Shown: positions 1-64,000 of the stretch, piece by piece
How positions within the stretch are numbered: the stretch's first letter is position 1
How the letters are laid out: every line of letters starts with the position of its first letter
Assembly: GCA_016208255.1 (NCBI GenBank)
Contig: JACQYK010000085.1
Span: forward strand, 38,996 to 102,995
Length of the DNA: 64,000 nt
Reading direction: 5' to 3'
From: Deltaproteobacteria bacterium
Lineage (GTDB): Bacteria; Desulfobacterota; RBG-13-43-22
Translations under genes and position numbers: made by a program
The notes under the pieces: generated by a model
What the model saw: the letters and a program-made list of their open reading frames with translations, nothing else
Told to the model about the DNA's origin: nothing
Databases searched by the model: none

Positions 1-962
1 TTAAATTTGAAAAATTCCTTGGTGGTAATCAGCTGGGGCAGAATGGTAAAATCATTATAGGCCGTATAGGTTGCGTAGTAGGTCACCTCACCATTGGTAT
101 CGATAAATTTCACGAAGCGGGCGTCTTCAATACCTCGGCATTCGTTTTTCGAAAGAGGGAAAATAACCCGTTCGGAAATTCGATGATTGGGATGGAAGCT
201 TATTTCATAATTGGAATTGATCAGCCAGTACATAACCTCAAAGATTTTATTTTGGCTCGTAACCGGGAAAACCGGGGTTGCGCGAAGCGATTCAATTTTA
301 TTTTTTAATTCGTTATAGGTGAAAATTTCCGGCAACTGGCCAAGAAGATAAGCGGTTATCTCATTGCCGGCCCCCATTTCCAGAAGCTTCAGATCAAAGA
401 GATGTCGGTCGTAAGCCGAATCCAAATGGACCTCCGGTGTTTCGACGTAGTCGCTGGTCGGGTTGAAGAGAACCCTGTTGTCCGAGTCAAGAACACCGCT
501 GCGAAATACAATCGAGGAAAGATGACCTTCCCCGGTGGCCCGCAGGCTCATGATAAAGCGCAGGCTGCCCTGGTCCAGATGGGTTTGATCGGGATGAGGG
601 ACGATGGATGGATTAAAAAGGGCCGCCGATTCAATGGAGTACTCCATAGTAAAATAAGCCCCGATCAGAGCCCTTTTGTTCTCGCTAAGGACGGCTTCCC
701 GAGGAAGGTAATCAATGACCTCATTCAGGTGACGCGCAAAAACATGTTTGATATCTTTGTGTCGATCGGAAAAATCTATCAATATTTGGGCGAGAATGTC
801 TTCGGCTGTAGTCTCGGACAAATCCAAGATGCGTTGAATGATCTTAGGTATGCGATACTCTCCGTCCGGCAAATGAAGCCGGGTAATGACGCGTGAGGAG
901 TCTCCTAAAATTTTATTTCTTTTTCGTTTGACGATTAAATGGGATAGATGTTTTTGGATCAT
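1..962 (-). CDS. GH130-family glycosidase/phosphorylase, 3' end truncated by window edge
   Basis: Not in ORF track because it runs off the left edge. Reverse translation from ATG at 962 (MIQKHLSHLIVKRKRNKILGDSSRVITRLHLPDGEYRIPKIIQRILDLSE...) to ...NECRGIEDARFVKFIDTNGEVTYYATYTAYNDFTILPQLITTKEFFKF, a GH130-like motif region; in frame through position 3 with no stop. Confidence 0.85.
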   Translation of the reverse strand, partial: MIQKHLSHLIVKRKRNKILGDSSRVITRLHLPDGEYRIPKIIQRILDLSETTAEDILAQILIDFSDRHKDIKHVFARHLNEVIDYLPREAVLSENKRALIGAYFTMEYSIESAALFNPSIVPHPDQTHLDQGSLRFIMSLRATGEGHLSSIVFRSGVLDSDNRVLFNPTSDYVETPEVHLDSAYDRHLFDLKLLEMGAGNEITAYLLGQLPEIFTYNELKNKIESLRATPVFPVTSQNKIFEVMYWLINSNYEISFHPNHRISERVIFPLSKNECRGIEDARFVKFIDTNGEVTYYATYTAYNDFTILPQLITTKEFFKF

Positions 963-1042
963 TAAAAGAACTCCTTGATGGGGGTAGATTCTTACAAAGT
1001 ATCATCTAAGAATTTATCTCTCAAGTAAATACCGTTACGGGT

Positions 1043-1095
1043 TACTGGTTGCTCGTTTCTTGTTAAAACCAGGAACAAGCAACGAGCAACCAGTA
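1043..1095. terminator. Long hairpin between the two GH130 genes (TACTGGTTGCTCGTTTCTTGTT / AACAAGCAACGAGCAACCAGTA)
   Basis: Near-perfect inverted repeat seen directly; function as terminator or repeat element uncertain. Related sequence at about 24790-24860. Confidence 0.5.
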
Positions 1096-1110
1096 TATTC
1101 TTCATCTTGG

Positions 1111-2052
1111 TTACAGCGCCGCCCTGGACTGGGTGAGACATAACCGGACCAGGTCATCAATCACGGCCGTGCCGGCGCACAGGACGGTATCAGCGCCGCC
1201 CCAGTATATTTTTAGGGTCCCGTCCTTTTCCGGGACGGCGCCGCAGGTAAAAACAACATTGGGGACATAACCGCTCACTTCCCAGGGATCTTCGGGTTGC
1301 AGTATCCACTGATCGGAAACGCCGATGATTTTTCCCGGATCATCAAGGTCATGCAGAGCCACGCCCAGGCGATACACCGCACCGCCCATCGTCTTAAAGA
1401 CTCCATGGTAAATATGCAGCCAGCCTCGGTCGGTTTTGAAGGGCGGTGCGCCGGGCCCGATTTTCATTTCATCCCAGTGATAGGGAACCGGCTTCATAAT
1501 CACCTCTGAATCACCCCAGTGCACCAGGTCCGGGGAATAGGAAATCCAGATCGACCAGGGTGAAATTTCGGAATGCGGTCGGTCCAGACGAGCGTATCGT
1601 CCTTGGAATTTCACCGGGAAAATAACTACATTGCGAAGGTCGGCCTGGGTGATCAGGGCGACGCGCTCAATGCTTTCAAAATCTTTGGTCCGGGCCAGAC
1701 CGATGCGCACCCCGTGCCGGGAGTAGGCACTGTAGGTGAGAAAATATTCGTTCTCGATTGGATTGATTCGGAGGTCCTCGATTCCGAACTCCTCATAATC
1801 CGCAAAAATGGTGCCCGTGGCCGGGGCGAGAAAGGGTTCGGGGTGGACTATAAAGGAAAACCCATCCTCACTGTCGGCCCGGCCGATAATAGAGCGCCCG
1901 TTGTGCAAATGGGACCTGAACAGCATAATATAGCGGCCGTCGTGTTTGACCATACCGGCATTATGGACCGTGGCCACAGGGTAGGGGACATCCTCTTTGG
2001 TGAGAATGGGATTTTTTTTATAGCGCTTGATAAAGGGAGCTTGGGCCTTCAT
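1111..2052 (-). CDS. GH130-family glycoside hydrolase/phosphorylase
   Basis: 313 aa; FRSHLHNGRSIIGRADSEDG, GIEDLRINPIENEYFLTYSAYSRHGVRIGLA, WDEMKIGPGAPPFKTDRGWLHIYHG typical of GH130. Confidence 0.9.
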   Translation of the reverse strand: MKAQAPFIKRYKKNPILTKEDVPYPVATVHNAGMVKHDGRYIMLFRSHLHNGRSIIGRADSEDGFSFIVHPEPFLAPATGTIFADYEEFGIEDLRINPIENEYFLTYSAYSRHGVRIGLARTKDFESIERVALITQADLRNVVIFPVKFQGRYARLDRPHSEISPWSIWISYSPDLVHWGDSEVIMKPVPYHWDEMKIGPGAPPFKTDRGWLHIYHGVFKTMGGAVYRLGVALHDLDDPGKIIGVSDQWILQPEDPWEVSGYVPNVVFTCGAVPEKDGTLKIYWGGADTVLCAGTAVIDDLVRLCLTQSRAAL

Positions 2053-2055
2053 GGT

Positions 2056-3081
2056 CTATTTCAGGATTCCTCTCTTTTCCAGAATGGTTTTATAAACCTG
2101 AATATATTCCTCCACCATACGATCGACGGTGAAGTGCTGTTCAACACAACGGCGACAGCAGGCGCGATCAATATCTTTTATCCGGGCCACCGCGTTTATG
2201 GCCTCCTCCACGGTTGAAACGAGAAAACCGTTTTTGCCGTCTTCGATCAATTCCCGCATGCTGCCCCGGTCAAAAGCAATTACCGGGGTACCGCAGGCCA
2301 AGGACTCGACCACCGACAGTCCGAAAGGCTCATCGAAATTGATGGGATGGAGTAGGGCGTAAGCCTGCTTAAGCAGCAGGTTTCGCTGAACCGGCCCGAC
2401 GCTGCCGACATAAACGGCGCCCTGCCCGTCCAAATGCGGTTCGACCTTTTGGTGATAATACGCTTCATCCTGAATGATTCCGGCCATGATCAGCTTTTTA
2501 TGGCAGGCCCTGGCGATTTCCAGGGCCTCTCCGGCTCCTTTATCAGGGTGAAGGCGGCCGAAAAAAAGAAGATAATCTTCCGGTTCAGGTTGAAAATCAA
2601 ACTGTTTCATATTGATGCCGTGATGGATGGTTTTGATATAGTCAAGATCCGGAGACCGGTCGGCATCGCTGATGGAAACATAAAATACTTTATGGTTATA
2701 TTTTTTATAAACAGGCAAAATCCCGGGTGATGAAAAGCCGTGAATAGTGGTAACGAAGGGGGTGGTGACCAGGCCGCTATAGGTCAAGGGCAAAAAATCA
2801 AAATGATTATGAATAATATCAAAATCATCCGCCTGCTCAAAGAGTTCCGAGATATGCAGGCACTCCCAGACTTTGGGCAGAAGGGAGGGATCTTCTTCAT
2901 AGCCCCGGGGGCAGACGGCCTGCAGCTTGCCACTTGTTTTCGAATCACCGGTGGCAAAGAGGGTAACCTCATAACCACGGGAGACCAGCCCCTCGGTTAA
3001 AAGGGAGACCACGCTTTCCCAGGGGCCGTAGTGCCGTGGGGGCGTGCGCCAGGCAATCGGTGACAGTATCCCAATGCGCAT
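2056..3081 (-). CDS. Glycosyltransferase family 4
   Basis: 341 aa; MRIGILSPIAWRTPPRHYGPWE N-terminus and EPFGLSVVESLACGTPVIAFDRGSMRELIEDGKNGFLV GT4 motif. Confidence 0.9.
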   Translation of the reverse strand: MRIGILSPIAWRTPPRHYGPWESVVSLLTEGLVSRGYEVTLFATGDSKTSGKLQAVCPRGYEEDPSLLPKVWECLHISELFEQADDFDIIHNHFDFLPLTYSGLVTTPFVTTIHGFSSPGILPVYKKYNHKVFYVSISDADRSPDLDYIKTIHHGINMKQFDFQPEPEDYLLFFGRLHPDKGAGEALEIARACHKKLIMAGIIQDEAYYHQKVEPHLDGQGAVYVGSVGPVQRNLLLKQAYALLHPINFDEPFGLSVVESLACGTPVIAFDRGSMRELIEDGKNGFLVSTVEEAINAVARIKDIDRACCRRCVEQHFTVDRMVEEYIQVYKTILEKRGILK

Positions 3082-3095
3082 AGAGAGTCCTTTAG

Positions 3096-5372
3096 CTAAC
3101 CGTTTGGCTGAAGGGTGTTCTCAGCCAGGCGCAGTTCCAATAAGGTCTGAAGAAAGGCGAGGGTCGATTCCGCGCCTTGATTTTCATTGGGGCGGTCGGG
3201 ATGGAGGCCGTCCCGGCAACCTCCCGTGGTCGGGTCATAAACGGGCAGGTTCAAGTCGTTGCGCCCGAGAAACCAGTCGAAGGCCCGGCGGGCCTCCTTG
3301 TGCCAGCGTTCGTCCCCGGTACTCCGAAAGGCTTCGAGGCAGGCCGAGGCCATGGTTTGCGCCTCGACCGGTTGTTGATCGAACCGGGCCCGTTCACCGC
3401 CGCGCTGATAAAAGCCATTGGATCCGATGGGGACAAAATGCCCCCCAGCCGCGTCAGCCCGCTGCAAGTCGGCCAGCCACTGGAGCGACTCCAATCCGGC
3501 CTCAGTCATGGTATTATTTGGGATCCACTGGCCGGACATGAGCAGGGCCTGTGGCAGCACGGCGTTGCAATAGGTCAACCCGGCCTCATTCCAGCACCAT
3601 TCATCGGAACGGCAGTTTTTATAGGAAGTGAGCAATCGACCGGCCAATTCATCGCGAACCTGGTTAGCCCTGCGGTCCCCTTCAAAACGCCTGAGATACT
3701 CATGGATACCAATGAGGGCGAAGGCCCAGGCCCGGGGGCTGGTGGTCTTGAGAATAGCCGGCAAGGCTTGCTCAAATACCCAGCCGGCCATACTCTGGAG
3801 GGCCGGCGTGTTGGAGCGACCCAGGACGGTGCCCAAGGACCACAAGGTGCGGCCATGGCTGTCGTCGGAGCCGCTTTTTTCCAACCAATTACGCTGGTAA
3901 TCCATAAAATTCCGAAATCGCCCGGTCTCCGTATTGAAGGCATAGCCGATGAAAGCGAGATAACGGGAAGCCAGTTTGAAGGCCTCGCCGTTGCCCAGTT
4001 CCTCCAAAAGAGTGCTGACGATCAGGGCCCGGGCGTTGTCGTCGATACTGTAACCCTCCCGATAGTTGGGTATCGTGAAAGTTGCGTGTTGCAACATGCC
4101 GGTGTCGTCCGTCATGAGGTATAAATGATCGAGTTTGAGAGGGGGAAGTTCACCAGGACGTTTATCGAGCGGTTTGACGGCGAAGCCCAACGGGGTGAAA
4201 TGACGGCGTTCGTCCCTGGCTCGTTTAAAACTCTCCATGTAGCTTCGGGCCACGATAGGCCAGACCATCGCCCGCCCGAACAGATAAGCCCGTTTGCGCA
4301 TGGCGTGGCGTTTAGGTTCGTGGTCCAACAGGTCAATCACTTTCTCAGCCAGGGCCGCCGGATCGTGAAACGGGACTAAGGTCCCCCGTTTTTCGGCCAG
4401 CAGCTCTTCGGCATACCAGTAGGGCGTCGAAATCACGGCCTTGCCCGCTCCCAGGGTGTAGGCCAGGGTACCCGAGGTGATCTGGGCCTCGTTGAGATAA
4501 GGGGTGATGTAAATGTCCGCCGCGCCGATAAACTCAACCAGTTCTTCCAAGCTGACAAAGCGGTTATAAAAGATAACCTGACCCTCCACCCCTTTCTCCT
4601 GGGCCAGCCATTGCAGGGACAGCCGGTAGGATTCGCCTTCGTTTCGTACGACATGGGGATGGGTGGCACCCAGGATGATATAGACCACATTCGGATGGCG
4701 GGCCAAAATAGCGGGCAGAGCGGCAATAACCGTTTCGATCCCTTTATTCGCGGAGAGCAAACCAAAACTGAGCAAGACGGTTTTCCCTTCAACGCCAAAA
4801 AGGTCTTTGTGGAAGCTGGGGTCCATAAAGGGCACATCAGGGATGCCATGGGGGATAAAATCAATTTTCTCCGGCGGGACCCCATAGATCTTTTTTAAGA
4901 ATTCCCGGCCGCGCTCACTCATAACTACCAACCGATCGGACAGGGCCGAGACTTCTTCCAACACCCGTTGCTGATCGGGGTCGGGATCATGCAGAATGGT
5001 ATGGAAAGTGGTAACGATCGGCATGCGCAATTCTCGAAGAAGGGCCAGGATGTGACTGCCGGCCCGTCCGCCGAAAATGCCATATTCGTGCTGCAAACAG
5101 ATGAGGTCCACGCTGTTGATATTCAGGAAGTCGGCGGCGCGGCGGTAGGAATCAATATCCTTCTCGGCCAGTTCAAAGCGAACGCGGGCCGGGTAGGGGT
5201 AACCGGCCTCTGTATCGTTGACGGGCAGGGCAATGCAGGTCGTGCCTTGGTATTCGGAGGCAATGGCCTCACATAAATCGGTGGTAAAGGTGGCGATCCC
5301 GCACTGGCGCGGCAGGTAGTTGCCGATGAATCCGATACGGTTGATGTTTGAATGGGTCGAGCCGTTTTCCAT
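3096..5372 (-). CDS. GT4 glycosyltransferase fused to a C-terminal alpha-helical (glycosidase-like) domain
   Basis: Start chosen at MENGSTHSNINRIGFIGNYLPRQCGIATFTTDL; GT4 half followed by about 350 aa with DDNARALIVS, WCWNEAGLTYCNAVLPQAL, resembling an (alpha/alpha) barrel. Confidence 0.85.
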   Translation of the reverse strand: MENGSTHSNINRIGFIGNYLPRQCGIATFTTDLCEAIASEYQGTTCIALPVNDTEAGYPYPARVRFELAEKDIDSYRRAADFLNINSVDLICLQHEYGIFGGRAGSHILALLRELRMPIVTTFHTILHDPDPDQQRVLEEVSALSDRLVVMSERGREFLKKIYGVPPEKIDFIPHGIPDVPFMDPSFHKDLFGVEGKTVLLSFGLLSANKGIETVIAALPAILARHPNVVYIILGATHPHVVRNEGESYRLSLQWLAQEKGVEGQVIFYNRFVSLEELVEFIGAADIYITPYLNEAQITSGTLAYTLGAGKAVISTPYWYAEELLAEKRGTLVPFHDPAALAEKVIDLLDHEPKRHAMRKRAYLFGRAMVWPIVARSYMESFKRARDERRHFTPLGFAVKPLDKRPGELPPLKLDHLYLMTDDTGMLQHATFTIPNYREGYSIDDNARALIVSTLLEELGNGEAFKLASRYLAFIGYAFNTETGRFRNFMDYQRNWLEKSGSDDSHGRTLWSLGTVLGRSNTPALQSMAGWVFEQALPAILKTTSPRAWAFALIGIHEYLRRFEGDRRANQVRDELAGRLLTSYKNCRSDEWCWNEAGLTYCNAVLPQALLMSGQWIPNNTMTEAGLESLQWLADLQRADAAGGHFVPIGSNGFYQRGGERARFDQQPVEAQTMASACLEAFRSTGDERWHKEARRAFDWFLGRNDLNLPVYDPTTGGCRDGLHPDRPNENQGAESTLAFLQTLLELRLAENTLQPNG

Positions 5373-5424
5373 GACCAATATTTCCTTTATGAATGATTGA
5401 CGGGGCTGACCCGCGGCCATAAGT

Positions 5425-5574
5425 CTACAATCGTTTTCGGCCCTGAAAAACTTGGATCAATATTACGACGATGGCGATGACCAGCAGGATATGAACGACC
5501 CCGCCCATCGTGTAACCGCTGATTAACCCCAGAAGCCACAAAATTAAGAGGATCACAAATATGGTCCAAAGCAT
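5425..5574 (-). CDS. lmo0937-family small membrane protein (49 aa)
   Basis: Missed by ORF track (under 60 aa): MLWTIFVILLILWLLGLISGYTMGGVVHILLVIAIVVILIQVFQGRKRL*; pattern matches the lmo0937 family. Confidence 0.85.
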   Translation of the reverse strand: MLWTIFVILLILWLLGLISGYTMGGVVHILLVIAIVVILIQVFQGRKRL

Positions 5575-5635
5575 TGATGCCTCCTTTCCAGCAACCTAAG
5601 TGCCTATCTTTTATAAGGGGTCAATGGGCCAAGCA

Positions 5636-6344
5636 TTACTTCTTTTTCTTGAAAGGACTTTTGATAACAACCTTTATGCCGCCGATGGTGCCGGTAACTG
5701 CTTTCCGAATGGCCGCACCGGTTTCACCGCCAATTTTCTGAGCTGCCTCAATGGCCCCTGTTGCTGCTGCCGAAGCTGCCTCTTCTGCTGATACGCCGAT
5801 CTCTTTCGCTGCCTCAATAGCCCCCAGCACGGCATTTTTGGCTACGGAAGCCACGTCCCCGCCAAATTCCGAAGCCCCCAGCACCAGCCCTTTAGAGGTG
5901 TCCACCCTGTGCTGCTTCTGCCGCAGCTTCTTCCGCTGATCCGGCAATATCCCTCGTCCCCTTTATGGCTCCGACAACAACACTCTTGGTTACGGAGGCG
6001 ATGTCACCACCAATCTTTGAGGTCCCTTTTACCGCCCCTCGGACAGTTTCCCTGATGACGGCGGTGGAAAAAGAACCTGCCTCATGAACTCCCCTGATGA
6101 TACCGACTATCGAATTCCTGGTAACGGTTGTCAAATCCGCTCCAACCTCTCCGGCAGCTTTAATGGCCCCCGTCATGGTTCCGGCTACAACGGAGGTTAT
6201 TCCCGTTCCGACGTCTTTCACTCCTTCCAGGGCTTTTGTTACCGTGGCACTCACCACATCGACTATTCCCACTGCAGCTTCCCTGGATTCCTTTAAAACC
6301 CCGACGACGCTATTTTTTATCGTCTCTCCAATATTTTTTACCAT
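5636..6344 (-). pseudogene. 22-aa repeat protein split into two frames (ORFs 5892..6344 and 5636..5947)
   Basis: Six consecutive exact-length 22-aa units in the first ORF; the same repeat resumes in another frame in the second ORF. Confidence 0.6.
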
Positions 6345-6407
6345 GGGACCGTCTCCTTTTTCATCTGTCCTTAATTTATTAAATCAACCCTAACGTCCCG
6401 CACTGCC

Positions 6408-6797
6408 CTATGGCCTTGACTGACCGGTTTTTCCCTCCTCTATGGCGGTCTGCCCCAATCGGATAGCCAGAATACCCACAACTAATCCGGTTATAGCCGC
6501 CATTCCCAGGACCATCCAGGTATTGGCCCGAACGTAGTCCTTCGTAGCTTTGGCGGCCGATCGGGTCCTGGCAGCTACCGCTTCTTCCTCCTCGGTGAGC
6601 CAGTCATTGGCGGCTTTTAGCGATTTCTTCGCCTTGCTTTGCACTGCACTAATCCATTCCCTGGTCTGATCCGAAGCGGCCTTTTTCAGTAATCCTTCCG
6701 CATCGTTGACCACGGTCTTAAGATCCTCCATTAGTTTTTTCATGGTGATTTGTTCGACCTCACCCATTGTTTCCGTTTCCGGCCTGGTCATACTCAT
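6408..6797 (-). CDS. DUF883 (ElaB/YqjD-like) membrane-anchored protein
   Basis: MKKLMEDLKTVVNDAEGLLKKAASDQ... amphipathic helix followed by C-terminal TM (TWMVLGMAAITGLVVGILAIRL). Confidence 0.85.
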   Translation of the reverse strand: MSMTRPETETMGEVEQITMKKLMEDLKTVVNDAEGLLKKAASDQTREWISAVQSKAKKSLKAANDWLTEEEEAVAARTRSAAKATKDYVRANTWMVLGMAAITGLVVGILAIRLGQTAIEEGKTGQSRP

Positions 6798-6893
6798 ACG
6801 ACAACTCCTTCCATTATAAATATAAAAATGCTGATTATTTTCCCGATTAATCACCTAAGTCAGCCGGAAAGGTCTTTTCCGGATGAGAACTAT

Positions 6894-8438
6894 TTATTTC
6901 CATCCTTCCCCTTTTCCCTCCCGGATCAGGTCGATCCCGAAGTTTAATCCAAATGTTTTTCGGAAATGGAATCCATAAATCGAATAGGTTATGGCCAGGG
7001 GCAAAAGCTGCGGCCGTTTGAATAAAGACCAAAAAAGAAGTTTCCAGTAATAAACCCGGCCATTATCCTTTATTCCCAATAATACAAAGGTCTTGAATGG
7101 GGCGATCAGATACAAAAAATGCCAGCGGAGGTACCCGATATGGAAGTGTATTTTTTTCTTTTCCGGAGGCCGATAGTCCTTTAAATATCCCTTCACCCGC
7201 TCATAGTAGGATCGGGGAGAATAGACTCCGTGAACTATTTTTCTGTATCCCTCGGCCAGTCTTTCGTAACCCATTTTGGGGATGATATTGGTTGAAAAAT
7301 CGGTATTGTCGCCGCTGACCTCTTTCAACAACCGGCCTTCTTTTTGAAGCCGCTCGTAAAGTCGGCTACCAAGCGGGGCATTAAGCATACCGACCATAGC
7401 CGTAATAATTTTACTTTTTTGAATGAACTCGATCTGCCGTTCAAATATTTCAGGAGAATCATTGTCAAATCCGACGATGAAGCCTCCGCGCACGTTTAAA
7501 CCGGAACTTTGAATTTTTTCCACACTGCTGATGAGATCACGATTTCTGTTCTGAGATTTGTGGCATTCCTTTAATGCCTGATCGTCCGGGGTCTCAATGC
7601 CGACAAAAACGTTATCAAAGCCGGTCCGGGTCATCAGTCTTATCAATTCGTCATCATCAGCCAGATCTATGGACACTTCCGTAGCAAAATTAAAAGGGTA
7701 CCTCCTTTTTTTCATCCAGTCGTTCATGGCCGGCAAGACCTCTTCCTTAAGTTTTTTCTTATTACCTATGAAATTATCATCCACAAAGAAGACGCCGCCC
7801 CTCCAGCCCAGCGAGTAGAGCGTCTCTAATTCATCCAGTACCTGACTTACGCTTTTGGTTCGGGCCCGGTGACCGAAAAGGGTGGTGATATCACAAAATT
7901 CACAACTGAAGGGACAGCCCCGGGAATATTGTATATTCATGGCCACATATCTTTTCATCTCAAGCAGTTTCCAGAGAGGAATCGGGGTATTTTCTAAATT
8001 CGGAAATGATTTGGAGGTATAAAGATGTTCGGCTTGGCCATTTCCCCAATCCTTTAAAAAAAGTGGGAGGGTTGTCTCGGCTTCATTGAGCACCAAATGA
8101 TCCACATCCGAAAAATCTTCCCAGGCGGCGGTAAAAAGGGGTCCACCGGCTACAATTTTAACGCCTGCTTTCTTACACCTGGAAATAACCTCTCGGGCTG
8201 ATTTTTTTTGAACCGTCATGGCACTGATAAAAACATAATCGGCCCACTGAAGGTCCTGGTCCTTTAAATCAGACACGTTCATATCGACCAGCCTTTTTTC
8301 CCATTCTTCAGGAAGCATGGCGGCCACCGTGAGCAAGCCCAGCGGCGGATGAACGGCCCTTTTCGATATGAAGGACAGGGCATGCTTGAAACTCCAGAAG
8401 GTATCCGGGTACTTCGGGTAGACCATAAGCACTTTCAT
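6894..8438 (-). CDS. B12-binding radical SAM protein (DUF4070-type)
   Basis: 514 aa; N-terminal MKVLMVYPKYPDTFWSFK, CPFSCEFCDITTLFG radical SAM CxxxCxxC motif. Confidence 0.9.
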   Translation of the reverse strand: MKVLMVYPKYPDTFWSFKHALSFISKRAVHPPLGLLTVAAMLPEEWEKRLVDMNVSDLKDQDLQWADYVFISAMTVQKKSAREVISRCKKAGVKIVAGGPLFTAAWEDFSDVDHLVLNEAETTLPLFLKDWGNGQAEHLYTSKSFPNLENTPIPLWKLLEMKRYVAMNIQYSRGCPFSCEFCDITTLFGHRARTKSVSQVLDELETLYSLGWRGGVFFVDDNFIGNKKKLKEEVLPAMNDWMKKRRYPFNFATEVSIDLADDDELIRLMTRTGFDNVFVGIETPDDQALKECHKSQNRNRDLISSVEKIQSSGLNVRGGFIVGFDNDSPEIFERQIEFIQKSKIITAMVGMLNAPLGSRLYERLQKEGRLLKEVSGDNTDFSTNIIPKMGYERLAEGYRKIVHGVYSPRSYYERVKGYLKDYRPPEKKKIHFHIGYLRWHFLYLIAPFKTFVLLGIKDNGRVYYWKLLFWSLFKRPQLLPLAITYSIYGFHFRKTFGLNFGIDLIREGKGEGWK

Positions 8439-8495
8439 TGTTTTTTCCTTTGATTGCTAGGAATGGATTTTCCCCAAGGGGATTTATGTCGGTGA

Positions 8496-10403
8496 CTAGC
8501 CTCCAGTTCCGGGTTTGGATTCGGACAACATTTTTCTTAGCTCTTCTCCCTGGACGATTTCCTGCTGTGAAAGGAGGTGGGCCAAATCATCGAGGACCTT
8601 CCGCCGCTCCAAGAGGATACCTTGCACCCTTTGATGGGCTTCCTCGATGACCCGGGCGACTTCTTCATCTATCTGACCGGCTTTTTCTTCACTGTAGGTT
8701 TTACTTTGGGAAAAACCTTCCGGGAGGAACATCGACTGACGAGGCCGCTCGTAGGTCACCAGCCCCAGGCGATCGCTCATGCCATATTCGGCGACCATGG
8801 ACCGGGCAATGTCCGTGGCCCGCTGCAAGTCGTTTTGGGCCCCGGTGGAGATTTCTTTGAAAACCAGCTCTTCCGCCACCCGGCCGCCTAAAAAAACGGC
8901 CAGCCGGTCCAATAACTCCGAGCGGGTCATTAAATAACGATCCTCGGTGGGTTGTTGCTGGGTATATCCAAGGGCGGCGATCCCTCGCGGAATAATGGAG
9001 ATTTTGTGCACCGGATCGGCATGTTCTACCGATTCGGCCACAATGGCATGTCCGGACTCATGAAAGGCGACGATTTCTTTCTCCTGCGGATTCATAACCC
9101 GGGTTTTTTTCTGCAGGCCTCCGACCACCCGGTCGATGGCCTCGTCAAGATCCGCCAATTCGACCATTTCTTTGCTTTTCCGGGCGGCCAACAGGGCGGC
9201 CTCATTGATCAGGTTGGCCAGATCCGCCCCTACAAAACCCGGCGTACGACCGGCGATCTTACGGAGATCGACATCGGGACCTAATCGGACATTCTGGGAA
9301 TGGATTTTCAGGATGGCCTCCCGTCCGTTGATATCCGGACGATCCACCAGTACCTGCCGATCAAAACGTCCCGGGCGTAACAAGGCCGGATCCAGGATTT
9401 CCGGCCGGTTGGTGGCGGCCATGATGATAACCCCTTTATTGGTTTCGAATCCATCCATCTCCACCAGGAGCTGGTTGAGCGTTTGTTCCTGTTCGTCATG
9501 CCCACCCATGACATTGACTCCCCGGGCCTTTCCTAAGGCGTCCAGTTCATCGATGAAGATGATGCAGGGGGCCTGGGCAGCGGCCTGAGAAAAAAGATCG
9601 CGCACCCGTGCGGCCCCTACGCCGACGAACATCTCCACAAACTCGGATCCGCTGATGCTGAAGAAAGGGACTTTGGCCTCGCCGGCCACCGCTCTGGCCA
9701 GAAGGGTCTTACCGGTCCCCGGCGGGCCGACCAGAAGTACCCCTTTGGGAATCCTTCCTCCCAGCTTCTGGAATTTATCCGGGGTGCTCAAAAATTCCAC
9801 GACCTCCTGAAGCTCTTCCTTGGCTTCATCGATACCGGCCACATCGGCGAAGGTGACCTTGGTTTCGCTCTGGGCAAAAAGTTTGGCTTTGCTCTTGCTG
9901 AAAGACATGACTCCCATCCCCGGCCCCATCTTTTTCATGGCGAAGCGCCAGATCAGGAAAAAAATACCGATTGGAATGATCCAGGAAAGAAGGCCGCTCA
10001 GAAATTTACTCTCATATTGTCCGGAGTAATTGACCTTTTGCGCGTCCAGATCCTTCACCAGTTCGGGATCATTTACCCGAATCGTGGTAAATTCCTGCCC
10101 CGGCTTTTTTTCTTTGCCTTTGAGAGTTCCGCTGATTTTTTCCGGGGCGATAGTCAATTTAACCACATTTCCTTCAGCCAGGTATTGTTTGAACCGGCTG
10201 TAAGGAATGGTCTCCACTTTTCGAGAGAGAAAGTATTGTTGAACGAAGGTAAATAACAGGAAGACGATCAGGAAATACCAGATGCTGAAATGCGCCTTGG
10301 GGGGCAAGGCGTTCTTCTTTTTCTGGGGGTCCTGGGGGTTGAAGAGAGAACGAAACTTGTCCTTTACATATTCCAGGCGTTCTTTTATTTCATTGGATGG
10401 CAT
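8496..10403 (-). CDS. ftsH: ATP-dependent zinc metalloprotease FtsH
   Basis: 635 aa; [18 protein letters not shown] Walker [14 protein letters not shown] zinc motif. Confidence 0.98.
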
Positions 10404-10716
10404 TGTTTCCCTTCATACTTTGAAAATAAACCTTGGCATGAGCGGCCGATTTTTTCTGTCAGAGATGCTCGATTAATTTCAGGTAAGATAGATCTGCTTT
10501 TAAGAAGTTCGTGAAAAAAATTATTGAAAAAGACTTGGCCAAAAAGCTCAAAGCAGCCCTCCGGGTGAAAAGTAATCCGGTAATCCTTCCTGGCGGCCGA
10601 AATTAGTCCGCCATATCCTTAGGCCCATTATACTTGCGGGACCCCGACTTTGTTTGAACTTTCCTTTTCCCCTGCAGATGGATCCTTTTCGTATTTCAAT
10701 TTAAGCAATTTTTCTT

Positions 10717-11028
10717 TTAAATTTTCTCTAATCCTGCCGGGTGGGACACGGAGTGGAACATCATTTCATAAGGCTCCTGAAGAAGGTTCATCGCCCCCCG
10801 GAGTACCCTGAAATGCTCCGATTTTAAATGGGTCAGAAGGTGCTCACGGGTATCCCATTCTTCAAGAAGGCAGAGTTCGTTTTCCCTTTCAATACTCTGA
10901 TAAAAATCGCAGCGGTTGCATCCCCTCTCAATCCTTATAGAACCGCTCAATAAAGCGATGGTTTGAGACAGCTCCAGCTGCTTCTCAGGAAAAACCCTCA
11001 TGCGTATGACAACCAGAATCATAAGCAA
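10717..11028 (-). CDS. Antibiotic biosynthesis monooxygenase (ABM) domain / quinol monooxygenase-like
   Basis: 103 aa; IRMRVFPEKQLELSQTIALLSGSIRIERGCNRCDFYQSIERENELCLLEEWDTREHLLTHLKSEHF. Confidence 0.8.
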   Translation of the reverse strand: MLMILVVIRMRVFPEKQLELSQTIALLSGSIRIERGCNRCDFYQSIERENELCLLEEWDTREHLLTHLKSEHFRVLRGAMNLLQEPYEMMFHSVSHPAGLEKI

Positions 11029-11446
11029 AGATTAATGCAAAGTGATTGCCAAAGATCCGCAAGAAAAATAAATTTGGAATCAGGTCTGATATCGAAGGGT
11101 TTGATTAATCGGGAAGAATAGTGAAGGAGGTTGAAAGATTAGGTTTGGCCACCATATTTAGTGGAACCTCCATATATTGAGGGAGATCTTTGAGGGTAAC
11201 CCAACAACTTGGCGGGCGTCTGAAACCGGGTACCGCCCCGAAGAGGCGGGAATGAACCCTGCCGGACACGGTCTCCACCATCTTTATGATCTTTTATTTT
11301 ATCTGGCTGAACGCAAGATCGATTATCCTTCACCGGATAAAAAAATAGAAGACCGGGGACTGAAGAAATTTATTTCTTGACCTTAATTATTTAGCATGCT
11401 AATATTACACCAACTAAATAAATATCATCTAAAGGAGGACTCCCCG

Positions 11447-12205
11447 ATGAAGGATTTTTTAGAAAAAATTAAAGAATTCACCACCCGAAACGATATTCCG
11501 GTTTTAGGGATCGGCAGGGCCTCCCACCTTGAAAACAGCGCCCCCCAGGGTTATAGACCTTCTGATCTCCTTCCGGCGGCAAAAAGCCTGCTTTGCCTGG
11601 GAATCCCGGTTCCCAAAGGAATATTTAAGTGCGGGGCAAGGGCCAATGAGACTTATTGGAGGGCGGCTAATACCTACTACCGGAATATCGATGCGACGCT
11701 GATGCAGCTTGCACGGATTATAGAGGAAACAGGCGAGACGGCCATTCCCGTCTATGGGTGATTTCCCTATGAAGTCAGAGGTCGGGGCGACTTCTGGGGA
11801 TATCTGTCATTGGTGGCCATGGCCGAATCAGTCGGGATCGGGAAGACCGGCAAGAACGGATTGTTATTCAATTCCCGATATGGGCCGAGGTTGATTCTGG
11901 GCGGTCTGGTGACATCAGCCGCATTACCGGAAATAACCTGGCCTGATCAAAAAGAGATCGGCTGCCCGGAAGGGTGCTTCATCTGCCAGGAGAACTGCCC
12001 GGTCAGGGCCATTGATAAAATCGGGAAGGTGAACCGACTGGCCTGTGCCAAGTATTCGCAGAAAACTCCCCTCTTTTCTTACCTCATGAAGACGAAGACT
12101 TTTGATCCCGCAGACGTGCCGATGCTCAATCACGTAACAGGCGTGGATGATCATGCCATGTATACCTGTATCAAATGTGTCTCCACCTGTCCTTATACTG
12201 CCTAA
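11447..12205 (+). CDS. QueG-like 4Fe-4S (epoxyqueuosine reductase-type) protein, candidate selenoprotein with in-frame UGA at 11759-11761 (residue 105)
   Basis: The two track ORFs (11396..11761, 11810..12205) are in one frame separated by a single TGA: ...AIPVYG-U-FPYEVRGRGDFWGYLSLVAMAESVGIGKTGKNGLLFNSRYGPRLILGG...CPEGCFICQENCPVRAID...CIKCVSTCPYTA*. AAAGGAGG precedes the ATG at 11447. Confidence 0.8.
11762..11798 (+). promoter_or_regulatory. Putative bacterial SECIS element
   Basis: Immediately after the TGA: TTTCCCTAT-GAAGTC-AGAGGTCGGGGC-GACTTC-TGGG. 6-bp perfect stem plus CCC/GGG lower stem; loop contains AGGTC, with GGT beginning 19 nt after UGA (18 nt between). Confidence 0.75.
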
Positions 12206-12228
12206 GTGAGGTTTATAATTTGAAAAAT

Positions 12229-12491
12229 TGTAACACTTTAGCTTTATGAAAAAAGAATTATCAGAAGGTTTAAGCGGTTCCCAAAAGGGAACCTTTGTTG
12301 ATGTCGGCCAGCGCCGACCGAACGGATGTACATGTTTTTGCTCAGGCTCCGGAAGACCCTGAGCAACTTCAATCCGCTTCCAGCGGAAGCTGATGACCCT
12401 GTCCGTCAGGTGATTCGGTTTGTGCCTTTCTTCCGGAAAGGCACAAAAATCATTTGAATTTCAAAAAGCTAAACAGATACGAAAAATTTTA
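12229..12491 (+). repeat. Dispersed nested-palindrome repeat family R1, copy A
   Basis: AACACTTTAG...GCTCAGGCTCCGGAAGACCCTGAGC...CCGCTTCCAGCGGAA...GTGCCTTTC...GAAAGGCACAAAA...TTTCAAAAAGCTAAA..GATACGAAA. Confidence 0.85.
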
Positions 12492-12521
12492 TAATGGGAA
12501 AAATTTGGGAGGACCAAGTAA

Positions 12522-13022
12522 ATGAAAAACGATGACCGAGTGATCTATCTCGTTTTCATGGCTCAACAAAAGCTGAGGACCTATATCACCAATGTACTTC
12601 TGGCTGAAGGTATCAAGGTAACCCTGGGGCAGGCGGGTATCCTCTTTTTATTACAGCAACATGACGGACAAACCATGACCGAGTTAAGTAAGGCCCTGGC
12701 GGTGGAAAACCCCACGCTTACCGGCCTCATCGACCGTCTCGAAAGGTCGGCCTTTGTTAGGCGTCAAGCAGGTTTGGAGGATAGGCGTTCGTTTAAAATT
12801 TACCTCACCCCTGATGGGATTAACGAATGTGAAATCGTAAAACCTATTATTCAGCGAATCAACAATGAGATTAAATCCGGATTTTCCAAAGAAGAAATTG
12901 AAGTGTTCAAGAATGTTTTGCAAGGCTTTTTTAAAAAATTTGATAAACGGAAGGTTGGAAAAACTGCAGCGCCACTTCCAATATATCAAGCCGGTTCCGT
13001 ACATCGATTATGTGGCGGCTGA
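12522..13022 (+). CDS. MarR-family transcriptional regulator
   Basis: 166 aa; winged-helix QTMTELSKALAVENPTLTGLIDRLERSAFVRRQAGLEDRRSFKIYLTPDG. C-terminal about 20 aa likely aberrant (reads into another gene remnant). Confidence 0.85.
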   Translation: MKNDDRVIYLVFMAQQKLRTYITNVLLAEGIKVTLGQAGILFLLQQHDGQTMTELSKALAVENPTLTGLIDRLERSAFVRRQAGLEDRRSFKIYLTPDGINECEIVKPIIQRINNEIKSGFSKEEIEVFKNVLQGFFKKFDKRKVGKTAAPLPIYQAGSVHRLCGG

Positions 13023-13116
13023 TTTTCCTCGGTTGACTATTATTATGATTCCTCCCGTTTGGCCCTGGATCGATGAACAGATATTGCAATCAGTTGGTTT
13101 AGAAATTCAGGGGTAG
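12965..13116 (+). pseudogene. Amidohydrolase (Amidohydro_2) fragment fused out of frame behind marR
   Basis: Frame +1: FQYIKPVPYIDYVAADFPRLTIIMIPPVWPWIDEQILQSVGLEIQG*, matching the internal motif of the intact amidohydrolases at 16908 and 20669 (YLDxIAxDFPxLTxxxxxxxxPWxxE). Confidence 0.75.
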
Positions 13117-13297
13117 AGATTACTCTGCTTAGCATTCACTGGGCCTTTCTTACTTATCAAATGGTTATTGCAGTCCCAGGGTCTCTTTCCACTTTTGGGG
13201 GAGCAGGATCTTCAAGTTTATCTGGAACCGTAGAATTTGATTCCAGGGATAAGGAAATTCTTATCACAAAATCAAACTTTGAGAGTAGCCGAACAGC

Positions 13298-14953
13298 TTA
13301 ATCCGACTTTTTCATCTCAGGACGGATTATCCCGAGCTTATGCATCCTGGCCCTCAAGGTACTCGGGTGCAGGCCCAGGATGGCCGCGGCCCCTTCCTTT
13401 CCCTCGATGCGCCAGCGGGTTTCTGAAAGGGTCTTTAGGATTTGGTTTCGCTCCGTCTCTTCCAGGGTTCTGACGACGGAGGAAAGAGGGGGGGATGAAA
13501 TTTCCAGTTTGTCGGCCAATTGTAAGACTGGTCCGGGGCACAAAATTACAGCCCGTTCAATGATACTTTCCAATTCCCGGATATTTCCGGGCCAGGGGTA
13601 ATCCTGGAGGGCCTTCATCGTTTCCTTCTGGATGGAGGTGATCTCTTTCCCTAATTTCCGGGCATAACGCTCCGTGAAGGCCTGGACCAGAAGCGGTATG
13701 TCTTCTTTTCGCTGCCTTAGAGGAGGTACCGTGATGGGAAAGACGTTGAGCCGATAGTAAAGGTCCTGCCGGAACCGGCCTTTTTGAACCTCTTCCGCAA
13801 GGTTTCGATTGGTCGTGGCCACAAGGCGCACATCGACCTTGATGGTCTGTGACGAGCCCAGACGCTCAAACTCGTTATACTGGATCACCCGGAGCAGTTT
13901 GGCCTGTAACTCCAGCGGCAGTTCCCCTATCTCGTCCAGGCAAAGGGTGGAGCCATGGGCTATCTCGAACCGGCCCACCTGACGGGTATCGGCCCCGGTA
14001 AAGGCCCCCTTCTCCCGGCCGAATAATTCGCTCTCGATTAAATTGGCCGGCAGGGCGGCACAATTGACGATGATCAACGGCCGATCCCGGCGGGGGCTCA
14101 GGTTGTGGATGGCGGCGGCGATCAATTCCTTCCCCGTACCGGTCTCTCCCAGAATGAGAACCGTAGTGTCCTGAGGGGCCACCTGTTCTACTCGATAGAG
14201 AACATACTTGAGACCATCGCTTTGTCCGAGAATATGGTCGAATCCATGCCTCATTTTGTTCTCTTGACGGAAATAAATATTCTCGGCTTCCAGTTGGTCT
14301 TTCAAGACCTTGATTTCGGAAAGGGCCTTACGGAGGGATTCTTCGGCCAGTTGACGTTCTTTTATCTCCTGTCCCAGTTGCTCGTTCGCTCTTCGAAGTT
14401 CGAAGGTCCGTTCCTCCACCCTTCGTTCCAGTTCGTTGTGTGCCTTTTGTAAGGCCTCGGCCAGAAGTTTCCGTTCGGTGATGTCGCGGATATTACACTG
14501 GATCACCCTCTGGTGATTAACCAGATAGACATTGCTGACAAATTCCACAGCAATGGATCGTCCATCTATTGTTTCAAGGGGTAAATCCTCGAAGCGGACA
14601 TATCCTTTGCTCTGTAAATCCAAAAAGGTGGGTTTTGAGGCATCCATATCTTTAAAGGGACCAATTTCCCAGAGTTTTTTGCCTAAAAAATCCTCATAAG
14701 AATAACCCAACATTTCTATCAAAAAGGGATTGACATCCGTTATTTGCCCGGTCTCGGCATCGAGGATTAAAATGCCGTCCCGGGCCGTTTCGAAGAGACG
14801 CCGATAACGCGTTTCAGAAATCTTTAGCCTCTCTTCCGTTTGTTTTTGGTTGGCCAGGTCCTGAATTCGGCGCTTCGCAGCCTTCAGCTTCTTCCGAAGC
14901 CCTTCCATCTCCCGAAGAAGTTCCTGCTTGGTTTTGGCGATTTCTTTCAACAA
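13298..14953 (-). CDS. PAS-domain sigma-54-dependent Fis-type transcriptional regulator
   Basis: 551 aa; [35 protein letters not shown] (GAFTGA), C-terminal HTH. Confidence 0.95.
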
Positions 14954-15097
14954 TGTTGTCTTTCTGACCGTTCACAATTTTTGGGGTATGGATAGGATAT
15001 AAATTTTAAAGAAGAATAACCGATTGTCAATAGAAAAGGTCCTTATCTTTGGCCTCTTTTTTTATCGGCCTAACCGAAACATTAACCTTGTTGAAGG

Positions 15098-15192
15098 TCA
15101 TTTATCGATTGCCACGGGAGGCTTTCTGCCGACCCTTTGCCAAAGCCCCCATCCGGGGGCCGGGGTGAGGGCCGGCAATCGATAACCGTGGC
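15098..15192. repeat. Repeat family R2 copy 1 (TTATCGATTGCC ... GGCAATCGATAA)
   Basis: Shares CACGGGAGGCT...CCCCC.T.CGGGGGCCGGGGTGAG..GGCCGGCAATC with 35046 and 36192. Confidence 0.85.
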
Positions 15193-15249
15193 CACTTTAG
15201 TGCGAAAATAGGATCCTAGCCTTCCCTCGCCCAGTCCTATTTTCATGTC

Positions 15250-15420
15250 CAGGCTTCCGATCGATCGGCCTTGGCCGATCTCAGGGGGAGACTCCCAAAG
15301 GGAGTCGGACAGGAAGCCTCCTATAAGGTCGACCCCAGCCTCCTTGGGAGGCTTTTTTTTAGGTCGGCGAAGCCGACCGAGTCGACCGGATCGAGGTGCC
15401 ACGCCACCAAAAGCGTGGCA
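15250..15420. repeat. Cluster of short perfect palindromes
   Basis: GATCGGCC-TT-GGCCGATC (15263-15280), GACTCCC-AAA-GGGAGTC (15290-15306), AGCCTCC-TT-GGGAGGCT, GGTCGGC-GAA-GCCGACC (15362-15378), TGCCACGC-N8-GCGTGGCA (15397-15420). Confidence 0.9.
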
Positions 15421-15449
15421 TGACGGTTTATTTCGGGTTTCCCTGATCG

Positions 15450-16589
15450 TCAGGCCTGCAACTTCCGCCCGATGGTCATGATCTCCGCTTCCTTGGTCCC
15501 TTCGTAAATCTCCAGAATCTTGGCGTCGCGATACCACTTTTGAACGGGATATTCCTCAATGTAACCATAACCGCCATGGAGTTCCACCGCGTAATTGGCG
15601 CAGAGGACAGCGGTCTGGCCGCTGAAAAATTTGGCCATGGCCGATAAATGATAATCCGGGCGGCCCACATCGGCCAACCAGGCGGCTCGGTAAACCAGAC
15701 CTCTCAGGGCTTCGATCATGATGGCCATTTCCGTCAATTTTTTCTGAGTCAGCTGGAAGGTCCCCAGGGGAGCCCCGAAAACCGTTCTTTCCTTAACATA
15801 CCGGATGCTGGCTTCCAGACAGGCCTCGCTGAGTCCCAGACCCTGAGCGGCGACCATAATCCGTGTGGTGTCAAAGAAGTGCATCAGCTCCATAAAACCC
15901 CGCCCTTCCCGACCCACCAGGTTGCTTTGGGAAACCCGGACTTCTTCAAAGGCGATCTCAGCCGTATCACTGGAGCGAATCCCCATTTTCCCTTTGATCT
16001 TATTGCGGCTGATTCCCCTGGCATCGGCGGGAACAATGATCAGGCTGAAGCTGTTGTGTTTCTTTTCCTCCGGATTGGTAATGCATTGGGCCACCATGAA
16101 ATCACAAACGGAGCCGTTGGTGATGAACATTTTGTTGCCGTTGATGACATAATCCCCGCCGTCCTTTACCGCGCGGGTCTTATACCCGGCCACATCGGTG
16201 CCGGCGTTGGGCTCGGTATAAGCCCCGGCGGAAACTTTTTCTCCGGAGCAAACCTGGGGCAGGTAGGTTTTCTTCTGTTCTTCGCTTCCATACTGAAGGA
16301 TAGATTCGCAGCCAAAACTGGAGGCTATAATATTCAGTCCTATGCCCATGTCGATTTTGGAGAATTCCTCGGTGATCAGACAGTTCCCAAAGAAACCGAC
16401 TCCGGCCCCGCCATATTCTTCCGGGATCCAGGATCCGGTCAGGCCGTTTTCCCCGGCCTTTTTCCGGATCTCGGGAGTGTACTTTTCCTGTTCGTCGCAT
16501 TCCTGGGAGACGGGTTTAAATTCGTTAAGGGCAAATTTGTAGGCCATCTCTTTCAACATCTTCTGTTCGTCAGTCAGATCAAAATCCAT
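15450..16589 (-). CDS. Acyl-CoA dehydrogenase
   Basis: 379 aa; full ACAD pattern (AYTEPNAGTDVAGYKT, LHGGYGYIEEYPVQKWYRDAKILEIYEGTKEAE). Confidence 0.96.
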   Translation of the reverse strand: MDFDLTDEQKMLKEMAYKFALNEFKPVSQECDEQEKYTPEIRKKAGENGLTGSWIPEEYGGAGVGFFGNCLITEEFSKIDMGIGLNIIASSFGCESILQYGSEEQKKTYLPQVCSGEKVSAGAYTEPNAGTDVAGYKTRAVKDGGDYVINGNKMFITNGSVCDFMVAQCITNPEEKKHNSFSLIIVPADARGISRNKIKGKMGIRSSDTAEIAFEEVRVSQSNLVGREGRGFMELMHFFDTTRIMVAAQGLGLSEACLEASIRYVKERTVFGAPLGTFQLTQKKLTEMAIMIEALRGLVYRAAWLADVGRPDYHLSAMAKFFSGQTAVLCANYAVELHGGYGYIEEYPVQKWYRDAKILEIYEGTKEAEIMTIGRKLQA

Positions 16590-16647
16590 TTTATTCCTCC
16601 TTTCATGACGGAACCTCCATTGGACAGAAAGTTCCCGTTCTTTAAAA

Positions 16648-16905
16648 AATCATAACACTTTAATCAAATGAAAAAGTAATTGTCTGACAGGATAAACAGG
16701 ATGTTAAGATATTTTGCTCAGGCTCCGGAAGACCCTGAGCAACCCCCATCCGCTCCTGGCGGAAACTACTGCTTTTATAAAAGGAATGATTCGGTTTGTG
16801 CCTTTCCCTGCCTGCCCGCAGGTGGAAAGGCATAAAATCAAGAAATCCTGTAAATCCTGTCAAAAATAGCCTTTGAATTTTAATAATCTATATCGATACA
16901 CAAAA
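16648..16905 (+). repeat. Repeat family R1, copy B
   Basis: AACACTTTAATC...CTGACAGGATAAACAGGAT...GCTCAGGCTCCGGAAGACCCTGAGCAAC...GTGCCTTTCC...GGAAAGGCA...ATCCTGTAAATCCTGTC. Confidence 0.8.
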
Positions 16906-16907
16906 AT

Positions 16908-17858
16908 CTATTTCCCGAGTTTCAATACCCTGGCCGCGTTATCAAACATCCATTTCCGGTAAATGGTTTCGTTTTTGGTCAGGTCTCTGGTTTCCTCGAT
17001 GATGGTTTTTAGGGGCAAGCCCTGGGTTCCCCAGCCGCTGGCAAAAATAATTTGATCCTGAAGGCCTTTATTCCCGCTTTCGATCAGTTCCGCATAGCCG
17101 CTTCCGGGATTCTTGACATTTTTCGGCCTCTGACAGGAAAGATCGATGCAGATGTTCCTGTGCCTTCTGGCTACGGCCAACAGCTCCGCTATCCAGGGCC
17201 AGCCTCCGAGGCCGGCCACAATAGTCAGTTCAGGGAAATCGCAGGCGATCTCATCCAGGTAGGCCGGACGGCACAGGTCCAAAGGACGATCCGTATACAG
17301 GTGCAGCGCCGTGGTGATACGAGCCGGTATATCCAACTCGACGCATTTGGCGTAAAAGGGGTAGTATTTTTTATGGTTGGAAGGAAGATTTTCCCGGAAA
17401 CCGGAAACCACCAGTCCTCTAAAACCCATCTCTTTAACGGTCTGTTCAAAACGCTTGACATTGGGCATCCCCTGATGGGGGCTGCTTCTGAAAAAAGGGA
17501 AAAGTCGACCGGGGTATTCCCGAGTGATGGCCGCCGTATCTTCAACCGAGGCCCACATGCCGGTGGTGCCGATACAGGCCTGGGTGACACCGGCGTCATC
17601 CAGCATGGCGATGAACTCCTGGTGGGTCATGGTTCTTTCCAGATATTTTTCAGCCACCATGACGGCGACTTCGATATATCCCCTGTCCCGGATGGTCTGA
17701 TTCAATTCTTCCATCGTTAAGTTGAGCATTTCAGCCCACCGATGTCCGAATTGGGCGAAATAGCCCCGATGGACGAATCCGCCTCCGGATTTCAGCAAGG
17801 CAATGGTTTCTTTTTTAACCTCCTCGGTCGGCGAATCACATTCAAAATCGATAATCAT
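16908..17858 (-). CDS. Amidohydrolase family (Amidohydro_2)
   Basis: 316 aa; YLDEIACDFPELTIVAGLGGWPWIAE, C-terminal FASGWGTQGLP. Confidence 0.85.
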   Translation of the reverse strand: MIIDFECDSPTEEVKKETIALLKSGGGFVHRGYFAQFGHRWAEMLNLTMEELNQTIRDRGYIEVAVMVAEKYLERTMTHQEFIAMLDDAGVTQACIGTTGMWASVEDTAAITREYPGRLFPFFRSSPHQGMPNVKRFEQTVKEMGFRGLVVSGFRENLPSNHKKYYPFYAKCVELDIPARITTALHLYTDRPLDLCRPAYLDEIACDFPELTIVAGLGGWPWIAELLAVARRHRNICIDLSCQRPKNVKNPGSGYAELIESGNKGLQDQIIFASGWGTQGLPLKTIIEETRDLTKNETIYRKWMFDNAARVLKLGK

Positions 17859-18155
17859 TATTCCCTCCTTTATTTAAGATAGGCCCATTTTATAAATAGT
17901 ACCGTTTTCCTTAGCCCGTTATAGTACGAAAAACTGAATGGAGTCTATTATGATTATCCATCTTTATTAGTCCATGCAAGAGATATTTTAATAAAAAAAT
18001 TGACTTGACAAAATTTCATGTTTCAGATGTCCTAAAAAAGGGATAGCACTGAAAAGTGCCTCCCTTTTTTTAACCAGTATACTATCGAGTGTTTGCCGGC
18101 TGCAGGCCTTTAAAGCGCTCTACAGGGTACCATTAAACTATTGGAGGCCTATATC

Positions 18156-19709
18156 ATGAGTTGGCTGGATGATGTTGAAGAATTGAGACGCCGTCAGGAG
18201 ATCGCCAGACAAATGGGGGGGCCTGAACGGGTGGCCAGACAGCATGCCAAAGGAAGGCTGACGATTCGAGAGCGTCTCGACCTGCTCTTTGACCAAAGCT
18301 CCTTTCAGGAAATCGGGACACTGGCCGGTAAGGCGGTCTATGGTGATGATGGAAGTCTGCAGTCCTTCACCCCGAGCAGCGTCGTTATGGGCTATGGACG
18401 CATCGATGGGCAAACCGCCTGTGCTTTTGGAAATGATTTTACCGTCAAAGGGGGTTCCAGCGACGAAAATGCTGGGAACAAGGCTGAATTCCTGATGAGG
18501 ATGGCCAAAGAGCGATTAATGCCCCTGGTCTGTTTGTATGACGGAGCGGGAGGAAGTGTATCCGAAGGGGGAGATTATACGATTGTCCCGGTGAATTTTG
18601 GCTGGGCGACCCTGACCGAGTTGATGGGACTGGTGCCGGTCGTCGCCGCCAATTTAGGTACTTCCGCCGGATGGATTGCCGTGCAGGCCGCCTTCTCCCA
18701 TTGGAATGTGATGACCAAAAACAGTGAACTTTTTGTAGCCGGACCGCCGCTGGTGGAACGCGGTCTGTTCCAATCCATTACCAAGGAAGCTTTGGGAAAC
18801 TACCGGGTTCACGCCTACCAGAGCGGGGTCATCGACAATGTGGCCGAGGATGAACAGGATGCCATTCGTCAGATCAAGCGGTTTCTGAGTTATTTACCCT
18901 CCAATGTCTGGCAGCAGCCCCCAAGAATCGAAACGGAAGACGATCCCAACCGGCGGGACGAGGAATTAATTTCTATCATTCCCGAAGACATCAGAAAGAT
19001 TTATGATATCCGCAAACTCCTCCGGCATATCCTAGACCAAGACTCCCTGTTTGAATATGCCCCTTACTACGGGCGAGCCGTTGTCACCGGCCTGGCCCGT
19101 CTGAACGGCTATCCGGTGGCGATTATCAGTAATGACTGCCAACACCTGGGAGGAGCCCAAGACGCGCCGGCAGCGGAGAAGATGCTCAAGTTCATCGATC
19201 TGGCGGATACTTTTCATCTGCCGATTATCTATCTGATGGATGCTCCGGGCTACATGATCGGTCTGGACTCGGAAAAAACAGGCCCCGAGCGCAAGGCCGT
19301 CAGGGTCCATGCCGCCATGCACCAGGCGACTACGCCCTGGGTATCCGTCCTGCTGAGACGATCCTTCGGGGTGGCCGGTGCCGGTCACGGGCAGTATAAC
19401 CATCTGAATCTCCGCTTTGCCTGGCCCTCCGGCCGCTGGGGTTCACTCCCGATTGCCGGTGGGGCCATGGCTGAGTTTCGCGGCGAGATTGAAGCGGCCT
19501 CGGACCCGGAAGCGAAAAGGATTGAAATCGAAAAACGTTTGGCCGACCTGGGTTCCCCCCTGCGGACGGCCAATCATTTTTCTTTAATGGGTGTGGAAGA
19601 GATTATTGATCCCCGGGATACCAGGCCCATCCTCTGCGAATTCGCCAGGCAGGCCCAGGCGGTGACCGCCACCCAGCTTGGGCCGAAATATCGAATGATG
19701 AGACCTTAG
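18156..19709 (+). CDS. Acyl-CoA carboxylase carboxyltransferase (beta) subunit
   Basis: MSWLDDVEELRRRQEIARQMGGPERVARQHAKGRLTIRERLDLLFD...; carboxyltransferase N- and C-domains. Confidence 0.92.
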   Translation: MSWLDDVEELRRRQEIARQMGGPERVARQHAKGRLTIRERLDLLFDQSSFQEIGTLAGKAVYGDDGSLQSFTPSSVVMGYGRIDGQTACAFGNDFTVKGGSSDENAGNKAEFLMRMAKERLMPLVCLYDGAGGSVSEGGDYTIVPVNFGWATLTELMGLVPVVAANLGTSAGWIAVQAAFSHWNVMTKNSELFVAGPPLVERGLFQSITKEALGNYRVHAYQSGVIDNVAEDEQDAIRQIKRFLSYLPSNVWQQPPRIETEDDPNRRDEELISIIPEDIRKIYDIRKLLRHILDQDSLFEYAPYYGRAVVTGLARLNGYPVAIISNDCQHLGGAQDAPAAEKMLKFIDLADTFHLPIIYLMDAPGYMIGLDSEKTGPERKAVRVHAAMHQATTPWVSVLLRRSFGVAGAGHGQYNHLNLRFAWPSGRWGSLPIAGGAMAEFRGEIEAASDPEAKRIEIEKRLADLGSPLRTANHFSLMGVEEIIDPRDTRPILCEFARQAQAVTATQLGPKYRMMRP

Positions 19710-19788
19710 GGGACCCGGCGCCGGCAACCGGGACGGGCCAGGACGGAGAACCCATCCCGGGATTTAAAAAAAGACCGTTTCTGCCGCC

Positions 19789-20595
19789 TTAGACCATGCT
19801 GAATCCACCGCTGACGCTGATGGTCTGACCGGTGATATGTCTGGATACATCGGACGATAGAAAAACGCACATCCGGGCCAGATCGATCGGTTCCCCCAGG
19901 CGGCGGATCGGATAAACCTTCAACATGGCCTCCATTCTCTTCTTGAAATCCTCGTCCCCCATTTTGTTTTTCAGTTTCTCCCGACTGGCCAGGATCCTTT
20001 CCGTATCGGTCGCCCCGGCCGAGACCGCGTTGACGTTTATATTAAATTTCCCTACTTCCCTGGCTAAAGCCTTTTGGAAAGCAACGATGCCCCCCTTGGC
20101 CGCCGAATAGGCCGCCATAAAGGCCTCCCCGGTCCTTCCGGCATCGGAAATCATATTGACTATCTTCCCGTATTGATTCTTTATCATGCCCGGAAGCACC
20201 GCTCTGGTACAATTGAAAACCCCATACAGACAAAGATTCACCGTATAATCCCAATCTTCCTTTTCCGTTTCGTAAAAGGGTCGAGGGGTTTTTCCGGCTT
20301 CCCAATGCACACCCCGGCCGGCATTGTTGATGAGAATATCCACCCGGCCGAACTCCTCGATTACTTTCTTATACAGGTCATTCACTTCGTCCTGGTTGTC
20401 CACACCCGCCTTTATAGCCAAGGCCTTCACTCCCAGCGCCCTGGCTTCTTCCGCTGTCTTCTCAGCCACGGACTGATTGATGTCATTGACCACCACGTTG
20501 GCCCCTTCAGCGGCCAGGGTCAAAACACTGACACGACCGATCCCTAATCCCGATCCGGTCACGATGGCCACTTTTCCTTTTAAAAATAAATCCAT
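19789..20595 (-). CDS. SDR-family oxidoreductase
   Basis: Start re-set to MDLFLKGKVAIVTGSGLGIGRV; GxxxGxG, NNAG, YSAAKGG, C-terminal SGGFSMV. Confidence 0.95.
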   Translation of the reverse strand: MDLFLKGKVAIVTGSGLGIGRVSVLTLAAEGANVVVNDINQSVAEKTAEEARALGVKALAIKAGVDNQDEVNDLYKKVIEEFGRVDILINNAGRGVHWEAGKTPRPFYETEKEDWDYTVNLCLYGVFNCTRAVLPGMIKNQYGKIVNMISDAGRTGEAFMAAYSAAKGGIVAFQKALAREVGKFNINVNAVSAGATDTERILASREKLKNKMGDEDFKKRMEAMLKVYPIRRLGEPIDLARMCVFLSSDVSRHITGQTISVSGGFSMV

Positions 20596-20668
20596 AGTCT
20601 CATCTCCCATTGAAAGAATTATCTGATAAAAGAATTGGATTTTCAAAAAACTAAATTGATACGAGTTT

Positions 20669-21517
20669 TTATAACTTGAAAATCCGTTTGGCATTTCCAT
20701 AGAGGATTTTTTCCAGGGAATCCTCTCTTAAACCCATTTCGGCCATCTGTTCGAGATAGCGCTTCCAGGAGAGACCGTTGGAGCCAAAAAGGACTTTCTC
20801 GGCCCCGACCCTTGATTTCATGAAATTGGCCAGGGAGGGGTGGAAGTAGCGGGGCAGCCAGGCGCTGAAACTGAGATAAACATTAGGCCACTTGGTGGCG
20901 CAGGAGATCATTTCATCCACCCAGGGATATCCGGTATGGGTTCCGATCAGGGTCAGATCGGGAAAATCGGTGGCGATCCGGTCCAGGTACATCGGGCGGC
21001 CGTGTTCGCTGGGCATGGCTTCAAGAACGTGTCCGGTCTGCATGGAAACCGGAAGCGCCAATTCCTCACACTTGGCATAAAGGGGGTACATTTTGCGGTG
21101 ATCCAGGGGAAGATCGTAGCCGTAAATATGAATATACACTCCTTTATATTGGCGCTCCCGGACATCCGCTTCTAGTTTCACCAGGCTTTCCCTGATCCTG
21201 AAAGGGTCGTAATCGGCCAGACCAAAGAGTCTTCCCGGGTAGGAGAGGGTCATTTCATCGATGATCCCGGTCATGTCGATAGCAAATCGGGTCTGCCGGC
21301 GGTAAGACCAGGCTAGGAGATCGGTGGCCAGCCCGGTTTCGATGCCCGCCTCATCCATCGCTTTAATAATGTCCTCGGCCGTAGGATATCCCTCCCCCCA
21401 GGAAGCCTCGACCGCGCATTTTAACTCCCCCGGGGAATTAGTGGCCTTGGCCCAGCTCTGTTTCCATTCCTGAAGAAGAAGAGGGAAAAGGGTATCGATT
21501 GCTTTAAATTTCGCCAT
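20669..21517 (-). CDS. Amidohydrolase family (Amidohydro_2)
   Basis: 282 aa; YLDRIATDFPDLTLIGTHTGYPWVDEMI...VLFGSNGLSWKRYLEQ. Confidence 0.88.
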   Translation of the reverse strand: MAKFKAIDTLFPLLLQEWKQSWAKATNSPGELKCAVEASWGEGYPTAEDIIKAMDEAGIETGLATDLLAWSYRRQTRFAIDMTGIIDEMTLSYPGRLFGLADYDPFRIRESLVKLEADVRERQYKGVYIHIYGYDLPLDHRKMYPLYAKCEELALPVSMQTGHVLEAMPSEHGRPMYLDRIATDFPDLTLIGTHTGYPWVDEMISCATKWPNVYLSFSAWLPRYFHPSLANFMKSRVGAEKVLFGSNGLSWKRYLEQMAEMGLREDSLEKILYGNAKRIFKL

Positions 21518-21639
21518 TGGCTGTTCCTCCCTTGTTTAAATAATGAATGATGGTTTTTATGCTTTTTGATATACCTAAACTACTAAAATGAAGGCCACCC
21601 GTCAATAGAAAGTTAGGGAACGAGATATCCAGGGATATC

Positions 21640-21770
21640 AAACCAGTTATCGCCAAGCCTGCCCCGGACTCGATCCGGGGGCGAACCCGGTTTTAACGCC
21701 CGAAGGGCCTGACAATTAGGAGGAAGACAAATCGTCTTCCTCATATCCCGCCTTTGTCCGGGCAAAAAAG
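21640..21770. repeat. Repeat family R3 copy (right arm), GCCCGAAGGGCC...GAGGAAGAC-AAAT-GTCTTCCTC...GCCTTTGTC
   Basis: Shares GCCCGnAGGGCC...palindrome...TGTCC architecture with 36113-36490 and 47087-47303. Confidence 0.6.
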
Positions 21771-21785
21771 GATATGGAGAATTCG

Positions 21786-22211
21786 ATGAAATACGATATA
21801 ACCTGTGTTGGGCTTACTATTTTGGATATCGATTATTTCATGCCAAGCTTGGAAGAGGCCAGGGAAGTTGCCGGTACCAACAACCCCCAGGAGACGGCCA
21901 GGTATTTCATAGGCCTCGGGACAGGCGCCTATATTCTCAAGATGGGGGCCAAAGGATCACTCCTGGTTACCAGAGAAAAGCAGATCCCTGTTCCCGCCTT
22001 TGCGGTTAAGGCCTACGATACCACCGGCTGCGGTGATGCTTACTGTGGCGGTTTTATCGCGGCCCTGGCCAAAGGACGGGACCTTGAAATCTCTTGCCGC
22101 TTCGCCAGCGCCACGGCAGCCCTGGTCGCTACCGGGTTAGGCAGTGACTCCGGGGTGATTGATTTTGCTGAAACCGAAAAAGCGATGACGACGTTGTCGA
22201 CGCTTTTATAA
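21786..22211 (+). pseudogene. PfkB-family sugar kinase with large internal deletion
   Basis: N-terminal MKYDITCVGLTILDI joins directly to C-terminal half EEAREVAGTNN...GTGAYILKMGAKGSLL...DTTGCGDAYCGGFIAAL. About 140 aa, versus about 300 aa for intact PfkB. Confidence 0.75.
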
Positions 22212-22228
22212 GCAAAGGAGGGGTTGCG

Positions 22229-22894
22229 ATGGGGCCTTATACCCTATATCAAGAAAAAATAATCGAATGCACCAGATGGCTCTCTCTGAACGGATTCTTT
22301 GGATCCCTGAGAGGCACCGGCGGTAATGTATCCATGCGGGTGCCGGGGGAGGAGGCTTTCATCGTTACTCCCTCCACTTTGCCTTATGATCAGCTCACTT
22401 TGGAGGAAATGTGCGTTCTGGATTTTAACAAAAAACGGATTGAAGGGAAACGCAAACCGTCTGTGGAGTCCGGACTTCACTTGAAGGTCTACCAATGTCG
22501 GCCCGATGTCAATGCCGTGATCCATTCTCATCAGAATTACGCCAGTGTGTTTGCCGTGTTGAATAAGCCGATTCCTTCCCTTTTTGACGAGGTGTCCCTG
22601 CACCTCGGCCCTGTTATCGACGTCATCCCTTATGCCCTTTCCGGAAGCCCTGAACTGACAGCCAACATCGGTGAGAAGCTGGACAACGGCTGTCATGGCT
22701 ACCTGTTGCAGAACCACGGCGCCTTGACCCTGGGATCGACTCTGGAGGAGGCCTGGCTTAATGTGGAGCTTTTGGAAAAAATCGCTAAAATTTATCTCGG
22801 CGCCCTCTCCACCGGGGGGCAACCCACCCTGCTTCCGGATGATACCGTAAATTTATTGAAAGAATTACGCAAAAAGAAATTAAAAAAAGCCTGA
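22229..22894 (+). CDS. Class II aldolase/adducin family protein
   Basis: 221 aa; GTGGNVSMR, HSHQNYASVFA, LLQNHGALTLGSTLEEA. Confidence 0.95.
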   Translation: MGPYTLYQEKIIECTRWLSLNGFFGSLRGTGGNVSMRVPGEEAFIVTPSTLPYDQLTLEEMCVLDFNKKRIEGKRKPSVESGLHLKVYQCRPDVNAVIHSHQNYASVFAVLNKPIPSLFDEVSLHLGPVIDVIPYALSGSPELTANIGEKLDNGCHGYLLQNHGALTLGSTLEEAWLNVELLEKIAKIYLGALSTGGQPTLLPDDTVNLLKELRKKKLKKA

Positions 22895-22927
22895 TCTTAC
22901 AAAAAAAGGCCCAAAGTCATAAATTGC

Positions 22928-23194
22928 TTAATTCTCTTTATTCGCCACGATATATTCGGCCATGGTTTTTACAGAGGTGAATATCTTACGCATTTCTTTT
23001 GGGTTTTCGATGGTAAGGCCGTAATTTTTTTCCAAATGCATGAAAAGCTCCATCGCGTCAATAGAATCAAGCCCCAACCCGTCTCCGAAAAGAGGTGCTT
23101 CCGTTTCAATGTCTTCCGGTGTAAGTTCAAAAAGGTTCAACAGGGTTATGATCTCTTCCTTCAATTTGAGAATCAGTTCCTCCATGATTTTCAT
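22928..23194 (-). CDS. Acyl carrier protein
   Basis: GDGLGLDSIDAMELFMHLEKNYGL phosphopantetheine site motif. Confidence 0.93.
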   Translation of the reverse strand: MKIMEELILKLKEEIITLLNLFELTPEDIETEAPLFGDGLGLDSIDAMELFMHLEKNYGLTIENPKEMRKIFTSVKTMAEYIVANKEN

Positions 23195-23229
23195 TTTCCT
23201 TTAAATAGTTTTTCCAATTTCAAAGGTTA

Positions 23230-23374
23230 AAATTTGATGAGTTCGTAAAAAGTCGTCATTCCCGCGCAGGCGGGAATCCAGGCAATACTTAACTAACTAA
23301 AATCACTGGATTCCCGTTTCCACGGGAATGACGAAAATTAGGGTTTGGCGACTTTTTACGAGTCATCAAATTTA
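23230..23374. repeat. Palindromic element family R4 (MITE-like), copy 1
   Basis: Terminal inverted repeats AAATTTGATGAGTTCGTAAAAAGTCG / CGACTTTTTACGAGTCATCAAATTT enclosing GTCATTCCCGCGCAGGCGGGAATCCAG...CTGGATTCCCG..CGGGAATGAC. Confidence 0.9.
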
Positions 23375-23533
23375 ACACATTCCTTAAATTTTTGAAATCA
23401 TTTTATCCGGCCTCCTGCTCAACCAGCAACCGAAAGGATTCGTAAGAGAAAAGAAATGGTTGACTAAGGAGGGTCGGAGACAGTACTCTTATTAAGGTCA
23501 TAGTACTAATCAAATCTATTTGAAATTGTTAAA

Positions 23534-23749
23534 AGGTCCAAGGGGGTCTTATTTTTGGGGATTGTCCAAAGGGTAACTCGTTGCCCTATCCCGGCCCAAA
23601 AGCTAAGTTTATTAGGAGCAGGGCATTCACCCAAGCCTGTTTCCGGCTATGGTGTAGGCCTGACTCTGCAATAATTAAAGTATTGGGCCCGGCAAAGAAG
23701 CATATGGCGTTAGGGTGGACAACCCCAAAAATAAGACCCCCTTGGACCT
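23534..23749. mobile_element. 216-bp MITE-like element with about 35-bp terminal inverted repeats
   Basis: AGGTCCAAGGGGGTCTTATTTTTGGGGATTGTCCA ... TGGACAACCCCAAAAATAAGACCCCCTTGGACCT. Confidence 0.85.
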
Positions 23750-23876
23750 GATTGTCAAAAGTTAGAGATAAATTCTCAGACTTATGATTTTAGAATCTAA
23801 TCAATGGGGGCTCAGACTAAGATCAAAGTGCAAAACCCGCTTTCGAAAAATAGGTCCCCCATAGGGCACGGATGTC

Positions 23877-24785
23877 ATGGATCAAATTTTAAAAGGGCTT
23901 TATCGCTTGGGAAGTCGCGAGTTTCCTGCTTTTCTCGTGGTGGGGAGCCATCACCTTGTCCAAGTCGATGCCGGGCCCGCCTTTATGGGGCCGGGGTATC
24001 TCCAAGACCTCCCAAAAGTACTGGGGAAGGGAAGAGGACCGGACTTTCTTTTCCATACCCATTCCCACTTCGACCATATAGGCAGCACGCCTTTTCTACT
24101 GCGGCACTTTCCGGAGATAAAAGTAGGCGGCAGCGAAACGTTCGCCAGGCGGCTTTCACGGACAAAGACCGGGAATTCCATAGCGGATCTCAACCGGGCG
24201 CTTGTCCGGAAGAGTAATATGGACCGGGAATTTATCCCGGGGGATTTCGATTACAGCTTTCTGACCGTTAAACAGATTCTGAAAGAAGGGGATTTGATCG
24301 ATCTGGGCGGCGGGGTATCGCTTGAGGTCATCGCCACCCCCGGTCACACCAGCGACAGCCTGAGTTTCTTTCTGCCCCATCTGGAGGCCGTGCTGGCGGG
24401 CGATGCCCTCGGAATTATTCCGGGAGATGATTCCTGGGTAGCCCCCCAGTTTCTATCCAGCTATGAGAACTATCTTGATTCTATCGAGCGGATCCGGAAG
24501 AGAGCGCCGAAAACTATTCTGTTAGGTCATCACTCCGTAGTGGGCCAAGGGGAATGCGAAAGATTTTTCAATGCCGCTGTAGCCGACTGCTTGGCGTTCC
24601 GGGAGATGATCGAACAATACTTGAAAGAATCCGAGATGAAGGAAGAAATGGTCGTCCAGCGTATCCAGGCAGCCGAGTATCATACGCTTCGGGGAGGCAA
24701 ACAGCCCGAGGCGGCTTTTCTTTTAAACCTCACCGCCCAGGTTCACTTGATCTCCAAAGGTATGAAAGGGGACCGGGTGGGCTAG
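23877..24785 (+). CDS. MBL-fold metallohydrolase
   Basis: 302 aa; HTHSHFDHIGSTP, TPGHTSDSLSFFLP, GHHSVVG. Confidence 0.93.
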   Translation: MDQILKGLYRLGSREFPAFLVVGSHHLVQVDAGPAFMGPGYLQDLPKVLGKGRGPDFLFHTHSHFDHIGSTPFLLRHFPEIKVGGSETFARRLSRTKTGNSIADLNRALVRKSNMDREFIPGDFDYSFLTVKQILKEGDLIDLGGGVSLEVIATPGHTSDSLSFFLPHLEAVLAGDALGIIPGDDSWVAPQFLSSYENYLDSIERIRKRAPKTILLGHHSVVGQGECERFFNAAVADCLAFREMIEQYLKESEMKEEMVVQRIQAAEYHTLRGGKQPEAAFLLNLTAQVHLISKGMKGDRVG

Positions 24786-25052
24786 ATTCTTTTGTTGCTG
24801 GTTACTTGTTACTCGTTCCTTGTTAAAAACCAAGAACTTGAAATCAGGAACTAGCAACGAAGGAAAACCCTTGAACCCAATTTTTAAACAAAAGGACGCT
24901 GGAGCGTCCAGAACTTGTATTCCCACGCGGAAGCGTGGGAACGATAAAAATAAAGAATCCAGAATCCAGAAGTCAGAATTCAGAATAAAACGATCCCGTC
25001 AGGCAAGATGCCTGACCTATTTTTTTAACCGGGTTTGGGTTTTCTTTGGCCT

Positions 25053-26600
25053 TCAGCCTTCAGCCTGCTTTTCTAAACTTTCGGCCCCGAGCCGGTCCTT
25101 AAGCTCCCTTTTCAGTATCTTACCGGCACTGTTGCGGGAAAATTCTTTTACAAAAACGACCTTTTTAGGAATTTTAAAGTAGGCAATCTTTTCCTGGAGG
25201 GCCTGGATCAGCCCTTCTTCGGTCATGGCAGCGCCCTTGTTCAGCAAAACAAAGGCCGCCACCGCTTCTCCCCGCTTGGAATCCGGCATTCCGACTGCGG
25301 CGGCTTCCGCCACCTGGGGAATCGATTCGATGGCCCGCTCCACTTCGGCGGTGTAAATGTTCTCGCCTGAACTGATAATCATATCGATCTTTCGGCCGAC
25401 AATATAAAGAAACCCCTCCGGATCCTTTTTCCCCAGATCGCCGGTGTGAAACCATCCATCACGGAAAGCCGCCTGCGTCTCCAGCGGCTTATTCCAGTAT
25501 TTTAATAGTACAGTGGGGCCTTTGACCACAACCTCTCCAACTTCACCTGGGGGCACATCCCGGCCGCTGTCGTCCACGATTCGCAAATGGGTATGGAATA
25601 CCTCCTTGCCGACCGAGCCGGCTTTGCGGATAGTGTCTTCAAGATCCAGGGAGGTCAACCGCAGGGTTTCGGTCATGGCGTACCCCTGGGCGAACCGGAG
25701 GCCCTTTTCCTCCTGATACTTGCGGATCAGGGCAACAGGCATGGAGGCCCCGCCGGCAATGAAGAAATCCACATGGGAAAAATCAGCTTTTTCCCAGGCT
25801 TCGGATTTGGCCATCATATCAAACATCACCGGCACCGCGAACATGTAGTTGATTTTTTCAGCGCAAATAAGCTGAACAATTTCCGAAGGGTTGTCGAAAC
25901 TCTTGATAACCAGCGAGCCCCCGGCATAAATGACCGGGGTTGCCGAAGCGGCCAGAGCCCCGATGTGAAAAAGGGGAGCAACCACAAGGGATTTGCAGCC
26001 GGAGCCGATGCTGTAGCCGATCAGGGAATGGATGGCCCCAAAAAGAAAGTTTTCATGGGAAAGCACGGCCCCTTTGGGATCGCCGGTCGTCCCGGAGGTA
26101 TACATGATGACCAGGGGATCTTTCAGGGTCAATTCCTCTTCAGGAATCGGTTCTTCTTCCGGAAAGGAGGCTGTAAAATCCGATAGAGAAGGATCGCTGG
26201 AAAATTGGTCGCTGCCCTGCCTGAGATAATGTTCCACCGTTGTGGAGCCAGCCTTAAGCCCTTCTGCCTTGTCCGTGAATTCAGCAGAATAGATCAGGGC
26301 GCGGGGGGCGGCATCTTTAATGATATAACCCATTTCCGGCAGCGCCAGTTTTAAATTGATGGGGACGATCAGCACACCGGTTTTGGCGCAGGCAAAAAAG
26401 ACTTCCAGAAATTCACTGGAGTTGACCATCAGGGTTGCAACCCGTTCCCCCTTTTTGACGCCGAGCGCTGTCAGTGCCTGGGCGGTTTGGTTTACCCGCG
26501 CGTTAAATTGATGGTTGGTGAAGGCCCGGTCTTCCTGTTTTAGAAAAGGCCGTTGCGGATAAGCCAGCGCGCGTTTGTAAATCCACTCTCCTATATCCAT
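25053..26600 (-). CDS. AMP-dependent acyl-CoA synthetase/ligase
   Basis: 515 aa; YTSGTTGDPKGAVLSHEN, GWFHTGDLGKKDPEGFLYIVGRKIDMIISSGENIY. Confidence 0.97.
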   Translation of the reverse strand: MDIGEWIYKRALAYPQRPFLKQEDRAFTNHQFNARVNQTAQALTALGVKKGERVATLMVNSSEFLEVFFACAKTGVLIVPINLKLALPEMGYIIKDAAPRALIYSAEFTDKAEGLKAGSTTVEHYLRQGSDQFSSDPSLSDFTASFPEEEPIPEEELTLKDPLVIMYTSGTTGDPKGAVLSHENFLFGAIHSLIGYSIGSGCKSLVVAPLFHIGALAASATPVIYAGGSLVIKSFDNPSEIVQLICAEKINYMFAVPVMFDMMAKSEAWEKADFSHVDFFIAGGASMPVALIRKYQEEKGLRFAQGYAMTETLRLTSLDLEDTIRKAGSVGKEVFHTHLRIVDDSGRDVPPGEVGEVVVKGPTVLLKYWNKPLETQAAFRDGWFHTGDLGKKDPEGFLYIVGRKIDMIISSGENIYTAEVERAIESIPQVAEAAAVGMPDSKRGEAVAAFVLLNKGAAMTEEGLIQALQEKIAYFKIPKKVVFVKEFSRNSAGKILKRELKDRLGAESLEKQAEG

Positions 26601-26612
26601 TGAGATTAATCC

Positions 26613-27857
26613 TTAGGTAATGTTCTTCAGCACCAGCGAAACAAAAGTCCCACCGGATGAAAACCCGTTGATCAGGCCGAAATTGATGGGAAGGTCTATC
26701 GGGTTGTTCATAACAAACCGTAGTGTATGGACCGGATTCTGAAGACCGACCGTGGGGGGGATGCTTCCCGCCTTTATCGATAGGGCCATGGCCGCCGTCC
26801 TTATCCCCCCGGATGAGAAGCTCTCACCGACAGCTCCTTTAATGGCGCTGATATAAGGTCGATCGGCCGTGTTTCAAAAGACGATGTACAGGGCTTCGGC
26901 TTCAAGGGCGTCCAGCCTGATGCCGCCGCTGGCGGCGGCCGAGACATAATCGATGTCGCCGGGGGCGATCCCGGCCGAATGCAGGGCCCGTGTCATCGCC
27001 AGGACCGGTCCTCGGGGATCTGAAGGCCAGTCGGTGGGCGGGGCCGGCGCTGAGCTCAGGCCCCATCCGGCGATTTCACAATAGGGTCGGACCCCGCGGG
27101 CCTCGGCCTGGGAGAAGGTCTCAAGGCAGACCATCCCTGCCCCCTCGCCGACCACCGGTCCGTTTCGCCGGAGGTCAAAGGGTCGCGCTCCCTCCGGCCC
27201 TCCGTCTACCGGGGAAAGGGCCTTAAAATGAGTCAACACTCTAAAAAAAAATTCTGAAATAATATCTACTCCACCGGCGAACATAACATCGGCCCGGCCT
27301 TGTTTAATCGCAGAAGCGGCATAGGCGATGGCGGTCTCGGCCGAAGCCTCATGGTGATTGATGGTTGAGTTAACCCCCCTGAAGCCAAGCTCGATGGAAG
27401 TATGGCCGGCCGGCGCGTTCATCACGGTATTCGGCACCTGAAAAGGACCGACCATCCCCGGCCCTTCGCTGAAAAGCATTCCGGCAAACTGGGCTGCAAT
27501 GTCGGTGCTGCCGACGGCCGTCCCCAGGATAATCCCCGTCCGGTCCCGGTTGGAGATGTTTATGCTGACCCCGGCATCCTCCAGGGCCATCCTGGCTGAA
27601 GCGGAGGCCATGGAGGAAGTCCGGTCCATCTTGCGCAGGTTTTTCGCGGAGATGAACGCTCTGGGGCTAAAGTCCGTTACAGCCGCCCCCAGTTTGGAAG
27701 CGAAAGGGGACGTATCAAAAGTCGTGATCGGGGAGATGCCGCAGTCCCCCCTGAAAAGTTTCTGCGAAAAGGCATCCTTTCCAACCCCTAAGGGAGTGAC
27801 CAGGCCGACCCCGGATATCACCACACGATTACCTTTGGTAACCACCGGGTTACTCAT
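26613..27857 (-). pseudogene. Ketosynthase-like (KS-beta/chain-length-factor-like) gene with an in-frame TGA at 26874-26876
   Basis: MSNPVVTKGNRVVISGVGLVTPLGVG...; after the TGA the same frame continues NTADRPYISAIKGAVGESFSSGGIRTAAMALSIKAGSIPPTVGLQNP...NGFSSGGTFVSLVLKNIT* to 26613. Active-site Cys position reads HHEASAETA. Confidence 0.8.
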
Positions 27858-29097
27858 GGGCAATCCCTCTAGGGGTATAGCTTCCAAAAACGATGGCGGT
27901 GTTGTTTCCCCCGAAGGCAAAAGAATTGGATAGAACGATATTCACCCCCACCTCGCGGCTGCCTTCGGTAACATAGTCAAGATCACATTCGGGGTCGGGT
28001 TCGGTCAGGTGAATCGTCGGCGGAATAAAATGCTGAAAGATTCCCAGAACGCAAGCCACTCCTTCGATGGCGCCGGCCGCGCCCAGGGCGTGGCCCGTCA
28101 TGGATTTTGTGGAACTCACCGGAAGGTGATAGGCCCGTTGGCCGAAAACCGTCTTGATCCCCCTGGTTTCTATAGGATCGTTGGCAGGAGTGGCCGTGCC
28201 ATGGGCGTTGATATAGTCCACCTGCTCAGGGGCTACGCCGCTGTCCTGCAAGGCGGCCTCTATACAGCGCACGGCCCCGGAAGCCTCGGGATCCGGAGCG
28301 GTCATATGGTAGCTGTCGCAACTCACCCCGTATCCGAGGACTTCCCCGTAGACGCGCGCTCCCCGCTTTTGCGCCTGGCTCAAGGACTCCAGGATCATGA
28401 TGCCGGCCCCTTCGCCGAGAGAGAGACCCTGCCGGTTTTTGTCGAAAGGTTTGCAATATTCCCGATCCACCGCCTGCAAAGCGTTAAAAGCGGCGTAGGT
28501 AATCCGGCAAAGGGGTTCGGTGCCGCCGGCGATAACCGTGGTTGCCGCCCCCTCCCGGATCAGATCCCTGGCATACCCGATGGCCGTGGCGCCGGATGAA
28601 CAGGCGGTCATGAATGTGGTTTTGGGTCCCATCAGTCCTAAGTTTGAGGCGATCCGGTCCGCGGAAGAGGCGCAGCAAAAGGCTGAAAAACGCGAATAAC
28701 GGACGCCTTTCCCGTTGCCCTTGAGGTATTGGCGATAGGCCTCCTCGCCTTCCAGCATGCCGCCGGCCCCGCCGCCGATGACAACGCCGGTATCCGGCTG
28801 CAGGAATTCCGGAACAGGGAAAAGTCCCGCATCGTTCAAGGCCTCCAGCGCAGCCGCCAGGGCCATGCAGTCCGAACGGGACATCCGCTTTAATGAGAAT
28901 TCCGGCGGGATCCTCTCGCGAGGGACAAAATTTTTCACTTCCCCGCCGGTCCGGGTTCTGAAGTCGGTCGTATCAAAAACCGTGACCGGTCCGATGCCGC
29001 AAACCCCTTGTCTTAGAGCTGCGCTGAAATTAGACGCATTCCCGGCGATGGCATTGATGGTGCCCAGTCCGGTGATGACAACTCTTTCTTTTTCCAT
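27850..29097 (-). CDS. Beta-ketoacyl-ACP synthase (KAS II/FabF-like)
   Basis: 415 aa; TACSSGATAIGYA active-site Cys, NAHGTATPANDPIE, SSTKSMTGHALGAAG. Confidence 0.95.
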   Translation of the reverse strand: MEKERVVITGLGTINAIAGNASNFSAALRQGVCGIGPVTVFDTTDFRTRTGGEVKNFVPRERIPPEFSLKRMSRSDCMALAAALEALNDAGLFPVPEFLQPDTGVVIGGGAGGMLEGEEAYRQYLKGNGKGVRYSRFSAFCCASSADRIASNLGLMGPKTTFMTACSSGATAIGYARDLIREGAATTVIAGGTEPLCRITYAAFNALQAVDREYCKPFDKNRQGLSLGEGAGIMILESLSQAQKRGARVYGEVLGYGVSCDSYHMTAPDPEASGAVRCIEAALQDSGVAPEQVDYINAHGTATPANDPIETRGIKTVFGQRAYHLPVSSTKSMTGHALGAAGAIEGVACVLGIFQHFIPPTIHLTEPDPECDLDYVTEGSREVGVNIVLSNSFAFGGNNTAIVFGSYTPRGIAHE

Positions 29098-29215
29098 AAG
29101 AATTTATTAATAACTATTTAGGCCAATGGGAAATTTAATGTTTCGGAATAACAAGGGGGTATCGAAAGAGTCAAGATCACATCCGTGGGGATATCCGCCT
29201 GTGTCCGTCAATTTA

Positions 29216-29292
29216 TGGTGCCCCCGGCGAGACTTGAACTCACGGCCTACAGATTAGGAATCTGCCGCTCTATCCACCTGAGCTACGGGGGC
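29216..29292 (-). tRNA. tRNA-Arg (anticodon CCT)
   Basis: Reverse strand GCCCCCGTAGCTCAGGTGGATAGAGCGGCAGATTCCTAATCTGTAGGCCGTGAGTTCAAGTCTCGCCGGGGGCACCA; cloverleaf stems and encoded CCA. Confidence 0.97.
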
Positions 29293-29438
29293 ATGCATAC
29301 GAATATAAGCAATTTTCGAAGAAAACTCAATAGGAAAGTGGAATCCAGAAGTCAGAATTCAGAATCCAGGATAAAACTCCTGAATTTTTTTTTAAAGCCT
29401 TTTCGTATTTTTTAATTCCGGGTTCTGGATTTCAACAC

Positions 29439-30341
29439 TTAAGACAGGCTTTTCAGATAACCCACAAAACCGTTGATGCTGTTGGCCATAAAGTAACGTT
29501 CTCTTTGTTGAGCCAGGATATCCATTTGAGGGAAGCAGGCCAGCATAGGGTCTTTTTCCAAAAGCACCTCCATAGCCTGTTTTACTAACACCTCCTCGGA
29601 CACGGATTGAAGGACTTCGGAAATAATACCTTTCCAGCGGAAAAGTTGCTCCCGGTATAACCTCAACATTTTTTGACTGTTCGGATGGCTGCCGGCGTGG
29701 CCGAAATAGATAGTCTGATCCGGTAAGGCCAGCATCTTATCGACACTGGACAAGGTTTGTTCGAAGAAAAAACGAGGCGGGGTAGGGGGACGAAGGTATA
29801 TTTTTTCCCCCAGGGGCACAAAAACACCGGCCGATTCTCCGCAAAATAAACAATTACCATAACAAAAGCTTAGATGAAAAGGGGCATGTCCGGGAGTTTC
29901 CAGAATGGTTAATCCTTCCAGGCCGATTTCCTCCGGTGAAAAAAGGGATTCCCTGGGAACCGGGTCAATGGGGCCATAGGCTGTGGCCTTCTCTCCCAAG
30001 GTGGCCAAACTTCCTTCCCAGAGCCTGGTCGGATCAATTAAATGGGGCACTCCTTTGGCCGGAGCTATAACCTTGGCCGTGGAAAATTTTTCTAAAAATG
30101 GGCCCAATCCCCCGGCGTGGTCGATGTGGATATGGGTCAGCCAGACAAAGTCCACCTGTTGAATTCCCTTTTGTTCCAATTGAGCGATCAAGGAATCAAT
30201 GGAGGCCCTGGGCCCCACATCGACGACAATGGTCAGATCTCCCTGGATAATCCAGGCGATGACAAATTTTTCCCATCCCGGTATCTTCTGGGGAAAATAA
30301 AGAAAAAAAGGAGGAGATGAAATGGTTTTTGGCATAGTCAT
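29439..30341 (-). CDS. MBL-fold metallohydrolase
   Basis: 300 aa; LTHIHIDHAGGLG, TPGHAPFHLSF. Confidence 0.93.
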   Translation of the reverse strand: MTMPKTISSPPFFLYFPQKIPGWEKFVIAWIIQGDLTIVVDVGPRASIDSLIAQLEQKGIQQVDFVWLTHIHIDHAGGLGPFLEKFSTAKVIAPAKGVPHLIDPTRLWEGSLATLGEKATAYGPIDPVPRESLFSPEEIGLEGLTILETPGHAPFHLSFCYGNCLFCGESAGVFVPLGEKIYLRPPTPPRFFFEQTLSSVDKMLALPDQTIYFGHAGSHPNSQKMLRLYREQLFRWKGIISEVLQSVSEEVLVKQAMEVLLEKDPMLACFPQMDILAQQRERYFMANSINGFVGYLKSLS

Positions 30342-30343
30342 CC

Positions 30344-30725
30344 TTAGACAGGATTAGACGGTTCCCGAAGGGGAACCTTTATTGAGGTCGGGCCGCTCGG
30401 GCCGTTCGACTTCGCCGAGCTTTCGAAGAGGCTCCCTGTCCGACTTTCTGCGAAAGTCTCCTCCTGAGATCGGCCAAGGCCGATTGAACGGGAGCAGATG
30501 TGCCGACCGAACGGATTACCAGGATTTTTGTGCCTTTCGACTTGTCTGCAAACAATCAGGCAAGCAGGGGAAGAAAGGCACAAACCGAATCGTCTGGCGG
30601 ATAGAATCATTAATTTCCGCTGGAAGCGGATTGATGTGGCCCAGGGTCTTCCGGAGCCTGAGCAAAATACCTGTAAATCCTGTCGATCCTGTCAGATAAT
30701 ATTTTTTCATTAGGCAAAAGTGTTA
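30344..30725 (-). repeat. Repeat family R1, copy C (reverse orientation, with extra palindromic cassettes)
   Basis: GACAGGATTAGACGGTTCCCGAAGGGGAACC...GTGCCTTTCGAC...GAAAGGCACAAACCGAAT...CCGCTGGAAGCGG...GGGTCTTCCGGAGCCTGAGC...AAGTGTTAT. Confidence 0.85.
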
Positions 30726-31363
30726 TCTTTATTTTTTGATAATAACCGCCAACCGGTCAGGTTAATAAGAGACCAAAGGGCATCCAGAGGCAGATGCCAG
30801 GAAACACTATGGTCGAAACTGATGGTAATCTGGGCGGGGAATTCCTCATCTTCGGTGTGCAGAATATATTCCACCGGGATACGGGGAAGGACCAGGAGTT
30901 CGAAGGAGGCATCGCCCATACCGGTTTCCTGACCGCCGAGCATAAGACCGGCTTGAATAAACCCTTGGGGGTCTTTCCCGTAAGCTTTTTCCAGGGGTTC
31001 CTTAAAAAGGGCATGGGGCCCTCTAAAAAACAATTCCCCGCCGGGAATTTCCCTTTCGTGAATCTTCTTCCCTTCGATCGGCTTTTCCCGGGCTTTCAAT
31101 AAATACATCAGCAGAACCAGATATTCCTGGAAGCTCAAGTTTTTTTCTGGAACCTCCTTTCTCCAGATGTGTTGCTTCTCAGGGCGGCAAAAATAAATCC
31201 GATCCCAAAAAGGGATTTGATAGCCTTCTTCGGATTGAAAGGTGACTAAAGTCCTTTGACTGACCTCCTGCGGGTCCATGGCCCGCAGTTCCTGCCAGTA
31301 GTGATCGGGAATGTGCCGGCTGTCGCGGAATATCGGAGTATCGTTGGGATCCAGGGTGGGCAT
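30710..31363 (-). CDS. DUF3786-like protein
   Basis: 217 aa; YLVLLMYLLKAREKPIEGKKIHEREIPGGELFFRGPHAL...; family assigned from memory. Confidence 0.65.
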   Translation of the reverse strand: MPTLDPNDTPIFRDSRHIPDHYWQELRAMDPQEVSQRTLVTFQSEEGYQIPFWDRIYFCRPEKQHIWRKEVPEKNLSFQEYLVLLMYLLKAREKPIEGKKIHEREIPGGELFFRGPHALFKEPLEKAYGKDPQGFIQAGLMLGGQETGMGDASFELLVLPRIPVEYILHTEDEEFPAQITISFDHSVSWHLPLDALWSLINLTGWRLLSKNKDNTFA

Positions 31364-31520
31364 CGGCGGTTACCTCGATAGGGTAAAAATTGATCAATAT
31401 TTCAATGAAGTCCAAACTTCACTGGTGGTGACTTTTGACACTAACATCGCAACAATCTAAACATTTTGTTATAATTAGTAAAATATCAACACAAAATCAA
31501 TTTTTATGCAACGTTGAGGT

Positions 31521-33117
31521 TTACCGGGGGAGGGATTTCCGGTAGAACTCGATATACTTCATCAGCTCCCGTTTGAGGTCTTTTCGTTCGGTCACCTGAT
31601 GAATGCCCCGGATATCAAAAAAATAATCCTGGTATTGATAGATCAGCCCTGATAATTGCTGGAGAGAATTGGAGCGGACCAGGCCCTCGTCCACTTCAAA
31701 CCCTCTGGATTCCATAACCCGGGGACCGGTAAAGATCACCAGGGCATGGGGTTCGGCCAGGATAATATCTCCCAGGGAGGCATAACTGGCAATGGCCCCA
31801 CCGGTGGAAGGATCGCCCAGAATGGAAATAAAGGGAAGGCCGTGACTGGCCGAAAATCAAGGCCTCGCCCGTGACCAGGGATTCGTTAAAGTGCGAACGC
31901 TGCTTATCCAGGAATTCGCGGTAATACTGGGTAATGGTATCATGGTTTAGAAGACTTTCCGCCGTCAAATTGCGGTTGATCTCAAAGAAGCTTTCCGGAT
32001 CCGCGATGCATTCAATCCAGCCTCCGGCATCCAGGATGTTCTGCCGGTTACAGTAAGGGCAGACCTGATAATTTTTCAAATAATCCTCTAATTTTATTAA
32101 CCGGCCGCAGCCGCCGGAAGGTTTCGGGCTTCGTTCCTGGCCGCAACGGATATATTCCTGATTGAGTTCCAAAGGTTCACTACCGGCATAATCATCAGGA
32201 ATCTGGGTCGGGCTGTCATAGGTGACCACCCGGATATCCGGGGGCCTGCTGTAAAAAAATTTCTTGATCGGTTTTTCCAGGAGCAGTTTCAACTCATGAA
32301 GTTTTCCATGGTGACGGGGTAATCCATAGGCCAGGGCCCTTTTTTCCCGGTGCTCCAGGAGTTTTTTAATCTTGGTCCGGAAAAGATCACGCATGGATCT
32401 TTGAAGGTAATGTTCAATGGGGGCGGCCATTCCTTTTACATCTTTAATATCTTCGCGGGCGGGAAGGATCTGATCGATGACCCCAATTTTTTTTAGGTCT
32501 TGAGCGGTCGGTTTGGAGATCAGCAGCGCCTCGCGGATTCGGGAATCGTCCCGAAAAATAATGGAAGCCATGGATTCAGGGGGGGCCGTGGCATACAGGG
32601 CATCTTCCAATTGGGCTCGACGATCGGTGACCTGAAGGGCCAGGGCCCCTCCGCTTCCCCCTTCCCCGATAACCACGGAGATGGTCCGAATAGGGATGGT
32701 CAAAAACTCATAGATCAGATGACTGATAAAATAGGCCTGAAACCGTCTGGCCGAGGTCATGGAAATGTCGGCCCCGTAGGTGTCAATCAAACATAAAATA
32801 ACCAATTCGTTGGGGTCCATGGATCGGGCCTGTTTCAATATACCCAGGATTTGAGAGTGCTCGTCAGCAGAGAGCATGCCCAGATTGAGTTTTTTGGCAT
32901 TCTCAGGGTTTCGCAATTTTTCCAGGCTTGGTTTTTCCTGACCGATGACCAGGATCCTTTTGTCCAGATATTTAGCCTCACCGCAGATCAAAGATTCCCC
33001 GACGGAGGAAAAGGGTTTAAAATGAGTAAAGAGAGTTTGAATCAGGTGCGACGATCTTGGACGGAAGGGATTGCGTGTTCGACGTTTAAATATTTCGACG
33101 ATATCTTCTTCTTTCAT
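31521..33117 (-). pseudogene. Acetyl-CoA carboxylase carboxyltransferase alpha/beta fusion, internally deleted and frameshifted
   Basis: ORF 31696..33117 has an AccA-like part then an AccD zinc ribbon (CGRLIKLEDYLKNYQVCPYCNRQN) to TGEALIF; the frame then changes and continues as [57 protein letters not shown]... to 31521. Confidence 0.8.
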
Positions 33118-33536
33118 GCCTATACCTCTGAGTTTCGGTCTTGCGTAAAAATTAATTTTACCGCAGAGGCACCGAGAGCGTAAAGAAGATCTCTGCGTTC
33201 TCAGCGCTTTTCCCCCTCACCCCAACCCTCTCCCGCGTCGGGGAGAGGGGGCTTCCTCCCCCTTGATGGGGTTTATTTTCGAACTTAAGGTGTTACCTTT
33301 TTTTAAAGATTAGAATTTTGACAAGATTGCTTAAAGAAGTCAAGGATAAAGGATTTCGGGAGGCCATTATAAAATTTTCTTGCCAGATTTGTTTCTTCTG
33401 AATATAATTAGTTCTCATCCGGAAATAAAAGATATCCGGATGAAGCCTTCATCAGTCAGCAATCAGCAGTCAGCTAACATACAAAGAATAAAGGATTTTG
33501 CTGAAAGCTAAATGCTGATCGCTGATCGCTCCATAT

Positions 33537-33614
33537 GGTGAGTGTAGCTCAGTTGGTTAGAGCACCAGGTTGTGGCCCTGGGGGTCGAGGGTTCGAGTCC
33601 CTTCACTCACCCCA
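33537..33614 (+). tRNA. tRNA-His (anticodon GTG)
   Basis: GGTGAGTGTAGCTCAGTTGGTTAGAGCACCAGGTTGTGGCCCTGGGGGTCGAGGGTTCGAGTCCCTTCACTCACCCCA; G-1 and CCA present. Confidence 0.97.
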
Positions 33615-33689
33615 TTTATTTTTAACTCAGGAATCCTCTGAGCGATAAATCTTTGTAAAACTTTTTTCATTAAGAATAATGAGTGTGTA

Positions 33690-33850
33690 AAACGTCGTCA
33701 CCCCGGCGAAAGCCGGGGTCCAGAAGAATTACAGTTGCTTAAAATACTGGATTCCGGCTTTCGCTCGACTTCCTGCCGCTCGATCCGCTCGACCCGCTCG
33801 ACAACGTCGAGCGGATCGAACGGCCGACCGTCCGGAACGACGTGATTTGG
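33690..33850. repeat. Palindromic family R4, copy 2, with cassette inserted in arm 2
   Basis: GTCACCCCGGCGAAAGCCGGGGTCCAG...CTGGATTCCGGCTTTCG[CTCGACTTCC...CGAGCGGATCGAACGG...]CCGGAACGAC. Confidence 0.85.
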
Positions 33851-33905
33851 GTTATGGTGATTTTTTACGATTTCTAAAAAATACAGTTATTGTTTGCAGC
33901 TTTCT

Positions 33906-34553
33906 ATGAGATCTTTTATAAAAATCGGATTTTTCTTATATCTGGTTCTTTTCCTTTCTTCCTGTTCCTTGAACAATTCGAGTTCCGGAGGGGGCGGTTC
34001 CTCTGCGGATTATCAATTCCTTTATGACCACAATGCCCAAAACCTGGATGGTTACACCATCCGCTGGGATTCCACGATTATAAAAGTTCATGCCGGAGGT
34101 ATCGAAGGGGTGGAATCGGCTATCAATCGCTGGGTAGGACCGGTAAACTTCAATTTTGTAAACGCTCCTCCGCCTGATGGGATTTCCTTCAGTTTCACCA
34201 ATTCCAGCTCTTACTGCGGCTCCACAACCTATTATTATTATAATTCCGGAAGGTTATACCGGGCGGTGATAAGGATTAACTACGATCAGAGCCGGTGCCG
34301 TGGTGGTCTTGAAAATACCCTTACCCATGAAATGGGCCATGCCCTCGGATTTTTTGGCCACACCACCGATGGAACCCTTATGGATCCTGACGGCGGTAAC
34401 GGGGAGATAACCAGGCAGGTAAGAAATTTTATGAATTTGCTTTACGCTTCACCTTACGGTACGGATATCAGCCCCTATCTTTCTTTCCGTAAAAGGATAA
34501 CCGGCCGCTATCAACCTAACGGCACTCAAACCATTGTCGGGGTGGAATATTAA
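33906..34553 (+). CDS. Matrixin-like metzincin metalloprotease lipoprotein
   Basis: Signal MRSFIKIGFFLYLVLFLSSCS with lipobox; zinc motif HEMGHALGFFGH (HExxHxxGxxxH-type), then LMDPDGG Met-turn-like. Confidence 0.85.
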   Translation: MRSFIKIGFFLYLVLFLSSCSLNNSSSGGGGSSADYQFLYDHNAQNLDGYTIRWDSTIIKVHAGGIEGVESAINRWVGPVNFNFVNAPPPDGISFSFTNSSSYCGSTTYYYYNSGRLYRAVIRINYDQSRCRGGLENTLTHEMGHALGFFGHTTDGTLMDPDGGNGEITRQVRNFMNLLYASPYGTDISPYLSFRKRITGRYQPNGTQTIVGVEY

Positions 34554-34984
34554 TGCGCTTGGTCTTGCTTTTATTAATTTCTTTTTTTCTGTTTTTCAGC
34601 GGGACCTCCTGCAAGGAGGTGCAGAAGAGGGTTACTCCTTCCGGGATTAATATCATGGTCCATGATATAGCCTGCCAGGAAGTTAAAGACCGTCTGATTA
34701 AGGAATGTAAAAACCAGAGTTTTCCTTATGATTGGTTGGAGAAAGAGCAGGAAACTCTCCTGATCGGTCCATTGACCACCCCCCCTTTGCCGGAAGATTC
34801 TTTTGCAAAAATGGAAGAGAAATACAGGCTGGAAATAAAATGTATGGATCCGATCAGTACCCGAATTTCAGTTCAGATACAACTGAAAGGCATGACCGCG
34901 GATAACCGGTGGCTGGTGATCAATGAGCCGGATCGTTTAAATGCTTACGGGCAAAGATTTTTAGAACGGCTCGTCAAGCCCTAA
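34553..34984 (+). CDS. Hypothetical exported protein, translationally coupled to the protease
   Basis: 143 aa; N-terminal hydrophobic signal LLLLISFFLFFSGTSCKE; start overlaps upstream stop (TAATG). Confidence 0.7.
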   Translation: MRLVLLLLISFFLFFSGTSCKEVQKRVTPSGINIMVHDIACQEVKDRLIKECKNQSFPYDWLEKEQETLLIGPLTTPPLPEDSFAKMEEKYRLEIKCMDPISTRISVQIQLKGMTADNRWLVINEPDRLNAYGQRFLERLVKP

Positions 34985-35017
34985 CAGCCATGCCTTACCT
35001 TCCATTCTCACCGCAAA

Positions 35018-35272
35018 GTCGCCGAGGACGCAAAGAAGAAAAATTTTATTGATTGCCACGGGAGGCTCTGTCGACCCAAGGCCAAAGCCCCCCATTCGGG
35101 GGCCGGGGTGAGTGGCCGGCAATCAATAACCTTCGCTGCCCTTCGGGCCGGAATCCCTGTGGGTAATTGTTTGGCCGGAGGTCCCGCCCTTGGCGGGATT
35201 TATTCAATCCCCCCTCTCACGGGATTGAATAAAAATAATTCTCTCTGCGATCTTTGCGGCTTTGCGGTGAAT
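35018..35272. repeat. Composite element: CACCGCAAAGTCGCCGAGGACGCAAAG...CTCTGCGATCTTTGCGGCTTTGCGGTG enclosing R2 copy 2 (35046-35131)
   Basis: Outer inverted repeat and inner ATTGATTGCC...GGCAATCAAT seen directly. Confidence 0.85.
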
Positions 35273-35350
35273 AAAAACTCTTTTTTCAAACAGTGATACC
35301 TTTTTTATGCCAACCCCGTTTCCACTCATTCTCTTTATCCGGATTTACAG

Positions 35351-36037
35351 TTGCCAACGAAGGTAAGCTTTATGCATAATCCCTCCTCTTTTTTTTCAGA
35401 CCGCCAATGGGAATTGATTAAAAAATCGGTTCAAGAAGAAATGAAGGTCTCCCCAGCCAGTCACGGCTGGGATCATGTTAGACGGGTCTATGAATTGTGT
35501 TTGAAAATTGGAAAAAAAGAAAAGGCCGATTTGACGATACTGGGCTTGGCCGCTTTGCTCCATGATATTGGACGAAAAGAGGAACAGGAGTCCAAAGGAA
35601 AAATCTGCCATGCCCGGGTTGGAGCGGAAAAAGCGGAAGGATTTTTAACCCGGCTGGAACTCCCCGATCCATTCAAAAAAGAGGTCCTCCATTGCATTCG
35701 CAGTCATCGTTTTCGGGGGAATCAGGCCCCAAAATCTCTGGAAGCGAAGGTATTATTTGATGCCGACAAACTGGATTCCATCGGGGCCGTGGGTTTAGGA
35801 CGGGCTTTTCTTTTTGCCGGGGAGGTCGGGGCCAGGCTGCACAATGCGCATCGGGATCTTTCCGGGACTGTTTCCTACAGCCGGGAAGATACCGCTTATC
35901 GGGAATTTCAAGTGAAGTTAATCAAGATCAAAGATCGGATGCTGACCCGCACCGGAAAGGCCATGGCCGAAGGTCGGCACCGGTTTATGGTTCGGTTTTT
36001 TGATCGGCTAGATGAAGAGGTGAAAGGAAAAAGATAA
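35351..36037 (+). CDS. HD-domain phosphohydrolase
   Basis: 228 aa; HGWDHVRRVYELCLKIG, LLHDIGRKEE, HCIRSHRFRG, DADKLDSIGA. Confidence 0.93.
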   Translation: MPTKVSFMHNPSSFFSDRQWELIKKSVQEEMKVSPASHGWDHVRRVYELCLKIGKKEKADLTILGLAALLHDIGRKEEQESKGKICHARVGAEKAEGFLTRLELPDPFKKEVLHCIRSHRFRGNQAPKSLEAKVLFDADKLDSIGAVGLGRAFLFAGEVGARLHNAHRDLSGTVSYSREDTAYREFQVKLIKIKDRMLTRTGKAMAEGRHRFMVRFFDRLDEEVKGKR

Positions 36038-36112
36038 AGACTTTTCACCGCAGAGCCGCAGAGGGCGCAAAGAAGAAGTTTTGTAATACTTTAGAGTTTA
36101 TAAATACTTTTT

Positions 36113-36490
36113 GCCACAGACTCAAACAGACAAAAGCCGGACAAAGGGATATCTCTCACAGAGCTCTCAGAGTCGCAGAGACAACCTAATTTATTGATTG
36201 CCACGGGAGGCTTTGCCTCCCCAATGCCAAGCCCCCCATTCGGGGGCCGAGGTGAGGGGCCGGCAATCAATAACCAGTCATCGCCTATCGGCGAAAAGAG
36301 CTTGCAGGGTTGCGGGTCAGGTAAATCGGCCTACTCAACGATTTACAGAAAAAGAAAATCCATCTCTAATAACTCTAAGGTCGGGAGCGACCAGAGGGAA
36401 AGGGCGAGAGGAAAAAGTTATGCCCGTAGGGCCTGACGGTAGGAGGAAGACAAGTCGTTTTCCTCCTGTCCAGCAGTCGTCTGTGGCAAG
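36113..36490. repeat. Repeat family R3 copy with R2 copy 3 (36192-36273) nested inside
   Basis: GCCACAGACTCAAACAGAC...GTCGTCTGTGGC outer ends; ATTGATTGCC...GGCAATCAAT inside; GGAGGAAGAC..GTTTTCCTCC cassette. Confidence 0.75.
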
Positions 36491-36578
36491 AAAAGGAAAT
36501 TGCTTTGCTCTTTTCATAAACTAAATTGATACGAAATTTATTATTTACCTGCTATTACTTGAATCAGGAGAGGAATCA

Positions 36579-37142
36579 TTGAATCAGGCGCTTTTCTTAG
36601 ACCGGGACGGGGTGATCAACGAAGACCGGGAGGATTATGTCAAATCCTGGGAAGAGTTTCGGTTCATTCCGGGGGTCCGATCAGCTTTAAAAAAACTCCG
36701 GAAAGCCAAGATCCCGGTGGTGCTGATCACTAATCAATCGGTTATTGGAAGAGGAATGATCACCGAAAACGAATTGTCGGTCATTCATGAAGGAATGGGG
36801 AAAGCCGTTCAAAAGGCGGGCGGCCTCTTTCAGAAAATCTATTATTGTCCTCATCACCCCCGGGATCGTTGCCGATGCCGGAAACCCCGGATCGGTTTAT
36901 TAAAAAAAGCGGCCCAGGAATTGGATTTGGATTTGACAAAATGTGTATTGGTCGGCGATACCCTTAAAGATATTCAGACCGGAAACCGGGCCGGTTGTCG
37001 GACCATCCTGGTTCAAAGCGGACAGGGGAAGGCGTCTTTGATAAAAATAATTTCAGGTAAAACCAGGATCAAACCGGATTGGGTTTGTGATAATCTGCCG
37101 GAGGCGGTTCCCCTGATTCTTGAGTTTTTCCGGAAGGCGTAA
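36579..37142 (+). CDS. gmhB: D-glycero-beta-D-manno-heptose-1,7-bisphosphate 7-phosphatase (GmhB-like HAD)
   Basis: 187 aa; LFLDRDGVINEDREDYVKS, TNQSVIGRG, CPHHPRDRCRCRKPRIGLL, VGDTLKDIQTGNRAG. Confidence 0.93.
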   Translation: MNQALFLDRDGVINEDREDYVKSWEEFRFIPGVRSALKKLRKAKIPVVLITNQSVIGRGMITENELSVIHEGMGKAVQKAGGLFQKIYYCPHHPRDRCRCRKPRIGLLKKAAQELDLDLTKCVLVGDTLKDIQTGNRAGCRTILVQSGQGKASLIKIISGKTRIKPDWVCDNLPEAVPLILEFFRKA

Positions 37143-37179
37143 CTGTGATACGGTACTGATGATGAAGATTAAACTCCCG

Positions 37180-37445
37180 GTAACCCTTTAGACGTATGAA
37201 AAAATTTTCTGACAGGATTAACAGGATTTATCTGTTTTTTGCTCAGGCTCCGGTGATCCTGAGCAACTTAGTTCCATCCCCGGCGGAAAGAAGAGCCTTT
37301 CTCCGCAGGACTATTTTGTTTGTGCCTTTCTTCCCCACGCTTGTCTGCTGCTTTCATACAGACAAGTCGAAAGGCACAAAAATCCAGGTAATCCGGTAAA
37401 TCCTGTCTGATAAAAGAATTGGATTTTCAAAAAGCTAAATTGATA
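37180..37445 (+). repeat. Repeat family R1, copy D
   Basis: TCTGACAGGATTAACAGGATTT..GCTCAGGCTCCGGTGATCCTGAGC...GTGCCTTTC...GAAAGGCACAAA...CCTGTCTGATAAAAGAATTGGATTTTCAAAAAGCTAAATTGATA. Confidence 0.85.
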
Positions 37446-37580
37446 AACTTCCAGTATTGTCATCGGTTATAACCAAATTGGGGGAGGCGAAAGCCCGTGC
37501 AAGCTAAGCGGCCTAACGGCTTTTTGCCTCGTCCGTCTTGAGCGATTTTTCAGATGCTACTTTCCCATTTGTCCACAGTT

Positions 37581-37875
37581 CTGAAATTCCAGGTTTCCAA
37601 GGAGTATGGGCCAACAAGTCGGTTGTGGAGGATTGCCGACAAGAATTAGTCGAAGTCTTGGAGGAGTGGCTGATACTGAAAATCGGAGATCACGACCCAA
37701 TCCCCGTAATTGAAGGGGTGGGAATTAAAATTCAGGAAGTCTTAGCTGCGTAAATGGGTTCAAGCCTTTCTCGAAAAGAATTAATAAGAAAATTTAGGGC
37801 CTTCGGATATATCGGACCATATTCAGGATGAAACCATCAGTTTATGTCAAAGGAAATTTAAAAATTAGCTTCTTT
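37581..37875 (+). pseudogene. Degenerate hicB-hicA pair (5' truncated hicB; hicA with nonsense, frameshift and 3' deletion)
   Basis: Nearly identical to 39797-40092, but GGA GGA to GGA TGA and ATGGTC to ATGTC relative to the intact hicA; ends after AAATTTAAAAATTAG. Confidence 0.9.
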
Positions 37876-38186
37876 CTCTTTCATTAAGTCCTCCCCCCAA
37901 AGGTTTTTTTTCCACCCAACCGTTCTAAAAAAGGACTGTCCCATTTTTTTAAAAAGTTGGAAAATTGTTGCCGATCAACGACGTCTGGATAGCCACTCAT
38001 GCCATAGAGACAGGATCAGTTCCAAAGAGACCCGAAGTTGATAAAGAAACATGCCCAGGTTTTTTGGGCTTATAATCAAAATTTTGTTTCCGATCCTCAT
38101 ACCACAATCCTGTTCGAAAAAAGGATAGGATTTGATAGACGAATTCTGGTATAATAATATGCAATCGTTGATATAGGAGGCCAATT

Positions 38187-38444
38187 ATGTCTGTGACTTT
38201 ACAAATGGATATGCCCGAAACCGCTTTTTCAGCCATAAGGAAAAATCCTTCTGAATTTGTGGCCGAGATGCGGCTGGCGGCTGCTGTTAAGTGGTATGAA
38301 ATAGGACTGATATCTCAAGAAAAAGCGGCAGAAGTGGCCGGTCTCAGTCGAGCTGATTTTATCTTTTCCTTAGCCCGTTTTGAAGTCTCTCCATTCCAAT
38401 ACACGGCTGATGAAATAGAAAGAGAACTAAGGAATGCCGATTAG
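38187..38444 (+). CDS. UPF0175-family antitoxin-like protein
   Basis: 85 aa; AAAVKWYEIGLISQEKAAEVAGLSRADFIFSLARFEVSPFQY. Confidence 0.88.
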   Translation: MSVTLQMDMPETAFSAIRKNPSEFVAEMRLAAAVKWYEIGLISQEKAAEVAGLSRADFIFSLARFEVSPFQYTADEIERELRNAD

Positions 38445-38925
38445 CAGGGTTATCATAAATGCCTCGCCCCTGATTTGTTTAGATAAGAGCGGATTAACCT
38501 ATCTGCTTCCAGCCTTGTTTCATGAAATAGTCGTACCGGAGGAGGTCTGCCAGGAAATTCAGGTTAAGGGAAAAGAATGCTTATCCAATCCAGATTTGCT
38601 ATCCGCTAATTGGCTAAAACGAATTCCGATGATAAATATTGCCCCCCAGGTGGCGTCCTGGGATTTAGGTCAAGGTGAAGGTGCTGTTTTATCGTTTGTT
38701 TTGAAAAACTCTGAATATTGGGCGATTATAGACGACCTCGAAGCCAGACGATGCGCCCAGTCTTTGCATTGCCGTTTTACCGGTACTGTCGGAGTGATAG
38801 TCCTGGCCAAGAGGAAAAGAATAATTTCTTCGTTCCGGGAAAATTTGGATAAATTAAAAAGTGCTGGACTGTGGTTATCCAATGATTTTAGAGAACAGGT
38901 GATTAGAAAATTTGGGGAGGAGTAA
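38434..38925 (+). CDS. DUF3368/PIN-like toxin
   Basis: 163 aa; VIINASPLICLDKSGLTYLLPALF..VVPEEVCQEI; LGQGEGAVLSF; overlaps UPF0175 gene. Confidence 0.88.
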   Translation: MPISRVIINASPLICLDKSGLTYLLPALFHEIVVPEEVCQEIQVKGKECLSNPDLLSANWLKRIPMINIAPQVASWDLGQGEGAVLSFVLKNSEYWAIIDDLEARRCAQSLHCRFTGTVGVIVLAKRKRIISSFRENLDKLKSAGLWLSNDFREQVIRKFGEE

Positions 38926-39042
38926 AAAAAAGAATTTATTTCTCGCTGGAGTCATATTTTACTTTGAAAATAATTGACAACTCATACTGAGTGGGCAATC
39001 ACCCTGGTCAAGGAGAAATTGAACCCTGATATAAAATTTTAG

Positions 39043-39191
39043 AAGATGGGAGCTGGTTTGCTGAAATTCCAGGTTTCAAAGGAGTATGGGCCAACAAGTC
39101 CGTTGTGGAGGATTGCCGACAAGAATTAGTCGAAGTCTTGGAGGAGTGGCTGATACTGAAAATCAGAGATCATGACCTAATCCCCGTAATT
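39043..39191 (+). pseudogene. hicB fragment (second degenerate copy)
   Basis: TTAGAAGATGGGAGCTGGTTTGCTGAAATTCCAGGTTTCAAAGGAGTATGGGCC...CCCCGTAATT, then diverges. Confidence 0.9.
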
Positions 39192-39360
39192 AACCACGGC
39201 TTTAAACGATTTAATGAAAAATTGGAGACACTACCGATACTTTGTCCCCTTTCCATCCCTTTCCACCAAGGGACGTTTTTTCAATCTGTCAAACATTTTC
39301 TTGTCTCCTGAATCCCATTCCGGCCATTATGAATCTCTCTCTTCCATTCTGAAAGTTTCA

Positions 39361-39545
39361 TGAAAAGAAGGCCAGGGAATTGGATTTGGATTTGACCAAA
39401 TGTGTATTTGTCGGCGATACCCTTAAAGATTTTCAGGCCGGAAACCGGGCCGGTTGCCGGACCGTCCTGGTTCAAAGCGGACAAGGGAAGGAGTCTTTGA
39501 TAAAAATACTATCCGGAAAAACCCGTATCAGGCCCGATTGGGGTC
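39361..39545 (+). pseudogene. gmhB 3' fragment (copy 2)
   Basis: Encodes ELDLDLTKCVFVGDTLKDFQAGNRAGCRTVLVQSGQGKESLIKILSGKTRIRPDWG, near-identical to residues of intact GmhB. Confidence 0.93.
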
Positions 39546-39726
39546 TGCAATTCCTTGGCTGTGGCAACGCCTCTAATTCTGAGAAATTTGGAAATCTGAT
39601 ACTAATAGAGCTAAAGGTATCAGGAGCTGTAAAAGTCAGGGACAATTTTTTTAAAATTGTGCTTTGACTATTTATAGTGGATTTTATATAATTTACCTGA
39701 AAAAAATAGTTTCATAAGGAGGAAAT

Positions 39727-39972
39727 ATGTTGACCAAGTATGTCCAGAAAGCCCTGGAAAAGGCCCAATACAAAAATTTAGAAGATGGGAGCTGGTTTGC
39801 TGAAATTCCAGGTTTCCAAGGAGTATGGGCCAACAAGTCCGTTGTAGAGGATTGCCGACAAGAATTAGTCGAAGTCTTGGAGGAGTGGCTGATACTGAAA
39901 ATCAGAGATCACGACCCAATCCCCGTAATTGAAGGGGTGGGAATTAAAATTCAGGAAGTCTTAGCTGCCTAA
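39727..39972 (+). CDS. hicB: HicB-family antitoxin
   Basis: 81 aa; YKNLEDGSWFAEIPGFQGVWANKSVVEDCRQELVEVLEEWL. Confidence 0.92.
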   Translation: MLTKYVQKALEKAQYKNLEDGSWFAEIPGFQGVWANKSVVEDCRQELVEVLEEWLILKIRDHDPIPVIEGVGIKIQEVLAA

Positions 39973-40185
39973 ATGGGTTCGAGCCTTTCTCGAAAAGAAT
40001 TAATAAGAAAATTTAGGGCCTTCGGATATACCGGACCATATTCAGGAGGAAACCATCAGTTTATGGTCAAAGGAAATTTAAAAATCCGAATCCCCAATCC
40101 TCATGGGCAGGATATAGCCAATAGCCTATTAAGGGAAATACTGCGGCAAGCTGGTATTTCTATGAACGATTGGGAGAAAAGTTAA
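39973..40185 (+). CDS. hicA: HicA-family mRNA interferase toxin
   Basis: 70 aa; SRKELIRKFRAFGYTGPYSGGNHQFMVKGNLKIRIPNPHG..SLLREILRQAGIS. Confidence 0.93.
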   Translation: MGSSLSRKELIRKFRAFGYTGPYSGGNHQFMVKGNLKIRIPNPHGQDIANSLLREILRQAGISMNDWEKS

Positions 40186-40472
40186 TTTCTTTCTCTTTCA
40201 TTAACCTTCTAAGTCCCGGGTTTACCTTTGTGGTCTAATCTGATACTTCCGGTATCTTGATTATATCTTAACTCGAGGGTTATGGTAGAGTAAGGTCAAT
40301 GAGTAAAGGCGCAGGGCCATTGGAAGGGATGTCATAGAAGGCGCTGAAGAGCATCATCTCCGGGTAGGGAATGAACACACCCTATAATGTTCTTTTCGAG
40401 GCTTAAAAGGACGATATAGGCCCTAAAAAACACCTTTCCTTGGAATATTGACTTTGAATAATCAACAAGTTA

Positions 40473-40700
40473 TTGTGGCCCGACCCCAAAGAAAGGTTTG
40501 TCGATTCTCTTCCGGATAAATTCGAACTGGTTGTCCTGCCCGATGATGATCCTGAAATGCGTTTATATAACCTGGAGTTATTGGATAAGTATGGGAGCGA
40601 AAACAAACCGATTGTTTTTGCCCGAATTAAAACACTTCGGGACAAGGATCCAATATCAGCAAAACCAAGTCTGTTTGTTCCAATTCCAGTTGCGGCCTGA
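40473..40700 (+). CDS. Small DUF5647-like protein or fragment
   Basis: LPDKFELVVLPDDDPEMRLYNLELLDKYGSENKPIVFARIKTL; may be an N-terminally truncated remnant. Confidence 0.4.
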   Translation: MWPDPKERFVDSLPDKFELVVLPDDDPEMRLYNLELLDKYGSENKPIVFARIKTLRDKDPISAKPSLFVPIPVAA

Positions 40701-40801
40701 ACCTCTCTTTTTTAACCGTACCCCGGAGACCCCCTTGAGTAAATTTTATGCCGGGGATACTTGGCCCCCTTTCCATGATTTTGTCGACGTCACCTTAATA
40801 G

Positions 40802-40965
40802 ACTTCAGGCCGGAAACCGGGCCGGTTGTCGGACTATCCTGGTTCAAAGCGGACAAGGGAAGGAGTCTTTGATAAAAATAATTTCCGGTAAGACCAGGAT
40901 CAAACCGAATTGGGTTTGTGATAATCTGCCGGAGGCGGTTCCCCTGATAATGGAATACTTTCAGA
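40802..40965 (+). pseudogene. gmhB 3' fragment (copy 3)
   Basis: CAGGCCGGAAACCGGGCCGGTTGTCGGAC...GATAATCTGCCGGAGGCGGTTCCCCTGATAATGGAATACTTTC, near-identical to 36972-37130 of intact gmhB. Confidence 0.92.
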
Positions 40966-40981
40966 AAATGAAATTTCTAAA

Positions 40982-42223
40982 ATGAGTTTTCTCTTGGCTG
41001 AAAGAACTTGCTCGACATCGACGAGATTGGTTGAATTTTCCATTGTAGTTTTTTTAGCTATTTTTTTATCTGGATTGGTTTGGACGGTTTTCACCGCTAA
41101 AAGATTCGCCCCAATCGCCGATTTCAAGTGTTTTTATATGGCCGGCAAAATTATCGCCGAAGGGAAGGGCCATGATCTTTTTAATGTTGAAATACAAAAA
41201 ACAGAACTCTTAAAAGTAATTCCCGGACATCTCAAGTACTATTTCAACCCGCCGGTTTTCGCTCTGCCTTTCGCTGGGCTGAGTTGTTTTCCGCTCATGC
41301 CTGCTTACTGGATTTGGACAGTCTTATCTCTTATCGCCCTGTTCATAGGCGTGTTTCTTATTACTTCCTTGAGCGGTCTTAAAGGCCGTGAGAAATGGCT
41401 CTTCGGAACCGCCGCGCTGGCCTTTGAGCCCACCTACCACAATTTGCATTGGGGAAATGTCTCGGCCTTTGTTTTGTTGCTCGCGGCTTTGTTTTTTCGA
41501 GATTTGTTGGCCGGAAAGGATCAGCGGGCAGGTGTTTGGTTGGCATTGTTGATGATCAAACCCGAATTGTTCCTGATCCCGGCCATGGTCGTAGCGATAA
41601 AACGGAAATGGTTATTTTTAAAAGGATACCTTGGTATGGGTCTGCTCTTATTGATCCTGTCTTTGGCCATTGTAGGGCTTGATGGGTTCGGTGACTATAT
41701 AAAAATGAATCTGGAAGCCGCCAGAAGCTATACGGAGGTTCAAACCGAACTCCATTTAAGCAACATGATCAGTTTTCGGGCTTTTTTTGTTCGATTTTTA
41801 TATGGGACTGCCATTGCTGAAATATTTTCTTTTATATATACCGCTCTCTCCCTTTTTCTTTTATGGATGGTATGGCGAGGGGATTGGAAGACTGATTTAA
41901 CACGGTTTGGTTTGCAGTGGTCACTAACCTTTCTGGTCAGTCTGCTGGTGGCCCCTCATGTCTACTTGCAAAGCCTCATCCTGATTTTTCCGGCTGCAGC
42001 CATGTTTCTTCACGGTTCAAATTATGTTAACGCTTTCCGTTTTCATTATGTCTTCCCCATAGGTATTCTCTCCGCCGTTGCCCTGAGCTGGTTGCCGGAA
42101 ATTAAGACGGCAATGGGACTGACCATTATTCAGTTGGCCCTGTTCTCGGCTACCCTATTTTTGGCTTGGATTCTCCTGGTCCATGGGCAAGCGGTAGTGG
42201 AAAAAAAATATGGAAACCAATGA
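40982..42223 (+). CDS. DUF2029 / glycosyltransferase family 87-like membrane protein
   Basis: 413 aa polytopic; IADFKCFYMAGKIIAEGKGHDLF, NPPVFALPFAGLS. Confidence 0.85.
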   Translation: MSFLLAERTCSTSTRLVEFSIVVFLAIFLSGLVWTVFTAKRFAPIADFKCFYMAGKIIAEGKGHDLFNVEIQKTELLKVIPGHLKYYFNPPVFALPFAGLSCFPLMPAYWIWTVLSLIALFIGVFLITSLSGLKGREKWLFGTAALAFEPTYHNLHWGNVSAFVLLLAALFFRDLLAGKDQRAGVWLALLMIKPELFLIPAMVVAIKRKWLFLKGYLGMGLLLLILSLAIVGLDGFGDYIKMNLEAARSYTEVQTELHLSNMISFRAFFVRFLYGTAIAEIFSFIYTALSLFLLWMVWRGDWKTDLTRFGLQWSLTFLVSLLVAPHVYLQSLILIFPAAAMFLHGSNYVNAFRFHYVFPIGILSAVALSWLPEIKTAMGLTIIQLALFSATLFLAWILLVHGQAVVEKKYGNQ

Positions 42224-42226
42224 TCC

Positions 42227-43483
42227 TTACCATCTACTCTGGGCTTGAATCATACGGGTACAAAAGGTTATTTGCTGTTTGGCCATTTTTTGCTGAATTG
42301 AATTTTGAGCCGCCGCCAAGGACTGCTGAAAATGAGGGAGGGCTTTCCTAAAACGGTCTTTCTTAACATAGTGGCTTCCTAAATAATATTGAATGGCATA
42401 ATTATTTTTATATTTTTCTTGATTTTGAAAAAAATCAAAATATCTGGGCCCGTGTAGATCATAGGTCTTGTAATCGTTAATATATTCTCTTCTGCTGATC
42501 CTGCCGATAGAAATCCCAAAGAAGAATATGATCAAACCGATGATCAGGCTTCTTTTTAAACTGGAAGGATCAGATTCCGGCTGCCCGGTAATTGTTTTTT
42601 CCCGATTTTCGCCGGCCAGTTTTTTTGATGCCCCCCAAAAGCAAATCCCCGCCAAAATCAATCCTGCCAGAATATCGGTCAGGTAATGGTCCCCTGTGTA
42701 GACAATGGCAAATAACACCAGGAAAGTGTAAAGAAAAAAGGGGACGGCTCTCCAACGATATAACGTCCAAAGTATGATGCTGCAAAGGATGGGAAAAGCG
42801 GAATGAAGGGAGGGCATGGCGGCAACCGGGTTGGTATCGAAACTATTACAAATGTCCGGGATAATGATATTAAAAAGGACAACGTTAAAATGGGTAAGCG
42901 GCGGTATTAAATCGAACTGGTTTGCGGCCAACCAGGGGGGCACCGTCGGAATGATGAAATAAAAGAAAAGCCCTGAGATCATTAAGTAATAAAAAGACAA
43001 TTTGTACAATCGGAAATGGTCTGGTTTGTTCAACCAAATCAGAAATCCGACCAGGAGAAAAGCAACAAAATGACTCCCGTGAATGACGGTTAATAATTTT
43101 TCCAGCCAGGAAAAATCGCCGGGAGCTGTGGGGTTCAGCAACCAATTCTGAAGCAGAAAAGAAGGGATTCCTTTAAATAAGAATTTTTCAGTTATTATGA
43201 CATAAAGGGTGTAAACGGGAAGACCAAGTTTACAGGTTACGAGGTAAATGGCTCCCCTCAGACTGTCAAAAAGATAGACAAAGGCAATGAAAACAAACCA
43301 GTCTCTGATCAGAGATTGAAATTTACCGATAAAGGCCGCGGATAAGATAATCAAAACAAGGATAAGGATCTTCGGAAAGAATACAAAGCTCTGGAAAAGA
43401 AAGAATAAAGCTACCAGGATGAATAAAAATAAGCCGATTAAAACAATGGGTTCCCCTTTTGTGAATTTCTTTTCCTTATTCAT
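42227..43483 (-). CDS. PAP2-superfamily membrane phosphatase with C-terminal TPR-like tail
   Basis: 418 aa; MPSLHSAFP, YTGDHYLTDILAG; C-terminal YYLGSHYVKKDRFRKALPHFQQSLAAA. Confidence 0.85.
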   Translation of the reverse strand: MNKEKKFTKGEPIVLIGLFLFILVALFFLFQSFVFFPKILILVLIILSAAFIGKFQSLIRDWFVFIAFVYLFDSLRGAIYLVTCKLGLPVYTLYVIITEKFLFKGIPSFLLQNWLLNPTAPGDFSWLEKLLTVIHGSHFVAFLLVGFLIWLNKPDHFRLYKLSFYYLMISGLFFYFIIPTVPPWLAANQFDLIPPLTHFNVVLFNIIIPDICNSFDTNPVAAMPSLHSAFPILCSIILWTLYRWRAVPFFLYTFLVLFAIVYTGDHYLTDILAGLILAGICFWGASKKLAGENREKTITGQPESDPSSLKRSLIIGLIIFFFGISIGRISRREYINDYKTYDLHGPRYFDFFQNQEKYKNNYAIQYYLGSHYVKKDRFRKALPHFQQSLAAAQNSIQQKMAKQQITFCTRMIQAQSRW

Positions 43484-43561
43484 TCTAATGGCTCATGATT
43501 GGTCTATAAAGTTTTTGCTGGGTTCTATCCATATAAACCAGATCGGATCGAGATGAATTTC

Positions 43562-44188
43562 TTATAAGTTTAATAGGGAAGTCAACCATAAAGAAAAAGT
43601 GATGATGAATAATAAAAAAGGATAATAAAAGGCAGGTTTTAGAATTTTTCCGGTTTTATCAAAACCTGTTTGAATAAGGATAAAAATCGAAAAGATCCAG
43701 CCAAGAAAGAATATTCCCATACCAAGTGACCAAAGGCGATTGGGAAAATGTTTGGGGATTTTAGGGCCGATCCAGACCGTATTGATTTTTTTCAACCGGT
43801 CAATCACCGACTGAGATTCCTCCGATGATAGGTCACGATAGACGGAAAGACTGGCCGTTGCGAATAAGATTGTGTGATAGGCCTGGAGGGCCACCGGGAT
43901 ATTTTTCTGCAGATAAGCCTGATCCCCGATTTCGAATAAATGCTTAATGGCACGTTTTTGATATGGAGAACCGGGGAAAGGATTTAAAATAGTTTGTTCA
44001 AAGGCCAGAATAGCCAAGGGGTATTCTTTGCCCAGGAGATATTTTTCTCCTAAATAAAAATTAGAAGAAGCCTTCCAAAAGGTCAGACCGAAGACGATCA
44101 GTATCCCCGCAAAAACAGCCAAACCTGTGGTTAATAAAAAGGTTTTATTAATTATCCCAGTAGTGTTTGAGGTCTGGATTATCGACAA
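43562..44188 (-). CDS. Hypothetical membrane protein with TPR-like features
   Basis: 208 aa; LGEKYLLGKEYPLAILAFEQTILNPFPGSPYQKRAIKHLFEIGDQAYLQ. Confidence 0.6.
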   Translation of the reverse strand: MSIIQTSNTTGIINKTFLLTTGLAVFAGILIVFGLTFWKASSNFYLGEKYLLGKEYPLAILAFEQTILNPFPGSPYQKRAIKHLFEIGDQAYLQKNIPVALQAYHTILFATASLSVYRDLSSEESQSVIDRLKKINTVWIGPKIPKHFPNRLWSLGMGIFFLGWIFSIFILIQTGFDKTGKILKPAFYYPFLLFIITFSLWLTSLLNL

Positions 44189-46151
44189 TTTTTGCTTCTC
44201 CTAGGAGGCTGAACGATTTGGGGATCTTTTTAAAGGGTGTCTGATCGAACGTTTTTTTATCATAGAGGGTCAATGAAATTTTGTATTGATTCGGATGAAG
44301 CGATGGCGCGGTTATCTGATAGATTTCTTCAATGATTTTTCCATCTGGCCATAAGACTGGTGACCACAATCCATAGCCTAAAGTCAGTTGGACGAAAAAT
44401 TGGTCTAAAGGAGAGTCTGGATTGACCACAGATTTATTTTCCATCAAAAGCAAAGCGGTTATATCCCCGGAAATAGGTCCCACCTTTTGCCAATAGAGAC
44501 GAATAGCGAAAAGTTCTCCTTCAACCACTGGGGTTGGGTCCAGGGCATAGGCCAACAGCCTAAGTGAAGAGCCAAAAAGCAGATCGCTTTGTTGTACCTG
44601 GGGGGGCAAACCCTCCAATATGGACGGGGAAGGTTTAATGGTTAACGAATTGAACGATTCAAAAATTTTCTTCTGAAAGAATTTGTCATTTAAAAACCAC
44701 TCTTCCCGGCTGAAAAAGACAGGTCTCTTACTAATCTCCTCGGCTAAGCTTTTTTCCATAATCCTTGTATCATTCAGATGAAGCCGATTGTTGAATGTTT
44801 CGCTGCGGGGATCATCTGTCTTCATCATTCGAGATCGTTCTGTGAGGAGATCCAGACCGTAATCGATCACCGTGACATCCGGCCGCACCGGGGTTAAAAA
44901 TTGAAAAAGCCTAAAAATATCCCGGCCGGTATAGGTGGTAAAAAGGGTAAAATTGGTTTGGGGTAAAGAAAAGACCTTATGAACATAGGCCAGAGGGGTT
45001 TGATCCAGGGAGACTGGTTTAAAAAATTGAAATACACCCCAAATGGGGATTAAAAGTAAAACATATAGGCTTCGGGAATAATAAATTGAAATCTTTTTGT
45101 TTTCTTTGAAGGTCTCCTTCAGCAATATGCCGATTTGATTTAATCCGACGGCCAGCCAGGGGGTCCAGAGGGAAAAGGCCATGATATAGAATTCGAAAAC
45201 ATCGGGGACATTATAATGAATGAGAGATATGGACTGCACGAAAAATAAAAGGCCCAGAAAGATGAAGGGGCGGGTATGTTTTTGAACCTCTTTGACTAGG
45301 CCCAGCAACCCGATAATTCCACCAATCCAGTAAAAATCCTTAAAAAGCAAGAAGAAAAAAAAACCGAAATCTTCAACATGCCTACTTAAACTGAAGGAGG
45401 ACATCTCGGTCCGAAAGATCTCCCCGCTCAGCAGCCAATACCAGTCCCTGAAAGAAGACAGGGTGATTCCGAAAAGGTTTGGATAGGAGAATTCAGGGGA
45501 AAAGCGGCTGCGGAAGGCAATAAACAGATAAGGGAGCAACCCCAAGAGACCGAACAAGGCGCTCCCCAAAAACAGCTTAAAATTTTTTGACCCCCTGGGG
45601 GCGACGACAATCAAAAAAAGAACCCCCGGAAAAACCATGACGGTAATCAAATGATGGCTCAGTCCCAGCCCCAGTAAAAAAGAAATGATCCAGAATCTTC
45701 TGATATCCCATTCCCGAAGCAAAGATAGACCCATGGTGGCCACCAGAAGACAAATAAAGACCTGCATGGTATAGACTTCGGCCAACCCGGTTCGGTTCAG
45801 GAAGGTGGGGGACAAAGCAAAAAAGAAAGTGGCTATCCAGGAAGCGGTAGGATTTTCCGTCAGTTGAAGACAGATTTTAAAAAGAAGCACCATGGCCAGA
45901 ACGGCAAAAAGGGCCGATAAAAGGTTATGAAGAAAATAGGGGGACCCGATGGGGATCGAGGAAAAAAGACGAAGCAACTGGGTGTAAAGAGGATATCCGG
46001 TCGGGTGAGGGATTCCCAGGAAGGTGGCTACATAGGAAAATTCACCGCTGTCTCCCCAGTAGATACAAGGGAAAGTCAGGAAACCATATAATAAAAAGAG
46101 GAGGGAAAAAGGGATAAGTCTATAAAGATAGGTTCTGATATCAGGGGTCAT
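44148..46151 (-). CDS. DUF2723 membrane protein (GT117-like)
   Basis: 667 aa; YWGDSGEFSYVATFLGIPHPTGYPLYTQLLRLFSSIP. Confidence 0.9.
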   Translation of the reverse strand: MTPDIRTYLYRLIPFSLLFLLYGFLTFPCIYWGDSGEFSYVATFLGIPHPTGYPLYTQLLRLFSSIPIGSPYFLHNLLSALFAVLAMVLLFKICLQLTENPTASWIATFFFALSPTFLNRTGLAEVYTMQVFICLLVATMGLSLLREWDIRRFWIISFLLGLGLSHHLITVMVFPGVLFLIVVAPRGSKNFKLFLGSALFGLLGLLPYLFIAFRSRFSPEFSYPNLFGITLSSFRDWYWLLSGEIFRTEMSSFSLSRHVEDFGFFFFLLFKDFYWIGGIIGLLGLVKEVQKHTRPFIFLGLLFFVQSISLIHYNVPDVFEFYIMAFSLWTPWLAVGLNQIGILLKETFKENKKISIYYSRSLYVLLLIPIWGVFQFFKPVSLDQTPLAYVHKVFSLPQTNFTLFTTYTGRDIFRLFQFLTPVRPDVTVIDYGLDLLTERSRMMKTDDPRSETFNNRLHLNDTRIMEKSLAEEISKRPVFFSREEWFLNDKFFQKKIFESFNSLTIKPSPSILEGLPPQVQQSDLLFGSSLRLLAYALDPTPVVEGELFAIRLYWQKVGPISGDITALLLMENKSVVNPDSPLDQFFVQLTLGYGLWSPVLWPDGKIIEEIYQITAPSLHPNQYKISLTLYDKKTFDQTPFKKIPKSFSLLGEAKIVDNPDLKHYWDN

Positions 46152-46267
46152 GAATGAATTGAGATTAGAATGTCAGTAAGAGTTTTCTCTTCCCATTGTA
46201 GGGATCATACCAAGGCGAGATAATTCTTTCAATGTAAATCTTAATAATTTTAGCTATTTTTGAAAAA

Positions 46268-46296
46268 AAACAGGCCGCTTGGGAGGCGGCCTGTTT
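46268..46296 (-). terminator. Intrinsic terminator downstream of pilin gene
   Basis: AAACAGGCCGC-TTGGGAG-GCGGCCTGTTT with poly-T on the minus strand side. Confidence 0.85.
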
Positions 46297-46327
46297 GGAA
46301 TGGGGCTGGCGATTTAGGATCGAATCA

Positions 46328-46747
46328 TTAGGGAACGACAAGACCGTCGGTGTAGGTACCGTCGGCATTATAAACGAAGGTTCCGCTTAAACCACCATGG
46401 CTCGCGGTAATGGTAGCAGTTCCGGCTGCTGTTCCGGCAATAGCAATGGTAACATCTTTGCTGACTCGAGCAGCTCCATAGGGGACTCCCAGTGTGGCGC
46501 CAGTGGTTCCACCAGATGCTGAAACCGTTGGAGGAGTTGCTGATGGATATTCGGAGACATAAGCCTGAAGGGCGGTATAAGCATTTTTGGCATCGGATTT
46601 GGTTGCCGCCACAAAGGCCTTGGCACGATAGGTGGAAAATTGTGGGATGGCGATGGCCGCCAGAATGCCGATAATGGCGATGACGATCAGCAATTCAACC
46701 AGGGTAAAACCTTTTTGATTCTTCTTTCTGTTTAATTTTTTCAACAT
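46328..46747 (-). CDS. Type IV pilin-like (PilA) major pilin
   Basis: 139 aa; KNQKGFTLVELLIVIAIIGILAAIAIPQFSTYRAKAF. Confidence 0.93.
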   Translation of the reverse strand: MLKKLNRKKNQKGFTLVELLIVIAIIGILAAIAIPQFSTYRAKAFVAATKSDAKNAYTALQAYVSEYPSATPPTVSASGGTTGATLGVPYGAARVSKDVTIAIAGTAAGTATITASHGGLSGTFVYNADGTYTDGLVVP

Positions 46748-47086
46748 GTTCTTTCTCCTTTTAATTTTTAAATTTTTTTATTAAATCAAATTTTTTCCTT
46801 CCCCTAAATATTTCGTCTCTTTTGATCCACCTCCTTGTGGCTATAAATTGAATGGTTTGAATCCCATTGATTTGATTGTGTCATTATCATCCCAACATGC
46901 AACAGGGATGCCAAAAGGAAGGGGATAAATTATTGAGAAAATTGTCTTAATATAATAGTGAGTTAGCGGGAAGCGGGCAGGTGAATGGTTTTCTTAGTTT
47001 TTGGATTATGACAAAAATTGTTCATGAGAAAAGAAAAATTGGTGGGAACTATGTTCTCAGTCCAACTTCAGGAAAGCCCTGTTCTC

Positions 47087-47303
47087 GCCACGGACCCACA
47101 CAGACAAGGGCTGGATAAACCAAGTCTCTCACAGGGCCCGCTGAGGACGCAGAGGCAATCCTTTCTTTTCATTGCGTTTGATGGGATCGCAATGAAAAAC
47201 CAGCCTGTCGCCTGGCGGCGAAGCTGTTTTGGAATGCCCGAAGGGCCGGAGAGTTAGGGAAGCGGCAGGTCGCCGCTGCCCTGTCCAGCCTTTGTCGGTG
47301 GCA
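47087..47303. repeat. Repeat family R3, copy 3
   Basis: GCCACGGACCCACACAGACAAGGGCTGGA ... TCCAGCCTTTGTCGGTGGC; internal TTCATTGCG..CGCAATGAA and GGGAAGCGGC..GCCGCTGCCC palindromes. Confidence 0.8.
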
Positions 47304-47450
47304 AAAGAGAAAGGCCGTTAAGTTTTTTCGCGTTTCGAGGACGGGGATCTGAAGAAAGTGCAAGGATGGCTTTGTCTATGGCGGCACGGAGGTTATTTTG
47401 GATTTTTTCGGATTCTTACTGCGCCCGTCTTTCAATGAAGATCCTATGAC

Positions 47451-47660
47451 TCACTTTGAAAGCCAATTCTTTCGGAATTTTTCATAAGGAATAAAAGAAA
47501 GGGCTTCCCTCTCCGCGTTGAGGAGGTCGATGGTGTCTTCCAAATCTTCGATAAGCTCCTCAAGCCTCTGAAAGTCTTTTGCGCTAATCAGTACACCTTT
47601 CCTCTTGCCCCTTTCATCGATAAGGAATTTAGGTTTTGCCTCAAGTTCCAGCCTTTCCAT
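47451..47660 (-). CDS. Type II toxin-antitoxin antitoxin-like (orphan)
   Basis: 69 aa; KFLIDERGKRKGVLISAKDFQRLEELIEDLEDTIDL. Confidence 0.75.
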   Translation of the reverse strand: MERLELEAKPKFLIDERGKRKGVLISAKDFQRLEELIEDLEDTIDLLNAEREALSFIPYEKFRKNWLSK

Positions 47661-47936
47661 CGAAAAACTCCTTCGGTATTAATCTTAAAAGACACACGGA
47701 TTTTCATGGTTAAGGCTCGTCTATTCTCCAGAAATCAGGAGTCTGATTTCTGGAGACCATTTGAATGCCGGAGGCAAAGAATAAGTACGTGCTTTGATAT
47801 TGGAGGTCAGAATTAGTATTGGTAAATAGTATCATGGTGATCAAAATTAATAATCGGGTTCAGGCATAAGTAATATAGTTCTTACCCTGAGTCTAAGGCA
47901 AACTGGTCTATTTCTAAAACAGCCTATAAAGCTGTC

Positions 47937-48209
47937 TTAGGCGGCTAATTCCAAATCGATTTTTTCAATTCGAGACCGGACCGGTTTTAATTCTCCAATG
48001 GTTACCCAAACCACAGGTCCGTTTTCATCTGCCATTTTTTTGGACGATTCCCGCGCCCATCGATTAAATTCCTCGTCCCCTTTAACCTGCAGTACGACCA
48101 AGGCCTTGTCCGGTATCTTTTTAGCAAATTCAGGATGTTCCAAAATATACCTATCAAATTCCTTAATAAGAAGGCTATTCCTTTCTACGAACATTTTCTT
48201 TTCACTCAT
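47937..48209 (-). CDS. DUF5647-like small protein
   Basis: EFDRYILEHPEFAKKIPDKALVVLQVKGDEEFNRWA...PVVWVTIGEL; family by memory. Confidence 0.6.
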   Translation of the reverse strand: MSEKKMFVERNSLLIKEFDRYILEHPEFAKKIPDKALVVLQVKGDEEFNRWARESSKKMADENGPVVWVTIGELKPVRSRIEKIDLELAA

Positions 48210-48517
48210 GGGAATTCTCCTTTTAAATATTTTGCTCTATAAAGTTCCCAATTTTCAGTTATATCATCATCCGCAAAAGTTAAAGCATCCTCATAGGTTA
48301 AAAACAAACTCATCTTTTTTCTTCTACCCGCTCGATCATAAGAATCTTTATGAACAGAGTCATGGGCACAATCATATCGAACAACTTCCTTCCATTCGCC
48401 TTCCACTTTGACTTCTAACTGAACCATAAGTTTAACGATTTTATCGCCTTTTGATTGATGATAATGCCTTTTCCGGGCATCCACATCAAGGAAAATCAAA
48501 TATTCTTTTTCAGACAT
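48206..48517 (-). CDS. Conserved hypothetical protein, coupled to upstream neighbour
   Basis: 103 aa; KLMVQLEVKVEGEWKEVVRYDCAHDSVHKDSYDRAGRR; start-stop overlap. Confidence 0.65.
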   Translation of the reverse strand: MSEKEYLIFLDVDARKRHYHQSKGDKIVKLMVQLEVKVEGEWKEVVRYDCAHDSVHKDSYDRAGRRKKMSLFLTYEDALTFADDDITENWELYRAKYLKGEFP

Positions 48518-48671
48518 GGTCGTCTATCGGACCGGTACTTGGGTTAAAGGAATAATGCCGCTGTCTTATTTCCTTATTATCTATGATAAATTGTATTTTC
48601 ATTATCAGCTACAATCCGGATAAATTGGACTATGTTGCCTTTGATTCTTTGTGTGGATGGCACGGAGTCCG

Positions 48672-49508
48672 TTATTCTTTTTTCTGTTTGAGCAGCGCAT
48701 CCCCGAGTTCCTTTGACCTTTTGGTGGCGGCTTCGACGGCATCCATCAACGTCCCGTGAAGACCGGCCTTTTCCATAACGTGAAGACCGTAAATCGTGGT
48801 CCCCCCCGGTGAGGTGACCATTTCCTTGAGCTGGCTGAGGGGCCATTCCAATTTCCGGGCCATTTGACTCGATCCCCAGACTGTCTGTATGGCCAACTTT
48901 AAGGCTACTGAACGGGCTAGACCCATTTTAACTCCCCCTTCGGTCAGCCCCTCAAGGATATGGAAGACATAAGCCGGCCCGCTGCCCGAAAGTCCGGTAA
49001 CGGCATCGAGTTGAGACTCTTCTACTCGCACCGTTTCTCCAATGGCTTTAAATAAGGATTCCGCCAGGTCAAAATCTTTTTCATCGGCAACGGCATTTTT
49101 AGAAAGGGCGCTGATTCCCGAGAGGACCAGGGCCGGGGTATTGGGCATGACCCGGATGATTTTTGGGGCCTTGGAAAAGAATCGACCCAGATAGGCTATA
49201 GGGACCCCGGCCGCAATGGAAATAAGGATTTTCTCCGGGGACCAGAGGGGAGAAAGGGTGGATAAGGCCTGGTCGACATTTTGGGGTTTTACCGCCAGAA
49301 TAACCGCCCTGGAAGATTTGATAACCTGAGAGGGGTCAGGGACAGCTTTTACCCCGTAGGTTTTTTTTAGATGAGCTAAACGTTCTTCGATGATATCACA
49401 GACCCAGCAGTCGGAGGGGACGATGGTTTTACTGCCCAAGAGGCCCTGGATCAAGGCTTCAGCCATATTTCCACCGCCGATAAAACCCACAGGAATCTTC
49501 AGTTTCAT
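48672..49508 (-). CDS. proC: Pyrroline-5-carboxylate reductase
   Basis: 278 aa; VGFIGGGNMAEALIQGL, MPNTPAL, TGLSGSGPAYVF, TSPGGTTIYGLHVME. Confidence 0.97.
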   Translation of the reverse strand: MKLKIPVGFIGGGNMAEALIQGLLGSKTIVPSDCWVCDIIEERLAHLKKTYGVKAVPDPSQVIKSSRAVILAVKPQNVDQALSTLSPLWSPEKILISIAAGVPIAYLGRFFSKAPKIIRVMPNTPALVLSGISALSKNAVADEKDFDLAESLFKAIGETVRVEESQLDAVTGLSGSGPAYVFHILEGLTEGGVKMGLARSVALKLAIQTVWGSSQMARKLEWPLSQLKEMVTSPGGTTIYGLHVMEKAGLHGTLMDAVEAATKRSKELGDALLKQKKE

Positions 49509-49531
49509 TTGTTTAATCTCCTTTTTTAATT

Positions 49532-49724
49532 AGGACGCAGATTTTCGCCGATTAACGCAGATAAACTTTTTCCAGAAAACCATTACCAAGTCTATTATAA
49601 ACGCTATAGAAGATTTTAATTATTTTTTCAGTTAGTTCTTTATATTGAAAATCCTGGTAATCTGCGTTTATCGGCGTCCAGAATTAAAAAAGGAGGCAGA
49701 TTTTCGCCGATTAACGCAGATAAT
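49532..49724. repeat. Inverted-repeat element enclosing a GxxExxY 5' remnant
   Basis: GACGCAGATTTTCGCCGATTAACGCAGATAAAC (49534-) ... GGTAATCTGCGTTTATCGGCGTCC (-49680) and repeated GGCAGATTTTCGCCGATTAACGCAGATAA (49694-49723). Confidence 0.8.
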
Positions 49725-50092
49725 TATTTTCTCGAATTATCAAATGCCTTACGTTTAAGTTCTGGTCTAGTACCAAAATTAAGAAGAAGGCCAACTTCAA
49801 TATCAGTTGCCTTTAGATAATTCAATAACTGTGCTTCATTTTCTTCTACCAATCGTTTTGCTGCTTTTATCTCAATGATTACCTTGTTATCAACCAATAT
49901 ATCAGCATAATATTCACCTATTATTTCACCTTCATAAAATACCTTTATCGGAGATTGAGGAACGACAGGAATACCTTCTCTTCTAAATTCAATCATCATA
50001 GCATTCTCATAAACCTTTTCCAGAAAACCATAACCAAGTTTATTGTAAACGCTATAGAAAATTTGTATCAATTTAGCTTTTTGAAAATCCAA
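49724..50092 (-). CDS. GxxExxY protein
   Basis: 122 aa; VYNKLGYGFLEKVYENAMMIEFRREGI, YADILVDNKVIIEIKA, LLNYLKATDIEVGLLLNFG. Confidence 0.93.
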   Translation of the reverse strand: MDFQKAKLIQIFYSVYNKLGYGFLEKVYENAMMIEFRREGIPVVPQSPIKVFYEGEIIGEYYADILVDNKVIIEIKAAKRLVEENEAQLLNYLKATDIEVGLLLNFGTRPELKRKAFDNSRK

Positions 50093-50375
50093 TTCTTTTA
50101 TCAGACAGGATTTACCGGATTACCTGGGTTTTTGTGCCTTTCGACTTGTCTGCATGCAAGCAGACAAGCAAGGGGAAGAAAGGCACAAACCACATCGTCC
50201 TGCGGGCAAAAGTCTTAGTTCCCGTTGGAGTCGGATTAGAGGTTGCTCAGGGTCTTCAGGAACCTGAGCAAGATTTCTGTAAATCCGTTCGGTCGGCACG
50301 ACCGACCTCAAAAAAGGTTCCCCTTCGGGAACCGTCTAATCCTGTCGAATAGTTTTTCTTAAGACTAAAGTGTTA
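50065..50375 (-). repeat. Repeat family R1, copy E (reverse orientation)
   Basis: TATCAATTTAGCTTTTTGAAAATCCAATTCTTTTATCAGACAGGATTTACC...GTGCCTTTCGAC..GAAAGGCACAAA...GGTTCCCCTTCGGGAACC...GACTAAAGTGTTA. Confidence 0.88.
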
Positions 50376-50412
50376 CTAAAAAGCAGGTTTATCAACAACA
50401 ACGAGGTTCGTT

Positions 50413-51699
50413 ATGAAAAAATCTTTCTTTTTTACCTTCTGGCTTCCGTTTTTTTCGGTGATCCCTTTCTCGGGCGATCACAGGTCCTATGGCGCTGAAG
50501 GGTCCAACGTCCGGCTCATCGGCCACAGCGACCTCCAGGGCCGTGATGCCCTCCAGATTGTCTTGAAAGGGAATTACGCCTATGTCGGACACCACCGGGG
50601 AAGGGAGATGAATCCCCTGACCGGGGCCCTGGAATGGAATGGAACCACCATCCTGGACGTCGGCGACCCGGCGCAGCCCAGGATCGTCAAGCATCTCCCG
50701 GGATATGAGGGAGCGGAGAGCCGGGCCGTTCAGGTAGTGGAGCAATATTTCGACGGCAGGGATTATCTCCTCCGGAACCAGGAATCCAGCGCATTTACCG
50801 GATTTGAGGTCTTTGACATTACGGAACGGTCCTCCCCCAGGCTGGTTTCAAAAATTGAGGGCCTCAAGGCGGCCCATAAGAGCTGGTGGGATGCGAAAAC
50901 CGGCTATGCCTATCTATCAGGAACGGCTCCGGGCTGGAAAGGACAACACCTGATTATTTATGATCTGAAAAATCCTTCCAGCCCCAGGTTTGTCTCCAAC
51001 TGGGGACTTCCCGGTCAGGCCCCCGGAGAATCGGGAAAAAGGGTCAGCCTCCACCATCCGGTCATTTCAGGAGACCGGGCTTATCTTTCTTATCTCCTGG
51101 GCGGCGACGTGGTCATCCTGGATATCGCCGACAAAGCCCAGCCCAAGGTAATCGCCCACATCGACTTCTTACCCCCTTCCACGAAATCCCATACGACGTC
51201 TCCCTTCCCGCCTCTCAGGGGGAAGGGCATCGGCACCGGAAAGGACGTTCATCTCCAACAGACCCTGGTCGTCTCGGAAGAAGCCCTGGCCCAGGGAGGG
51301 GAGGAGCCACGGCCCCAGTTGTATATCTTTGACGCCACTGATGAGAAGAAACCGGTCCTGTTATCGACTTTCAAGGTGCCGGACGCAGATTTTCCCAGCC
51401 GGGGAGGGCGCTTCGGACCTCACCAGTTCGCGGAAACGAAAGACGGGGAGATCATCGGGGGGTTCCTTCTCTATGTGGCCTATTTCAATGCCGGTTTGAG
51501 GATCGTCGATGTTTCCAATCCCTCCAAGCCCAGAGAGGTCGGATATTACCTGCCCGAAGGGACAGAGAGGAAAAAGGAGGGTCAGGGTCTTAAAAAGGTG
51601 ATTCAAACCAATGATGTGGATCTCGATCAGCGGGGATTGATCTATATCACGGATCGCTCCGGGGCAGGTCTTCATATCCTCCAGTTTAAAGGAAAATAG
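50413..51699 (+). CDS. LVIVD-repeat beta-propeller protein
   Basis: 428 aa; signal MKKSFFFTFWLPFFSVIPF; repeats such as TTILDVGDPAQPRIVKHLPG, VVILDIADKAQPKVIAHID, LRIVDVSNPSKPREVGYYLP. Confidence 0.88.
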   Translation: MKKSFFFTFWLPFFSVIPFSGDHRSYGAEGSNVRLIGHSDLQGRDALQIVLKGNYAYVGHHRGREMNPLTGALEWNGTTILDVGDPAQPRIVKHLPGYEGAESRAVQVVEQYFDGRDYLLRNQESSAFTGFEVFDITERSSPRLVSKIEGLKAAHKSWWDAKTGYAYLSGTAPGWKGQHLIIYDLKNPSSPRFVSNWGLPGQAPGESGKRVSLHHPVISGDRAYLSYLLGGDVVILDIADKAQPKVIAHIDFLPPSTKSHTTSPFPPLRGKGIGTGKDVHLQQTLVVSEEALAQGGEEPRPQLYIFDATDEKKPVLLSTFKVPDADFPSRGGRFGPHQFAETKDGEIIGGFLLYVAYFNAGLRIVDVSNPSKPREVGYYLPEGTERKKEGQGLKKVIQTNDVDLDQRGLIYITDRSGAGLHILQFKGK

Positions 51700-51716
51700 C
51701 CTCCGGGTTTCCCTTT

Positions 51717-51840
51717 TCAATCGCTTAAAAAAACAGTCAACAGAGAAATGGCCAGGGCCGTTGCGGCCAGAAAAACAGCGCCGGTTGTGAAAGTCCCGGT
51801 TATATCCACCAGAACCCCCATGGCCAGGGGACCAAGGGGT
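51717..51840 (-). pseudogene. C-terminal remnant of an MFS-type transporter
   Basis: Reverse frame LGPLAMGVLVDITGTFTTGAVFLAATALAISLLTVFLSD*, no upstream gene body. Confidence 0.65.
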
Positions 51841-52146
51841 CCCTCTCCAGGTTCTGGGAGGAAGATCTCACCGAAGACGGCCTGTGGAAGAATTAAATGT
51901 ACTCAATCCCGTTTTTGTTCTTAACCTCTTCTTCCGTTCTCCGGCCGCGGAGGATAACAGAGCCCCCTTTGAAGGCCACAATAATGGATGGCGCCCCGAA
52001 TCAATTCTTCAAATAAAATACTTATGAGAAAGACAGGCTGGCGGCTTCTTAGAAATTTGGGTTTATTGGATCGGAAAATAGATATCTTGACAAATTCAAT
52101 TTATTAACATTATAATGGTCATTAAAATTACACTTCAGGAGAGCTT

Positions 52147-52416
52147 ATGGAAGATTTCCAGAAAATTATGCCCGTTACCAAAGTAAAAAGAAACCTCCTT
52201 GATATTCTAAAACATATGGAAAAGGAGGAAGAGACGATTGCTCTCACCAGGAATGGTGAGCCAATCGGGGTGATGATGTCCCTATCCCGGTATGAAGGTC
52301 TCCTGGAGACGATCGAGATTTTAAGCGACCGAAAAATAAGAATCGTTCTGAATGCCTCTAAAAAAGATTTTAAAGCCGGCCGAGTATTGGATCATGATTC
52401 GGCCTGGAAAGAATAA
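52147..52416 (+). CDS. Phd/YefM-family antitoxin
   Basis: 89 aa; MPVTKVKRNLLDILKHMEKEEETIALTRNGEPIGVMMSLSRYEGLLETIEIL. Confidence 0.92.
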   Translation: MEDFQKIMPVTKVKRNLLDILKHMEKEEETIALTRNGEPIGVMMSLSRYEGLLETIEILSDRKIRIVLNASKKDFKAGRVLDHDSAWKE

Positions 52417-52706
52417 TGCTTTCCTTTCGCTTGCTTTATTCGGAGACCTCCGGCAGGCAAATCAAATCCCTTCATCCCGGGTTGAAGCCCCTTATAAAAA
52501 AACACATCGAAGACTTAAAAGAAAAACCTTTTCTGGGTAAACCGTTGGAGAGGGAATTGTCCGGATATTATTCTTTGAGAACGAAAAAATTCCGGATCAT
52601 CTATGATGTCGATCAAGAAAAACATATTATCCGGATACACTACCTGGGCCCACGAAAAGATATTTACGAACTTTTCAGACAGTGGTTGGCCGCAAACCGC
52701 AGATAA
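52416..52706 (+). CDS. RelE/ParE-family toxin
   Basis: 96 aa; LKPLIKKHIEDLKEKPFLGKPLERELSGYYSLRTKKFRIIYDVDQEKHIIRIHYLGPRKDIYE. Confidence 0.92.
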   Translation: MLSFRLLYSETSGRQIKSLHPGLKPLIKKHIEDLKEKPFLGKPLERELSGYYSLRTKKFRIIYDVDQEKHIIRIHYLGPRKDIYELFRQWLAANRR

Positions 52707-53457
52707 AACTTCCCACCGCTCCGATTCCTTCTTTTTCTACCAGCCTGATGGTTTGCGATCCTATGACGGCGATATCCGCCTTGCCTTTTAAAAAGTCGAT
52801 GTCGGATTTGTCCTTGACCCCGAAACCGACGGCCAGGGGCAGGGAGGTTGCCCGACGGCAGCGGTTTAGATAGTTGGCCAGATCGGTTGAAAAGCTGGTA
52901 TCGGCCCCGGTCACCCCTTTCCGGCTCAGACAATAAATAAAACCCCGGGCCAGAGAATCGATATATTGCATCCGGTTGTCCGGCGTGGTGGGAGAAAAGA
53001 AAAGGACCGGTATCAGTTCATTTTTATTCATCAGGTCAAGATACTCCTGACCTTCCTCCGGTGGAAGATCGGGGACGATGGCCCCCTGGAGATTTCTTTC
53101 CCGGAGCGTTTGAGCAAATTGTTCGACCCCATATTTAAAAAGAATATTGTAATAACTCATGATCAGAAAAGGGATTTTAAAAGTCTCAGAAACTTTCCGC
53201 GCAAAATCCAGACACCCCTGAACCGTCACGCCCCTTTTCAGGGCCTTCTGATTGGCCTTAAGGATCACCGGCCCGTCGGCCATGGGTTCGGAAAAGGGGA
53301 TTTGCAATTCCATGAGGTCCACCCCGGACTCGACCATAGACTCGATGACTTGAAGGCAGGTCCCCCAGGAAGGGTAGCCCAGGACAATGTGGGTCATGAG
53401 CAGGATATCTTTTTCTCGAATTTTCTTTTGCAGATAGGCGTCAAACGCTGTACCCAT
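52675..53457 (-). CDS. trpA: Tryptophan synthase alpha chain
   Basis: MGTAFDAYLQKK...; VDLMELQIPFSEPMADGPVI; 3' end overlaps the convergent toxin gene by about 30 bp. Confidence 0.95.
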   Translation of the reverse strand: MGTAFDAYLQKKIREKDILLMTHIVLGYPSWGTCLQVIESMVESGVDLMELQIPFSEPMADGPVILKANQKALKRGVTVQGCLDFARKVSETFKIPFLIMSYYNILFKYGVEQFAQTLRERNLQGAIVPDLPPEEGQEYLDLMNKNELIPVLFFSPTTPDNRMQYIDSLARGFIYCLSRKGVTGADTSFSTDLANYLNRCRRATSLPLAVGFGVKDKSDIDFLKGKADIAVIGSQTIRLVEKEGIGAVGSFICGLRPTTV

Positions 53458-54667
53458 GGGCTTTCTCCTGAATAAATTCTTTCCAGCTCGGATCCTCAAA
53501 GGCATCGGCGATGGTGAAGATGTCCTTGTCCCCCCGTCCTGACTGATTGATGATGATCATCTCCTCCCGGCTTAACTGTCCGGCCTCTTTAAAGGCCTGG
53601 ACAAAGGCATGGGCCGATTCCAGGGCCGGGATCAATCCTTCCTTTTTCAGGGTCAGGGATAAGGCCTCGATGACCTCCCGGTCGGTGGCCGCTTCCACCC
53701 GAATCCGGCCCTGTTCTTTAAGGAAGGATAAGATCGGTGAGACCCCGACATAATCCAGTCCGGCGGCTACACTATGGGTCTCTTTCATTTGACCGTCGTT
53801 GTCTTGCAGAAAGTAGGTTTTATACCCCTGGGCCACACCGATGGACCCATCCCTGGAAGCCAGTCTGGAAGCATGTTCCCCGCTGGTCAGTCCCTTTCCC
53901 CCGGCTTCCACCCCGACCAGTTCCACCGGATCATCCAGAAAGGCCTTGAAAATTCCCAGGGCGTTAGACCCGCCCCCGACGCAGGCATAAACACGCTGAG
54001 GGAGTCGGCCCTCCCTTTCTAATATCTGTTTCCGGGCTTCCTGGCCGATGATGGACTGAAAATAGGAAACCATTTCCGGAAAAGGGTGGGGGCCGCAAGC
54101 CGTGCCCAATACATAATGGGTATCATCCATATGGGTGATCCAGTCCCGGAAGGCCTCGTTGATGGCGTCTTTGAGTATGGCCGTTCCGTCTTTGACCGGA
54201 ATGACTTCGGCCCCCAAACGCTGCATCCAGAAGACATTGGGTCTTTGTCTTTTGACATCTACTTCCCCCATATAAATGGTGCAGCGGAATCCGAATTTGG
54301 CGGCCATGGTGGCCGTGGCCACGCCATGTTGACCGGCCCCGGTTTCAGCAATGACCCGGGTCTTTTTCATCCGTTTGACCAAAAGCCCCTGACCCATGAC
54401 GTTGTTGGCCTTGTGGGCGCCGGTGTGATTCAGGTCTTCCCTTTTGATGTAGATGCCTGCCCCCCCAAAATGGTTAGTTAAATTTTCAGCAAAGGTCAAA
54501 GGCGTCGGCCGGCAGGAATAAGTGGACATGATCTCCAGGTACTCCTGCCAGAAGGTCGGATCGTTTTTAGCCTTTTCGAAGGCCTCTACCAGATCGTCAA
54601 AGGTGGCCACCAGGATTTCGGGAATAAAGGCCCCGCCGAATGGCCCGTAATAACCGCGGTTTTTCAT
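53441..54667 (-). CDS. trpB: Tryptophan synthase beta chain
   Basis: 408 aa; REDLNHTGAHKANNV, ETGAGQHGVATAT, CVGGGSNALGIF. Confidence 0.98.
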   Translation of the reverse strand: MKNRGYYGPFGGAFIPEILVATFDDLVEAFEKAKNDPTFWQEYLEIMSTYSCRPTPLTFAENLTNHFGGAGIYIKREDLNHTGAHKANNVMGQGLLVKRMKKTRVIAETGAGQHGVATATMAAKFGFRCTIYMGEVDVKRQRPNVFWMQRLGAEVIPVKDGTAILKDAINEAFRDWITHMDDTHYVLGTACGPHPFPEMVSYFQSIIGQEARKQILEREGRLPQRVYACVGGGSNALGIFKAFLDDPVELVGVEAGGKGLTSGEHASRLASRDGSIGVAQGYKTYFLQDNDGQMKETHSVAAGLDYVGVSPILSFLKEQGRIRVEAATDREVIEALSLTLKKEGLIPALESAHAFVQAFKEAGQLSREEMIIINQSGRGDKDIFTIADAFEDPSWKEFIQEKAHGYSV

Positions 54668-54744
54668 GGATGTTAACTCCTTAGGTTTATAGACTAAAGG
54701 CTGAAGACTGAAGGTAAAAGGAGAAAAATTTGAGACCCAAAATC

Positions 54745-54872
54745 TTCATAAGTTCGTATAAATCCCAAAAGATAGTCACCCCGGTGAAAGCCGGGGTCCA
54801 GAAGCAGTAAATTCTCTGGATTCCGGCTTTCGCCGGAATGACAAAAAAAATTACCACCTTTTTGCGATTCAG
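54745..54872. repeat. Palindromic family R4, copy 3 (between trpB and trpF)
   Basis: TAGTCACCCCGGTGAAAGCCGGGGTCCAG...CTGGATTCCGGCTTTCGCCGGAATGAC. Confidence 0.9.
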
Positions 54873-55526
54873 TCATTCTTCTTTCATTCTGAATTCTGAC
54901 TCCTGGATTCTGTATTCGCTTATTTTTCTCATCAACTGTTTCATCAGAACCGGATCTTTCTTCCCAGGTCGTTTCTCAATGCCGCTGCTGACATCCACGG
55001 CGTAAGGTTTGACGGTGGTAATAGCTTCCTGGATATTTTCCGGTCCCAATCCACCGGCCATGATCAGGGGGATCCCTGTTTCCTTGGCTTTTACGGCCAG
55101 CGCCCAGTCAAAGGTCCGGCCCGTTCCTCCGGCCTTCCCCTTCTGAAAGGTATCCAGGAGTATGGCCCTGACGGCTCCCTGGTATCTTTTAATATTTTCC
55201 AAATCCCTTTCATTTTGAATACGAAAGGCCTTGATAGAGTGAGGCATCAGGTTTCGGCTTATTTCCGGTGATTCACCTCCGTGCAATTGAATAAGATCAA
55301 GACCGCAGGTTGAGGCAATCTCTTTAATTCTGACCGGGTCTTCATTGACGAAGACCCCCACGGTCTTTACCAGCGGTGGGAGGGAACGGATTATGGTCTT
55401 AGCCTTTGCCGGATCGATCCGCCTGGGGCTTTCGGCGAATATAAATCCAAGGGCATCGGCCCCCATTTCTGTTGCCAACAAGGCATCCTCCAGGTTTGTT
55501 ATCCCGCAAATTTTAACTTTGGTCAT
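54873..55526 (-). CDS. trpF: Phosphoribosylanthranilate isomerase
   Basis: 217 aa; MTKVKICGITNLEDALLATEMGADALGFIFAESPRRI; AVDVSSGIEKRPGKKD. Confidence 0.96.
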   Translation of the reverse strand: MTKVKICGITNLEDALLATEMGADALGFIFAESPRRIDPAKAKTIIRSLPPLVKTVGVFVNEDPVRIKEIASTCGLDLIQLHGGESPEISRNLMPHSIKAFRIQNERDLENIKRYQGAVRAILLDTFQKGKAGGTGRTFDWALAVKAKETGIPLIMAGGLGPENIQEAITTVKPYAVDVSSGIEKRPGKKDPVLMKQLMRKISEYRIQESEFRMKEE

Positions 55527-55638
55527 TTCTCTCTCTAAACCTTCATGCCTCTTGGGGCACTACAAGGCATGAAAATCCCCCCCTCCCCCTCCGAGGGGGG
55601 AGGGAAGGGGTGGGGGTGGTAATCTCCAATAGTTTTTA

Positions 55639-56415
55639 TCATCCGGCTTCGACCATCTCTCTGGTCTTCGACTCAAGGTCATTACTGCTCATCAAAGACG
55701 AACCGACCAGTACCGCATTAATCCCCAATCCTTTCAGGTCCTCCAGGTCCTTTTGATTATGGATGCCGCTCTCCCCAACGATGATATGGCCTGGGGGAAT
55801 CCGGGCGGCCAGTTTGTGGGTGGTCTGAAGGTTAATCTCAAAAGTATCCAGATCACGGTTGTTGATGCCGATTATTTCCGCTTTGGAATCAAGGGCCTTT
55901 TCCAGGTCATCCCGGTCATGGACTTCGACCAGCGCAGTCAGGCCTTTTTCATAACAAACCTGGAGTAATTCCCTGAATTGGGCTTTGGAAAGGATTCTGA
56001 CAATCAACAGGATAGCATCCGCTCCCCAGGCCAGGGCCTCTCGGATCTGTATCTCATCAATAATAAAATCCTTGCGCAGGATCGGCAGGGTTACCGCCTG
56101 CTTAACCCCGGGCAGATTTTCCAAATGTCCTTGAAAAAATTTTCGATCGGTCAATAAGGAAATGGCGGCCGCACCGGCTTGCTCATAAATCCGGCCAATC
56201 TTCAGCGGGTCCGTCCTTTCCCGAATCGTCCCGGCCGAAGGGGAGGCGAACTTGATCTCGGCAATCAGATTGATCCGGCCCGGCCGGGATATGGCGGTCT
56301 TGAAATCACGGATTCCGGGGATGTCCCTTTGACGAGGAGAGGAGATCCCGTTTCTTTTTAGTTGGGCCACTTCTTGTTTTTTCTCTTCCAATATTTCTAT
56401 TAGTCTTGAATGCAT
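55639..56415 (-). CDS. trpC: Indole-3-glycerol-phosphate synthase
   Basis: MHSRLIEILEEKKQEV...; LIAEIKFASPSAG, LRKDFIIDEIQI, IIGINNRDLDTFE, GESGI. Confidence 0.97.
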   Translation of the reverse strand: MHSRLIEILEEKKQEVAQLKRNGISSPRQRDIPGIRDFKTAISRPGRINLIAEIKFASPSAGTIRERTDPLKIGRIYEQAGAAAISLLTDRKFFQGHLENLPGVKQAVTLPILRKDFIIDEIQIREALAWGADAILLIVRILSKAQFRELLQVCYEKGLTALVEVHDRDDLEKALDSKAEIIGINNRDLDTFEINLQTTHKLAARIPPGHIIVGESGIHNQKDLEDLKGLGINAVLVGSSLMSSNDLESKTREMVEAG

Positions 56416-56509
56416 AAAAATTTCCGAAATATTGCGTTTATATAAGTCCCTCATGTCCCTTGAGGGCGTTATGAATCTTGAAATTGATACTATGCTGGGG
56501 AGAGATTAG

Positions 56510-56695
56510 TCATTCCGGCGAAGAGGCTGTGTCGTAATTAATAAAAATCCATCAAATCCGTCATACCGGCGAAAGCCGGTATCCAGGTTAAAGAAACCAT
56601 CTAAAGCCCTGGATGCCGGCCGACTCCCAAAGGGAGTCTTTGCTTAAAGTTCGGCGAAGCCGAACGACTCAAGTCCGGCATGACGGAAAAAAACC
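56510..56695. repeat. Palindromic family R4, copy 4 (between trpC and trpD), with palindromic cassette in arm 2
   Basis: GTCATACCGGCGAAAGCCGGTATCCAG...CTGGATGCCGGC[CGACTCCCAAAGGGAGTC...GTTCGGCGAAGCCGAAC...]CCGGCATGAC. Confidence 0.9.
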
Positions 56696-56728
56696 AAGCT
56701 CCCAGTGTAATGCAGGGTTGATTTCGTG

Positions 56729-57790
56729 CTACACTACAATATTGTTTGTAAAGGCAATCAACTGTTCAAGCTTTTTTTTCGCCCGACCCGAATCAATCAC
56801 TTCCCGGGCACGCTGGATCCCGGACTTCAGGTCCTGATCGAGTCCGGCGGCCACGAAGGCCGCGGCCGCGTTCAATAGAACCATGTCCTTTCGGGCCCCC
56901 TCCTGCCCGTCCAGGATATTTCGAATGATCCAGGCGTTTTCCTGGGCGTCCCCGCCTTTGATAGCATCGATCGCGGCCCTTTGAAATCCGTAATCCTCGG
57001 GGGTAATTTGATAACTGTGAACCTCTCCGTCTTTAAGATGAGAGATCCGGGTCGGGCTGCAGATGCTGATTTCATCGAAGGTTCCTTCCCCGCAAACCAC
57101 AAAGGCCTCTTTTGACCCCAGTTTGCCGAGGACCTGGGCCAACTTTTCGGTTAATTCGGGGGAGTAAACCCCGAGGACCTGGGCTGTCGCCCCGGCCGGG
57201 TTGGTCAAAGGCCCCAGGATATTAAATATGGTCCTCAATCCGATCTCTTTTCTCGGCCCGGCGGCATATTTCATGGCCCCATGAAAGAGTGGGGCAAATA
57301 AAAATCCCAAACCGATTTCGCGTATACATCTTTCCACATTCTGAGGGCTGATATCGAGTTTGACCCCTAGATTTTCCAAGACATCCGCACTTCCACATCT
57401 GCTGGAAACGGCTCTGTTGCCGTGTTTGGCGACCTTGATACCCCCTCCGGCGGCCACCAGAGCGGTAGCGGTCGAAACGTTAAAGGTGTTGGTCCCGTCT
57501 CCGCCGGTCCCGCAAGTGTCCAGTATCGTTTCCGCATCAATGTTGATTTCGTCCCGGTCAAGGCTTAAGGAGGCGTCGATCACATTAATCCTGGTTGCCT
57601 TCTCCCTCATCACCCTCGCGGCGCCGACGATTTCATCCACTGTTTCCCCCTTCATGCGCAAGGCGGTGATAAAGGCCCCGATCTGGGCCGGGGTCGCTTC
57701 CCCGCTCATGATCTCATTCATGGCCGCCTCCATCTCCGCCTGGTTCAGATCCTCTCTGTTGACCACCTTCCCAATCGCTCCCTGGATCAT
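56729..57790 (-). CDS. trpD: Anthranilate phosphoribosyltransferase
   Basis: 353 aa; [48 protein letters not shown]. Confidence 0.98.
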
Positions 57791-57932
57791 TTTCCATCCT
57801 CCTAAATTAAAAAATTCCGGTACAAGGTCTAAGGTGTAAGATTTAAGGTTTTGCCTTAAACCTCAAACCTCAAACCTCGAACCTTGAACCTTGAACCTCG
57901 AACAAATAATCTTAAACATTGCTCCCCTCTTT

Positions 57933-60083
57933 TTATAATTTAGGTCTCCCCAGTAAACGAACAACATTGTTCAGCAGTTTCAAACCCAGATCGTCCTTGA
58001 GGGTCAGGATTGATTCCGGATGAAACTGCACGGCCGCCATCGGCAGCTCTTTATGGGCAATTCCCATAACCACCTGGTCATCACTGACAGCCGTTTTTTC
58101 CAGACAGGAGGGTAGATCTTCCATCCTGGCAAAAATGGAGTGATAACGGCCGGCCTTAAAGGTCTCCGGGAATCCTTCAAAAATCCCTTTTTGGTTATTC
58201 CTGATCATCGAGGGTTTTCCATGCATCGGATAATCCAGCAGGCTGAGTCTTCCACCAAAGGCTTCAACCATCCCCTGCAGACCCAGACAAACCCCAAATA
58301 CCGGCAGAATCCGTTCGGCACAGGCCTTGACCAGATTGGCCACCCCGAAATCGGAGGGTCGACCCGGACCGGGAGAGAGAAAGATCATGTCCCACTTCTC
58401 CTGGTCCAGGATTTCAAGCGGGAAGCCGGCTCGTAAAGTCATAACCTGGGCCCCGGTCTGACGAACGTAATTGGCCAGGGTATGGACAAAGGAGTCCTCA
58501 TGATCCACAAAAAGGATTTTGGGCGCCTTTCCCTTGGGAAGAGAGGGAACAAAGGGAACCCGTTCCGGCGGTTTTTTCCCTAAAACAGCGTCGATAAAGG
58601 CGGCGGCCTTAAGACGGGTCTCTTTTTCTTCCTCATCCGGGTCTGAGTCCACCAGCAGGGTGGCGCCGACCCTCACCCTGGCCAATCCGTCCTTCAGATG
58701 GATGGTCCGAATGGTGATGCCGGTGTTCAGATTGCCGTTAAAGCTGATAAACCCTATAGCGCCACCATACCATTCCCGAGGTGAATTTTCCAGTTCTTCA
58801 ATGCGCTGCATGGCGGCTCTCTTGGGGGCTCCGGTCAAAGTGACCGCCCACATGTGGGATAAAAAGGCGTCCAGAGAATCGCAATCCTTGCGCAAAGTCC
58901 CGGTCACATGATCGACCGTATGGAAAAGACGGGAATAGGTTTCAATAAGACGTCGGCCCTTTAAGTTCACGGTTCCGGGTTTACAGATACGGGATTTGTC
59001 ATTGCGATCCACATCGGTAACCATGGTCAGTTCCGATTCATCTTTAATTGAATTGAGCAAGGTCCGAATCTGGTCCGAATCTTCCATGGCGTCCCTTCCC
59101 CGGGCGATCGTCCCGGAAATGGGGCAGGTTTCCACAAAGTCTCCCTCCACGCGGACGAACATTTCCGGGGATGAACCGACCAGTTGCTCATCTCCCATAT
59201 TGATCAAAAACTCGTAGGGACTGGGGTTGACCTTTCGGACCACGTGAAATAAATCCCCCGCTGTGCCGGCATAACCGGTGTAAAAAAGCTGACTGGGGAC
59301 GACTTCGAAAAAATCACCTTTCCGGCAGCCTTCCTGGACCTGTCGAACCTTGTCGGCATATTCTCCCGGTTCATGATCCATTTTGATGGAACCGGGCTCT
59401 CCTCTTTTAACCTCCAGACCGTCTCCGTTGCGCTCCAACCCCAGGGTGTCCTGCCCGTTGAATATAAAATCATAGCATCTTCTCTGGGCTGTCTCTTTAC
59501 GATGGTCGACCAGGATTAATTCATCGGGAAGGAACAGGTGCGCCTCTTTATAGAAAGCCGGGCGTTGATGTTTCAATCGAATCGGTTCAAACTGGAAGGC
59601 CAGATCATAACCAAAGGCCCCGTATAATCCCAGATGGAGATCGGCCTCAGAGCCGAACAGTTTAATGATCGTACGGATAATGGAAAAGAAACTGGGCTGC
59701 TTGCTGCGCTCCTCTTCCGGGAAATAACCGGACATGGGAAGAATCTTTCCAGTTATTTGATCGTCGGTCCTCTCTATCTCAACCAGATGAGGATTTTGGC
59801 TTAACGGGGAGTAAAGAAAACCTAAAAGGATTTTTCCCCGCTCATTCAGGGCGTTCATTTGGAATTTCCGGTCATAGCCGATAATCTGAAGGGGAGGATT
59901 TAGAAAGGCGATATCCCAGCGGCTATATCTTCCCGGATACTCATATCCGCTGGCAAAAACAGCACCTTTGAATTTATCAATCCCCGCCAGGGGAATTTCC
60001 AGCCCGGATTCGTAAGGTAAACCTTCAACGCTTCGAAGGACCTTTATCCCAGCCTCGGTTACATAGTGATCATTCATGGCCAA
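57933..60083 (-). CDS. trpEG: Anthranilate synthase, fused component I (TrpE) and glutamine amidotransferase (TrpG)
   Basis: 716 aa; CPISGTIARGRDAMEDS, GAPKRAAMQRIEELE (TrpE) then ILFVDHEDSFVHTLANYVRQTGA...PVFGVCLGLQGM...VQFHPESIL (TrpG). Confidence 0.96.
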   Translation of the reverse strand: MAMNDHYVTEAGIKVLRSVEGLPYESGLEIPLAGIDKFKGAVFASGYEYPGRYSRWDIAFLNPPLQIIGYDRKFQMNALNERGKILLGFLYSPLSQNPHLVEIERTDDQITGKILPMSGYFPEEERSKQPSFFSIIRTIIKLFGSEADLHLGLYGAFGYDLAFQFEPIRLKHQRPAFYKEAHLFLPDELILVDHRKETAQRRCYDFIFNGQDTLGLERNGDGLEVKRGEPGSIKMDHEPGEYADKVRQVQEGCRKGDFFEVVPSQLFYTGYAGTAGDLFHVVRKVNPSPYEFLINMGDEQLVGSSPEMFVRVEGDFVETCPISGTIARGRDAMEDSDQIRTLLNSIKDESELTMVTDVDRNDKSRICKPGTVNLKGRRLIETYSRLFHTVDHVTGTLRKDCDSLDAFLSHMWAVTLTGAPKRAAMQRIEELENSPREWYGGAIGFISFNGNLNTGITIRTIHLKDGLARVRVGATLLVDSDPDEEEKETRLKAAAFIDAVLGKKPPERVPFVPSLPKGKAPKILFVDHEDSFVHTLANYVRQTGAQVMTLRAGFPLEILDQEKWDMIFLSPGPGRPSDFGVANLVKACAERILPVFGVCLGLQGMVEAFGGRLSLLDYPMHGKPSMIRNNQKGIFEGFPETFKAGRYHSIFARMEDLPSCLEKTAVSDDQVVMGIAHKELPMAAVQFHPESILTLKDDLGLKLLNNVVRLLGRPKL

Positions 60084-60146
60084 GCTCCTAATGAAAGGTA
60101 TTTGAAATTTTTCCGCTATTTCTTTTCGGTTTTTTAAATTAATAAC

Positions 60147-60247
60147 TTTTTAGACAGAATTTCCGCCGGAAGCGGATCGAGGTTGCTCAGGGTCGTCCGG
60201 AGCCTGAGCAAAATTCCTGTCAATCCTGTTAATCCTGTCAGATAATT
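60147..60247 (-). repeat. Repeat family R1, partial copy F, between trp leader and trpEG
   Basis: TCCGCCGGAAGCGGA..GTTGCTCAGGGTCGTCCGGAGCCTGAGC..TCCTGTCAATCCTGTTAATCCTGTCAGATAA. Confidence 0.8.
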
Positions 60248-60297
60248 TCTTTCCTGGTCCAAAGGGGACCATTTTGTCGGTGACTCCTAAAATAAAA

Positions 60298-60326
60298 AAG
60301 GCCGTGATTTTTTCTCTCACGGCCTT
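60298..60326 (-). terminator. Second terminator-like hairpin in the trp leader
   Basis: Minus strand AAGGCCGTGA-GAGAAAAAA-TCACGGCCTTTTTTATTTT. Confidence 0.85.
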
Positions 60327-60344
60327 TTGAGTGCAAAAATAAAA

Positions 60345-60379
60345 AAGCCGTGGAGACCTTGAGCGGTTCTCCACGGCTT
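60345..60379 (-). promoter_or_regulatory. trp attenuator terminator hairpin
   Basis: Minus strand AAGCCGTGGAGA-ACCGCTCAAGG-TCTCCACGGCTTTTTTATTTTT. Confidence 0.92.
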
Positions 60380-60396
60380 ATGATTTCTCTGTCAGG

Positions 60397-60471
60397 TCAG
60401 CGGCGGACGAACCCCTCCCTTGAATCCTGCCACCACCACCAGTTATTGTTACTCATTGAAATTTGATTCAT
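60397..60471 (-). CDS. trpL: trp operon leader peptide
   Basis: 24 aa, below ORF-track threshold: MNQISMSNNNWWWWQDSREGFVRR*, four consecutive TGG codons directly before the attenuator hairpin. Confidence 0.93.
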   Translation of the reverse strand: MNQISMSNNNWWWWQDSREGFVRR

Positions 60472-60695
60472 TGTTCGGTTTCCTGAAAAAATATGAATAA
60501 TAGTTTACTAAATCTAAAAATACGAGTCAATACTTTTTTGCAATCTTTTTTTACAATCCTAAAGAATTGACTTTAACTGTTGGATATGTTTTAATTTGTT
60601 CTTTAGAAAACTGGTTTACCCAATCAGCGATCCTTAACCGAAAGGCTGGTCTATGAAGTAGTCCGACAAGACCCCTATTTCCCAGCCTGGCTGAA

Positions 60696-60967
60696 GTACC
60701 GAGTAAGGAACTGGCCGTGTTCAAAGAACGGGCCATTAAAAGCGGTTTTGACCTTATTGACTTTTGGGCCGTGGACTTCGACTGGCAGGAAGGCAAGCCC
60801 TTTGAGCATCATTGGCAGGATTACCGGACCTGGAAAGATCGGTCTCTCAAAACCATCAGCGATTTCGGCTATACCAAGTATCCGAAAAAGGTAAATACAT
60901 CGCCTGCGTGAAGGTGATCGATGTTTTTGGTTGTGATTCCAGCATAGCTGTTGAAATTGAGGTATAA
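60696..60967 (+). pseudogene. C-terminal remnant of a DNA methyltransferase (Mod-like), frameshifted
   Basis: VPSKELAVFKERAIKSGFDLIDFWAVDFDWQEGKPFEHHWQDYRTWKDRSLKTISDFGYTKYPKK then, one frame over, GKYIACVKVIDVFGCDSSIAVEIEV*. Confidence 0.65.
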
Positions 60968-61007
60968 TATCAATTAAAAAAAGGACAATCCCCAAGGAGG
61001 ACATAAA

Positions 61008-61244
61008 ATGCAAACCACCGTTATCTATTCGGACGGACAGACCCTAAAAACCAATTCAATCTTAAGGAAGTGGTTGGGGAGGCAGAAAAAATTTATTGCC
61101 ATCATAGAAGGAAACAGCCTGATCATCAAAAAACCTCATTCTCTTTTGGATTTTTCTGCCGAACCGGATGAAGATTTTATGACTATGGAAGAAATAAACA
61201 AGGAAATCCACAAGGCAAGGAAAGAGAATGAACATCGTCGTTGA
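61008..61244 (+). CDS. Putative antitoxin of PIN-type TA module
   Basis: 78 aa; overlaps the downstream PIN gene by 17 bp; ...EDFMTMEEINKEIHKARKENEHRR. Confidence 0.75.
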   Translation: MQTTVIYSDGQTLKTNSILRKWLGRQKKFIAIIEGNSLIIKKPHSLLDFSAEPDEDFMTMEEINKEIHKARKENEHRR

Positions 61245-61677
61245 TACCAATATCTTAGTTTCAGCCGTTTTGTGGAAAGGCCCTCCTTTTCAGGCTTTGA
61301 AAATTATTTTGGAGATGCACTCCTTGGTTCAGAGCCAATCGACCATAGAAGAATTTGAAAAGGTAATCCGGAGAGAAAAATTCAGAAAAATTCTTGAGAA
61401 AAGTGGAGGAACCCCCGAGACCCTTATTGAAACCCTTATTCTTGAAAGCAAATTCTATGCTATTTCAAGACGATCAGCAGCCAAGGCCAAACGGATCAAA
61501 ATCGAGGATAAGGAAGATGCCATTTTTCTTGAACTTGCCTTAGAGGCTAAGGCCCCAATTGTTGTCTCCGGGGATAAACACCTGCTTGACCTTAAAGAAG
61601 TCAGTCAGATTAAATTTGTAAGCGCAAAAGAATTTCTTGCCCTCCAGGGCGAATTTCTAAAATTAACGCCGGTTTAA
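61228..61677 (+). CDS. PIN-domain toxin
   Basis: 149 aa; MNIVVDTNILVSAVLWKGPPFQALKII...IEDKEDAIFLELALEAKAPIVVSGDKHLLDLKEV. Confidence 0.93.
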   Translation: MNIVVDTNILVSAVLWKGPPFQALKIILEMHSLVQSQSTIEEFEKVIRREKFRKILEKSGGTPETLIETLILESKFYAISRRSAAKAKRIKIEDKEDAIFLELALEAKAPIVVSGDKHLLDLKEVSQIKFVSAKEFLALQGEFLKLTPV

Positions 61678-62055
61678 AAATTGTACAAGTTGGGGAGAGG
61701 CACCATCGACTTTTGGATATTTTTCTGGTAGTTCAGGCTTGAGGATATCGGAGTCCAGGACAATAGAAAGTAATTCCCTCATATTTGCTCTGCCTGACGA
61801 ACTGCTTTTCAGCAGAGGTCTTGCACCCTCCTTGAGTAATTGCCGGTTACCTACTGCAGAGTCGGGCATACCTCCATAGACCGGGGCAAATAGAGGCACC
61901 TTCATATTAAGAGATGATCGACCTGCCTCCATGCTTCCTCCGTTTGTTCCGGACTCGATTAGTATCATCGCCTTCGATAAAGCGCAAATGGTCTTGTTAC
62001 GCTGAATGGCATTCCTTACACTCCAGGGAATCCCGGGCAAAAACTCACTTACCAC
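61663..62055 (-). pseudogene. C-terminal DprA/Smf-like Rossmann-fold fragment
   Basis: QRNKTICALSKAMILIESGTNGGSMEAGRSSLNMKVPLFAPVYGG; N-terminal half absent. Confidence 0.65.
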
Positions 62056-62449
62056 GGCGATCCCGATCCCAGTCCCAGATGTCCTTGAAATCTTTTTTAA
62101 TATGAAAATTCAATATGCCTTCACAGAGCACCAGTATCGTTGTCCCACCGGATTCCAAGGCTGTGCGATGGGGGGGCCATTCAGTATTTTTTTGAGATTG
62201 ACTTTAACCGTTTGTTATGATTTACATTGATCGAGGCCTGAATCATTTCTTTTTAGGCATTTAACCATTCCTGGAAAGGTTGGCCATGGAGCAATCCGAC
62301 AAAACTCCACTTTTAACCCCACTTTAAAAAAGAGGATGATGGGGTTTTGTTTTTTGTAACAGGGAAAAAATAATAACCGGTCTCAAGATTTCTTCTAATT
62401 GTTTTTTGAGGTAAAATCTTGATGGGCAAAAATGGAGAGGAGGAAGCCA

Positions 62450-64000
62450 ATGGCAGAAGTAAGAGCAGGTAAGATCCTGGTTAAAATACTTAAAGAAGCG
62501 GGTATAAAGTTTATCTCGGGGATTCATGGAGGCCATTTGTGGCCACTGTTGAGCGCCCTGGATGAAGATATGAGGATGATTCATCTGCGTCATGAACAGT
62601 CCGGACCCTATATCTCGGATGGCTGGGGCAGGACCACGGGCCGCCCCGGGGTATGCTTCGGGACGGCCGGGCCGGGGATGTATAATATGGTTCCCGGTAT
62701 CGCCCATGCCTATTTATGCAAAAGTCCGGTAGTGGCCATTGCCGGGCAGCATGAGGCCTTTCACGATGGATGGGCCCCCTTCCAGGAAGGTTACGGTGAA
62801 GAGGTCTGCCGGAGTTTCACCAAGTGGTCTAAAAGGATCGTTGATCCCCGGACCTTGACCTTCCATCTTCAGAAGGCCTTGAGGGATGCCGTAGCCTATC
62901 CTCCCGGGCCGGTAGTCCTGGAGATCCCGGTCAATGTCCTCGGCCGAAGGGAGGAGGATACCAGGCAAGTGGGTTATATCCCTACCGATCAATGCGCCGG
63001 TTTGGGCCAATCCGCGGCCGATCCGGTTCTGGTGGAGAAAATAATACGGATGTTTCTGGAAGCTAAAAGCCCGGCAATTATCGGAGGCGACGGGATTTAC
63101 TGGTCCGGGGCTTCTGAAGAATTGAGGGAATTTGTCGAACTGTTAAATATTCCGGTCATTACCCGGCGGATGGGAAGGGGAGCGGTTCCCGAAGCCCATC
63201 CCCTGGCCTTTACCGGCGCTTTTCGAAGGCCCATTCTCAACGGGGCGGACGTGATCGCGGTTTTTGGCCTGCGGATGAGCAATCTGGAACATTATGGACA
63301 ACCCCCGACGTACAGCCATAAGGCCAAATATATCCTGGTCTCGGAGGCCTATGAAGACCTGGAGGCCAGAATTCCCTCCGAGGTCAGGCTCCAGGCCAAT
63401 CCCAGGCTGGTTCTCAGGCAGATGATCGATTGTGCCAGGGATCTGATCAAGGCGCCTCCGGAGCGGGCCGAATGGCTTGGGTTGGTAGCCACGGCTAAAG
63501 AGGAGGCCCGGAAAAAGAGGGTCGAGTCGGTGGAAGGGGTCCGTCAGGCCCGGCCCATCAATCCCAATTTTTTGGCTCAAGAGGTGGTGGATTTTCTGGA
63601 TGACAGCGCCACCATCATACTGGATTCCTATTCCATGGCCGGTTTTACCACCGACAAGATCGAGGCCAAATTCGCCGGTCAGGTCCTGGACGCGGGCACG
63701 GACGGCGGGGTCGGCCACTCGGTGGGGATTGCCATAGGCGCCCAAATGGGCCGACCGGGGAAACAGGTGCTGGCCCTGCTGGGGGACGGCGGTTTAGGGG
63801 TTGCCGGATTCGATATTGAAACCGCTTCCAGATATAAAATTCCGGCCGTGTACCTCCTTTTCAATAACAGCTCCTGGATAAGCACCGAGTTTCAGAAAGC
63901 GACTTTACCCAAGGTGGATTCCTGGGGGATGCTGCCCGATATTCGATACGACAAGATGTTCGCCGAGGTGGATTGCCATACCGAGTTTGTCACCGAACCG
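62450..64000 (+). CDS. Thiamine-diphosphate-dependent enzyme (acetolactate synthase-like), truncated by right window edge
   Basis: MAEVRAGKILVKILKEAGIKFISGIHGGHLWPLLSAL...HEQSGPYISDGWGRTTGRPGVCFGTAGPG...LLGDGGLGVAGFDIETASRYKIPAVYLLFNNSSW; not in ORF track because no stop in window. Confidence 0.92.
   Translation, partial: MAEVRAGKILVKILKEAGIKFISGIHGGHLWPLLSALDEDMRMIHLRHEQSGPYISDGWGRTTGRPGVCFGTAGPGMYNMVPGIAHAYLCKSPVVAIAGQHEAFHDGWAPFQEGYGEEVCRSFTKWSKRIVDPRTLTFHLQKALRDAVAYPPGPVVLEIPVNVLGRREEDTRQVGYIPTDQCAGLGQSAADPVLVEKIIRMFLEAKSPAIIGGDGIYWSGASEELREFVELLNIPVITRRMGRGAVPEAHPLAFTGAFRRPILNGADVIAVFGLRMSNLEHYGQPPTYSHKAKYILVSEAYEDLEARIPSEVRLQANPRLVLRQMIDCARDLIKAPPERAEWLGLVATAKEEARKKRVESVEGVRQARPINPNFLAQEVVDFLDDSATIILDSYSMAGFTTDKIEAKFAGQVLDAGTDGGVGHSVGIAIGAQMGRPGKQVLALLGDGGLGVAGFDIETASRYKIPAVYLLFNNSSWISTEFQKATLPKVDSWGMLPDIRYDKMFAEVDCHTEFVTEP

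What the first reader, a model, noticed from the sequence alone, without database searches (positions are those of the whole stretch)
60298..60471. Unannotated trp leader peptide (WWWW) with classical attenuation architecture and tandem terminators
Minus strand: ATG...TGG TGG TGG TGG...TGA (MNQISMSNNNWWWWQDSREGFVRR), then terminator AAGCCGTGGAGA/TCTCCACGGCTTTTTT. An antiterminator can be drawn: leader GAGGGGTTC (complement of 60409-60417) pairs 8/9 with GAACCGCTC (complement of 60361-60369), which overlaps the terminator 5' arm and loop, so ribosome stalling at Trp codons could free it. A second terminator-like hairpin (60298-60326) follows. Two tandem hairpins before trpEG is less usual than the single enterobacterial attenuator.
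Basis: partly seen in the sequence, partly recalled or inferred. Interest (0 to 1): 0.62.

Follow-up and report, generated by a model that had tools for sequence, protein, structure and literature searches.

The report
Two-terminator tryptophan leader attenuator
A short tryptophan-rich leader gene and two back-to-back transcription-stopping hairpins in front of the tryptophan operon form a classical 'attenuator' switch, and the two-hairpin design turns out to be widespread in front of aromatic amino-acid genes across this bacterial phylum, where the hairpins appear built to be switched off together.

Summary
On the minus strand a 24-codon ORF (60471-60397, MNQISMSNNNWWWWQDSREGFVRR) is followed by two intrinsic terminators, T1 (60379-60341) and T2 (60328-60294), then fused trpEG-D-C-F-B-A. 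The attenuator reading is supported: leader, both terminators and a promoter-like site survive in a same-genus genome whose T2-trpEG linker does not, and homologous leaders precede trpE across the phylum.

Two hairpins are not unusual here. A covariance model finds the element upstream of trpE, trpD, trpB2, DAHP-synthase and ADH-synthase genes, with leader codons (Trp, or Phe/Tyr) fitting the gene.

New here: T1's 3' arm can pair with T2's 5' arm ('4:5'). This pairing is usually stronger than the control pairing 3:6 and than mispaired arms, so antitermination at T1 would also block T2: a relay, 1:2/3:4/5:6 versus 2:3/4:5. The relay is inferred, not shown; fail-safe termination by T2 is the main rival. 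Known kind, new variant, no matching Rfam family.

The parts
60502..60530 (-). promoter-like site TTGACT-17-TAAACT
   Evidence: consensus scan, 9 of 12 matches, about as many found as expected by chance; TTGACT and a -10-like TATACT also in G002
60397..60471 (-). leader peptide ORF MNQISMSNNNWWWWQDSREGFVRR
   Evidence: sequence; C-terminal NNNWWWWQDSREGFVRR conserved in G002, WWW(W) in homologous leaders
60428..60441 (-). segment 1: four Trp codons; can pair with segment 2 (60409-60394 region)
   Evidence: 1:2 duplex -17.4 kcal/mol
60399..60417 (-). segment 2: 5' arm of the antiterminator, inside the last leader codons and reaching the first base of the stop codon
   Evidence: 16-bp 2:3 helix; 88 elements mean z -3.04
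60361..60379 (-). segment 3: 3' arm of the antiterminator and 5' arm plus part of the loop of T1
60341..60379 (-). terminator T1 (3:4), U6 at 60346-60341
   Evidence: -25.2 kcal/mol; T1+T2 columns 94% paired in 19 relatives, 0 of 500 shuffles as high
60341..60356 (-). segment 4: 3' arm and U-tract of T1; pairs with segment 5 when free
   Evidence: 4:5 duplex -21.5 kcal/mol; hairpin -18.8
60313..60328 (-). segment 5: 5' arm of T2
60294..60328 (-). terminator T2 (5:6), U6 at 60299-60294
   Evidence: -18.3 kcal/mol; conserved in relatives; U-tract in 84 of 88 elements
57933..60077 (-). trpEG, fused anthranilate synthase, first regulated gene
   Evidence: NCBIfam TIGR01815 TrpE-clade3, 947 bits over a cut-off of 739
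52675..57790 (-). trpD, trpC, trpF, trpB, trpA, rest of the operon
   Evidence: ORFs; NCBIfam for trpD, trpB, trpA; same genes in G002 and, for all of them, in G033

Best explanation
This is a ribosome-mediated transcription attenuator of the trp operon with two coupled terminators. With ample Trp-tRNA the ribosome runs to the leader stop codon and covers segment 2, so T1 (3:4) forms and transcription stops; what leaks past T1 is caught by T2 (5:6). When Trp-tRNA is scarce the ribosome stalls on the four Trp codons and leaves segment 2 free. Segment 2 pairs with segment 3 (2:3), T1 cannot form, and the freed segment 4 pairs with segment 5 as it emerges (4:5), so T2 is blocked too and RNA polymerase reaches trpEG. 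Without translation, 1:2 sequesters segment 2 and both terminators act. Shown by computation: the parts, their conservation, the codon-pathway match, the 2:3/3:4 alternative, and the capacity for and bias towards 4:5. Inferred: ribosome positions, kinetics, the response to Trp, and that 4:5 really disarms T2.
For: Leader, T1 and T2 conserved across the phylum. 85 of 90 model hits have an aromatic-rich leader and 87 of 90 precede an aromatic pathway gene, Phe/Tyr-rich before ADH synthase and Trp-rich before trpE. 2:3 isoenergetic with T1, 88% paired versus 45-55% slid, z -3.04 over 88 elements. For the relay: in the window 4:5 is the minimum-energy fold until polymerase passes about 60300 once segment 3 is engaged; 4:5 stronger than 3:6 in 24 of 33 unequal clusters (Wilcoxon p 0.0009) and native 4:5 stronger than arms permuted between clusters, P<5e-5. 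No TrpR found.
Against: No expression data. The relay is less certain than the attenuator: complete minimum-energy folds of segments 4-6 pair segment 5 with segment 6 in 74 of 88 elements, so 4:5 must win kinetically; trpB2 leaders carry a change that weakens 4:5 and suits 3:6; native 3:6 also beats permuted arms, so shared origin of the two hairpins contributes; some trpE leaders in the phylum have only one hairpin with a similar core; the clusters are not fully independent.
Confidence: 0.6

Rival explanations
1. Classical attenuator at T1 only; T2 is an uncoupled fail-safe terminator that lowers leak (and also caps induced expression), and its likeness to T1 comes from duplication of the hairpin.
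For: Explains T2's U-tract and the shared core; native 3:6 pairing is also better than permuted; single-hairpin trp leaders exist in the phylum; trpB2 leaders do not favour 4:5.
Against: An uncontrolled T2 would undo antitermination at T1. Duplication predicts equal 4:5 and 3:6, but 4:5 is stronger, with the differences between hairpins mostly in the direction that keeps G-U pairs in 4:5.
Confidence: 0.32
2. T2 is mainly an mRNA 5'-end or processing structure upstream of the trpE ribosome-binding site, and its terminator function is secondary.
For: T2 ends a median 27 nt before the next ORF; four elements, e.g. L151 and L161, keep the stem but have a poor U-tract.
Against: 84 of 88 elements keep a U-tract of at least 5 of 8 T; in the window T2 is 217 nt from trpEG.
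Confidence: 0.05
3. Not a leader-peptide attenuator: the hairpins belong to a riboswitch (trpB-motif like) and the ORF is coincidental.
For: Sub-threshold Rfam match to RF04312 (33.8 bits, cut-off 59, E 0.028).
Against: That motif is described from Firmicutes and Fusobacteria (PMC11109978); the match covers only the two hairpins, and the genome-wide RF04312 search called a different contig, not this site. Leader codons track the pathway across operons.
Confidence: 0.03

Closest known systems
E. coli trp operon leader / Rfam RF00513 Trp_leader (classical ribosome-mediated attenuation)
   Same: Leader peptide with consecutive Trp codons, 1:2, 2:3 and 3:4 alternatives, terminator before trpE (E. 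coli facts from general knowledge).
   Different: Two terminators with shared arm sequences; antiterminator 5' arm lies inside the leader's last codons; no match of the window to RF00513 even at E 1; one relative, L171, matches below cut-off, 31 versus 41 bits.
Rfam RF04312 trpB motif (PMC11109978)
   Same: Two successive hairpins, the second a terminator; [quoted passage not shown]
   Different: Firmicutes and Fusobacteria, mostly before transporter genes, proposed riboswitch; window scores 33.8 against a cut-off of 59; here a leader peptide and T1 itself is a terminator.
ermK leader of Bacillus licheniformis (Kwak et al. 1991, cited in PMC5418344)
   Same: Leader-peptide-controlled transcription attenuation; from memory two premature termination sites, the nearest mechanistic precedent.
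   Different: Senses macrolides at a resistance gene; the original paper is not held, so its arm pairing could not be compared.
Salmonella mgtCBR tandem attenuators (PMC3641672)
   Same: More than one attenuation device in one leader.
   Different: Two leader ORFs sensing two independent signals; here one ORF and, as proposed, one signal relayed to two terminators.
rimP leader of some Gammaproteobacteria (PMC2965389)
   Same: A second terminator in tandem with a potential antiterminator.
   Different: No leader peptide described for it in that passage; different gene and sequence motif.

Membership tests
Ribosome-mediated (classical) trp attenuator | Short translated ORF with consecutive codons for the regulated amino acid | tested here: met
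   WWWW ORF, conserved in relatives; translation itself not shown
Ribosome-mediated (classical) trp attenuator | Intrinsic terminator between leader and first structural gene | tested here: met
   T1 -25.2 kcal/mol with U6, and T2; base pairs conserved with double changes
Ribosome-mediated (classical) trp attenuator | Mutually exclusive antiterminator whose 5' arm is exposed by a ribosome stalled at the key codons and hidden by one at the stop codon | tested here: met
   2:3 helix, energies, pair counts and shuffles; ribosome footprint assumed
Ribosome-mediated (classical) trp attenuator | Leader codons match the pathway of the downstream gene | tested here: met
   trpEG-D-C-F-B-A downstream; codon match across operons
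Ribosome-mediated (classical) trp attenuator | Promoter upstream of the leader | tested here: inconclusive
   consensus site 60530-60502, number found not above chance, partly conserved in G002
Ribosome-mediated (classical) trp attenuator | Readthrough rises when charged tRNA-Trp is scarce | not testable with these tools
   needs an experiment
Rfam RF00513 Trp_leader | Covariance score above the gathering cut-off | tested here: not met
   no match for the window at E up to 1; no match in eleven of twelve loci, L171 31 bits versus 41
Rfam RF04312 trpB motif | Covariance score above the gathering cut-off | tested here: not met
   33.8 bits versus 59; 0 of 59 relatives over the cut-off
T-box or other Rfam leader | Match to a described family | tested here: not met
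   no other Rfam match at E up to 1 in 59000-61500
TrpR-repressed operon | TrpR (PF01371) encoded in the genome | tested here: not met
   no match in the 96%-complete draft; control search found it in E. coli

The most novel reading that the evidence does not exclude
A phylum-wide family of aromatic amino-acid attenuators, not in Rfam, in which one ribosome-stalling event is relayed through a chain of alternative helices (2:3, then 4:5) to disarm two successive terminators; the same chassis is fitted with Trp or Phe/Tyr codons before trp, DAHP-synthase and ADH-synthase genes.
Probability: 0.5. Interest if true: 0.65.

Novelty: new variant of a known kind. Interest (0 to 1): 0.55.

Why it matters
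It extends classical attenuation to what looks like a common control of aromatic amino-acid synthesis across a phylum in which the genomes at hand are mostly drafts of unstudied organisms; in this genome no TrpR was found. If the relay is right, two terminators can be controlled by one switch, giving a tighter off state without losing the on state, and the design makes sharp, easily tested mutational predictions. It also shows a regulator outliving its gene: the leader seems to have stayed while trpE and trpG were replaced by a fused trpEG.

Tried and rejected
RF04312 as the identity: below cut-off, and its hits in relatives are weak and often on both strands, as any tandem hairpins would be. 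The leader as something brought in with the fused trpEG: rejected, since of 42 trpEG loci scanned only same-genus L051 has a strong match (L041 scores 16.6 bits). A genome-wide preference for GCCGTG terminators: rejected for this genome. Covariation of 4:5 in the blast-collected set: uninformative because the core hardly varies. First hairpin parsing by whole-region minimum energy misassigned arms in several elements, so arms were taken from the model alignment; single-linkage and loose clustering collapsed the set and were replaced by tighter cuts. The other weak window hit of the model, 46200-46297, holds one ordinary terminator. Searching another phylum with the model failed because 'of' takes only G handles. 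Key papers on attenuator evolution and on ermK are not held, so an earlier description cannot be excluded.

Full report
Observation. An ATG ORF of at most 40 codons with three or more Trp in a row occurs in none of 60 dinucleotide shuffles.

Conservation. G002 (its trpEG contig matches MGQB01000021.1, Deltaproteobacteria bacterium RBG_13_43_22) keeps the end of the leader (NNNWWWWQDSREGFVRR), both terminators and the promoter-like site, while the linker between T2 and trpEG is not conserved. A DNA search of 395 genomes of the phylum found homologous leaders; of the fifteen best, the window included, the others match at 73-86% identity. All fifteen have a WWW(W) leader and T1; fourteen have T2, 50-58 nt after T1 in those measured, and the fifteenth runs off its contig before T2.

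Alternative structures. If a ribosome stalled on the Trp codons leaves the RNA free from 60418, the transcript up to the T1 loop folds into a 16-bp antiterminator, -25.3 kcal/mol; if a ribosome at the stop codon covers down to 60385, T1 forms at -25.2. With a further 60 bases or so the T1 fold becomes the lower in energy even in the stalled state, so the antiterminator must hold kinetically, as classical attenuation assumes. Across 19 relatives 88% of cells are paired against 45-55% in slid versions, with changes on both sides at four pairs; the nine-pair version gives 82.5% and a covariation score reached by 2 of 500 shuffles. Over 88 elements the 2:3 duplex averages -24.0 against -15.3 kcal/mol for shuffled segment 2 (mean z -3.04, 92% below -1.645). 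Without a ribosome a 1:2-type hairpin over the Trp codons forms together with T1.

A wider family. A covariance model of T1+T2 built from 19 leaders matched 241 of 395 phylum genomes at E 0.01 or better; many of these matches are weak. I read the 90 best sites. Downstream genes are trpE (50), DAHP synthase (16), trpD (11), trpB2 (5), ADH synthase (4), iorA (1, where only one hairpin is clear) and three unassigned; 85 of 90 have at least three W, F or Y within seven leader residues (identities of representatives by NCBIfam). TrpE leaders are Trp-rich, ADH-synthase leaders Phe/Tyr-rich (for example SYFFYYY), DAHP-synthase leaders of either kind. The model knows nothing of the peptide beyond two Trp codons and the sequence after them, so this codon match is strong evidence for attenuation. 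In this genome the trpEG site is the only strong match, and no TrpR is found.

The second hairpin. T2 has at least 5 T in 8 after its stem in 84 of 88 elements, starts a median 18 nt after T1 and ends a median 27 nt before the next ORF. An uncontrolled T2 would undo antitermination at T1. T1's 3' arm (segment 4) is complementary to T2's 5' arm (segment 5). In the window, with segment 3 engaged, 4:5 (-18.8 kcal/mol) is the minimum-energy fold from when segment 5 has emerged until polymerase passes about 60300; at 60296 the 5:6 fold is only 0.6 kcal/mol better. Over the 88 elements mean energies are 3:4 -25.2, 4:5 -20.2 and 5:6 -21.5 kcal/mol; in complete folds of segments 4 to 6, segment 5 pairs with 6 in 74 and with 4 in 14, so the order of synthesis matters.

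Is 4:5 selected? Mere duplication of a hairpin would make 4:5 and 3:6 equally good. Core 4:5 averages -13.3 and 3:6 -11.6 kcal/mol. By cluster 24 favour 4:5, 9 favour 3:6 and 4 are equal (Wilcoxon p 0.0009, sign test p 0.014), and native 4:5 beats arms permuted between clusters (P<5e-5). The cause is visible in the arms: many differences between the hairpins are C-to-U or A-to-G from segment 3 to segment 5, which give G-U pairs in 4:5 but A-C clashes in 3:6, as in L165, L173, L184 and L217. Other cases change in concert, such as CTGCGGT/GCCGCAG in L228. In this genome the two hairpins are the only ones with this core. Against it: trpB2 leaders go the other way, native 3:6 also beats permuted arms, and a survey anchored on trpE rather than on the model shows single-hairpin trp leaders beside tandem ones. 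I hold the plain attenuator reading at about 0.95 and the relay at about 0.6.

Evolution. In same-family G004 a 76%-identical leader precedes ordinary, unfused trpE (34% identical to the window's TrpE part) and trpG (40%), though trpD is 69% identical. Apart from G002, the window's trpEG is closest to genes of Bryobacterales, Sedimentisphaerales and relatives (52-57%), which lack a strong match to the element. The simplest reading is replacement of trpE and trpG by a fused gene beneath a leader that stayed; no tree was made.

Known or new. The kind is known: classical trp attenuation. Rfam has no family that matches above threshold. I found no description of this tandem design in the open literature held, but key papers are not held, so absence of a report is not proof. 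From memory, ermK also shows two premature termination sites and is the nearest mechanistic precedent.

Limits. Everything is computational. Ribosome footprints and folding kinetics are inferred. Elements were collected with a model trained on similar leaders, which favours the common core sequence. The genome is a draft with 7.5% estimated contamination.

Noticed in passing
57933-60077 (-): Fused trpEG (TrpE-clade3) seems to have replaced separate trpE and trpG in this genus under a retained leader: same-family G004 has the leader with unfused trpE (34%) and trpG (40%) but trpD at 69% identity; nearest trpEG outside the genus are in Bryobacterales and Sedimentisphaerales.
   Followed up: partly
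L189, L190, L214, L219: TrpB-like (trpB2) leaders with Trp-rich peptides have a G-to-A change in the T2 arm that weakens 4:5 and suits 3:6, the opposite of most of the family.
   Followed up: partly
L042, L045, L099: WWW-containing short ORFs upstream of fused trpEG in Planctomycetota-type genomes (e.g. MSKVIFNNIWWWRNGWCGGPGD), apparently attenuators of another make, without the tandem element.
   Followed up: no
L237: trpE leader whose T1 and T2 differ in sequence, yet the T1 3' arm GGGGCCUUGGUUUUUU can pair with the T2 5' arm AAAAAGCCGUGGCCCC (seen by eye).
   Followed up: no
60180-60245 (-): Linker between T2 and trpEG holds a repeat-like stretch, CTGACAGGATTAACAGGATTGACAGGA, absent from G002.
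   Followed up: no
61228-61677 (+): Divergent ORF upstream that by eye resembles a PIN-domain protein (MNIVVDTNILVSAVLWKG); family not tested.
   Followed up: no
L151, L161: Elements that keep the T2 stem but have a poor U-tract (TTCGTCAT, CTTTGGCT), so T2 may not be a terminator there.
   Followed up: no
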